A stretch of DNA of 35,650 nt, taken from a virus. Of this stretch, positions 1 through 35,650 are shown piece after piece. Position 1 is the stretch's first letter. The number at the start of each line of letters is the position of its first letter. A program made the translations under genes and the position numbers. The stretch lies in IMG/VR virus record IMGVR_UViG_3300050821_003710, positions 1 through 35,650 of that record; one strand, written 5' to 3'. The notes beneath the pieces are model-generated. The model was not told the DNA's origin. It worked only from the letters and a program-made list of their open reading frames with translations, and searched no databases.

Positions 1-1829
1 CCCGTAAAAAGTTTCGTAAAGTGCATGGTAGGGATATTGAAAAGAAAATTGGTAAGGAGGGGATTGCAGCTACCGAGGAAGAGGTGGCACTTGTTACGCA
101 ACCCGAGGCCGATGGTGACGATCCGTTTAGTTGGTCAGATTCCGAAGCGATTACTATCAATCATTATTACCTTAGAAAATATGAGAAAGATACGCTATAT
201 AAATTATCAAATGGTAATGTTTTAAATCAATCTGAAATGGATGATTTGATTGAAGATTCCCGCGATATGAATCAACGCAATCAGGACTTGGAATTGCAGC
301 AGCAATTAATGGGTGAACAAGGCATGTCGCAAATGCCTATGCAATCACCCCAAGAGGCTAGTGAACCTAATCCCATGCAATTACCTATGCCTGCGGGTGG
401 ATTGCAATCCCCTGGTAATGGCAATCAAGAGATTATTCCACAAGAAAATGGAATGGATGTATCAAAGCCTAAGATTGATATCACAGAATCAATGATTGAT
501 GAATCACCGGAAACTATGACATTATGGCAAGATGGTCAGATAGTTCGTATTGAAGACAAGCGTCCTAGTAAACGCCATAAGATTATTCATTATCAATTTG
601 CAGGAGACTATGAACTTGATAAAACTGAATTCCCCTCCGAACAGCTTCCTCTTGTTTTTGTTGATAACAAGAGCGATTACGACAAAACAGGAAAGCAAGT
701 TACCCGTTCATTCTTCGGTGATTGCAAAGATACCCAGCGTTACATCAACTACCTACGTACCCAATCGGCTTACATACTTAAAGTCTCCCGATACGATCAA
801 TGGATTGGCAGTAAAAAGAACGTAGCATCCCTGGACACACAAAGAAACTGGCGCGATCCCAATTCCACACAGGGCATGATTACCTATGATGAATCCCCAT
901 CGGGTGCGAAGCCTGAACAGATAAGAGCACCTGAGCTTTCAGCAAGTTTATTTCAACAATATCAGTTAGCTATTGAAGATTTATATACGTCCACAGGCCT
1001 TTATCCGGCGCGCATGGGGGATATGGGAAATAATGGAGGTGAGGCTTCCGGTAAAGCACTTGACCGATGGCAGAGACAGGGCAGTTATGCCACTGAGATA
1101 TTTTCTAATTCATTAAAGCGTGCCGTGCAAACAGGGGGTGCAATTGTTAATGAAATGATACCGCGCGTTTATGATACTGAGCGCGTTATGGCCTTAATGA
1201 CACCTGATGAGGGCATGAAAAACATTACAATTAATAAACAAAATGATGAATATGGCGAGCAAATTGAAAATGATATACGCAAAGGAACCTACCAGGTACG
1301 CATAAAACCAGGGCCAAGTTATGAGGGGCAAAAACAAGAGGCATTGCAATCGTTACAACAAGTACTTCAAGCCGATCCCACGGCATTTAATATTATTGCT
1401 GATTTGTATGCCGATAATCTGCCCCTTGCTAATAACCTTGAGATTAGGAACCGCCTTAAAACACGTGTATCGCCACAAATTATAGAAGCGGGTAAGACGG
1501 GTAAAATGCCCCCTCAACCCGGTCCATCGCCCGAAGAACAACAATTGCAATTACAGGCACAAAACCAGCAACAAATTGTTGCGCTTAAAGGAAAAGAGTT
1601 AGAACTTAAAGACAAAGAAATCACCCTTAAACAACAAGAAATCATGATGGAGGCGCAATTCAAAATACAAGAACTAGAGACAAAACGGCTTGAAACAGCA
1701 GGAAAGCTACAAGAGCAGGAGCTTCGATATCAATCAGAAACTGAGCGTACCCAGGCTGATACGGCTATGGCGCACGCGGATAATCTTGTGAAGATATTGA
1801 CGCATAAAATACCCGATTTAAAGGATTAG
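1..1829 (+). CDS. Portal protein, P22-like (5' end cut by window)
   Basis: The frame is open from the first base, so the N-terminus lies outside the window; a GTG at 21 is only an internal codon. About 608 residues are visible. P22-type portals are roughly 700 residues, so perhaps 100-200 are missing. The portal forms the dodecameric ring at the head vertex through which DNA is packaged and ejected. The middle (KRHKIIHYQFAGDY, then RSFFGDCKDTQRYINYLR) and the segment LYTSTGLYPARMGDMGNNG with GKALDRWQRQGS match the core pattern of the P22 portal family. The C-terminal ~100 residues are Gln/Glu/Lys-rich coiled coil. A Met/Pro/Gln-rich insert at about residues 95-150 is low-complexity. The scaffold gene starts 4 bases downstream. 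Family assignment is from recognition of the pattern, not a search. Confidence 0.88.
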   Translation, partial: RKKFRKVHGRDIEKKIGKEGIAATEEEVALVTQPEADGDDPFSWSDSEAITINHYYLRKYEKDTLYKLSNGNVLNQSEMDDLIEDSRDMNQRNQDLELQQQLMGEQGMSQMPMQSPQEASEPNPMQLPMPAGGLQSPGNGNQEIIPQENGMDVSKPKIDITESMIDESPETMTLWQDGQIVRIEDKRPSKRHKIIHYQFAGDYELDKTEFPSEQLPLVFVDNKSDYDKTGKQVTRSFFGDCKDTQRYINYLRTQSAYILKVSRYDQWIGSKKNVASLDTQRNWRDPNSTQGMITYDESPSGAKPEQIRAPELSASLFQQYQLAIEDLYTSTGLYPARMGDMGNNGGEASGKALDRWQRQGSYATEIFSNSLKRAVQTGGAIVNEMIPRVYDTERVMALMTPDEGMKNITINKQNDEYGEQIENDIRKGTYQVRIKPGPSYEGQKQEALQSLQQVLQADPTAFNIIADLYADNLPLANNLEIRNRLKTRVSPQIIEAGKTGKMPPQPGPSPEEQQLQLQAQNQQQIVALKGKELELKDKEITLKQQEIMMEAQFKIQELETKRLETAGKLQEQELRYQSETERTQADTAMAHADNLVKILTHKIPDLKD

Positions 1830-1833
1830 ATTC

Positions 1834-2778
1834 ATGCCAACAAGTAACATAGATGATTTATTAATGGGTGGTAAAAGTAACATTCATCCTGAAACACCGG
1901 AACATGTCGATGCGAATAATGACAATAAACCTATGGGTGATATTGACGGGGATGCACCGGATTATGGGGAGGATGAAACAGAATCGAATGATGAGTCCAT
2001 AGAAAATAATGAGGGTGACGAAAAAGATTCAATTGAAGAGCCTGAAAAAGAATATGATGAGGATGAATACGGCAATACGAAAGAGCGCATGAGTAAGGGG
2101 ATGAAAGAGCGTTTGGATAGAAAAGAAAAACAACATCAAAGAGAAATTGAGCAACGTGAAATTGAAATTAATAACCTGAGATCTCAACTTAAAAATGAAG
2201 GGGCTAGCCGTGAAGTACAACAAGCCGCTAAGGATTTTGAGTACGATCCTGAAAGTAGTGGCGATTGGCAGCAGCAATTAGCGAGCTTTGTAAAGCAAAC
2301 AGTAAGTAGCATGAGTCGCGAGGAGGCTGAAACTAGACAGCGTCATGAAGATGCCCAATTACAACATGAGTTTGAATCGAAATTTAAAACAGGCATGGAA
2401 AAGTTTAGTGATTTTTCAGATGTTGTAAGTGCATTGCCGTTTCAAATCAGTAACCCCATGACCTTAGCTACTCGTGCAATGGCAGATCCTGCGGCTTTTC
2501 TTTACGCAGCTGCTAAACGCCAACCAGCAGAGCTTGAGCGTATATCCAAGATTCGCGATCCTTACGCACAAATGACTGAGATGGGACGCTTAGAGGAACG
2601 TATGCGAAAAAATAAACCTACAACTAATGCGCCAAGACCGCTAGGTCGAACTACAGAGGATTCCACGGGTCGTGAAACTAAGAAAAAAACAGAACCTACA
2701 ATTGAGGATTTAATTGCACGCGCTGATGCTAAGAAATTAGCTAAGCGTAAAGTAGCACCGATGAGAGGGAGACGATAA
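1834..2778 (+). CDS. Putative scaffolding protein
   Basis: The protein has 314 residues. It is strongly acidic for the first ~80 residues (Asp/Glu/Asn-rich), then a charged coiled-coil stretch around residues 85-130, then a mixed helical part and a basic tail ending GRR. Position between portal and coat gene, length, charge and predicted helix content match the scaffolding proteins of P22-like phages, which guide procapsid assembly through a basic C-terminal coat-binding segment. The stop overlaps the next start (TAATG at 2776-2780). No catalytic motif is visible. The identification rests on position and composition. Confidence 0.7.
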   Translation: MPTSNIDDLLMGGKSNIHPETPEHVDANNDNKPMGDIDGDAPDYGEDETESNDESIENNEGDEKDSIEEPEKEYDEDEYGNTKERMSKGMKERLDRKEKQHQREIEQREIEINNLRSQLKNEGASREVQQAAKDFEYDPESSGDWQQQLASFVKQTVSSMSREEAETRQRHEDAQLQHEFESKFKTGMEKFSDFSDVVSALPFQISNPMTLATRAMADPAAFLYAAAKRQPAELERISKIRDPYAQMTEMGRLEERMRKNKPTTNAPRPLGRTTEDSTGRETKKKTEPTIEDLIARADAKKLAKRKVAPMRGRR

Positions 2779-3254
2779 TGGATGAACATATAACCCTTGA
2801 TAATTGGAAGCCTGAAGTCAGTATAAATAAACTTGTAAAATCCCAATGGAGAAAAGAGGCTAATCATGGAAATTATGATATGCGCCCTGGATTAGATGAG
2901 ATACGAAAAATTAAAATGCATATTAAAAAAGGCAAGTTTGACCATGAAATTATGGAAGCATTCGGCATTGATTGCGACACGCTGGTTGCAATTAAAAAAG
3001 ATAAATACCATCCTGTGGATGGCATATCCATGGATAACTTATCAAAAATCTATAAAGGATTTAAGGAAATTGAAAATAAAATCACCAATCTTTATCAAGC
3101 CCTTAATATGCTTGCAGACAATGCTTTTAGTGAAGAGAAAACAGCTAAAAGAATACTTTTTAAATCATTAATCAAAGTGTCTAAGAAGAAAACCGTAACC
3201 CAGGATGATTTTGAGGATGATGAAGAGTTTGATGACGAGGATGATATTGAGTAA
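2778..3254 (+). CDS. Hypothetical virion-region protein
   Basis: The 158-residue protein is not recognised. The body is basic and helical; the last ~20 residues are almost all Asp and Glu (FEDDEEFDDEDDIE). The ATG overlaps the stop of the scaffold gene, so the two are probably translationally coupled. It is the last gene before a terminator-like hairpin and a new promoter, which places it at the end of the portal-scaffold transcript. An assembly accessory role is possible but unproven. Confidence 0.7.
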   Translation: MDEHITLDNWKPEVSINKLVKSQWRKEANHGNYDMRPGLDEIRKIKMHIKKGKFDHEIMEAFGIDCDTLVAIKKDKYHPVDGISMDNLSKIYKGFKEIENKITNLYQALNMLADNAFSEEKTAKRILFKSLIKVSKKKTVTQDDFEDDEEFDDEDDIE

Positions 3255-3266
3255 ACCTAATGCCAG

Positions 3267-3287
3267 GGCAGTGATGAGCTGCCTTTT
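3267..3287 (+). terminator. Weak rho-independent terminator
   Basis: GGCAG (3267-3271) pairs with CTGCC (3279-3283) around a 7-base loop and is followed by TTTT. It lies 13 bases after the stop of the preceding gene and just before the coat-protein promoter. The stem is short and the T tract brief, so read-through is likely. Confidence 0.45.
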
Positions 3288-3323
3288 CGCTCGCGAAGCT
3301 AGGCATTCCAATAATATCGTGAT

Positions 3324-3352
3324 TTGACAACATTGAAAAGCAATACTATTAT
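3324..3352 (+). promoter_or_regulatory. Sigma70-like promoter of the coat gene
   Basis: A perfect -35 box TTGACA (3324-3329) is followed after 17 bases by TATTAT (3347-3352). The resulting leader of about 130 bases before the coat-protein start contains another short hairpin, GCTC/GAGC with a T5 tail, at 3437-3454. A strong dedicated promoter fits the high demand for coat protein. Confidence 0.7.
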
Positions 3353-3487
3353 ACAAATTGATGCGTAAGGGAACCCATCACCCACCAAACACATAGACGC
3401 GTATTTATTGTCGCCCGTCGGACTTGAAATTAAGGTGCTCATTAAGAGCTTTTTATATATTCATTTTCGTACAGGGAGTACAATAAA

Positions 3488-4738
3488 ATGTCTAATGTAT
3501 TCAGGGAGACCCAATACGTCCTCGACGACGTGTTCGTTCGATTTTGGAACAGTTTGTCCTTTGCACGCACAGCTAACCGTAACCTAGAAGCTGATTTCAA
3601 AAATCTAAGATTCGCAACAGGTCAAACCATTGATTACCGTTTGGAAGAACGTTATCTAGCAGGCGAAGGTGCTTCAGCTACTTCCGAAGCTCGCGTTCAA
3701 ATCATCCGACCTTTATCCATTACAAAGCAATTTAGAACCATGATTGAGTACACGGGTTTTGAATTGACTTTTGATAGAGCGCGAGATGAGCCTTATTTGG
3801 AAATGGCTAATGCGCCACGTGCTAAACGTTTGGCAAACTTAGTTGAAGGGTTTATTGCGACCACTTTTCAAGATCAGGTTTATAACTCCGTTGGTACACC
3901 AGGTGTTCCTGTAGATTTTAATACCATTTTATCAGCTGATGCATTAATGACGCAGTTGGCAATTCCTGAAGATGGAAAGCGTTTTGCAGGGGTTGGCCCA
4001 CGGATTGCAGCAAATCTATCAAATGACTTATTTAATACATTCAATGATACCGTAAACACAGGAGCACTGATTGATGGGTTTGTTGGGCATCTATCAGGTT
4101 TTGATTTCTTTAAAACAAACTTTTTACAAAGACAAATCGCAGGTGCAGGTCAATTAGGTGGCTCTCCTCCAGCAGGATTTTTATTAGCTGGTACGGTTAC
4201 CAATGGGCCAATTTCAGGTGGTAATACAATTTCTGTAACAGGTCTTGGTCAAGCCCCTGGTACGGTTGTGTTTAATGTGGGTGATATTATCCAGATAGCC
4301 CCTGCGGCAGGTGTGTTTGCCGTTAATCCATTGACCTATGAGCCTATTTATGAAGCTCCTGCTCAATTTGTTGTTACAGCAACAGTTATATCCGCTAACG
4401 GCTCAACCGCTGATATTCCTGTTAACCCAACAATTGTTGTAGGCCCTGATGCGCGAGCCAATATTTCAGCATCAATACCCAATGGTGCGCAAATATTACT
4501 TTATGCCGATCATAATGTGTCCCTTGCTTATCATACACAAGCCGTAGTGTTTGCAGCCCCTCCAATCAAAGAATTACGGGGTGGTGTTGAAGCGGTGACT
4601 CGATACTCTGATTTGTATAAATTAGCGATGACGTATTCATTGGGTGCGGATATCAGGAACTATGAACAGTTAGACCGTATTGACGTTATATGCGGTGTGG
4701 CTATTAACCCTGAGTTTGCTGTGATGATTATGTCTTAA
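3488..4738 (+). CDS. Major capsid protein, P22 coat family
   Basis: The 416-residue protein is close in size to the 430-residue P22 gp5. It begins MSNVFRETQYVLDDVFVRFWN, then FKNLRFATGQTIDYRLEERY and a long region rich in Gly, Ala, Pro and Val, consistent with the HK97-fold coat and its inserted domain. It forms the icosahedral shell. The start has AGGGAG upstream. The gene has its own promoter and leader and is followed by a strong hairpin. Assignment rests on sequence pattern, size and position after the scaffold. Confidence 0.85.
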   Translation: MSNVFRETQYVLDDVFVRFWNSLSFARTANRNLEADFKNLRFATGQTIDYRLEERYLAGEGASATSEARVQIIRPLSITKQFRTMIEYTGFELTFDRARDEPYLEMANAPRAKRLANLVEGFIATTFQDQVYNSVGTPGVPVDFNTILSADALMTQLAIPEDGKRFAGVGPRIAANLSNDLFNTFNDTVNTGALIDGFVGHLSGFDFFKTNFLQRQIAGAGQLGGSPPAGFLLAGTVTNGPISGGNTISVTGLGQAPGTVVFNVGDIIQIAPAAGVFAVNPLTYEPIYEAPAQFVVTATVISANGSTADIPVNPTIVVGPDARANISASIPNGAQILLYADHNVSLAYHTQAVVFAAPPIKELRGGVEAVTRYSDLYKLAMTYSLGADIRNYEQLDRIDVICGVAINPEFAVMIMS

Positions 4739-4745
4739 TTTTTAT

Positions 4746-4788
4746 ACCACTCCAGACAGTTTGTTTTTTTCATGGTGTCTGGAGTGGT
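4746..4788 (+). terminator. Strong hairpin after coat gene
   Basis: A perfect 13-bp inverted repeat (4746-4758 with 4776-4788; arm ACCACTCCAGACA) encloses a 17-base loop that contains seven consecutive T. There is no T run after the stem, so it may stabilise or process the coat mRNA as much as terminate it. It begins 8 bases after the coat stop codon. Confidence 0.65.
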
Positions 4789-4811
4789 TACTAAACAAGG
4801 AAAGGTGATTT

Positions 4812-5072
4812 ATGGAAGGGATTCCAGCTAATTACTTAGGGCGCATCGTTTCAAAGCTAAACTTTCGCGCTTTTATTTATGCATCCGATGGATCTCAAAA
4901 ACTTGTGAACTCATGGGATGATTATGAGAAACACATGGAAACCGGGTTATGGTTTGCATGTATAGAGGACATTGTTAAAAAAGAGGAAACTACTCCAGAA
5001 ACTCAAGTTTCCATAAAGAAAAACAAAAAAGTGTCTAAAGAAGTAAAGGATGATTTCTTGCCAAGGGATTGA
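4812..5072 (+). CDS. Hypothetical protein between coat and tail accessory genes
   Basis: The 86-residue protein is not recognised. The first ~55 residues look folded (NYLGRIVSKLNFRAFIYASDGSQ), the last ~30 are Lys/Glu-rich and probably disordered. A clear AAGGAAAGGTG ribosome site precedes the ATG. In related podoviruses this slot often holds a small head or head-completion protein; that is only a positional inference. Confidence 0.65.
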   Translation: MEGIPANYLGRIVSKLNFRAFIYASDGSQKLVNSWDDYEKHMETGLWFACIEDIVKKEETTPETQVSIKKNKKVSKEVKDDFLPRD

Positions 5073-5074
5073 TT

Positions 5075-6019
5075 ATGACACCAATGACTGTACGCGAGTT
5101 TGTCTTTCAAATGTATCGGCTCATTAACGCGTCAAATCCTACAATACCGCTTCATGGTGATGATGAATCACTTGCTATACGGGTTTTAAATCAATTATTA
5201 AATTCTTATTCCAGTTCTGGATTAATGACAACCATTGCACAAACTGTATCGGTTAATATCAATACACCGATTAGTCAGATTTTTTTTACCGATCCGGATT
5301 ATTCAACGATAACAACCCATAAAGAAATTGTTACATTAGCAACAGGATCGCCTTCATTTACGGTGGCCGATGGCACGATTTATTTTATCGGTGATTTAGT
5401 AACGGGGGCTGGTATTCCTGCCTTATCCACGATTATTTCCATAGTGGGTAATATTGTAACCATAAGCAACAATGCCACGATTAGCTTGCCCTCAATGCTA
5501 ACATTTAGCCATGATGCATCCGATCCTACCGTTGCTTATATTAAGCTAGGTCGATTGGCAAACTTAGATAGTGCTTGGCTATTACTCGATGGCGTAACCT
5601 ATCCATTAATCGATAAATCACGAGATGAATTTTTAGCGGCTTGGAAGTATGAGCCATTAATTGGATTGCCACGATTTATAATTACATTTCCACAAACGGT
5701 CTATGTCTCGGCACAATTGTATCCTGCACCCAGCCAATTTTTTACCTTTTTTTGCCGAGGTAAATTTAAATTGCCGCCCTTAACGGCCAATAGTGACTTA
5801 TCCGGTATTCCCGATTATTACATATTGTATTTTCTGTATGCAGTAGGTAAATACGTTTCAAAGTTTAAAAGTCGGGGCAGTGCGTGGACTCCTGATTTAG
5901 AAGCTGATTATCGTGAATTGAAAGACAATATTGAGGGAGCCTCTGAAGTGAACTTATCCATTGCAGGCGATGAGCAATCATTGCTTAACGGAGCCTTTAG
6001 GGTCAAAGCTGGAATTTAA
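5075..6019 (+). CDS. gp4-like tail accessory / DNA-stabilisation factor
   Basis: The 314-residue protein starts at ATG 5075, six bases after AAGGGA. The N-terminal part (FVFQMYRLINASNPTIPLHG, then LAIRVLNQLLNSYSSSGLM) has the pattern of P22 gp4, the first tail accessory factor, which binds the portal and closes the packaged head. P22 gp4 is about 166 residues; this one is nearly twice as long. Residues 84-145 form a beta-rich module (VTLATGSPSFTV ... GAGIPALSTIISI ... ITFS-like end) that recurs in the collar fibre at 14092-15708. The C-terminal half has YYILYFLYAVGKYVSKFKSRG. It sits between coat and gp10-like genes, as expected. Confidence 0.72.
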   Translation: MTPMTVREFVFQMYRLINASNPTIPLHGDDESLAIRVLNQLLNSYSSSGLMTTIAQTVSVNINTPISQIFFTDPDYSTITTHKEIVTLATGSPSFTVADGTIYFIGDLVTGAGIPALSTIISIVGNIVTISNNATISLPSMLTFSHDASDPTVAYIKLGRLANLDSAWLLLDGVTYPLIDKSRDEFLAAWKYEPLIGLPRFIITFPQTVYVSAQLYPAPSQFFTFFCRGKFKLPPLTANSDLSGIPDYYILYFLYAVGKYVSKFKSRGSAWTPDLEADYRELKDNIEGASEVNLSIAGDEQSLLNGAFRVKAGI

Positions 6020-6029
6020 TAAATGCAGC

Positions 6030-6058
6030 TTGTTGCATTATGGTTTTTGATATATAAT
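6030..6058 (+). promoter_or_regulatory. Private promoter of the HNH endonuclease gene
   Basis: TTGTTG (6030-6035), 17-base spacer, TATAAT (6053-6058). The predicted start of transcription, about seven bases after the -10 box, falls near 6065, inside the palindrome that covers the ribosome site. The promoter starts 11 bases after the preceding stop codon. Confidence 0.6.
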
Positions 6059-6079
6059 ATCTCCTTTTAAAAGGAGATA
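6058..6079 (+). promoter_or_regulatory. 22-bp perfect palindrome sequestering the ribosome site
   Basis: The sequence is self-complementary over 22 bases, with core CTCCTTTTAAAAGGAG. Its right arm is the Shine-Dalgarno sequence AAGGAGAT of the HNH gene at 6082. In a read-through transcript from the tail genes both arms are present and the site would be paired. A transcript from the promoter at 6030-6058 would begin inside the palindrome and leave the site free. Confidence 0.7.
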
Positions 6080-6081
6080 AG

Positions 6082-6852
6082 ATGGAAAATATAAATGGTT
6101 TTACAGTAATAAGTGATGTTTGGATTAATGAAAAAAATTGTTATAAATGTAAAGCAGTATGTAAGATTTGTAATAAAGAATTTGAAACCAATTATCATGC
6201 GCTACATAGAATGAAAAGTTGCGGATGTGCAAGACCTGTTCAATTGAAGGCTTTGCCGGAATTTATAAATGGTTTTAAAGTAATCAAATGCCATGGATAT
6301 AATACAATAAAAAAAAATGGTAGATGGTCTACTGTTGAATGTAAAGTTTGTCATAAAGAATATGATGTTGATCCTAATCAGTTACAATATAGAAAACATT
6401 GTGGGTGCATGAAGAAAGGAGTGATAGCTAGTAGATATAATAAATCGCATCCTCAACTTTCACAAACGATTAAGCACATGATAAGCCGATGTTATAACAA
6501 AGATAACCAAGATTATTACAATTACGGTGCAAGAGGAATTAAAGTTTGCGATGAATGGTTAAAAGATAGGAATGTATTTATTGAATGGGCTTTATCTAAT
6601 GGATTTGAAAATAATAAAAAGTTGTCGATTGATCGTATTAATAGTGAAGGAGATTATAATCCCTCTAATTGCAAATGGTCTGATGCCACTGAACAGGCAA
6701 GAAACACAAGAAGAAATGTTTTAAATATTGATTTAGCACGACAACTTAGAAAAGATGCAAGTACCATGACGTATTTGCAATTGTCGAAAAAATATAATGT
6801 TAGCAAAGGGACAGTTTCAGCTGTTATAGCTAATGTAATCTGGAAAGAATAA
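6082..6852 (+). CDS. Free-standing HNH homing-type endonuclease
   Basis: The 256-residue protein has three parts. Residues 1-115 hold two similar Cys-rich units (INGFTVISDV...CKICNKEF...SCGC and INGFKVIKCH...CKVCHKEY...HCGC), probably zinc-binding DNA-recognition modules. Residues ~130-215 (MISRCYNKDNQDYYNYGARG, DRINSEGDYNPSNCKWSD) match the phage HNH endonuclease pattern. Residues ~215-256 (LRKDASTMTYLQLSKKYNVS) look like a helix-turn-helix. Such genes are selfish elements that nick or cut a cognate site and spread by repair. It is wedged between gp4-like and gp10-like genes and is more A+T-rich than either, consistent with invasion. Expression appears insulated by its own promoter and a palindrome over its ribosome site. 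Confidence 0.85.
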   Translation: MENINGFTVISDVWINEKNCYKCKAVCKICNKEFETNYHALHRMKSCGCARPVQLKALPEFINGFKVIKCHGYNTIKKNGRWSTVECKVCHKEYDVDPNQLQYRKHCGCMKKGVIASRYNKSHPQLSQTIKHMISRCYNKDNQDYYNYGARGIKVCDEWLKDRNVFIEWALSNGFENNKKLSIDRINSEGDYNPSNCKWSDATEQARNTRRNVLNIDLARQLRKDASTMTYLQLSKKYNVSKGTVSAVIANVIWKE

Positions 6853-6870
6853 CCTTTAAAGGATGGCAGG

Positions 6871-8649
6871 ATGCCACAATCACCAGTTAATGGCGCAACC
6901 ATAGAACAATTGCCAATCTTTTGCTATTTTGATAGACAAAGATTTACACAGTTTGGATCGCAAGACTGTGCTAATTGGTACGGTATATCGGTTGATACAG
7001 CCAAGAAAAAACAAGCCCTATACCCTACTATGGGACGTGCTCATATTAATTTTTTAAATCAAAATAGATTAATATTTAACGCTGAACCCACGCAAGTTTT
7101 TAAATCCATTAATTACCTTTATATAGTGGATGGCACGCAAGTTATCCAATTTGATAAATTTTACAATAGAAAAACATTACCCATAAGCGTGACATTAGGC
7201 GAGGCTATTTGGGCAGATACATTAGCCGTTGATACGAATGTTTATACAATGATGACGGATGGGCATAGTATATTTTTAATTACTGAAACAGGATCTACGG
7301 TAACGGCGCAAGTTGTTTCAGATATAAATCAACCTAAAAACCCTCGTTATGTCGCGGCTTTCGGTAATCGTTTTGTCGTAAGTACTGATTTAACCCCTAA
7401 TTTTACCTTATCAACGATTGATGTAGCAGGAGGAGCAGCAGCTTGCTTTACAATAAACGGTGCGCCCTTATTCAATAGAGCATCCGGTGTAATCGGTCAA
7501 TTTGCGGTATTACAGAATCAACTCTACATTTTATGTGATTTTACAACGGATGTATGGGCAAATATTGTCTCATCCGTTACTTTAAGTACAGGGGTTGTTT
7601 TGTCATTCCCATGGAAACAAAATTCGTCTTATAACTTTGATTATGGAATATCAGATCCTAACTCACTTAATGTCGATTTTGGCATGATGGTCTGGTTAGG
7701 GAGGAACTCATCTGGTTTAGTAACCTTTATGATGTCAGATGGTCAGGTTCCAAAACCTATATCATCACAAGCGGTGAATGTATTACTACAAGATTCAACA
7801 CATGCCTCCGCAATGTCACCCTTTTTATTTGATGAGGTGGATGGATTCCTATACCAATATGAGAATACTATTTTTTACAGAGCCAATGCCGGAACCTTTG
7901 TAGGTCTTGGTGAGCTTGATATTGAAGATAATCAAAATTCTATTGAATATAATTTTGCAACACAAACATGGGGGCGATGTATTGAATTGGATGGGGATAG
8001 AAATCGCATACAAAAGCATGTTTATTTTAATAATACGCATTTGGTGACGGTGCAAGGCGATGCAGCCATGTATGAGATGGCGGGTAATATTTATTACAAT
8101 GAGTTATTAAATCCTGCACAACCTAATCATCAAGCAGCCGATGCATTTTTAAAGTATCCTATGAGGTATGAGCTGACTACACAGCAAATATTTTTAGAAA
8201 ATTATGCGGAGTTTATGGATGAATACGTTGAAATTGACTTTGTATTTGGCGATCAAACGTTTTATAACAACAATGCGCCTTTCGATAATACGGTCTTCAT
8301 TGTGGGTGAAGCTAGTACTCCAACCGTTCCTGTATATGTGGTCGAGGAGGATGGTTCCACCTTCGTTATTCAAGATGGCACGAATACACCTACTTTTGAT
8401 GATAACCATTATAACGCTTTATTTAAGCCTTATCTGGAACTTTATTACAGCGATGATGGCGGGATAACTTTTACTCAAGCTGATGTTAGGGAATTTAGTC
8501 CTCTTGGTGCATACCGATGGCGGATGCGTTGGTATGAGCTAGGCACGTCAAGAAATCGGTGTTATCGATTGGTTGCGGTATCAAGCGCACCCATTGTGGT
8601 ATTAGGTGGAGTACGCAATACGAGGATTATTAGCGGGGGTGCTAATTAA
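6871..8649 (+). CDS. gp10-like packaged DNA stabilisation protein
   Basis: The 592-residue protein is beta-rich and opens MPQSPVNGATIEQLPIFCYF, then FGSQDCANWYGISVDTAKKK and many short repeated strand patterns (YIVDGTQVIQFD, FVVSTDLTPNFTLSTID), as in the gp10/tail-hub family of P22-like phages. P22 gp10 is 472 residues and plugs the portal channel beneath gp4. The longer C-terminal half here (two FVIQDGTNTPTFDDN-like stretches, then WRMRWYELGTSRNRCYRL) may carry extra tail-surface domains. Ribosome site AAAGGATGG; the stop overlaps the next start (TAATG). Confidence 0.72.
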   Translation: MPQSPVNGATIEQLPIFCYFDRQRFTQFGSQDCANWYGISVDTAKKKQALYPTMGRAHINFLNQNRLIFNAEPTQVFKSINYLYIVDGTQVIQFDKFYNRKTLPISVTLGEAIWADTLAVDTNVYTMMTDGHSIFLITETGSTVTAQVVSDINQPKNPRYVAAFGNRFVVSTDLTPNFTLSTIDVAGGAAACFTINGAPLFNRASGVIGQFAVLQNQLYILCDFTTDVWANIVSSVTLSTGVVLSFPWKQNSSYNFDYGISDPNSLNVDFGMMVWLGRNSSGLVTFMMSDGQVPKPISSQAVNVLLQDSTHASAMSPFLFDEVDGFLYQYENTIFYRANAGTFVGLGELDIEDNQNSIEYNFATQTWGRCIELDGDRNRIQKHVYFNNTHLVTVQGDAAMYEMAGNIYYNELLNPAQPNHQAADAFLKYPMRYELTTQQIFLENYAEFMDEYVEIDFVFGDQTFYNNNAPFDNTVFIVGEASTPTVPVYVVEEDGSTFVIQDGTNTPTFDDNHYNALFKPYLELYYSDDGGITFTQADVREFSPLGAYRWRMRWYELGTSRNRCYRLVAVSSAPIVVLGGVRNTRIISGGAN

Positions 8650-8948
8650 TGACTCTTTTTCTGGATAAAATAGATTCAGCACCTATTTCTAATCGGGATT
8701 TTGACCCCCAATTTTTACAATGGATTTGGGTTTTAGTAGATTCATTAAATGAAAATTTAACCGATATTGAAAGGGCTTTTAATTTGTCGGCAGCTGCAAG
8801 TTATACGGCGGCACAAATTAATACCATGCAAACGGCAACACCTAGTCAATTAAGTGACGGTATAATTTTATATGATACAACGAACAATGAATATGTTGGA
8901 CGAATTAGCGGTACGTTAGTTAAGTTTACAACGGCCGCATACCCATAA
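8649..8948 (+). CDS. Hypothetical tail protein, gp10-coupled
   Basis: The 99-residue protein is not confidently recognised. The ATG overlaps the stop of the gp10-like gene. The C-terminal part (SQLSDGIILYDTTNNEYVGRISGTL) resembles the short beta segments found in fibre-associated proteins. It may be a small tail-tip or adaptor protein; this is inferred only from context. Confidence 0.65.
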   Translation: MTLFLDKIDSAPISNRDFDPQFLQWIWVLVDSLNENLTDIERAFNLSAAASYTAAQINTMQTATPSQLSDGIILYDTTNNEYVGRISGTLVKFTTAAYP

Positions 8949-8965
8949 AGGAAAAGGAGTTTCCT

Positions 8966-9589
8966 ATGAGCTGGTTTTCTAGTTGGTTACATCCTGAGAA
9001 AGGATATGAGAAAGGCCAAGAAGAATTAGACAAATATTATGCGCAAAGTCAAGGATTTTTAAATCCTTATAATCAGCAAGGGCAGGCGCAATATTCTAAT
9101 TTAAATGACATGATTAATAAATTAATGAATCCTGCGGCCTTAGAGGATGAGTGGAGTAAGAACTATAAAATATCTGATGCTGCGAAGTACGCACAAGAAT
9201 CAGCTCAAAATGAAGGGTTAGATGTCGCAAACTCTATGGGTTTGGTTGGATCAACCCCCGCTTTGCAAGCAATACAGGCGGGTAGTTCCCGTATTGGTGC
9301 ACAAGATAGGCAAAATTACTTAAATGATTTAATGGAAAAATATAAGACGGCCGCTGGACTATCACAGGGAATTTATGGAACGGGTGCTAATGCGGCAGGT
9401 GCGCAATCGGGTAATGCTATGCGTATGGGTGAGAACTCAGCTAATTTAGCTTACGGCCGTGAGAATTCGGGTGGTAATATGTTCAGTAATATTGCTGGTC
9501 GTGCGATACCAATGGCTTTAGGATTTGCATTAGGTGGGCCGGCTGGAGCTGCGGTAGGATCTGGATGGAATCCTTTTGGAGGTAAATAA
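8966..9589 (+). CDS. Putative DNA-ejection / internal virion protein (small)
   Basis: The 207-residue protein is rich in Gln, Asn, Ala and Gly. It opens MSWFSSWLHPEKGYEKGQEE and ends with a glycine-zipper-like, possibly membrane-inserting stretch (AIPMALGFALGGPAGAAVG). P22-like phages place three ejection proteins (gp7, gp20, gp16) downstream of the tail genes; the smallest has a comparable size and a Gly/Ala-rich end. The next gene overlaps by one base. No catalytic motif is seen. Confidence 0.6.
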   Translation: MSWFSSWLHPEKGYEKGQEELDKYYAQSQGFLNPYNQQGQAQYSNLNDMINKLMNPAALEDEWSKNYKISDAAKYAQESAQNEGLDVANSMGLVGSTPALQAIQAGSSRIGAQDRQNYLNDLMEKYKTAAGLSQGIYGTGANAAGAQSGNAMRMGENSANLAYGRENSGGNMFSNIAGRAIPMALGFALGGPAGAAVGSGWNPFGGK

Positions 9590-11190
9590 TGGCTCTTAAT
9601 ATTCCATTGCCAGGCGTTCCAGGTGATACCTTTGGCAAAGCTTTAGATAGCGGTGGTAATTTATTTTCACAAATAATGAATCCTATTCTTGAGCGTGAGA
9701 AACAAAAGCAACTAGAGGAACATTTCCAGGCGCAATTGGGGTTGAGTAAGGCGGCTGCTGGTCGTGCTGCTCAGGCTGCATCTGATGCGCATAGATTGGC
9801 TATGATGAAGTTAGATCCCAAATATGCAATCAATCAACTTAAACAAAAACTGGAATTTATAAACAGTTTAGGTGTCGGACAGGATGATCAGCAAAATACT
9901 CAACAATCTGCTGAGCAACAATATCCTGACTTGCATAAAATGTTTATGGGTCAAGGAGTATTTCCAGAAGGAACTATTGAAACGGGAAATTTGGATTTAA
10001 GCAACAGACCACAAGTGCCTAATCCTGATATTGGTACATTCCCGTTAAGCAATCCTAAAACTAGTACAGTACTTTCTATGAGTATTGGAACACCAGAAGG
10101 TGAAGTTTTAATACCTAGAGTTTCGGATGATGGTCGCATATTAACTCCTGAACAGGCTAAGGAGCAATTTAAGCGTACTGGTAAGCACATGGGTATTTAT
10201 AGTTCTCCTGATGAGGCAACCCGTGCGGCTAAATCTATCCATGAAGACCAGGCTAAAATGATTTCTCCTAAATCACAAAAAGCTGGAAATCCATTACCTG
10301 GCGGCTTAACTTTAGAAGAATTAAAGCGTGCATTGACCTATCAAGCATTGGGATTGAAGGTTCCTCCTATTGGACAAAATGTACTTCATGGGCCTGCCCG
10401 TGATGCCTCCGATCTTGCGAAACTAAAAGCGCAAGTAGGTGAAAACAGCGAAGTTTATCAAAATGCAAAAGCTGCATATGATGCTCAGCTTGATGCAAAA
10501 AAAGATTTGCGTGATATAAGAGAGCGTACAAAACAGGGATTAAAAGTTGGGGAAAAAGAATTTTTTGATGAAAAAACTGGCGTACCACTTGGTAAGGAAA
10601 TACCATTAACAGCCAAGGAGCGCGAATCAGAAGAAGGAAATATTTTATTTAATGAATTATATCCTTATGTTTATAAAGGTGCTTCTCCATTTTCTGGTGA
10701 GGGTTCCATAACTCGACTCGAAAACGCTGCTAGAAATTATAAAACAGATCCTAAAGCTCGTAAATTATTTGATGATTATTTGTTGGCTGATAAAATGATG
10801 GCAGCTACAACCGTGAATGAAGCCTCTACATTAAAAGCTGGAAAAACTAATCAAACATACAATAGATTACAAGCATCATTGGAGGCTCAAGATATTCCAA
10901 GAATAATTAAAAAAATTATCAAGGAATATGGTGTTCCATCAGGTGCACAATTAAAAGCTGCCATGAGATATCAAAAATTATTATCCGATGCGCGTATTAA
11001 AGCACGTAAAAGTACCCCTGCAACTCAGAAATTATTCTATAATCCTGAAATGCAAGCCCAACATGAAGAAGAAAATAATAATAGGGATGTTTCTAATTAC
11101 ACTGATGATCAGAAAGTGAAAGTCGATATGGGTAATGGAAAAGTAGAAATAATGACCTATAAACAGGCTAAATCAAAAGGATACGCATAA
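9589..11190 (+). CDS. Putative DNA-ejection / internal virion protein (large)
   Basis: The 533-residue, mainly helical protein is rich in Gln, Lys and Ala. Residues ~135-225 (IGTFPLSNPKTSTVLSMSIG, EVLIPRVSDDGRILTPEQA, then HMGIYSSPDEATRAAKSIHE) form a compact conserved-looking segment that I recall from other phage internal virion proteins. The rest is coiled coil. It follows the small ejection-type gene with a one-base overlap, and the next gene begins two bases after its stop. The ejection role is from position and composition, since no motif proves it. Confidence 0.6.
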   Translation: MALNIPLPGVPGDTFGKALDSGGNLFSQIMNPILEREKQKQLEEHFQAQLGLSKAAAGRAAQAASDAHRLAMMKLDPKYAINQLKQKLEFINSLGVGQDDQQNTQQSAEQQYPDLHKMFMGQGVFPEGTIETGNLDLSNRPQVPNPDIGTFPLSNPKTSTVLSMSIGTPEGEVLIPRVSDDGRILTPEQAKEQFKRTGKHMGIYSSPDEATRAAKSIHEDQAKMISPKSQKAGNPLPGGLTLEELKRALTYQALGLKVPPIGQNVLHGPARDASDLAKLKAQVGENSEVYQNAKAAYDAQLDAKKDLRDIRERTKQGLKVGEKEFFDEKTGVPLGKEIPLTAKERESEEGNILFNELYPYVYKGASPFSGEGSITRLENAARNYKTDPKARKLFDDYLLADKMMAATTVNEASTLKAGKTNQTYNRLQASLEAQDIPRIIKKIIKEYGVPSGAQLKAAMRYQKLLSDARIKARKSTPATQKLFYNPEMQAQHEEENNNRDVSNYTDDQKVKVDMGNGKVEIMTYKQAKSKGYA

Positions 11191-11191
11191 C

Positions 11192-12139
11192 ATGGCTACT
11201 CCAAAAATAATAGGTACAGTTGATTCTAATAAACTTAAAATCATTGGATTGGCTGATGAAGATGTCGATAATGGTGAGTATTTAGATAATCTACCTCAAC
11301 CCGAAGGATCACACCCTTTTCGTGATATTTTTATCGGATTAACTCATGCTGGTCGAAATTTACATAATTTTCCACATGATGTGGTTCAATCTTTTGAAAA
11401 TGCCGGAAAATCTTTTGGAAATAAGATTAATAATTCTTTACCTTTACCAAAAGAATTTCAAGATAAATTAGATTCTATGCCTAAACATGAACCTTTTAGA
11501 TTGTCTGAACATTTGCCATACGATCCGAATTCCTATGCTGATGTGTTTGGTCAAAAAGGTGAAGGAACTTTATTAGATAAAATAATTCAAAAAGGAACAG
11601 AACATGCACCTGAATTAATAGGAGGTGGAGGATTATTACGCGGAGGTGTTAGAAGACTTAAAGGAACGCATCAGCTTGATAGAGTGAGAAGATCAATGAA
11701 TGGAAGAAACATTCCTGGATTGGCTTATCCTGAACATGTGATTGAAGAGGCAAGAAACTATATGCCACGAAGTCATGCCGTCAATGAAATGATTAATCAA
11801 GCTGAATCAGGACAATATGATCCATTAATGTCCATGCAATCACAAGTCGGATATCATCAACGAAATTTGACACGATCACCTTTAGCCGCCGAAAGACTGC
11901 TTGCACCAAGAGCTGGGGAATTAAAACAAGTAATGTTGAGACACTTACAGGACGTCATGAGAACACATGGACTACATAATGAAGCTGATTTATTGGCAAG
12001 AGGTGTTAATAATTATAGAGTATACAAACAAGTTCAAAATGCTGTTTTGCCTGTATTGAAAAAAGTGGGTATTCCTACTTCAATTCTAGCTGCTATAGGA
12101 TTTGGATACAAAAAAGCAAAAAAAATTTTAAATGATTAG
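11192..12139 (+). CDS. Putative third ejection / internal virion protein
   Basis: The 315-residue protein is not recognised by motif. It contains a Gly-rich stretch (ELIGGGGLLRGGVRRLKG), a basic helical middle and a hydrophobic C-terminus (VGIPTSILAAIGFGYKKAKK), suggesting membrane contact. It is the third of three consecutive genes after the gp10-like region, matching the three ejection proteins of P22-like phages. Last gene of this plus-strand block. Confidence 0.55.
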   Translation: MATPKIIGTVDSNKLKIIGLADEDVDNGEYLDNLPQPEGSHPFRDIFIGLTHAGRNLHNFPHDVVQSFENAGKSFGNKINNSLPLPKEFQDKLDSMPKHEPFRLSEHLPYDPNSYADVFGQKGEGTLLDKIIQKGTEHAPELIGGGGLLRGGVRRLKGTHQLDRVRRSMNGRNIPGLAYPEHVIEEARNYMPRSHAVNEMINQAESGQYDPLMSMQSQVGYHQRNLTRSPLAAERLLAPRAGELKQVMLRHLQDVMRTHGLHNEADLLARGVNNYRVYKQVQNAVLPVLKKVGIPTSILAAIGFGYKKAKKILND

Positions 12140-12156
12140 TATTGGTCGCAAGTGCA

Positions 12157-12211
12157 TTTTATATTAGAAGCATTTGCTTCACAACAAGATGATGTTTTTT
12201 CTAATATAAAA
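12157..12211. terminator. 13-bp inverted repeat between convergent genes
   Basis: TTTTATATTAGAA (12157-12169) pairs perfectly with 12199-12211 around a 29-base loop, which itself holds GAAGC/GCTTC. It lies between the plus-strand block ending at 12139 and the minus-strand genes ending at 12280. The A/T-rich arms give T runs on both strands, so it could end transcription from both sides. Confidence 0.5.
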
Positions 12212-12279
12212 GCAATAGTTAAGCAGGATATACCGAATATAAAAAGACACATTAACATTACATTTACTCCAATTTAAAA

Positions 12280-12489
12280 CTAAATAAAACCATATTTATG
12301 TAAAATAATAGGAATGATTACTCCCGAAACTATCAAAGCAATTACCCAATTAAATTTGCTATTTACCCCATCAACCTTTCGTTCTAATTTATCAAACTTA
12401 TAATCTATATGATTAAACAATGCATCATGAGTTCGTAACTTTACTTCATGTTCAATATATTGTTCCTGTTCTTTTGTTAAGCCACTCAA
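12280..12489 (-). CDS. Small coiled-coil membrane protein
   Basis: The 69-residue protein has a charged helical N-terminal half (EQEQYIEHEVKLRTHDALFN, KFDKLERKVDGVNSKFNW) and one C-terminal transmembrane segment (VIALIVSGVIIPIILHKYGF). This layout matches the small hemolysin-XhlA-like or holin-accessory proteins of phages. It shares the T-x-EQYI-HEV-R pattern with the gene at 12881-13048, so the two are probably paralogues. It is the distal gene of a four-gene minus cassette. Confidence 0.7.
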   Translation of the reverse strand: MSGLTKEQEQYIEHEVKLRTHDALFNHIDYKFDKLERKVDGVNSKFNWVIALIVSGVIIPIILHKYGFI

Positions 12490-12504
12490 AACATTTACTC
12501 CAAT

Positions 12505-12711
12505 TTAATGAACAAATTTAATAACAGAAATTAACGTACCGCTAAATAATGCATATAAACCGACTATCAATGTCATAGTCCATCTAAATTGCGATCTATT
12601 TTCAACTATCATTGAGTCCAATCGTTTATCTATACCTAATACTGCACTTTCTACAATTGAAATCCTTGTTTCCTGGTTATAAAAATCTTTTATGTCAATA
12701 ACATCACTCAC
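12505..12711 (-). CDS. Small coiled-coil membrane protein
   Basis: The 68-residue protein has a helical N-terminus (NQETRISIVESAVLGIDKRL) and one transmembrane segment (WTMTLIVGLYALFSGTLISV) near the C-terminus. The layout is XhlA-like. The start overlaps the stop of the upstream gene by four bases. A role in lysis or as a membrane anchor is plausible, but the endolysin gene lies 7.5 kb away on the other strand. Confidence 0.7.
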   Translation of the reverse strand: MSDVIDIKDFYNQETRISIVESAVLGIDKRLDSMIVENRSQFRWTMTLIVGLYALFSGTLISVIKFVH

Positions 12712-12878
12712 TTATTAATCCATCCTCTATCTTCGAATTTTTCAAAGCTTTTCTCCAATCTTTCGATATGATTTTTTAGATATCCAATTTCTATACGTAA
12801 AATTGATATATCTGTTTGATGCTTAAATAAAAGCTTTGTTTTGTATATTTCAAATGATTCTTCTTCATTATCAATCAT
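12708..12878 (-). CDS. Small charged coiled-coil protein
   Basis: The 56-residue protein starts at the ATG at 12878 (MIDNEEESFEIYKTK), with GGAGG upstream. It is almost wholly amphipathic helix (ISILRIEIGYLKNHIERLEK) and has no membrane segment, unlike its three neighbours. It could pair with the other cassette members through the coiled coil. Function unknown. Confidence 0.6.
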   Translation of the reverse strand: MIDNEEESFEIYKTKLLFKHQTDISILRIEIGYLKNHIERLEKSFEKFEDRGWINK

Positions 12879-12880
12879 AA

Positions 12881-13048
12881 TCAAACCATCCTCCAATAAT
12901 GGAGGAATATGGGGATTAAAACTGTTGTGAACATAGCACCACAAGTTCCCATGATGATATTCAATTTTCTATTTTGTTGTTTATAAATAATGTCATGTAA
13001 TCTTATTCGCACTTCATGATCTATATACTGCTCTGTAGTCTTTTCCAT
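12881..13048 (-). CDS. Small membrane protein, paralogue of 12280-12489
   Basis: The 55-residue protein (MEKTTEQYIDHEVRIRLHDI...) ends in one transmembrane segment (MFTTVLIPIFLHYW). The N-terminal TTEQYIDHEVRIRLHD lines up with KEQEQYIEHEVKLRTHD of the gene at 12280-12489, pointing to duplication. It is the first gene of the minus cassette and lies next to a divergent promoter region. Confidence 0.65.
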   Translation of the reverse strand: MEKTTEQYIDHEVRIRLHDIIYKQQNRKLNIIMGTCGAMFTTVLIPIFLHYWRMV

Positions 13049-13070
13049 TAAATCACCATCTAGTTATATT

Positions 13071-13102
13071 TGCTATAATACCATGGATTGGACAAATAAC
13101 AA
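13071..13102. promoter_or_regulatory. Overlapping divergent promoters
   Basis: Plus strand: extended -10 element TGCTATAAT (13071-13079), 47 bases before the gene at 13126. Minus strand: TTGTTA (13102-13097), 16 bases, TATTAT (13080-13075) facing the small membrane-protein cassette. The two -10 elements overlap, so the two directions may exclude each other. Confidence 0.45.
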
Positions 13103-13125
13103 GCATTATTTTATAGGAGATTGAA

Positions 13126-13308
13126 ATGGCACAAATAAAAGGAAATAGGGTTAATTTTAGTAAAACTATTCCAGATACAATGACTACCGAAGAATCCAAT
13201 ACTCTTGCAAGGAAAAAGGCCTTACAAGATAAGACAAATCGCGCACCCCAATATAATAAGGGTATTTCCAAGGGTAAGCGTGATATTGATTATTCAACAG
13301 AAATTTAG
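13126..13308 (+). CDS. Hypothetical small basic protein
   Basis: The 60-residue, basic, hydrophilic protein (MAQIKGNRVNFSKTIPDTMT...) is not recognised. There is a good ribosome site (AGGAGATTGAA). It is followed after 9 bases by another small basic protein with the same style of ribosome site (AGGAGATTGAC), suggesting a two-gene unit. Confidence 0.6.
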   Translation: MAQIKGNRVNFSKTIPDTMTTEESNTLARKKALQDKTNRAPQYNKGISKGKRDIDYSTEI

Positions 13309-13317
13309 GAGATTGAC

Positions 13318-13449
13318 ATGCCATTTAAAAGCCGATCACAAGCTCGTTACTTATTCGCTAAAGAACCGGAAGTAGCAAGGGAATTTGCAAGTAAAACCAA
13401 GAGTATTAAGAGTTTGCCGGATAAGGTTAAGAAAAAGAATAAAAAGTAG
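13318..13449 (+). CDS. Small conserved-type phage protein
   Basis: The 43-residue protein begins MPFKSRSQARYLFAKEPEVA and ends in a Lys-rich tail. The opening M-P-F-K-S-x-x-Q-x-R-Y-x-x-A is a pattern I recall from many short phage proteins of unknown role. A clear AGGAG site precedes the ATG. Confidence 0.65.
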   Translation: MPFKSRSQARYLFAKEPEVAREFASKTKSIKSLPDKVKKKNKK

Positions 13450-13467
13450 TATGATGCAGAAAAAGGA

Positions 13468-13504
13468 AAGCCAGCTAGAGCTCGAAACTCTAATTTGCTG
13501 GCTT
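13468..13504 (+). promoter_or_regulatory. Two-tier RNA hairpin
   Basis: AAGCCAGC (13468-13475) pairs with GCTGGCTT (13497-13504), and TAGAG pairs with CTCTA inside it around a CTCGAAA loop. No T run follows, so it is not a standard terminator. It lies between a small protein gene and the initiator-like gene at 13539 and could protect or process the mRNA. Confidence 0.5.
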
Positions 13505-13538
13505 GGATGTTACGCTAATAACAGGATTATTCTAGATC

Positions 13539-14036
13539 ATGGCTAATAAAAAATCAAATGTTCCTTACGATCAAATTCCACATGTTGTTTTAAACCATCC
13601 GCAAACTACTCCTGACCATAAAGAAATTATGCGTGTTCTTTTTAAAGTTCTTAAAGATGTTCCTATTTGTATTTATACCAATGAGTGTCTATCTATAAAT
13701 TGCAGGATTCCTTTAAGAACAATAGAAAGAAAGATTCCAGAATTAAATAAAATGGGATTTATTAATATAACCGGCAAAGGAAGAGGAAGACGAATCTCTC
13801 TTGGAATATTATTCGACAACACCGCCAAATTGGCGGTTAATAAATTTAACTCCGCCAAATTTGCAATTAACTCCGCCAAAAGTGATCCTTTACTCCGCCA
13901 ATGTGGCGGACACAATAATCCTTATACTAATCCTTATACTAAGGTGAATGATTCAGATGAGGTTGTGGATAAGTCTAGGGAGTTAGGAATAAAAGCAATT
14001 GGTGAGATTCTTATTGATCTTAAATCGGATATTTAG
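13539..14036 (+). CDS. Winged-helix protein, replication-initiator-like
   Basis: The 165-residue protein has an N-terminal winged-helix / helix-turn-helix (residues ~25-85: HKEIMRVLFKVLKDVPICIY, CRIPLRTIERKIPELNKMGF, INITGKGRGRRISLG). The C-terminal part is low-complexity because the DNA there is an iteron array (NSAKF, INSAKS, RQCGGH). Genes of this type, with an HTH N-terminus and iterons in their own coding sequence, are known as lambda O-like or plasmid replication initiators. A perfect DnaA box follows the iterons. It stands alone amid late genes, so it may instead be a regulator binding its own gene. A second gene of the same design is at 30088. Confidence 0.65.
   Translation: MANKKSNVPYDQIPHVVLNHPQTTPDHKEIMRVLFKVLKDVPICIYTNECLSINCRIPLRTIERKIPELNKMGFINITGKGRGRRISLGILFDNTAKLAVNKFNSAKFAINSAKSDPLLRQCGGHNNPYTNPYTKVNDSDEVVDKSRELGIKAIGEILIDLKSDI
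13822..13972. repeat. In-gene iteron array plus DnaA box (candidate origin)
   Basis: CCGCCA occurs as direct repeats at 13822, 13852, 13873 and 13895. The first and last are completed into palindromes by TGGCGG after a 3-base gap (13822-13836, 13895-13909). Spacings are 30, 21 and 22 bases, about whole helical turns. The flank ACTCCGCCAA is conserved in three copies. A perfect DnaA box (TGTGGATAA, complement TTATCCACA) lies at 13964-13972, followed by an A+T-rich stretch after the stop at 14036. Confidence 0.65.
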
Positions 14037-14091
14037 CCAAAAATAAATAACCATGCTAATATAACCAAATAAATGACACAGGATGTGCATC

Positions 14092-15708
14092 ATGCCCATA
14101 GGTATACGCGGAATTAATCCAATTTGGACGGAATTTGATCTTACGGGAAATCTTTTTGACGACAGCTTTTGGATGTATGTCCTACAAAACACCATTCCCT
14201 ACATGCCCACACCCGTGTACCACGATGTTAATTTATCACAACCCTGGGAAGATCCCATTCGTTTTCTAGCGAATGGCACACTGCCTATAGATATATTCTG
14301 GGATCCCACGCAAGTTTATCGCCTCGAATTCAGACAAAACAACGGCCAAGTCTCTCCATCCCAAAATGATGCGCTAATCTATGAGGTCGATGACTACGTA
14401 CCAGGAACGGGTGGCTCAACTCCTGTAAATACCGTGGCATTCCCAACGGGTAATCAGGTAACAAACCCCCAATTTGCTTTGTTCAACGAGATAAACCCAA
14501 CCACAATAACAGCAGCTGGAACCTACAATATAGCCCCTGGTTGGTTTTTGGATTTGGCGGGGTCTGGTTCTGCTACAATAACTCAAGTTCCATTAACCAG
14601 TATTAATCCTACGGTATCCAATGCCCCGTATGCGCTGCATTTAGTGCTTTCAGGATGGGATCCCGATTCGGTAATACTTCGCCAGCGTTTCCAGCAAAGC
14701 GGCGTGCTATGGTCAAATATGGCGGTTGCATGCGCTATTACCGCAGCTACGGGAAGCGGATTTTCAACATTAACCGCTAACTTGATAGATAATCTAGGTA
14801 ATACACTAGCAAACGTATTAAGCGCACCGGTTGTGAATACCACACTGACAGAATATACAGGACATGGCGTTTTAGGTGCATCTATAGATACAACACAACC
14901 CCCCGCGGCTTATATTGAATTGCAAATTCCATTATCCAGTAATGCTGATATGTATTTAACCAGCATCCAACTTATTGTTGAGAATCCTGCAATGCCTTTT
15001 GAACCCTCATTTACACAAGATTCTGTAAACAGACAAATCGATCAAACATATAATACCGCCTATCCAATAGTACCTGTAGGTACTGTAATTGACTTTGCAG
15101 GATTTGTAATTCCTGTACATTTTTTTGAATGTAATGGCGCAACTAAAGATAGAATTATATACAATCAATTATACAGGGCACTCACCACTATAGAAACGGT
15201 AGCCTTGACTTCAAGTAACACATTTACCGTAGTCTCCAGTGCTAATTACAGAGTTGGAATGGCAATTGAAGGGAATGGCATACCTGCATCAACGACTATT
15301 TCCAATATCTCAGGAACAACGATTACTATATCCCATGCGGCAACTATTACCGCATCATCCGCTATTACATTCTTTGCAGTAGGCAATGGTAATGGATCTA
15401 CTACATTCACATTACCTGATTTACGTGATTTTGTGATAGCAGGATTAGGAGGATCTCTTTTTTCAGCATCTCATGGTAACGGCGTTGGAGGGGCAGGTGG
15501 TGCTGCAACAGTGACATTAACAGGAAGCAATATGCCAAATACCGTGGGTGTTTGCGGCGATGCATCTGGAGGAAATCAAGCATTTACATCAGGGGCTGGT
15601 AATAATACGTTTGCTAGCACTTCCAGTACATTTGGACAAGGTGGTGGTGTTGCTACATCCATTGTTCAACAAACCGCTTTAATGAAAAAATGTATTAGGT
15701 ACGAATAA
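14092..15708 (+). CDS. Tail fibre with phage tail-collar domain
   Basis: The 538-residue protein uses the ATG at 14092, eight bases after AGGA; the upstream in-frame ATG at 14083 overlaps that site. Residues ~1-110 (MPIGIRGINPIWTEFDLTGN, FDDSFWMYVLQNTIPYMP) look like a virion-attachment domain. Residues ~130-310 form a beta-rich carbohydrate-binding-like region. Residues 328-450 are a tail-collar domain (PVGTVIDFAGFVIPVHFFEC ... TTFTLPDLRDFVIAG) interrupted at 369-428 by the module also found in the gp4-like protein. The Gly/Ser-rich C-terminus ends QQTALMKKCIRYE. It probably contacts the host surface. It starts a three-fibre block. Confidence 0.75.
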   Translation: MPIGIRGINPIWTEFDLTGNLFDDSFWMYVLQNTIPYMPTPVYHDVNLSQPWEDPIRFLANGTLPIDIFWDPTQVYRLEFRQNNGQVSPSQNDALIYEVDDYVPGTGGSTPVNTVAFPTGNQVTNPQFALFNEINPTTITAAGTYNIAPGWFLDLAGSGSATITQVPLTSINPTVSNAPYALHLVLSGWDPDSVILRQRFQQSGVLWSNMAVACAITAATGSGFSTLTANLIDNLGNTLANVLSAPVVNTTLTEYTGHGVLGASIDTTQPPAAYIELQIPLSSNADMYLTSIQLIVENPAMPFEPSFTQDSVNRQIDQTYNTAYPIVPVGTVIDFAGFVIPVHFFECNGATKDRIIYNQLYRALTTIETVALTSSNTFTVVSSANYRVGMAIEGNGIPASTTISNISGTTITISHAATITASSAITFFAVGNGNGSTTFTLPDLRDFVIAGLGGSLFSASHGNGVGGAGGAATVTLTGSNMPNTVGVCGDASGGNQAFTSGAGNNTFASTSSTFGQGGGVATSIVQQTALMKKCIRYE

Positions 15709-15723
15709 ATAAAAGGACAATAA

Positions 15724-16059
15724 ATGACTACACAATATAATGAAAACTATGATGGTACTATGCCTTTTAGTGATAATTGTGCGCAGGTGGGAATGAGTGC
15801 CAATTCAGCCCAAACGGTTACAGTTCCAGGGACTTCAATGATGCAGTATCAAGCCTTATTTTCTTATAATTCTACAGAAAATGTTTATGTAGGCTTAAAC
15901 GCAACACCCACAATATCCGTTCCTGGATCGGTAGGTACTCAGGCTTATAGTGAATTTAGGCCAGAAAAACGCTATGTTAAAGGTGGGGATGTGCTACACT
16001 TTATTACACCTGATACTACCGCTTATTGCGGGGTATCTTTTAGGCAATTACAAGGTTAA
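15724..16059 (+). CDS. Small fibre-associated protein
   Basis: The 111-residue, beta-rich protein (QTVTVPGTSMMQYQALFSYN, RYVKGGDVLHFITPDTTAYC) has no catalytic motif. Ribosome site AAAAGGACAATAA. It sits between two tail-fibre genes and ends with a compact hydrophobic motif (AYCGVSFRQLQG). Its pattern suggests a capsid- or fibre-decorating domain; no named family is recognised. Confidence 0.65.
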   Translation: MTTQYNENYDGTMPFSDNCAQVGMSANSAQTVTVPGTSMMQYQALFSYNSTENVYVGLNATPTISVPGSVGTQAYSEFRPEKRYVKGGDVLHFITPDTTAYCGVSFRQLQG

Positions 16060-16086
16060 CCGATTCAGTATGACAAGGATTGTCAG

Positions 16087-18105
16087 ATGGTTTCTACAAT
16101 TAAATTTAGCCAGTTTGCTAGTGCTGGCGATATAGGCAATGGCGCAACTACTGTGGGTCTTGATGCGACATTGACTATAAATAGTAGGTTCAACAATCCA
16201 TGGACTTTTCTTCCCTCCGGTACGACAGCGCAACGGCCTGCGCCCTCCGTTGCTATCAATTACCGATTACGTCTTAATACTGATACGCAAACTTATGAAT
16301 TTTATGATGCGGTTGCTGGGATTTGGACACAATTACTAGATAGTGGATTTACAGGGGTTGTTGTATTAGCTCCAAGTGCCGATCAAACTATTACTGGTGC
16401 GCATAATCTTATTATGGCTACGGGTAGCATGATTGCACCCACTATGCTTGCTGGTAATTTATCTTTATCAGGAAACACTTTATCAAGTACTAATTCTAAT
16501 GGAAATATTAATCTAATTCCTAATGGAACAGGTCAGATATTGGGATTGGGTTCAGTTTCATTTGCACCAAGTCCAGGAATCCAAATACAAAAGATTGGTA
16601 ATGAGGCAGCATTTACCGCCGGATCGTTTGTAAATCTTGTAGGTAGTGCGCCTAAATTTTATGGATATAAAAGTCGTAGCACATCCATTGGAACCCATGT
16701 TGCTGTTCAATCTGGGGATGAATTAACTATATTAACCGCTTTTGGGGATGATGGGACAACATTTAGTCCGGCAGCTCAAATTAGAATATTAGCTGGATCT
16801 ACGATAAGTTCAGGTATTGTTTCGGGAACCTTACAACTAAATACTGCAAGTAGCTTAGGTGTGATGACGAATGCTTTAAGCATAAGTGATGCCCAAATCG
16901 TAACGTTAACAAATCCATTACCTTCTAATAGCGGTGGTACAGGGGTTAATAATGGGGGAAGCACTTTAACCCTGGCGGGTAGTCTTGCCACATCAGGCGC
17001 GTTTGCATCCTCATTCACAATGACAGGGGCGACAGCGGTTACGTTCCCAATCAGCGGAACATTGGCAACAACGGCAGGCGTGGCAGCTGGTTTCGTAGCA
17101 CTTGCGCCATCTGGAATTCAAACGATAACCAACTTTGATCTGGTTGTTCATGGTGTAACGATCGGTAATGGTGCGTTTGCCTCGGTAAATAATCTGGCTG
17201 TAGGCCAAGGCGCATTAGCAGCTAACGTAAGTGGTGTTGGTAACGTGGCAATAGGCCCCACAGCTTTGGCTACATTGACCACAGGAAATAGCACGACTGC
17301 TGTTGGTAATGCCGCTGGAACCAACTCGGCCTTTGGCGCAAATATTACAACAGGAACACGCAATACGTTCATCGGTAATGGTGCTTCTGGAAATAATGCA
17401 GCTGCCTCTGGGGTAATTGCTCTAGGTTGCTTCTCTGTAGCTGATATAGCGACAGGTGCAACCTCTGCTGATAATGGATCGGGTATTGCGATTGGCAGCA
17501 GTACAACGCCCGTTGGTTTCCGTGGTGATGGAACGATTTACCCTGGATTCATGGGTGCTGGTGAATGGCGCATGAAGATCAACGATACCTATTATATGAT
17601 CCCACTACTTGCAGATGGAGCCACATCATTAGGGGCACTGCGTGCCACACAGATTAGTTTCACAACTACATCAGGAATTATTGGATCGGGAACAAATGAT
17701 AATGCAGCAGTTGGCAGCGTAGGACAATATGTAGAAACCATATTATTATCTTCTGGATCTCTTGTTGCATTAACAACTAATACAGCAACTAATATTGTAC
17801 AATTAACCTCTTTGCCAGCAGGGGATTGGGATGTTTGGGGCAACTGGTGCCTGGATGTTGCTGGAGCTTCAACGATGTCAATTGTTACAGGATGGATTAG
17901 CAGTACCTCTGCAACTCAACCTGATTTGGCATTTCAATCCCGATTAGAAAATCAAACGCTCAACAATTCGGATGTATGTATGGCAATCAGTACAAAACGT
18001 TTTTCGTTGTCTTCTCCAACTACAATTTATATGTCCATGTTGGCATCATATACGGGCGGAACTATAAGCGGGTTTGGCGCAATTTATGCACGATTAAGAC
18101 GTTAG
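16087..18105 (+). CDS. Large tail fibre / tailspike-like protein
   Basis: The 672-residue protein has an N-terminal attachment-like domain (residues ~1-90, ending RLRLNTDTQTYEFYDAVAGI). A long Ser/Thr/Gly/Asn-rich beta region follows. Residues ~355-480 carry A-x-G-x-x-A repeats (NLAVGQGALA, NVAIGPTALA, TTAVGNAAGT, GIAIGSS) resembling the left-handed roll of trimeric autotransporter heads. The C-terminal ~150 residues (AGDWDVWGNWCLDVAG, YMSMLASYTGGTISGFGAIY) look like a beta-sandwich receptor-binding tip. Ribosome site AAGGA. Likely a trimeric host-recognition fibre. Confidence 0.72.
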   Translation: MVSTIKFSQFASAGDIGNGATTVGLDATLTINSRFNNPWTFLPSGTTAQRPAPSVAINYRLRLNTDTQTYEFYDAVAGIWTQLLDSGFTGVVVLAPSADQTITGAHNLIMATGSMIAPTMLAGNLSLSGNTLSSTNSNGNINLIPNGTGQILGLGSVSFAPSPGIQIQKIGNEAAFTAGSFVNLVGSAPKFYGYKSRSTSIGTHVAVQSGDELTILTAFGDDGTTFSPAAQIRILAGSTISSGIVSGTLQLNTASSLGVMTNALSISDAQIVTLTNPLPSNSGGTGVNNGGSTLTLAGSLATSGAFASSFTMTGATAVTFPISGTLATTAGVAAGFVALAPSGIQTITNFDLVVHGVTIGNGAFASVNNLAVGQGALAANVSGVGNVAIGPTALATLTTGNSTTAVGNAAGTNSAFGANITTGTRNTFIGNGASGNNAAASGVIALGCFSVADIATGATSADNGSGIAIGSSTTPVGFRGDGTIYPGFMGAGEWRMKINDTYYMIPLLADGATSLGALRATQISFTTTSGIIGSGTNDNAAVGSVGQYVETILLSSGSLVALTTNTATNIVQLTSLPAGDWDVWGNWCLDVAGASTMSIVTGWISSTSATQPDLAFQSRLENQTLNNSDVCMAISTKRFSLSSPTTIYMSMLASYTGGTISGFGAIYARLRR

Positions 18106-18169
18106 TTAACAGTTTAATTTAGTTATGATAATGTAATTATGATTTTTTTAATTAATATGGAGTCAATGA

Positions 18170-18388
18170 ATGTCAGATACAAAGGTTTTAAGCTTATTAG
18201 AATCAATGAAACAACAACTTGCGGGATTTATCGCACAACGCGATCAGGCACAAGTTAATTTTCAGCAATTAATCGGTGCAATTTTTGCATGTGAAACTAT
18301 TATAAAGCAACATGAGGAAAAAATAGCAGCAGACTTAAAAGAGCAAGGAGAGGGCAATGGCGAAGATGTGGATCAAGGATGCGACTAA
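18170..18388 (+). CDS. Small coiled-coil protein
   Basis: The 72-residue amphipathic helical protein (VLSLLESMKQQLAGFIAQRD, ETIIKQHEEKIAADLKEQG) has an acidic end. GGAG precedes the ATG. The 3' end overlaps the next gene by 32 bases in another frame. Function unknown; similar short coiled-coil proteins accompany phage fibre genes. Confidence 0.65.
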   Translation: MSDTKVLSLLESMKQQLAGFIAQRDQAQVNFQQLIGAIFACETIIKQHEEKIAADLKEQGEGNGEDVDQGCD

Positions 18389-18536
18389 AAATAAAGGAAA
18401 ATTGCATCGTGAGTTAGGGGTTAAGGAAGGGGAAAAGATTCCGGCTAAGAAGTTAGCAAAGGCTGAGAAATCTAAGAATCCTACTATAAGAAAAGAGGCT
18501 AATTTGGCGCGTACTTTAAAAGGACTAAAGAAATGA
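18357..18536 (+). CDS. Small conserved-type phage protein
   Basis: The 59-residue basic protein (MAKMWIKDATKNKGKLHREL, GVKEGEKIPAKKLAKAEKSK, then NPTIRKEANLARTLKGLKK) matches a recurrent phage pattern, W-I-x-x-A...G-x-L-H-R-x-L-G-V...I-P-x-K-K-L, of unknown function. The start lies inside the preceding gene with AGGAGAGGGCA upstream. The stop overlaps the next start (ATGA). Confidence 0.75.
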   Translation: MAKMWIKDATKNKGKLHRELGVKEGEKIPAKKLAKAEKSKNPTIRKEANLARTLKGLKK

Positions 18537-18628
18537 AAAAAGACATGAAAAAAGAAGATAAAAAGAAAATGGATAAAAAAGATGGTAAAATGGACAAAAA
18601 GAAATCCAAGAAGGATTGTGGATATTAG
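18533..18628 (+). CDS. Very small Lys-rich protein
   Basis: The 31-residue protein is more than half Lys and Asp (MKKDMKKEDKKKMDKKDGKM...) and ends DCGY. The start overlaps the stop of the previous gene as ATGA, a sign of translational coupling. It may be a nucleic-acid-binding tail-like peptide. The low complexity makes the call uncertain. Confidence 0.45.
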   Translation: MKKDMKKEDKKKMDKKDGKMDKKKSKKDCGY

Positions 18629-18637
18629 GAGCTAGTC

Positions 18638-18847
18638 ATGGCTTATGATGAAACACCAAAAAAGAAAATTGAAGTACGTGATGGGGATAGAAAAGATTAT
18701 CCTGATCATGATGAACTTATACTGAAAGCAGGTGATTCCGGTGCTTATTGTGAGCGCACTGATATTGCCGAGGAAATAGTGGGTTATCTAGGTGTTGATG
18801 ATCTAGATAGAATTAGACGTAAGAATTTAAAACACAGGACAAGATAG
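18638..18847 (+). CDS. Hypothetical small protein
   Basis: The 69-residue charged protein (KKKIEVRDGDRKDYPDHDEL, TDIAEEIVGYLGVDDLDRIR) is not recognised. AGGAGCTAGTC precedes the ATG. It is the last of four small genes between two fibre-type genes. Confidence 0.6.
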   Translation: MAYDETPKKKIEVRDGDRKDYPDHDELILKAGDSGAYCERTDIAEEIVGYLGVDDLDRIRRKNLKHRTR

Positions 18848-18857
18848 ATTTATAAAT

Positions 18858-18878
18858 TAAAGCAAATGATTTGCTTTA
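18858..18878 (+). terminator. 9-bp stem-loop before fibre gene
   Basis: TAAAGCAAA (18858-18866) and TTTGCTTTA (18870-18878) pair around a three-base loop. It is 10 bases after the stop at 18847 and ahead of the ribosome site of the gene at 18903. There is no strong T run after the stem, so it is an attenuator or stabiliser candidate. Confidence 0.4.
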
Positions 18879-18902
18879 TTAAAATTATAAGGAGATTACA
18901 TA

Positions 18903-19970
18903 ATGACCGTTACAGCACTTGCCCGTAATTTTGACGGCAATCCTAATATTGTAACTATGGTTACAACCAGTTCCAATACTGATATTACAACTGCCGGTTG
19001 GTTTACATTACCTTCAACAGTAGCCGACATCGAACTATTACAAAATGGTGATTTTCAAACGGCAGTTACCGATTTATGGCTTATTTATTATGCAACAGGT
19101 ATCGGATTTTATACCCTTGATCCAAGCACTAACGCTTTTGTCGCTTTATCAGGTAACGCCGGATTATCAACAACCCTATCTAATGGTAATATTTTTGTTG
19201 GTAATGCATCAAACGTAGCAACGGGCGTGGCGGTTTCTGGGATTCTTGCTATAACTAATGCAGGTGTTACATCAATCCCATTGCCTTCTGCTGAAATTCT
19301 TGTGGGGAATGGTGGTGGTGTCGCGGCTCCTGTTGCGGTGTCTGGTATTGTATCCCTAAGTAATGCAGGCGTTACATCAATTCCTTTAACATCAGCGCAT
19401 ATTCTTGTAGGTAGTGCTGGCAACGCTGCTGCCAGTGTGGCTTTGAGCGGGGATGCTACCATTTCTAACACAGGTGTTTTAACAATTGGTGCGGGTGCAG
19501 TGACGCAATCTAAGATTGCGAATAATGCAGTTGACTATGCACAATTAGCACTTGATGTAGCTGCAACAACTACCGTCACATTAACGGCTGCACAAATCAA
19601 TGGAATGTATGCAACACCAGTTCAGATTCTTGCAGCCCAGGGTGCTGGAAAATTAATACTTATTGATAGCATTCTTTGGGACATCGCTTTTGTATCTGCT
19701 CAATATGCATCAGGTGGTGCGATTCAAGCTCAGTATGGCAATACAGTTCATGGGGCTGGATCTCCTGCATCAGCATCGATTGCCGCGGCTACATTAAATG
19801 GCGTTGCAGCCAGTGGATTTATAGCCAACGGTTCCGGATCTGCTACTTTAAATGCTCCAGCAACTGTAGAAAATACAGCAGTATTTTTATCTAATGCTAC
19901 AGGACCATTTACTACGGGTGATAGCACTGTAACTCTCTATATAAGATATAGGGTTGTTACTCCAGCTTAG
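18903..19970 (+). CDS. Fibre-like protein with three internal repeats
   Basis: The 355-residue protein is Ala/Gly/Ser/Thr/Val-rich. Residues ~92-196 contain three tandem ~35-residue repeats with consensus ILVGNxxxVAxxVAxSGxxx then ISNAGVTSIP. The C-terminal ~150 residues (TVTLTAAQINGMYATPVQIL, AGKLILIDSILWDIAF) form a separate beta domain ending in a strand motif (DSTVTLYIRYRVVTP). It is probably a minor tail fibre or a virion surface protein. It is followed directly by a rho-independent terminator. Confidence 0.65.
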   Translation: MTVTALARNFDGNPNIVTMVTTSSNTDITTAGWFTLPSTVADIELLQNGDFQTAVTDLWLIYYATGIGFYTLDPSTNAFVALSGNAGLSTTLSNGNIFVGNASNVATGVAVSGILAITNAGVTSIPLPSAEILVGNGGGVAAPVAVSGIVSLSNAGVTSIPLTSAHILVGSAGNAAASVALSGDATISNTGVLTIGAGAVTQSKIANNAVDYAQLALDVAATTTVTLTAAQINGMYATPVQILAAQGAGKLILIDSILWDIAFVSAQYASGGAIQAQYGNTVHGAGSPASASIAAATLNGVAASGFIANGSGSATLNAPATVENTAVFLSNATGPFTTGDSTVTLYIRYRVVTPA

Positions 19971-19976
19971 CCTTAT

Positions 19977-19999
19977 AGGCCTCTTTTGAGGCCTTTTTT
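19977..19999 (+). terminator. Rho-independent terminator of the fibre block
   Basis: AGGCCTC (19977-19983), TTTT loop, GAGGCCT (19988-19994), then TTTTT. It begins 7 bases after the stop at 19970 and is the clearest intrinsic terminator on the plus strand. Only 16 bases separate it from the endolysin start, so endolysin would depend on read-through or antitermination. Confidence 0.8.
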
Positions 20000-20014
20000 C
20001 AAGGACTGAAAAAT

Positions 20015-20419
20015 ATGGTAGATGATGTTCAATCGTGGATAAAGAAGTGTGAGGGCTTAAAAAATCATACTTATATTGATACCACGGGAAACATAACTAT
20101 TGGATGGGGAAGGAATCTATCTAATGGAATAAGTAATGATGAAGCAGAATTAATGTTTCAAAATGATTTTAAACGCGCAAGCAAGGAACTTCAACAATAT
20201 ACTTTTTATCAGATCCAACCCATAGGAGTTCAAGAGGCTCTTATTAATATGAATTTCAATTTAGGCATTGAAAGATTTCTAAGCTTTAAGAAAATGATTA
20301 AAGCATTACTTAATAAAGATTATACAACCGCAGCCGTTGAAGCACTCGATAGCACCTGGGCAAATCAGGTAGGAAATCGCGCCAAGGACATAGCCGTTAT
20401 GATTCGCGAGGGAAAATGA
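20015..20419 (+). CDS. Endolysin, T4-type lysozyme (muramidase)
   Basis: The 134-residue glycoside hydrolase 24-type lysozyme cleaves the MurNAc-GlcNAc bond of peptidoglycan. The catalytic triad spacing E-8x-D-5x-T is intact: Glu13 in KKCEGLK, Asp22 in YIDTTG, Thr28 in NITIGWGRN. Later motifs are GVQEALINMNFNLG and WANQVGNRAKDIAVMI. No signal or SAR sequence is visible, so a holin is needed for release, but none is adjacent. AAGGA precedes the ATG. The stop overlaps the VRR-NUC gene start (ATGA). Confidence 0.9.
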   Translation: MVDDVQSWIKKCEGLKNHTYIDTTGNITIGWGRNLSNGISNDEAELMFQNDFKRASKELQQYTFYQIQPIGVQEALINMNFNLGIERFLSFKKMIKALLNKDYTTAAVEALDSTWANQVGNRAKDIAVMIREGK

Positions 20420-20805
20420 ATCCAGAGCAAATCGAACATATCAATGTGATTAACTGGTTTACTTTCAACTATCCTGATTTAGCGGATGATTTTCATCACT
20501 TTGCCAATGAACGCCGATGCTCCATTCAACAAGGCAGGCTATTAAAACGCATGGGTGTCAAAAAAGGCGTTTCTGATTTTTTCTTAGCGGTTGGCCTTGG
20601 CGGATTCCACGGACTTTGGATCGAACTAAAAGCAGGTAAAGGAAAATTAACTAAAGAGCAATTAGAATTTATTATGAGAAAAAGGGAGCGTGGGTATTGT
20701 GCCCGCGTGGCTCATGGTAGTGATGAGGCTAAAGAAGCAATATTGTCCTATTTGGATAATCACATAGCTAATGGGTTTTATAATATACCAAAAAACTGTT
20801 CATAA
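20416..20805 (+). CDS. VRR-NUC domain nuclease
   Basis: The 129-residue stand-alone VRR-NUC (PD-(D/E)XK superfamily) protein has N-terminal HINVINWFTFNYPDL, central GVKKGVSDFFLAVG, and the catalytic strand GLWIELKAGKGKLTKEQLEF, in which E-x-K is the metal-binding pair. VRR-NUC proteins are structure-specific nucleases, including FAN1-type and phage Holliday-junction-like resolvases. It is translationally coupled to the endolysin. A role in resolving DNA before packaging is an inference. Confidence 0.85.
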   Translation: MNPEQIEHINVINWFTFNYPDLADDFHHFANERRCSIQQGRLLKRMGVKKGVSDFFLAVGLGGFHGLWIELKAGKGKLTKEQLEFIMRKRERGYCARVAHGSDEAKEAILSYLDNHIANGFYNIPKNCS

Positions 20806-20892
20806 TCATATCAATTTGTTAGACTCAATTTTGCACATGATTTAATATCCCAGTAAATCATTAAGCCATTGATTTATATAGATGTCGGTTTC

Positions 20893-20924
20893 TTAGGTCT
20901 GATTATTTTATTTCTCAGACCTAA
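20893..20924. terminator. 10-bp inverted repeat between convergent operons
   Basis: TTAGGTCTGA (20893-20902) and TCAGACCTAA (20915-20924) pair perfectly around a 12-base A/T loop. It overlaps the 3' end of the minus gene stopping at 20908 and lies about 90 bases beyond the VRR-NUC stop. No T run follows on either strand. The rest of 20806-20907 shows nothing else. Confidence 0.5.
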
Positions 20925-21240
20925 TTGCACATTGTCCATCACCATGATATTCATTGCATATTAGACATCTTGAATTTTTAATATCTTCTTGGTGCTGAGG
21001 TGCGAATCTATTTGACCATCCTGATTTAATTAAAAATTCATTGTGATCGGCATAACCTAGATCTCTTGCATGTTTGTCCATAGCTTTTTGTATTTCATCA
21101 AAAGTGATTAAAGGTTTTTTAATCTTTTCAAGTAAATCTTTTTCAGAAGAATTTAAATCACTATCTGGGAAACAAAAACATTGTGCATTCCATGGTGCAT
21201 TCATTTTATTACATCTTGTACATAGCCAGGGTTCATTCAT
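20908..21240 (-). CDS. Zinc-finger-type small protein
   Basis: The 110-residue protein has an N-terminal C-x2-C ... C-x-C unit (LCTRCNKMNAPWNAQCFCF, like a RanBP2-type zinc ribbon) and a second Cys/His group near the C-terminus (CLICNEYHGDGQCA). The middle is helical (FDEIQKAMDKHARDLGYAD). It is the last gene of the long minus operon. Function unknown. Confidence 0.65.
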   Translation of the reverse strand: MNEPWLCTRCNKMNAPWNAQCFCFPDSDLNSSEKDLLEKIKKPLITFDEIQKAMDKHARDLGYADHNEFLIKSGWSNRFAPQHQEDIKNSRCLICNEYHGDGQCAIRSEK

Positions 21241-21486
21241 TTAATTATCTTCCCTAATCCTTAATTTCAAACACTCACAAAACGCATCAACCTCATCACA
21301 TTGTTTTTCTTTATCAGTAATAGGCGTTTGTTTTGCAAACATCAAATGACACAATATCGTTAAAACGCAAAGTAACTCTCCGCGTTCTGTCTTGTTATTT
21401 TCAATCCATTCTGCCAAACAATTTCCTAAATGGAACAATAAATCCTTTTCTCGTTTTGTTATTTTTCCAAATTCTATGCCATTCAT
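21241..21486 (-). CDS. Hypothetical small early protein
   Basis: The 81-residue helical protein (KREKDLLFHLGNCLAEWIEN, LLCVLTILCHLMFAKQTPIT) is not recognised. The start overlaps the stop of the upstream gene (ATGA), and the next gene begins directly after its stop. Part of the overlapping minus operon. Confidence 0.65.
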   Translation of the reverse strand: MNGIEFGKITKREKDLLFHLGNCLAEWIENNKTERGELLCVLTILCHLMFAKQTPITDKEKQCDEVDAFCECLKLRIREDN

Positions 21487-21662
21487 TCAATCACCGCGTC
21501 TTTTTGCAACATATCATCTATTACATTTTTAAGTACATTTGATATATTTGCAATTTGTGAATAATCTGCAAAACAAGAAAGCTCAAGTTTATTATTAATA
21601 AAAATCTTTAATTCTCTTAGATTTGGTGTTACCGGCCAATAATGTACTCTAATTTCTATCAT
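21483..21662 (-). CDS. Hypothetical small early protein
   Basis: The 59-residue protein (MIEIRVHYWPVTPNLRELKI...) ends NVIDDMLQKDAVIE. It overlaps both neighbours by four bases as ATGA, which supports it as a true gene in the operon. No motif recognised. Confidence 0.65.
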   Translation of the reverse strand: MIEIRVHYWPVTPNLRELKIFINNKLELSCFADYSQIANISNVLKNVIDDMLQKDAVIE

Positions 21663-21868
21663 TTGTTTTTTAATCCTTCTAATGCTTTAGCATATTTCTT
21701 TTTAATTCTTTCACTGGCTTGGATGATCTGATTATGATCACAATAATTATCAATCATAGATTGGATTTTTTGACGAATGCGATTTAATTTAGTATTAGCT
21801 CCTCTAAATTCCGTTTCAGAGAAATTATGATACATGATAATTAGCTCTTCTTTCGTAAAATCATTCAT
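21659..21868 (-). CDS. MNDFTKEEL family small protein, copy 3
   Basis: The 69-residue protein opens MNDFTKEELIIMYHNFSETE and contains KIQSMIDNYCDH at about residues 34-45, the two blocks shared with the next two upstream genes. The C-terminus differs (IIQASERIKKKYAKALEGLK, no Cys pair). I recall this pattern from small phage proteins of unknown role. Coupled to its neighbours by short overlaps. Confidence 0.75.
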   Translation of the reverse strand: MNDFTKEELIIMYHNFSETEFRGANTKLNRIRQKIQSMIDNYCDHNQIIQASERIKKKYAKALEGLKNK

Positions 21869-22065
21869 TATTCACAATCTCCGCATTTTTTACATATACT
21901 TCCTAAACGATTGTGCTCATAAAATTCATGATCACAATAATTATCGATCATGGATTGGATTTTTAATTTAAGATTATCCAAATCTGAGCATTCTCCATGC
22001 TGCATTTCAGTCAATCGAACACATTTATATAAATTTCTGAGTTCTTCTTTAGTAAAATCATTCAT
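21868..22065 (-). CDS. MNDFTKEEL family small protein, copy 2 (zinc ribbon)
   Basis: The 65-residue paralogue of its neighbours opens MNDFTKEELRNLYKCVRLTE and has KIQSMIDNYCDHEF. The C-terminal CDH ... CKKCGDC supplies Cys and His for a small zinc ribbon. Start and stop overlap the adjacent genes. Probably arose by tandem duplication. Confidence 0.75.
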   Translation of the reverse strand: MNDFTKEELRNLYKCVRLTEMQHGECSDLDNLKLKIQSMIDNYCDHEFYEHNRLGSICKKCGDCE

Positions 22066-22264
22066 GATGTTTTCTACATTTTGAACATAAATTTATGGAA
22101 TTAATATCGTGAATTTCAGGACAATCTTGATCATAATACTTATCAATCATGGATTGAATTTTAATCTCTAACTCTTCGTCCCAGTTATTTATACCTGTAT
22201 AGACACGCAAAGATTTAATTGTTGAAATCAAACTTTCTAATTCTTCTTTAGTAAAATCATTCAT
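22058..22264 (-). CDS. MNDFTKEEL family small protein, copy 1
   Basis: The 68-residue protein uses the ATG at 22264 (MNDFTKEELESLISTIKSLR). It has the related block KIQSMIDKYYDQDCPE and ends NLCSKCRKHHE, a Cys/His-rich tail that could bind zinc. It is the first of the three tandem paralogues in transcription order. Confidence 0.75.
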   Translation of the reverse strand: MNDFTKEELESLISTIKSLRVYTGINNWDEELEIKIQSMIDKYYDQDCPEIHDINSINLCSKCRKHHE

Positions 22265-22266
22265 AA

Positions 22267-22524
22267 TCAAATATCCACTCGAACATGATCCCTAAAATAT
22301 TCAGGATCTTCTATAACCCTCTTCATAAGACAAGTATAGCAAACAAGCCAAATTTCTTTATCACGATTAGATGAAAGCTCAAGAAATGCTTTTTTCTTCT
22401 CTGATAACCACATTTTATTATTACACTTCGGACAATCAAATGGTTCACAGTGCGATTGATCTTTTGGTGCTTCTGGATAATCACTTATAGGTGGGCATAT
22501 AATTATTACTAAATCTCTAGACAT
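22267..22524 (-). CDS. Small Cys-rich protein
   Basis: The 85-residue protein starts at ATG 22524, which has GAGG eight bases upstream. It contains C-x2-C pairs (FDCPKCNNKMWL, VCYTCLMKR), a probable zinc ribbon. It follows the helicase gene closely and precedes the three MNDFTKEEL paralogues. Function unknown. Confidence 0.65.
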   Translation of the reverse strand: MSRDLVIIICPPISDYPEAPKDQSHCEPFDCPKCNNKMWLSEKKKAFLELSSNRDKEIWLVCYTCLMKRVIEDPEYFRDHVRVDI

Positions 22525-22532
22525 TTTTATCC

Positions 22533-24218
22533 TCACTCAAAAATCTTTTTCTTTATCCTCATCCCTTTCTCATCTGGACTAATTACTAACCTTTTGGGTG
22601 CATTGGCATGATGCAACATATCCAAAACTTTATCTTTGTCGTGTAAATACATGAAGTATGAAGACGCTTTATCACAATGTTTTCTTACAAATTGACCATA
22701 AAATACATATCGTGCTTTTTCAGATGAAGGGGTATAATTCTCTCGTATTTTAATATTCTTGCCGTGCTGATCAATGCATTGATACAAACAATCTACTCTA
22801 AAACTATTTTTTGTTCCTGAAACTTCAAAATTTGTCGATGTTACTATAACCTCTATGGTAATGGGTTTTATTATGTCAAGAGAGAGTTTTTTATTGGGAT
22901 CGATAATCTCAGTTTCACAAATCCGGCAATGACGCGCTGAAATATCATTTTTTACCCCACATTCACTATTAGGACAACTCTTAAACTCAAAATAATAATC
23001 ACAACGCTTATCGTTAATTATACCAATGCACCGTCTTGCATGCTCCGTGTTAAACGTCATGCATTGAGGGCATTGGATAACAAAGGACTTATCTTTATCT
23101 ATGGTTTGTTTAATAGCATCATTTATGATTGGATCGTCAAAATCTTGAAATCGGCTTATATTTTGGGCATAGTCAAGAATTAAACACTCTTTCTTTCCTT
23201 CATTAAGACGCAATCCACGTCCTATTCCTTGTATGTATAGTAATAAGCTACTCGTAGGTCTTAACCATGCAATACAATCAATCGCTGGAACATTAACTCC
23301 AGTTAATAGACAATTAACACTTATGAGATATTTTATTTTTTTATTTCTAGCTAATGTTAATGAATCATTTCTTTCATCACTATTTGTTTCTCCTAATATA
23401 ATTCTAGCTGAATTTTCAGGCAACGCATTTAATGCTTCATAACAGTGTGCTTTCGTACTGCAAAATATGATACATACGTTTCTACTTTCCATAATATTAT
23501 TTACTTCCTGTAGAATTTCCCATGTTAATCTTTTTTTACTATCAATCACTGATTGTAAATCAGAACTTTTAAAGTCACCTGCTTTTATCTTACATTTACT
23601 AAAATCAAATGATTCTGTTTTTGGCAATTCAAATTGAGGATTTACAAGGTATCCTTGATCAATAAGATATTGAGTAGATATGTTTCCAACCTTAGTTTTA
23701 AATAATGCGTTTTCTCCAACAATAGAATTATTTCCACGAAAAGGGGTTCCCGTCATTCCTAAGACACGCATTTGCGAATATTCTTGTTTATAATGCCGCA
23801 ATATTCTAATAAAAATCGAATTATGCATTGTGTAATTAATTAAATGAGCTTCATCAATAATAATAATGTTGAATTTAATTTGAGCTATTGGATGATTATT
23901 TTTTAAAGCACTTATCAAGGATTGAGGAGTGGCAAATATTACATTTTTATTGTAATTTTTGTCTGATAATGAAGCACAAAATATAGATGGCTTTCCATTT
24001 ATATCTTTATAAGCATCCGAATTATTTCTGACAAGCTCGGAGCTACTAACTAGACATAAAACACGCTTATTTAATTTATCAAACCGATTTGCAATACTCC
24101 CAATAAGATAAGATTTTCCACCACCAACAGAGCATTCAAGCAAAACAGGATTGTCATTTAATTTTAGAGCATCAAAAGATTCTTGTATGGCTTGCTTTTG
24201 ATATGGTCTTAGTTCCAT
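22533..24218 (-). CDS. SF2 DNA/RNA helicase (DEAH box)
   Basis: The 561-residue superfamily 2 helicase of the Res / UvsW-like type has a Q-like start (ELRPYQKQAI), Walker A VGGGKS (residues 31-36), the DEAH box at 122-125, GMTGTPFRG at about 154-162 and motif VI GIGRGLR near residue 333. The C-terminal ~170 residues hold a Cys-rich array (CPQCMTF, CPNSECGV, CRICETE), probably two zinc ribbons, and a beta-rich end. Phage helicases of this type remodel forks or recombination intermediates. It sits beside an endonuclease VII-like gene, overlapping it by 10 bases, and upstream lie SSB- and Sak4-like genes. Confidence 0.88.
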   Translation of the reverse strand: MELRPYQKQAIQESFDALKLNDNPVLLECSVGGGKSYLIGSIANRFDKLNKRVLCLVSSSELVRNNSDAYKDINGKPSIFCASLSDKNYNKNVIFATPQSLISALKNNHPIAQIKFNIIIIDEAHLINYTMHNSIFIRILRHYKQEYSQMRVLGMTGTPFRGNNSIVGENALFKTKVGNISTQYLIDQGYLVNPQFELPKTESFDFSKCKIKAGDFKSSDLQSVIDSKKRLTWEILQEVNNIMESRNVCIIFCSTKAHCYEALNALPENSARIILGETNSDERNDSLTLARNKKIKYLISVNCLLTGVNVPAIDCIAWLRPTSSLLLYIQGIGRGLRLNEGKKECLILDYAQNISRFQDFDDPIINDAIKQTIDKDKSFVIQCPQCMTFNTEHARRCIGIINDKRCDYYFEFKSCPNSECGVKNDISARHCRICETEIIDPNKKLSLDIIKPITIEVIVTSTNFEVSGTKNSFRVDCLYQCIDQHGKNIKIRENYTPSSEKARYVFYGQFVRKHCDKASSYFMYLHDKDKVLDMLHHANAPKRLVISPDEKGMRIKKKIFE

Positions 24219-24940
24219 CTATTGCCTTCCAGATATGCAATCGCTTTTTTTAATAGTTCAGTTGAATCATTAAAAACTCCAATTCCAACATTACACGCAG
24301 CACATAGAAGACCCCTTACATTCCCTGATTTATGGCAATGATCAATCGCCAATCTTTTTAATTTCCCTTTAAATTTTGATGTTTCTGGCTTTCCACAAAT
24401 TTTACATAAATTATTTTGTCTGGCTATTAATTCTTTATGTTGTATATCATTTAATTTATATTTTGAAAGGATGAAAGATTTTTTAGACATTAATGATGAA
24501 CAATTTTTACATTTAGGATACTTTTCTTTCATTGAACCAGAGCTAAAATAGAGCATTTCTAAGTCATTTTTACAAATGGCACATTTCAAGAACAAACTAT
24601 TCTTTCTTGAAAAAATTATATGATCTCCCCTTTGAAGTTTTAAACGCTCTTTTATACAGAACATACAAGATAAATAGGTTTGTCTTTTCCCTTTTATTTC
24701 TCTTATCGTTAGTCTTATTTGATCGTAAGATAAATTTCCATGATTCTTACACCGCTTTAAAATATATCCAGTTGATTTATTTTCATTGTCATATTTTAAT
24801 TTGCTTTTAATCATTCTGATTTCTTTTTTTAATGTTTTTACGCATTCTTTGCATCGGCTATCCCTTTTTTCAGATGATTTGGACTGTAAATCAAAATTCT
24901 CAATTTTTTGTTCTAAATTACAAATTCTACATACTTTCAT
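24209..24940 (-). CDS. Recombination endonuclease VII-like nuclease
   Basis: The 243-residue protein uses ATG 24940 (MKVCRICNLEQKIENFDLQS), preceded by AGAGGAGTGATA. The C-terminal ~80 residues (LCKICGKPETSKFKGKLKRL, AIDHCHKSGNVRGLLCAACN, VGIGVFNDSTELLKKAIAYL) match the endonuclease VII (T4 gp49) His-Me finger: C-x2-C, D-H-C-H, and C-x2-C. T4 gp49 resolves branched DNA. Extra N-terminal C-x2-C units make it larger than gp49 and may add DNA recognition. A structured leader and a truncated gene lie just upstream, so it may also be a mobile nuclease. Confidence 0.85.
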   Translation of the reverse strand: MKVCRICNLEQKIENFDLQSKSSEKRDSRCKECVKTLKKEIRMIKSKLKYDNENKSTGYILKRCKNHGNLSYDQIRLTIREIKGKRQTYLSCMFCIKERLKLQRGDHIIFSRKNSLFLKCAICKNDLEMLYFSSGSMKEKYPKCKNCSSLMSKKSFILSKYKLNDIQHKELIARQNNLCKICGKPETSKFKGKLKRLAIDHCHKSGNVRGLLCAACNVGIGVFNDSTELLKKAIAYLEGNRWN

Positions 24941-24957
24941 TATCACTCCTCTAGTGA

Positions 24958-25022
24958 ACCTCATTAGGAACCAAGCCAACAGAATGAGGTATTCTGCTTT
25001 CGACCGCCGTCTAGGCTTGGTT
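24958..25022 (-). ncRNA. Predicted structured leader RNA before endonuclease VII-like gene
   Basis: On the minus strand, AACCAAGCC (25022-25014) pairs with GGCTTGGTT (24977-24969), closing a three-way junction. Inside are a short GAC/GTC hairpin (25011-25002) and a perfect CAGAAT/ATTCTG hairpin (24996-24980) with loop ACCTC. The loop and flank (ACCTCATT) are complementary over 8 bases to AATGAGGT at 24965-24958, just before the ribosome site, so a pseudoknot or switch is possible. The 87-base gap between stop codon and start codon is unusual in this tightly overlapping operon. No known RNA class was recognised. Confidence 0.5.
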
Positions 25023-25027
25023 GTACT

Positions 25028-25087
25028 TTAAATTAAATATTTTTCATGCAAATAATCATAAATTAAATCCACTTCATCTTGGGTCAT
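25028..25087 (-). pseudogene. Truncated start of an early gene
   Basis: The 19-codon reading frame MTQDEVDLIYDYLHEKYLI starts in an ATGA overlap with the preceding stop. The opening resembles the first residues of some phage HNH-type proteins, as far as I recall, and then stops at TAA. It looks like the remnant of a longer gene whose body was replaced by the structured element and the endonuclease VII-like gene. A functional micropeptide cannot be excluded. Confidence 0.4.
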
Positions 25088-25275
25088 TCTTCAATCTCAA
25101 TTGCATCGGGAATACAAAAATGGGTAACATTGCAAACTCGTATATTATCTAAATATAAAAACTCATGACGTAAATAATGACCAACTTCCAGTCTTTGCTC
25201 GCCATTATTTTCAGTTAGTAAAAATAATTGAAGCCCTTCAATAGGCCGATATTTCTCTGCATTAATCCATTTCAT
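25084..25275 (-). CDS. Hypothetical small early protein
   Basis: The 63-residue protein uses the ATG at 25275 (MKWINAEKYRPIEGLQLFLL) inside the end of the upstream gene; longer starts would overlap that gene heavily. Ends CNVTHFCIPDAIEIEE. Layout W-I-x-x-x-x-x-x-P ... Q-x-x-L recalls small phage proteins that share an architecture with DUF551, but the match is weak. Confidence 0.6.
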   Translation of the reverse strand: MKWINAEKYRPIEGLQLFLLTENNGEQRLEVGHYLRHEFLYLDNIRVCNVTHFCIPDAIEIEE

Positions 25276-25594
25276 CTTTACACCCATCCAAAACCCATTG
25301 AATAGCCTTTTGATGCCCTTCAATTGCCTCATCCCATGTACTGTACCTATCGCAGTACTCATCAAGATGCAGGTCACCGTCATTAAAAACCATTGTTTCA
25401 AATATCAATGGCAGGCCACCAAGATAATTATGATCAATCCCAAGCCAAATAGTAGATATCCACTTTCCATTAACTGTATCTTCCTTTAAATTCTTATTAT
25501 TGGTTATCATCATATGTGTTAACTGCTCTGCCCATTCAACTACATCACAAGGCCTGGTTGTATGATCATCATTTAAATAATAAAACACATTCAT
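25262..25594 (-). CDS. Conserved-type phage protein of unknown function
   Basis: The 110-residue protein (MNVFYYLNDDHTTRPCDVVE, ISTIWLGIDHNYLGGLPLIF, then YSTWDEAIEGHQKAIQWVLD) has patterns I recall from many phage early regions. AAGGA lies 10 bases before the ATG. No enzymatic motif identified. It overlaps the next gene by 14 bases. Confidence 0.75.
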   Translation of the reverse strand: MNVFYYLNDDHTTRPCDVVEWAEQLTHMMITNNKNLKEDTVNGKWISTIWLGIDHNYLGGLPLIFETMVFNDGDLHLDEYCDRYSTWDEAIEGHQKAIQWVLDGCKDEMD

Positions 25595-25606
25595 TTATGA
25601 CATTCC

Positions 25607-25744
25607 TTATTTATTAATAAAAATCCATATCAAAATATTTATCCCCATACAAAGCATGCCTGCTATTAATGAAGGTAATTTCCAATATATCGATACGGGT
25701 ACTCCAATACATATTGAAGCAATAACATAAATCCATTCATTCAT
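25607..25744 (-). CDS. Small two-segment membrane protein
   Basis: The 45-residue protein (MNEWIYVIASICIGVPVSIY...) is almost entirely hydrophobic, with two short membrane segments split by YWKLPS. Its ATG overlaps the stop of the nuclease gene (ATGA). A membrane-associated early function, such as host takeover, is possible; nothing more can be said. Confidence 0.6.
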   Translation of the reverse strand: MNEWIYVIASICIGVPVSIYWKLPSLIAGMLCMGINILIWIFINK

Positions 25745-26394
25745 TTATGACATACCTTATTAAATTTGCACATTTTGCACTTGAAATATAATGGGCTTCC
25801 GTTAATCCTTGGTGGCTCAATATTAGCCGTAGAAATCATCAATGCTTTATCCTCCAACGATTTATAAAACTCTTCATCAAATAACACCAATTCATCGGAT
25901 AAATCACTATTATCCTTATTTAGTACAAGTATATATGCACTATTGATACCGCTCATGCCCATATAGGATTGAACTTGTGCATAATATTGAGGATTCCAAG
26001 ACTTTACTCCACTCTTGACAAATATTTTAAAGCTTGCGTCTTTTGCTGTTTTAATCTCAATAATGGCTTGAATCGTAGAATTCTTAATCCAAACTGAATC
26101 AAGATGCCCTCTAAAAATATCTATTGTCTTAGATTTAAGATCGTACCATCTCCTTACCACCTCAATTCCTGCATCATCAAGCCAATCAAGAATTAATCCC
26201 TCTAAATGCTTACCTATTACCCATGTGCGTCTAGTTTTAGTTGCAACCGATTCCGCAATAGTCCCCTTGTATTCATACCAAATTTGACGCAAACAATCAG
26301 ATCCAATGATTGACGCCCCTATGTAATCCCTAGACTCATTAATATCATGAGCCTGGGATTTATCGATTAACCTGGTTAATGTATCTCTAGTCAT
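25741..26394 (-). CDS. PD-(D/E)XK exonuclease with likely Fe-S cluster
   Basis: The 217-residue RecB/Cas4-like nuclease has motifs in order: Glu65 (GKHLEG), Asp99 (GHLDSV), E113-x-K115 (IEIKTA) and Q140-x3-Y144 (QVQSYM). Cys34 with Cys206-x2-Cys209-x5-Cys215 has the spacing of the Fe-S clusters in AddB and Cas4 nucleases. Phage members resect DNA ends for recombination. It lies downstream of SSB-like and Sak4-like genes, which together look like a single-strand annealing recombination system, but a terminator separates it from them. Confidence 0.82.
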   Translation of the reverse strand: MTRDTLTRLIDKSQAHDINESRDYIGASIIGSDCLRQIWYEYKGTIAESVATKTRRTWVIGKHLEGLILDWLDDAGIEVVRRWYDLKSKTIDIFRGHLDSVWIKNSTIQAIIEIKTAKDASFKIFVKSGVKSWNPQYYAQVQSYMGMSGINSAYILVLNKDNSDLSDELVLFDEEFYKSLEDKALMISTANIEPPRINGSPLYFKCKMCKFNKVCHK

Positions 26395-26404
26395 TTACTA
26401 TCCT

Positions 26405-26426
26405 AAAAAAATGGCTTACGGCCATT
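26405..26426 (-). terminator. Rho-independent terminator on the minus strand
   Basis: On the minus strand, AATGGC (26426-26421), loop CGTAA, GCCATT (26415-26410), then TTTTT. It lies between the SSB-like gene and the exonuclease gene, 10 bases before the ATG of the latter. It would divide the early operon into proximal and distal parts and calls for read-through or antitermination. Confidence 0.7.
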
Positions 26427-26463
26427 ACTCGTGTCTATGGGAAGCCACCAGACCCCTTGTTAT

Positions 26464-26519
26464 GGAATCGAACCACCAACTTGCGCACCAGTTCTCGACA
26501 AACGATCGGGAATCGAACC
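26464..26519 (-). repeat. Two tRNA T-arm-like units
   Basis: GGTTCGATTCC occurs twice on the minus strand (26519-26509 and 26474-26464), 45 bases apart, each with flanking bases that form a 4-bp T-stem-like helix. No acceptor, D or anticodon arms complete a cloverleaf. The pair lies in a 130-base non-coding gap just ahead of a terminator. These could be tRNA 3'-end remnants, an attachment-site-like sequence or a tRNA-mimicking RNA. Confidence 0.45.
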
Positions 26520-26525
26520 CGCAGC

Positions 26526-27107
26526 CTAAAAAGGAATGTCGTTCTCATCCTCAACCTTAGCACCAGCATTCCTGCTAAACGCACTATCAAGTGGATTATT
26601 GGAAGTATTAACATTGTTATGGGTAATAACAATGCTAACTCCCGTTTCACATTTAAACCCTTTAGCATCATGAATCTCAGCAACCCAATTGTATTGTTTT
26701 CCCTCATTATTAGGCTCTGTCTCACGAATTTTAATACCCGCAGCTTTACTTACAAATACCATTAAGTCCTGGTCTGTAGGTTCACCAGAATGCTTTGGCT
26801 TCACATTATAAAGCTGATAGATGAGTTTCAGCATATTCAAAGCTTTATGGCGTGTTTTATCTGAATCCTTAGCCTTTGGATCGCCATAAACTTTAAGCTT
26901 TTGATTGACATTTGCTCCTTTAAAATCTCCGTCTGTTAATATCCAGTCAATACTTAAGTACTTATTGCCCTGATATTCAGCATGGATAAAAGATTCAATA
27001 CGTGCTAATGCCATGGTTCCGTCTGGTATGTGCGTGAAACTCTTTGCAAACGCATCTTGCTCACTTCCTGTGATCTCGCCCAAATCGCTCTCCCAAAATC
27101 CGCTCAT
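26526..27107 (-). CDS. Single-stranded DNA-binding-like protein
   Basis: The 193-residue protein is beta-rich in its first half (YLSIDWILTDGDFKGANVNQ) and has a disordered Asn-rich tail ending EDENDIPF, the acidic-Pro-Phe tip typical of SSBs that recruit repair proteins. Its neighbours are a Sak4-like ATPase and a nuclease, so it probably coats single-stranded DNA in recombination and replication. The fold is not a clear canonical OB-fold SSB; it resembles DUF669-type phage proteins. It overlaps the upstream gene by four bases. Confidence 0.7.
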   Translation of the reverse strand: MSGFWESDLGEITGSEQDAFAKSFTHIPDGTMALARIESFIHAEYQGNKYLSIDWILTDGDFKGANVNQKLKVYGDPKAKDSDKTRHKALNMLKLIYQLYNVKPKHSGEPTDQDLMVFVSKAAGIKIRETEPNNEGKQYNWVAEIHDAKGFKCETGVSIVITHNNVNTSNNPLDSAFSRNAGAKVEDENDIPF

Positions 27108-27316
27108 GATTTAACCTCATTTTCTTTAATGTGAAATAGAGCTTTAACAGCCCACATAATGCTTTGCTCAAGATTTGTCATTGCTAATGAGATCTCTCTG
27201 GAGGATCCAATTTCAATAAATTTATCCTCCAATTGCTCGGCAAGAGATTTAATTTCCATTGAAAATTCATGAAGCGTTTCATCTGTGTTATATCGTTTTC
27301 TAAATGTATCTGCCAT
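27104..27316 (-). CDS. Acb2-like cyclic-nucleotide sponge (candidate anti-CBASS)
   Basis: The 70-residue helical protein has C-terminal SREISLAMTNLEQSIMWAVKAL at residues 39-60. This matches the hallmark of the Acb2 / T4 Vs.4 family (R-x3-L-x2-T-x-L-E-x-x-x-M-W-A-x-K-A). Acb2 proteins form hexamers that bind cyclic di- and trinucleotides and so block CBASS immunity. Length, helical content and the motif all fit. It sits between the Sak4-like and SSB-like genes, an early position suited to anti-defence. Binding activity is inferred. Confidence 0.65.
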   Translation of the reverse strand: MADTFRKRYNTDETLHEFSMEIKSLAEQLEDKFIEIGSSREISLAMTNLEQSIMWAVKALFHIKENEVKS

Positions 27317-27319
27317 TCT

Positions 27320-27988
27320 TTATTCCTCATCGTTATAGTAAGATTCAACAGCCGTTTTAACCAACAATAAATCATTGGGTATAAAAACCTCCGAAAACAT
27401 ATCAATAGGCGATTTAGCCAAATAATCCCCATCATCTTGTGTTTGAAACAAATACTCACCATCCACAATACGTGAGTGCAAGACTGTAGTGAACAACCCT
27501 TCCAAGGTTATCTTTTCATCCAACATCTTACCAATGGTTTTAAGCTTTGACCTTCCCGTTACATCCATGTCGCTATGAGCCAATATAAAAGTAGTTAACG
27601 ATGCCCTGGTTCCCGTTGTACAGGTGTTCATAGTAGCCCAGCCATGGTGGGCAAGCTCACTAAACTTCTCAAATCCTTTCTCCGTAGCCCGCTTAATAAA
27701 CTCATAAGATAAAATATATTGCCAGTCATCTATAATCAGCGTGGTTATATCTTCACGCTCTTTATTAACCATCTCAATACAACGCACAACAGTCGCCCAA
27801 TCATGGGTTGTAAAATAATTGCCCGTCATATTTTCTTTGGTTACTAGCGAGTAATTCTTCTTAAAACCCCTGAATGGCAGGGGCTTGTCAAGAACATTAA
27901 TGATAAATGTAGATTTAGGATCAAGGTGTCTCATGGCGGTCGACTTTCCCGATCCGCTCTGACCTATAATAAGAACTGTATTGCTCAT
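27320..27988 (-). CDS. Sak4-like RecA-fold ATPase
   Basis: The 222-residue P-loop ATPase has Walker A GQSGSGKS (residues 9-16) and a Walker B-like strand TTLIIDDWQY near residue 102. Motif pattern and size match phage AAA_24 / Sak4 proteins, RecA-related single-strand annealing factors that work with a phage SSB. The SSB-like gene lies one small gene downstream, a common pairing. The stop precedes the Acb2-like start by 3 bases. Confidence 0.8.
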   Translation of the reverse strand: MSNTVLIIGQSGSGKSTAMRHLDPKSTFIINVLDKPLPFRGFKKNYSLVTKENMTGNYFTTHDWATVVRCIEMVNKEREDITTLIIDDWQYILSYEFIKRATEKGFEKFSELAHHGWATMNTCTTGTRASLTTFILAHSDMDVTGRSKLKTIGKMLDEKITLEGLFTTVLHSRIVDGEYLFQTQDDGDYLAKSPIDMFSEVFIPNDLLLVKTAVESYYNDEE

Positions 27989-27990
27989 GG

Positions 27991-28407
27991 CTATACCCTC
28001 GCCTTAATCGTAACAGATGCTTTACCAGGCTTCTTATCAATCAATTCAATCAAAGCATCACGTACTTCAACAGGAGCCTCAACAAGGTACTTATCGCATA
28101 AACGCTTATCAATGGTATAGGATATGGATTCTTTTATAGGGTTAAATTCAGATGGGATCCTATAATCTTCAGATTCATAGGCTTTTTTATTTAATGAATA
28201 GATGAATGGCGTTTTAACTTCCAATTTCCACATACCATATTCATAAGTTTTTTGACCCTCATGTTCATGATCAAGCGCACCTATAATTTGATTGGTTAAT
28301 TCTTCTTTTCGTACTATTAATTTTGCTATTCGTTTATTAATACTATCTAGCTCTTTGATTCCTTCAACAAAACATTGCTCTTGCTCATTCTCATTATATT
28401 CTTGCAT
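27991..28407 (-). CDS. Hypothetical recombination-cluster protein
   Basis: The 138-residue protein has an N-terminal coiled coil (IKELDSINKRIAKLIVRKEE), then a compact domain (YEYGMWKLEVKTPFIYSLNK, IKESISYTIDKRL). It is the first gene of the leftward operon, 2 bases ahead of the Sak4-like gene. Similar proteins accompany phage recombination genes as far as I recall; no activity is assigned. Confidence 0.65.
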   Translation of the reverse strand: MQEYNENEQEQCFVEGIKELDSINKRIAKLIVRKEELTNQIIGALDHEHEGQKTYEYGMWKLEVKTPFIYSLNKKAYESEDYRIPSEFNPIKESISYTIDKRLCDKYLVEAPVEVRDALIELIDKKPGKASVTIKARV

Positions 28408-28409
28408 TG

Positions 28410-28530
28410 TGTACCCCTTTTACTTTATTTAGTTTGCGTCGGGTTTGACGTAGAAACAGTTTATAATAGTTTTTGCGTTATTGCAAGCTTTAATATAAAC
28501 TATTTTTGAATTAATAAAAAAAGGGGTACA
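28410..28530. promoter_or_regulatory. Symmetric divergent control region
   Basis: Arms TGTACCCCTTTT (28410-28421) and AAAAGGGGTACA (28519-28530) form a 12-bp perfect inverted repeat; each arm holds the ribosome site of the outward gene. Inside, AGTTTATAATA (28458-28468) and its inverted near-copy TAATATAAACT (28491-28501) look like two operators. Each contains a TATAAA -10-like box facing outward, with TTGC-type -35 boxes between them at 15-16 bp. This is the apparent pL/pR equivalent, probably bound by the Cro-like protein at 28532. Confidence 0.6.
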
Positions 28531-28531
28531 A

Positions 28532-28882
28532 ATGACACCGCAAGATGTATGGGATTATTACAAAAGTAGTTATCGGTTTGCTAAAGAGACAGGAATGTCT
28601 AATTCATCATTAATTAACTGGACAAAATGGGGGTTTGTACCGGAGGATTCGCAATATAAGTTAGAGCGTTTAACCAATGGGGTATTAAAGCATGAACCAA
28701 AAAAACAAGAATTGCCTTGTGATGTCCTGGCATTCATGGAATTAAAAGGGAAAATTGTTAAGTTGATGTTTTGGTTTACCAATAAATATACGCATCTTTA
28801 TCCAGAGACAGGACATATTTTGATTAATGTTTTGGATACCTGTTTAAAAGAGGCTAAATTACAAATGAATATTAAGGAGTAA
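28532..28882 (+). CDS. Cro-like transcriptional regulator
   Basis: The 116-residue protein has a helix-turn-helix at residues 1-55 (TPQDVWDYYKSSYRFAKETG, SNSSLINWTKWG, FVPEDSQYKLERLTNGVLKH). The end of this matches the Cro pattern IPE-x-x-AYRLE-x-x-TxGxLK of lambdoid phages. A further ~60-residue helical C-terminus (LKGKIVKLMFWFTNKYTHLY) is not in P22 or lambda Cro. First gene of the rightward operon, next to the candidate operators, so it probably represses its own promoter and the leftward one. Confidence 0.78.
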   Translation: MTPQDVWDYYKSSYRFAKETGMSNSSLINWTKWGFVPEDSQYKLERLTNGVLKHEPKKQELPCDVLAFMELKGKIVKLMFWFTNKYTHLYPETGHILINVLDTCLKEAKLQMNIKE

Positions 28883-28888
28883 AAATAA

Positions 28889-29131
28889 ATGAGTTTATTT
28901 ATGGAATCATTTCATTTTGTTGCTGAAATTTTATACTATATTAATCCTGTTATGATGATGATAGCTTGTTGTTTATGGATTTCACTTTATTCAAAATCCA
29001 ATAGGTATCAAGATAAAATAATTATGCGTTGTTATGTATTAGAACGTCAAATTGAGGTGATCTTAGAGAATTATGTAATTGACAAACGTGAAATAGAAAT
29101 GTTTGAGCGTCTTAGAAAAATGTATGAATAA
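28889..29131 (+). CDS. Small membrane-anchored early protein
   Basis: The 80-residue protein has one transmembrane segment (residues ~10-35: VAEILYYINPVMMMIACCLW) and a charged cytoplasmic helix (VLERQIEVILENYVIDKREI). AAGGAG lies upstream. Function unknown; early expression suggests a host-directed role. Confidence 0.6.
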   Translation: MSLFMESFHFVAEILYYINPVMMMIACCLWISLYSKSNRYQDKIIMRCYVLERQIEVILENYVIDKREIEMFERLRKMYE

Positions 29132-29140
29132 GGAATGACA

Positions 29141-29362
29141 ATGAATGTAACAACCAAAGAAACAATAAAAGTGGCTAGAAAAACATTAAATTTTTACATT
29201 GATTTCCTTGATCGCATCTTAAAAGATTTAAATAGGTCTGATGATGAAAAAATAGGGCGTGCAGTTTTAGCTATTACTTGTATCCATGTATATTTTAACC
29301 AACGTTTTAAAGAGGATATGGAAAAAATGATTCAAGATTTTCTAGCTACTCAATCCCATTGA
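29141..29362 (+). CDS. Hypothetical helical early protein
   Basis: The 73-residue protein uses the ATG at 29141, six bases after AAGGA; the ATG at 29135 touches that site. All helical (VARKTLNFYIDFLDRILKDL, VLAITCIHVYFNQRFKEDME). Not recognised. Part of the rightward early operon. Confidence 0.6.
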   Translation: MNVTTKETIKVARKTLNFYIDFLDRILKDLNRSDDEKIGRAVLAITCIHVYFNQRFKEDMEKMIQDFLATQSH

Positions 29363-29374
29363 AAAGGAGGAATC

Positions 29375-29563
29375 ATGCAAAATGATTTGCGTACTAAATC
29401 TCAACAATTATTAGAAGCTTTAGCTAATTCAATTCATGATAGAACAGGAGGTCATGTTTCAAGTGCGGCTGATATGCATCCATTTTGTTTTAGTGTTACT
29501 GAGGTGAATATCGTTGAGGAGTGGTTAAGTGATATCATAGAAGAGTTAGAAAAGCCCGTATAA
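29375..29563 (+). CDS. Hypothetical small early protein
   Basis: The 62-residue protein (MQNDLRTKSQQLLEALANSI...) ends EEWLSDIIEELEKPV. Strong AAAGGAGG ribosome site. Its stop codon lies within the left arm of a perfect 11-bp inverted repeat. Not recognised. Confidence 0.6.
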   Translation: MQNDLRTKSQQLLEALANSIHDRTGGHVSSAADMHPFCFSVTEVNIVEEWLSDIIEELEKPV

Positions 29564-29583
29564 GGACGAATAATACGGGCTTT
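29551..29583 (+). terminator. 11-bp perfect inverted repeat over a stop codon
   Basis: AAAGCCCGTAT (29551-29561) pairs with ATACGGGCTTT (29573-29583) around an 11-base loop. Only three T close the stem, with GTG next, so termination is uncertain. It marks the boundary between the small early genes and the replication genes. Confidence 0.5.
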
Positions 29584-29848
29584 GTGCCTTTCAACAAACA
29601 TAACGGAAGTTAATCATGAAAATTTACAACAGTAACAATCAACTTACAACAGGAGAACTATAGCATGAGTGATTTTTTAATAGAAGTATTTGGATAAAAA
29701 GGTTATTTTATAGGAATTGAGGCATCCTGCCTCTGGTCAAAATTTAAATCGGCGTAAATGTGGAAGTTTGGCGACAGAAACATTTACTTTTTACAGTTAC
29801 TTAAAGCGCTTCCGTTGTTTTAAGTATTTCTAACGGGTTCATTATACC
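29584..29848 (+). promoter_or_regulatory. Structured leader before replication genes
   Basis: No substantial gene is seen. Two minute frames with upstream purine-rich sites exist (29616-29663, 15 codons; 29665-29697, 10 codons) and may be leader peptides. A GAGGCA/TGCCTC hairpin lies at 29719-29733 and an ACTTAAA/TTTAAGT hairpin at 29799-29825. Together with the inverted repeat at 29551 these give three stem-loops in about 275 bases ahead of the replication genes, suggesting attenuation, antitermination or RNA-based control. Confidence 0.4.
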
Positions 29849-30085
29849 ATGTCAAGTTCAAAAGAAAACCCTATTTTACTTAATCGCACTGATTATATCC
29901 GTTACCTTCAACAAGAAGGTCAACGCAAAGGTATTCATAAATCTCCTAATTTTTACTCTGAATTAATTAAATTTATAAATTCACCTCAAGGCCAAGAAGG
30001 TCTTAATAAATTCATTCATTTAAATCCCAAGCGAGTCGGCGTTACTGTCATCTCATCTATTAACCCTTTTAGAAGAGCATTCTAA
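29849..30085 (+). CDS. Hypothetical protein upstream of initiator-like gene
   Basis: The 78-residue basic protein (ILLNRTDYIRYLQQEGQRKG, NFYSELIKFINSPQGQEGLN) has no recognised motif. No clear Shine-Dalgarno precedes the ATG; the preceding bases (CATTATACC) look like a -10 box, so translation could be leaderless or initiated after an upstream stop. It ends 2 bases before the initiator-like gene. Confidence 0.55.
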   Translation: MSSSKENPILLNRTDYIRYLQQEGQRKGIHKSPNFYSELIKFINSPQGQEGLNKFIHLNPKRVGVTVISSINPFRRAF

Positions 30086-30087
30086 TC

Positions 30088-30924
30088 ATGAGTATTTGCG
30101 CAACAAATTGGGCTTGGAGCCTACAAGACATTACATCCACAGAAAAATTAATTCTTCTTTCTTATGCGGACAGAGCAGGAGAAAGCATGGAGGCATGGCC
30201 ATCTAAAATGAGATTACACTTTGATACGGGATTGTGTTTAAACACCATCGACAAAGGACTTAAATCTCTTACAAAAAAAGGAAAAATAATAAAAACCGGA
30301 GAAACAAAAAATCAAGTTCCAGTATACAAATTAATCGGCGTAATTCCTCGCGAAGAAACCAATAGGAACCCACATAAAAAACAACCCCCCCCAAAAACAA
30401 CCCCCCCCAAAAATGGGGTGAGTACACCCCCCAAAAATGACCCCCCTACCCCCCCCAAAAATGGGATACAGAATCATCATTTGAATCATCAAAGGAATCC
30501 AAAGGGAGAAGACCTTATTTTTTCTTCTTTTTCTGATTTTAAAAACTATGTTACCGTCCTAGTTTCCGAAACTAAGAAACAACCTTTGGAAGATTTAGTT
30601 GAAGAGGTTTTATATTATTCAGAAGAGTTCAAAAACAAGAGATTACCTATTGAATCTGTAAAAATGGCAATCCCTCTTATAAAGAATGGAAAATGGAAAA
30701 CCCCTCATGGATTTAAAGGATTTAGCTTTAAATCTATTGTAGAAAAAGAGGAATCTTACGAACGTAAAAAACAAGAACAAATCATCGAAGATGGAAAAAT
30801 GGCAAGACAAATAAAGGAAGTTATTAAATCAGGTGGTAATTATCAAAGTCTCAAGGAAAGACTTCAAAACTATAGGGAAAATTTAAATGCCAACCCCAGA
30901 ACAATGCAAGAAAAAGCTATTTAA
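30088..30924 (+). CDS. Replication initiator-like protein (O-type) with in-gene iterons
   Basis: The 278-residue protein has an N-terminal winged helix (residues ~5-90: WSLQDITSTEKLILLSYADR, WPSKMRLHFDTGLCLNTIDK, SLTKKGKIIKTGETKNQVPV). Residues ~95-130 are a Pro/Lys repeat (TPPKNGVSTPPKND...) encoded by a C-rich iteron array. The C-terminal ~140 residues are helical and could recruit host helicase or loader. The arrangement is that of lambda O: N-terminal DNA binding, origin inside the gene, C-terminal partner contact. It overlaps the next gene by 38 bases. Confidence 0.72.
   Translation: MSICATNWAWSLQDITSTEKLILLSYADRAGESMEAWPSKMRLHFDTGLCLNTIDKGLKSLTKKGKIIKTGETKNQVPVYKLIGVIPREETNRNPHKKQPPPKTTPPKNGVSTPPKNDPPTPPKNGIQNHHLNHQRNPKGEDLIFSSFSDFKNYVTVLVSETKKQPLEDLVEEVLYYSEEFKNKRLPIESVKMAIPLIKNGKWKTPHGFKGFSFKSIVEKEESYERKKQEQIIEDGKMARQIKEVIKSGGNYQSLKERLQNYRENLNANPRTMQEKAI
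30385..30465. repeat. C-rich iteron array (candidate origin)
   Basis: Four copies of C(6-8)AAAAA end their C tracts at 30392, 30408, 30432 and 30456, giving spacings of 16, 24 and 24 bases. The second is followed by TGGGGTG and the fourth by TGGGA, giving partial symmetry. All lie inside the initiator-like gene. The long C homopolymers are prone to slippage and to sequencing error. Confidence 0.6.
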
Positions 30925-31156
30925 TTTAGGAGTTAAACTTGGCGTTTCCCCTAGATTAATATCAACAAGACTCTTGAGTGTTGAGGACAAAAAGGATATG
31001 TTACAAGGTCTTATTTCAGATGATGAGCTTGAATGTCATGTTTTAGTCTGGAAAGAAAGAGGAATGTACAGTTACGCAGATGGCTCAAATTTGCGTTATA
31101 CGTCACCCAAAGAATTACCTATGCGAAGGTATAGGGGTAATGGCAAAAATAGCTAG
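30887..31156 (+). CDS. Hypothetical protein overlapping the initiator-like gene
   Basis: The 89-residue protein (MPTPEQCKKKLFNLGVKLGV, LISTRLLSVEDKKDMLQGLI) starts 38 bases before the end of the initiator-like gene, in another frame, in the position of lambda P. The sequence resembles no helicase loader that I recognise. AGGGAAAATTTAA precedes the ATG. Confidence 0.6.
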   Translation: MPTPEQCKKKLFNLGVKLGVSPRLISTRLLSVEDKKDMLQGLISDDELECHVLVWKERGMYSYADGSNLRYTSPKELPMRRYRGNGKNS

Positions 31157-31212
31157 AAATTGAGTTTTGGCCTATTAAAATGGATTTTATTAACTAACCA
31201 GGAAGTTATTCA

Positions 31213-31416
31213 ATGCAACAGGGTAAAGTAAAGTGGTTTTCGGAAAGCAAGGGTTTTGGATTTATTGAATCTCAGGGTAAGGATTATTTTGTGCATTACA
31301 AAGAGATTCAATCAGAGGGATTTAAGACGCTTCACGATGGTGATAGCGTGTCCTTTGAGGGAGTTGCAACACCTAAAGGCAATAGTGCATTAGGTGTTAA
31401 AGTGATTAAAAGCTAG
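31213..31416 (+). CDS. Cold-shock domain protein (CspA-like)
   Basis: The 67-residue protein is a single cold-shock domain. RNP1 is KGFGFI (residues 13-18) and RNP2 is YFVHY (about 25-30), with the usual N-terminal GKVKWF. Csp proteins bind single-stranded RNA or DNA and melt RNA structure; phage copies may act as antiterminators or RNA chaperones. CAGGAAG precedes the ATG. It overlaps the end of the convergent gene at 31406 by 11 bases. Confidence 0.9.
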
Positions 31417-31540
31417 ACTTTCTTTTTGATTTGCAGCAGGTGCAAAGGTCAGCTTTAGATTGATAGAAACATCCTTTAATTGGGTTATAATTCATCAAAA
31501 ATTGATGGCCTTTAAGCATACATTTTAAACGTTTAAGCAT
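31406..31540 (-). CDS. Very small Cys-containing protein
   Basis: The 44-residue basic protein ([20 protein letters not shown]...) has CTCC near the end ([14 protein letters not shown]), with C and H residues spaced like a small zinc ribbon. It starts 8 bases inside the upstream gene, with AGGAGCAAGG as ribosome site. Pattern L-x-C-x-x-G-x-H is common in small phage proteins as I recall. Confidence 0.6.
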
Positions 31541-31778
31541 TCCTTGCTCCTATGTTATTATCCTGCTCAATAACCCTATCATAGCTTGCTAAATAACTTC
31601 TACAAAAATCTGCAAAGGATTCGGCAGCATAAGGATGTATTGGCTCATCACATACCAGAGATTGACCGTCTTCGCCGTCTATTTCGATCTTAAACCCCTG
31701 TTTATTAGAGCGCGAAACCCATACATCCAAACCCTGTGCCATCAGCTCGTATAGAGTTATGTTTGAGATTGTTTTCAT
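31533..31778 (-). CDS. Hypothetical small early protein
   Basis: The 81-residue protein (NITLYELMAQGLDVWVSRSN, PYAAESFADFCRSYLASYDR) is acidic overall. No known motif. Its ATG lies 2 bases after the upstream stop region, and it overlaps the next gene by 8 bases, so it belongs to the minus operon driven from 32724. Confidence 0.65.
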   Translation of the reverse strand: MKTISNITLYELMAQGLDVWVSRSNKQGFKIEIDGEDGQSLVCDEPIHPYAAESFADFCRSYLASYDRVIEQDNNIGARNA

Positions 31779-31780
31779 TT

Positions 31781-32008
31781 TTAGTTATCCTCCATGACAT
31801 GTTTTTCTAATAATTTAACCAGTTTTTTAGCTCCATGAAAAAGCTCATACATATCTGTCTGTTTTAATACTATCTTTTCTTCTGTATCGCTTACGTCCAT
31901 GTGCGTTCCGGTTAGATAGTTCATTTTTACGTGATAACATCCTCCGTCAAAGTCGCCGTCATGCTCAATGTCTATGTTATATTTAAATGCTAAGTCTAGT
32001 ATGTTCAT
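31781..32008 (-). CDS. Hypothetical small early protein
   Basis: The 75-residue acidic protein (MNILDLAFKYNIDIEHDGDF) has a helical C-terminus (ELFHGAKKLVKLLEKHVMED). Not recognised. A GGCAGC/GCTGCC stem-loop lies between it and the upstream gene (32030-32049), probably an intercistronic mRNA element. Confidence 0.6.
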   Translation of the reverse strand: MNILDLAFKYNIDIEHDGDFDGGCYHVKMNYLTGTHMDVSDTEEKIVLKQTDMYELFHGAKKLVKLLEKHVMEDN

Positions 32009-32059
32009 GTTTAGTTACTCCTATAGTCGTAGGCAGCTTTTACGCTGCCTTAAGTTTTG

Positions 32060-32458
32060 TTACAAACAAACATCTGAAAGTTTGTGTCTTATAAATCCTT
32101 TTGGACAATATCCTTCCATTGGTACGCTACAATCGTTCATATCTGTTAAGTTTTCCCATGATAAATAATAATCTTTAAATTCTTTAAATTTTTCTTCGTA
32201 GATATCTTCGCTTATTGTCCTATTTAAAAACACATAATCTACTTGCGGTATATCGTATCGCCTGTTTGTATATTCATAGCTATCGGTCATACCATCGAAA
32301 CGTCCTAGCTTATATTTTGAGGTTATTTCCTCCACCATAGCCGTGGTTACACCATTAACCCAATTAATACGCACGCTGTTATAGTCGCTCGTAACGCTAA
32401 ATTTTATTTTAGGAAAAGCTCTTTTTAATTCTGATTTTATTATTCTACCGATACTCAT
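32060..32458 (-). CDS. LPD29-domain-like protein
   Basis: The 132-residue protein uses the ATG at 32458, which has TGAGG upstream. N-terminal GRIIKSELKRAFPKIKFSVT and SVRINWVNGVTTAMVEEITS, then GRFDGMTDSYEY, match the pattern of LPD29, a large-polyvalent-protein-associated domain common in phage and plasmid genes of unknown function. The C-terminal ~55 residues (SWENLTDMNDCSVPMEGYCP) are extra. Confidence 0.7.
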   Translation of the reverse strand: MSIGRIIKSELKRAFPKIKFSVTSDYNSVRINWVNGVTTAMVEEITSKYKLGRFDGMTDSYEYTNRRYDIPQVDYVFLNRTISEDIYEEKFKEFKDYYLSWENLTDMNDCSVPMEGYCPKGFIRHKLSDVCL

Positions 32459-32496
32459 TTTCTTTATCCTCATTTTGTTAGTTGATAAAGCGACCT

Positions 32497-32664
32497 TTAG
32501 GCCGCTCTGTCTCTTTTTCTATCCCATAATTTAGAAACTGCTTTGTCGTGTAAATCATTTAAAAAATCAAACGCCTCTTTATCTGTATTACTTACTAATA
32601 ACGCAGTATTCAATAAATCTTCATATTCTTTGTGTAGCAGCATTTCAATTATTTCTTGTTTCAT
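32497..32664 (-). CDS. Small helical protein, first gene of minus operon
   Basis: The 55-residue protein (MKQEIIEMLLHKEYEDLLNT...) ends WDRKRDRAA. AGAGGAAATG precedes the start. Its stop lies in a GCGGCC/GGTCGC stem-loop. A 14-base direct repeat GTTAGTTGATAAAG lies upstream of both this gene (32680-32693) and the next (32477-32490), pointing to duplicated leader sequence. Confidence 0.6.
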   Translation of the reverse strand: MKQEIIEMLLHKEYEDLLNTALLVSNTDKEAFDFLNDLHDKAVSKLWDRKRDRAA

Positions 32665-32695
32665 TTTTCATTTCCTCTTGTTAGTTGATAAAGAT

Positions 32696-32724
32696 ATAAT
32701 ATACCAACATTTATTATATGTCAA
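32696..32724 (-). promoter_or_regulatory. Near-consensus sigma70 promoter, leftward
   Basis: On the minus strand TTGACA (32724-32719), 17-base spacer, TATTAT (32701-32696). It drives the five small genes at 32664-31406. The -35 region lies in one of two imperfect direct repeats (CAACAxTTATTATAT at 32705-32719 and 32722-32736), which may be regulator sites. Confidence 0.7.
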
Positions 32725-32770
32725 CACTTATTATATAAAATAATTTAATACATGAGTTATTAACTGAATT

Positions 32771-32837
32771 TGTGGATAAGTTTAGGTTGTGGTATTGTTA
32801 TATTGCTTTATTATTAATCGATTAATAATTATTCACA
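32771..32837. promoter_or_regulatory. Two DnaA boxes flanking a 20-bp palindrome
   Basis: TGTGGATAA (32771-32779; complement TTATCCACA) and TTATTCACA (32829-32837) are perfect DnaA boxes in opposite orientation. Between them is the perfect palindrome ATTATTAATCGATTAATAAT (32810-32829). The surrounding 32690-32840 stretch is very A+T-rich. This is a candidate replication origin or DnaA-controlled promoter region. No other gene is seen between 32665 and 32850. Confidence 0.55.
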
Positions 32838-32850
32838 TGGAGTGATGACA

Positions 32851-33048
32851 ATGAGAGAATCAAGAACTGGTGTAACGGATTACACTACTGATTATGCGGA
32901 TGAGGGCAATACGCATTATAACGGTGTGCCCTCTATGTATGGTAAATTAGTTGAGGAACAAAATCGTGAACAACCACAATATTGTGAGCCTGGTGAAGCG
33001 GGTGGTGAATTGCGCGGTGAGAAGCGTAATGAACAAGCTGGTCCATAA
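32851..33048 (+). CDS. Hypothetical small protein before terminase
   Basis: The 65-residue hydrophilic protein uses ATG 32851, eight bases after GGAG. Sequence is rich in Gly, Glu, Tyr and Asn (TDYTTDYADEGNTHYNGVPS). Not recognised. First gene of the packaging block. Confidence 0.55.
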   Translation: MRESRTGVTDYTTDYADEGNTHYNGVPSMYGKLVEEQNREQPQYCEPGEAGGELRGEKRNEQAGP

Positions 33049-33068
33049 TTAAAGGTATCGACACTATA

Positions 33069-33425
33069 ATGGCAGATCAAGTCTATAATGAGGCAATGTG
33101 TGAAATAGCAGAGCAATTACTCTCCAAGGGGAAAAGTATTGCGCGTGTTGCTACTAATCTGAGTGTTTGTCGTGACACGATCTATGACTGGCGCGATAAA
33201 CACCCTGAATTTGCACGTGCTCTGCAAAGAGGAAAAGACGCGTGTCAGGCGTACTGGGAAGATATAGGCGAGCAAGGCGTTAAAGGTGAGATTGATAAAT
33301 TTGCTGGCACATCTTGGATGTTCACGATGAAAAATAGATTTCGATCTGACTATAAAGAAGAAAAACAAGAGCCTACTTTTAATGAATCCTTGGTCGAAAA
33401 ACTAATAGATAGGCTGGTTGAATGA
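33069..33425 (+). CDS. Terminase small subunit
   Basis: The 118-residue protein has a helix-turn-helix at residues ~20-45 (KSIARVATNLSVCRDTIYDW), then HPEFARALQRGKDACQAYWE, DIGEQGVKGEIDKFAGTSWM and FTMKNRFRSDYKEE. This is the pattern of phage small terminases that recognise the packaging site and load the large subunit. The last residues KLIDRLVE recur at the end of the next gene. The large subunit lies 1.1 kb downstream, an unusual separation. Confidence 0.85.
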   Translation: MADQVYNEAMCEIAEQLLSKGKSIARVATNLSVCRDTIYDWRDKHPEFARALQRGKDACQAYWEDIGEQGVKGEIDKFAGTSWMFTMKNRFRSDYKEEKQEPTFNESLVEKLIDRLVE

Positions 33426-33782
33426 TGGATATACGTTTATATGATACAGATAATTTAGAGAGGAATATTATTGGAGCACTCTTGTTAGACGGATCGCTAA
33501 TTAAAATATCAAAAGAAATAATAAGTTCCGATCATTTTGCCAGCTCAGTTCTAGAACATTTATACCAAGCTATTTTATCCCTTGATAAAAGAAAGGTGGC
33601 AATAGATGCTGTAATGGTTATCAGCGCAATAAATGCAAATGATATCGATCTCCAGGTTAATGAGATTTATATCTATGAACTTGCAATTAATGCTGGGTCT
33701 TGCTCTAATTTTATGGACTACTGTAATGAATTACATAGAATAAGATTACTTGATAAATTTATAGATAGGCTCGTTGAATGAT
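33405..33782. repeat. 22-bp direct repeats flanking the DnaB-N gene
   Basis: ATAGATAGGCT at 33405 begins a 22-base sequence covering the end of the small terminase gene, which recurs with one mismatch at 33761-33782, the end of the DnaB-N gene. Both copies encode IDRLVE and a stop overlapping the next ATG. The gene between them looks like a cassette inserted with, or through, a copy of the terminase 3' end. Confidence 0.7.
33425..33781 (+). CDS. Stand-alone DnaB N-terminal-domain protein
   Basis: The 118-residue protein consists of a DnaB-helicase N-terminal domain (NLERNIIGALLLDGSLIKIS, HFASSVLEHLYQAILSLDKR, AIDAVMVISAIN), with no RecA-like ATPase domain. In DnaB this domain forms the collar that contacts primase and helicase loaders. 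A free copy could compete for or redirect the host replicative helicase, or replace a loader. The start could also be the ATG at 33422. It overlaps the terminase stop and is flanked by direct repeats. Confidence 0.75.
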   Translation: MDIRLYDTDNLERNIIGALLLDGSLIKISKEIISSDHFASSVLEHLYQAILSLDKRKVAIDAVMVISAINANDIDLQVNEIYIYELAINAGSCSNFMDYCNELHRIRLLDKFIDRLVE

Positions 33783-34041
33783 ATTTGAAGATGCACTCGC
33801 ACAGTTAAGATTAGGTAAGAAAATAAAACATCCTTCAATGGATGAGGATGTATGGTTTCAAGGATGCTATGTTTCTATCATGGGTTCAAAAATTGATACT
33901 GTATCTATCGTAAAGATGAAAGGAGAATACGAACATCCTGATATGAGACCTTCTTTTAAAATTAAATCATGTAAACATGGTCATACGCCTCAATTAGACT
34001 TGTTTCTTGTTATGTCGGATGAGTGGGAGGTTTTTGAGTGA
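33778..34041 (+). CDS. DUF2829 / Tad2-like protein (candidate anti-Thoeris)
   Basis: The 87-residue protein begins MIFEDALAQLRLGKKIKHPS and ends LVMSDEWEVFE, the F-x-x-AL-x-x-L-x-x-GKK ... DDWEV frame of DUF2829. Tad2, an anti-Thoeris sponge for the 1''-3' gcADPR signal, belongs to DUF2829. The middle (VWFQGCYVSIMGSKIDTVSI, PDMRPSFKI) is more divergent. It overlaps the DnaB-N stop (ATGA) and the next start (GTGA). Signal binding is inferred from family. Confidence 0.6.
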   Translation: MIFEDALAQLRLGKKIKHPSMDEDVWFQGCYVSIMGSKIDTVSIVKMKGEYEHPDMRPSFKIKSCKHGHTPQLDLFLVMSDEWEVFE

Positions 34042-34187
34042 CATTAGAGCGTTGTAACCATTGCGGAAAATTGTTTAAAAAACTTAACGAATCCAATAAC
34101 TGCGAGCAATGCGTTCACCTATTCTATTTAACTCAAAAGATTATGAATCAATATAACTCGGCTTTAAAAGGACTGGCTAATAGATAA
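34038..34187 (+). CDS. Small zinc-ribbon protein
   Basis: The 49-residue protein starts at GTG 34038 in a GTGA overlap with the preceding stop. Two C-x2-C pairs (RCNHCGKL ... NCEQCVH) form a compact zinc ribbon, followed by a helix (FYLTQKIMNQYNSALKGLAN). Function unknown; part of the accessory island between the terminase subunits. Confidence 0.65.
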   Translation: MTLERCNHCGKLFKKLNESNNCEQCVHLFYLTQKIMNQYNSALKGLANR

Positions 34188-34203
34188 TTCAAGGATAAAT
34201 TCA

Positions 34204-34560
34204 ATGAATGAAGGGACTCAAAAGCTATCATTCAAAGACAGCGCAGCTGATTTAATAGCCGTATTCGGTGGAAGCTGGACATTTATTTTTTCATTCGTAG
34301 TATTTTGTGCAACATGGATATTATTAAACCTCTATTATTTCTCATTTGATGTGTACCCATTTATCTTACTTAACTTGATTCTATCCTGTATTTCTGTATT
34401 TCAAGCACCCTTCATACTTATGACCCAAAACAGGCAAGCACAAAAAGACAGGGAGCATATTGAAAGCGATTATGCCGTGGATGTATTGGCAGAAGCTGAG
34501 ATTAGGCAATTGATTAACAAAGTTGATTCTATACTTGCATTCATTGAAAGCAGGAAGTAA
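34204..34560 (+). CDS. DUF1003 membrane protein
   Basis: The 118-residue protein has two transmembrane segments (WTFIFSFVVFCATWILLNLY and FILLNLILSCISVFQAPFIL) followed by the hallmark MTQNRQAQKDREHIESDYAV and a cytoplasmic helix (EIRQLINKVDSILAFIE). This is the DUF1003 pattern, common in bacteria and some phages, of unknown function. CAAGGATAAATTCA precedes the ATG. The large terminase starts immediately after its stop. Confidence 0.85.
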   Translation: MNEGTQKLSFKDSAADLIAVFGGSWTFIFSFVVFCATWILLNLYYFSFDVYPFILLNLILSCISVFQAPFILMTQNRQAQKDREHIESDYAVDVLAEAEIRQLINKVDSILAFIESRK

Positions 34561-35650
34561 ATGTCAGAAGATAAACTCATACGTATACTCAAATCCCTAC
34601 CACTCTTTGCCCAAAACTTCCTCATTATCCACGATAAACTCGGTGTATCAAGACCATTGAAATTTAATCGCGCGCAAGAATTTATCCATCAACGGGTTGA
34701 AGCACAACGCGAGGCTACGGGTAAAGTTAGGGCTTTAATATTAAAAGGACGCCAGCAAGGTTGCTCAACTTATGTGCAAGCACGATTCATTCATAAGATT
34801 GTTACCCGTCGCGGCAAAAAAGGATTCATCCTAACCCATTCATCCGATGCAACACGCGCAATTTTTGGAATGACCAAGCGTTATAGCGAACATTTACCCG
34901 CAGAATTTTTCCCCCGACCCGACAAATGCAATGACAATACATTAATGTATGATGGCATTGAATCGGGTTATCGCGTAGGGACTGCGGGTAATGCCGAGAT
35001 AGGTCGCTCTATGACTAACCAATATTTGCATTTATCTGAGTATGCATTTTACAAGGACGCTGCGCGTATTAGCATGGGATTATTGCAAACCGTTGCTGAG
35101 ATGGAGGATACGGAGGTTTTTAAGGAATCAACGGCTAATGGTATTGATAATGATTTTTATAGCGATTGGCAAGAAGCAAAGAATGGTGCAAGCCGATATC
35201 AGGCAATCTTTGTGCCCTGGTATTGGCAGGATGAATATTGTATTGACGATCCTAACTTTGTGCCTACCGATGAGGAAATTGATTGGCTTGAACAGTTCGG
35301 ACCTAATGGCCTTAAACCCGGGCATTTGAACTGGAGGCGTATTAAGCTACAAGACTTTAAGGGCGATACGGAGCAAAAATGCCGAAAGTTTCGGCAAGAA
35401 TATCCGTTTACCGATGTTGAGGCATTCCTATCATCTATTACTGATACGTTTATCCAAGTGGAGCATGCAATACGCGCCCGAAAAAACAAAGTGGACAGTC
35501 AATCAAACCTGGTTATAGGAATTGACCCAGCTCGCATGGGTGATGACCGTACCGCCATTATCAGGCGCAAAGGCAGACGCGCATATAATCTTGAAACGCA
35601 TTACAATATTGATACGATGCAGCTAGTTGGTATAATAAAGCGTATGATAG
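34561..35650 (+). CDS. Terminase large subunit (3' end cut by window)
   Basis: 363 residues are visible and the frame runs off the edge. Walker A-like GRQQGCST lies at residues 63-70, preceded by RALILK. A Walker B-type strand with catalytic Glu is YLHLSEY (Glu160), and the coupling motif is ESTANG (189-194). The nuclease domain begins VIGIDPARMGDDRTAI, with the first metal-binding Asp. It packages DNA into the procapsid through the portal using ATP. The missing end should contain the remaining nuclease motifs. AGGAAGTAA precedes the ATG. Confidence 0.93.
   Translation, partial: MSEDKLIRILKSLPLFAQNFLIIHDKLGVSRPLKFNRAQEFIHQRVEAQREATGKVRALILKGRQQGCSTYVQARFIHKIVTRRGKKGFILTHSSDATRAIFGMTKRYSEHLPAEFFPRPDKCNDNTLMYDGIESGYRVGTAGNAEIGRSMTNQYLHLSEYAFYKDAARISMGLLQTVAEMEDTEVFKESTANGIDNDFYSDWQEAKNGASRYQAIFVPWYWQDEYCIDDPNFVPTDEEIDWLEQFGPNGLKPGHLNWRRIKLQDFKGDTEQKCRKFRQEYPFTDVEAFLSSITDTFIQVEHAIRARKNKVDSQSNLVIGIDPARMGDDRTAIIRRKGRRAYNLETHYNIDTMQLVGIIKRMI

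Follow-up and report, generated by a model that had tools for sequence, protein, structure and literature searches.

The exchange of modules at short sequences common to gene borders has been proposed as a source of phage mosaicism (PMC3029335), and a survey of protein-fragment shuffling in phages describes joined fragments of unrelated proteins, with helicases among the mosaic classes (PMC10684548). The small terminase subunit (TerS) of phage lambda, gpNu1, is also modular, with a DNA-binding N-terminal part and a C-terminal part that faces and binds the large subunit, TerL (PMC6739421). Short repeats beside the starts of small genes, SAS and ESAS, are known in mycobacteriophages (PMC3203893). 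At the host replisome, the C-terminal domain of DnaG binds the collar of the DnaB helicase (PMC6163395), lambda P acts on DnaB (PMC3640518), and one phage protein binds the DnaI of S. aureus (PMC4887207).

The locus described here, a cassette encoding a DnaB N-terminal domain (DnaB-N) behind the TerS gene of a soil phage, is a variant of two of these known kinds, module exchange at short boundary sequences and the modular TerS. It differs from the mosaicism proposal in that the border sequence codes for a conserved protein tail, which is fused in frame to the incoming gene, with two copies left behind. The fragments in the shuffling survey are at least 50 aa long, and its text does not mention terminase (PMC10684548), whereas the shared fragment here is about 12 aa. 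Compared with gpNu1, the matched element is only some 12 residues, it is carried by three TerS bodies and one non-terminase protein, and its contact with TerL is a presumed one. The SAS and ESAS elements occur in many non-coding copies per genome, while here there are two coding copies, both of which end genes. Finally, lambda P and the DnaI-binding protein have unrelated folds that act on the loader or the motor, whereas DnaB-N reproduces the collar; the possible shared outcome is competition at the host replisome. With the DnaB helicase DnaB-N shares the profile and the modelled fold, but the linker helix and the RecA motor are found only in DnaB.

Window and Related Records

The window, that is, the whole stretch of DNA analyzed, is an uncultivated soil-phage record of 35,650 bases. 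Related records and loci are denoted by L and a number. One of them, L022, matches the window at both ends (positions 35650 and 1). These matches lie about 1.6 kb apart in L022, and the window thus looks like a circularly permuted genome missing these 1.6 kb. Alignment of TerL yielded 80 loci; TerS could be named in 63 loci, the window counted. The search for DnaB domains covered 86 related phage records, many of them fragments, so that its counts refer to the visible part. By TerL, Pseudoalteromonas and Vibrio phages come closest among cultured relatives (about 42%), and in a scan of genomes with TerS the sole match, of 27 residues, was to an Ignavibacteria genome. The terminase region of the window contains the following features.

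32842..33048, plus strand: 68-aa gene upstream of TerS, the left edge of the block exchanged relative to L022
33069..33425, plus strand: TerS, with a class 1 HTH body and the C-terminal tail SLVEKLIDRLVE (PHROG 309, terminase small subunit, E 1.8e-18)
33396..33426, plus strand: repeat copy 1, the native TerS 3' end with an ATGA stop-start overlap, kept in relatives
33422..33781, plus strand: DnaB-N ORF of 119 aa, with the collar domain at residues 11-105 and then a TerS-type tail, lacking a helicase motor
33743..33781, plus strand: second TerS tail, the last 12 codons of DnaB-N (RLLDKFIDRLVE) and the stop, recognized by the repeat, by homology from 33752 onward to the L022 TerS tail and its following gene, and by alignments
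33752..33782, plus strand: repeat copy 2, the DnaB-N 3' end with an ATGA overlap with the next gene
33778..34041, plus strand: 87-aa protein, a candidate distant Tad2-like (Thoeris anti-defence 2) protein, encoded directly after TerS in L035 and L022
34038..34187, plus strand: 49-aa small protein with zinc-ribbon-like cysteines and weak matches only, conserved in L022
34204..34560, plus strand: DUF1003 membrane protein (PF06210, E 5.8e-34)
34561..35650, plus strand: TerL, cut by the record end (PHROG 6681, E 3.5e-7; full-length relatives)

A Stand-Alone DnaB Collar

DnaB-N matches PF00772 over residues 11-105 (E 7.2e-14, 52.1 bits against a cut-off of 23), the only occurrence of this family in the window, and is also matched by the DnaB profiles of NCBIfam and PHROG. 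Domain and profile searches detected no RecA-like motor with Walker motifs in DnaB-N, and the ORF stops after 119 aa. An earlier note, made from the letters of the window, had placed a helicase collar without its motor directly after TerS; the profile match, the lack of a motor, and the ATGA overlap with TerS bear this out.

A single-sequence structure model of DnaB-N reached a pLDDT of 41 and was replaced by an AlphaFold model from a six-row alignment, with a mean pLDDT of 89.7 and a pTM of 0.83. The latter consists of six helices, the last of which (94-118) takes in the tail. Its Foldseek matches are DnaB collars of M. tuberculosis, E. coli, Vibrio, and other bacteria, with TM scores up to 0.86, and the model predicts that DnaB-N folds as a free collar. 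Absent are the second of the hairpin helices, the linker helix, and the motor, and the modelled loss of the hairpin helix may weaken dimerisation or primase binding. In the alignment, Tyr83 of DnaB-N corresponds to Tyr88 of Geobacillus DnaB, a residue of the primase interface. This match proves little, since the residue is common in the fold.

Collars that stand alone are rare: in 118 bacterial genomes, the 125 collar matches were without exception part of open frames of 279 aa or more. The existence of a phage family of stand-alone DnaB-N proteins was considered and rejected: a tblastn search of INPHARED with DnaB-N gave no match, and four distant viral relatives are all full-length proteins. 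Most BFVD matches, likewise, are helicases of full length; a 139-aa protein with a weak E-value is the one exception. Models of defence systems returned nothing meaningful for DnaB-N, and the literature search turned up no relevant report of a DnaB N-terminal domain standing alone in a phage. Among the 86 related records, a stand-alone DnaB-N is present, besides the window, only in L002, a near-identical twin with one SNP in 5.2 kb, and the gene is thus known from a single lineage; one distant record has a full-length DnaB. The G+C content of the collar body is 31.5%, compared with 41.8% in TerS and 43.1% in TerL. The donor of the collar was not found.

The Repeat at the Ends of TerS and DnaB-N

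The last bases of the two genes form a direct repeat of 22 nt with one mismatch (33405-33426 and 33761-33782), which is part of a longer repeat of 31 nt with 87% identity (33396-33426 and 33752-33782). Its codons are the end of the TerS C-terminal tail, followed by a stop that overlaps the next start. Both overlaps are of the ATGA type, the DnaB-N start lying in the TerS stop and the start of the next gene in the DnaB-N stop, and in both copies AGG is located eight bases ahead of the ATGA start. The statement in the earlier note that the last 22 bases are alike but for one is correct, except that this span also takes in the stop and the overlapping start of the following gene. In the proteins, LLDKFIDRLVE of DnaB-N is aligned with LVEKLIDRLVE of TerS.

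Chance similarity was rejected by four comparisons. Dinucleotide shuffles of the window never produced a match of this quality. The window holds seven direct pairs of 22 nt with at most one mismatch, most of them in tandem paralogous genes. A multi-record scan of 748 kb revealed 25 repeats of this size, many of them in paralogous or internally repetitive genes, and one shuffled control contained none. Finally, the 63 related loci contain 152 ORF ends between TerS and TerL, and of these only that of DnaB-N matches its own TerS end in at least 19 of 27 nt, the actual value being 24 of 27. The two repeat cores agree in 21 of 22 positions within the genome, and each is less like the tails of aligned relatives. 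Since TerS proteins of relatives without DnaB-N, which are 46-70% identical to that of the window, bear the same kind of tail, copy 1 is the native one, and copy 2, on DnaB-N, is extra.

Junctions in Related Phages

The window and L022 are 92% identical (blastn) over 32809-33049, where the homology ends. No homology was detected over 33050-33751, a segment that holds TerS and DnaB-N in the window and a DNA methyltransferase and another TerS in L022. It resumes exactly at 33752, the first base of the 31-nt repeat. L022 was rejected as an undisturbed site without the insert because the body of its TerS is different as well, so that the breakpoint alone is ambiguous, and L035 was used instead. 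The TerS of L035 belongs to the window's class and has the tail; it is joined by an ATGA overlap to a homologue of the 87-aa gene, and DnaB-N is absent. The two 87-aa-type proteins are only 24% identical (E 8e-7). The order is the same in L036, but with a gap of 119 nt between TerS and the homologue. Where the insert is absent, in L035, L036, and L022, there is a single copy of the tail.

The simplest history suggested by these junctions is the insertion of a DnaB collar at the border of TerS and the Tad2-like gene, with a second tail fused in frame, and we consider this anatomy and history, taken alone, very probable. The earlier note had proposed entry by recombination at the terminase 3' end, with both reading frames left intact, and had advised a survey of related phages for the cassette. 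The uninterrupted junction of L035 and the resumption of L022 homology at the repeat agree with such an entry, the frames of TerS and DnaB-N stay open, and the cassette is missing between TerS and TerL in the relatives, the twin L002 excepted. Neither of the findings that the note would have counted against this entry, an absent repeat or a gene found in every case as a fusion to a motor, came up among these relatives. As to the repeat as a recombination site, the joint does lie there, but the repeat is no anonymous target: it is a conserved TerS tail with its stop-start signal.

The assignment of the 87-aa protein is through its relatives. The window protein has no direct Pfam hit, while its homologue in L035 matches PF11195 (Tad2) with E 1.9e-4 and 22.4 bits, against a cut-off of 25; the homologous genes are located at L035:3466-3711 and L036:600-911. 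More generally, the space between TerS and TerL varies in relatives: in some the genes overlap, in others more than 2,000 nt intervene, and the small genes in it vary by relative. Judged by its gene content, this gap is an accessory hotspot. Small paralogous proteins that start with MNDFTKEEL are encoded in tandem in the early region of the window (21659-22270, minus strand) and also in the TerS-TerL gap of L011 and L055.

Tails, TerS Bodies, and TerL

The TerS proteins of the group have bodies of three classes: Sf6-like (PF20901, E 9e-30), that of the window, and that of L022. The window TerS matches PF20901 with E 2.8e-4, below the cut-off, and blastp draws no link between the L022 class and the other two. 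In phages whose TerL is at least 70% identical to that of the window, all three bodies bear variants of phi-V-E-K-L-I-D-K/R-L-V-E. In a remoter TerL clade (L095, L096, L097, L104, and L106), the same three bodies carry another tail, S-L-L-E-K-I-I-S-G-E-L-K (SLLEKIISGELK). When TerS proteins with different bodies are paired, the similarity of their tails is correlated with the identity of the TerL proteins (r 0.61), a value reached in 1 of 5000 permutations; the tails were shuffled within body classes, and effects of common descent partly remain in this test. By this measure the tail similarity appears to follow TerL, not the TerS body.

The sharing of tails across different bodies would be hard to explain otherwise, which suggests that the tail fits something on the TerL side. 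By analogy with the C-terminal part of lambda TerS, we infer that it is a putative TerL-docking peptide. The same region stands out at the DNA level. Some TerS genes with unrelated bodies show isolated homology in their last 36 nt or so, with 92% identity between the window and L022 (listed as L032, the same record, in this comparison) and 86% between L033 and L034.

Similar Repeats and Recombination Genes

A second cassette was found on the minus strand of the window, close to a group of recombination genes.

25607..25744, minus strand: 45-aa membrane ORF of the second cassette, between the 24-nt repeats 25738-25761 and 25588-25611
25741..26394, minus strand: Cas4/YqaJ-like exonuclease (PHROG 1990, E 1.2e-51), its 3' end being the second-cassette repeat
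26526..27107, minus strand: single-strand DNA-binding protein (PHROG 9002, E 9e-13)
27320..27988, minus strand: Sak4-like single-strand annealing protein (PHROG 2872, E 8e-70), a candidate recombinase for the joints

The repeats of this cassette (25588-25761) differ by one mismatch, and the one lying upstream corresponds to the exonuclease gene's 3' end. In two relatives, the end of the exonuclease gene is followed by other genes, and both the 45-aa ORF and the second repeat copy are missing. Thus, as far as its layout tells, the second cassette is of the same design as the DnaB-N cassette. Further, at L088:769-1636 a portion of the TerS tail is seen again 846 nt downstream of TerS, in 20 of 22 bases and out of frame, after an extra small gene that L089 lacks. 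As such out-of-frame copies exist, a second tail need not be functional. Two more small ORFs in this region of L088 end in NKLAD, like the tail. The Sak4 protein of HK620 anneals strands with a divergence of up to 20%, and its own single-strand DNA-binding protein stimulates it (PMC5928155).

Elsewhere on the minus strand (12280-13048), similar small membrane proteins are encoded in a row in which the ribosome-binding and start sequence recurs; they are apparently tandem duplicates.

Origin and Possible Role of the DnaB-N Cassette

We propose the following scenario. In the older order, as the comparison with relatives shows, TerS, with its tail and ATGA overlap, was followed directly by the Tad2-like gene. 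The 5' part of a dnaB gene, about 107 codons encoding the collar, then entered between them, and the joint fell in the tail, so that the collar came to end in a second TerS tail with a stop-start signal, and all frames stayed open. The tail itself would be kept because it is fitted to its TerL partner, as the correlation with TerL suggests, and the 36 bp or so that phages share beside variable genes may be the place where an annealing recombinase, for example, Sak4, joins DNA. Because the ATGA overlaps couple the genes, DnaB-N is probably made together with TerS and the Tad2-like protein.

The possible role of the protein is connected with the way in which these phages replicate. The replication genes of the window include an initiator and a small companion.

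30088..30924, plus strand: O-like replication initiation protein (PHROG 6643, E 2.9e-22)
30887..31156, plus strand: 89-aa initiator companion, a candidate recruiter of host DnaB, present in 19 of the 19 relatives searched

Profile searches gave no family match for the companion. A DnaB-family motor is found neither in the window phage nor, with the exception of one distant record, in its group. As the group is without a DnaB helicase of its own, and the companion is present in every relative searched, these phages probably recruit the DnaB of the host. In a phage lacking its own replicative helicase, DnaB-N might compete with the host DnaB collar for primase or cap DnaB collars. Our best guess, and the most likely role, is accessory: DnaB-N may serve in host takeover or in counter-defence. 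Taken alone, the host-takeover role, and with it the diversion of host replication put forward in the earlier note, is tentative, with the odds somewhat against it. To the explanation as a whole, that is, a chimera formed at the tail joint with an accessory role in host takeover or counter-defence, we assign a probability of roughly 0.6.

The main rival is that the collar is gene debris, a non-functional leftover of an illegitimate exchange that is open only for now, with the second tail as a scar. It agrees with the restriction of DnaB-N to one lineage, with the out-of-frame or untranslated state of the other tail and repeat copies (L088 and the second cassette), and with the low G+C content of the collar body, as recent foreign DNA could have. 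However, the frame is complete and ATGA-coupled at both ends, it spans a whole collar subdomain with a confident model, and it sits among accessory genes that are kept; on balance we regard this explanation as unlikely. If the second tail is functional rather than a scar, it might dock DnaB-N on TerL, and so link the motor of packaging with the replisome or primase of the host, or displace TerS, and replication would then give way to packaging. The apparent TerL specificity of the tail, its presence on three unrelated bodies, and the retention of all tail features in the DnaB-N copy are consistent with such an adaptor. It is nevertheless improbable, given that, as out-of-frame copies elsewhere show, a second tail may be nothing more than a scar, and that the modelled tail is the end of a long collar helix, not a free peptide.

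The repeat could also be kept for its ribosome-binding motif and ATGA coupling, with recombination irrelevant, as the AGG eight bases before the ATGA start in both copies and the start-associated repeats of mycobacteriophages (PMC3203893) would suggest. This reading is weakened by the conservation of the tail as protein: relatives keep it although the stop-start context varies (TAATG, TAG, or gaps). Moreover, the genome has two copies only, and the homology to L022 starts exactly at copy 2, which makes a purely translational signal quite improbable. The possibility that DnaB-N binds and diverts the host helicase loader, raised in the earlier note together with primase binding, has parallels in the phage protein that binds DnaI (PMC4887207) and in the action of lambda P on DnaB (PMC3640518). 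DnaB-N, in contrast, is devoid of the second hairpin helix, the linker helix, and the motor, the parts that loaders hold. In complexes of DnaC, lambda P, and DciA with the helicase, the linker helix and motor ring of DnaB are what is gripped. Because DnaB-N has neither, loader binding is the less likely option, and we consider loader capture highly improbable.

The preferred tail-joint scenario leads to a testable rule: TerS would keep a tail of about 12 residues matched to TerL while the rest of the protein swaps, and the DNA of the tail would mark the joints of foreign genes. Such a rule would provide a handle on the specificity of TerS for TerL and on the acquisition of genes by phages whose packaging operon stays intact. 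DnaB-N would also offer a natural stand-alone DnaB collar, a form unseen in the 118 bacterial genomes, suited to testing its effects on primase.

Several other proteins with related or free-standing domains were observed. In L006 (101-1453), a full-length DnaB of 450 aa, the only phage DnaB seen in the group, is encoded right after an HTH initiator gene. A 419-aa protein of L021 (2947-4206) opens with a DnaB collar, and its ATPase part appears by eye to be RepA/AAA-like, unlike the usual DnaB motor. Finally, a short protein encoded in the window at 32060-32473 (minus strand) matches LPD29, a large-polyvalent-protein domain, which here stands on its own.
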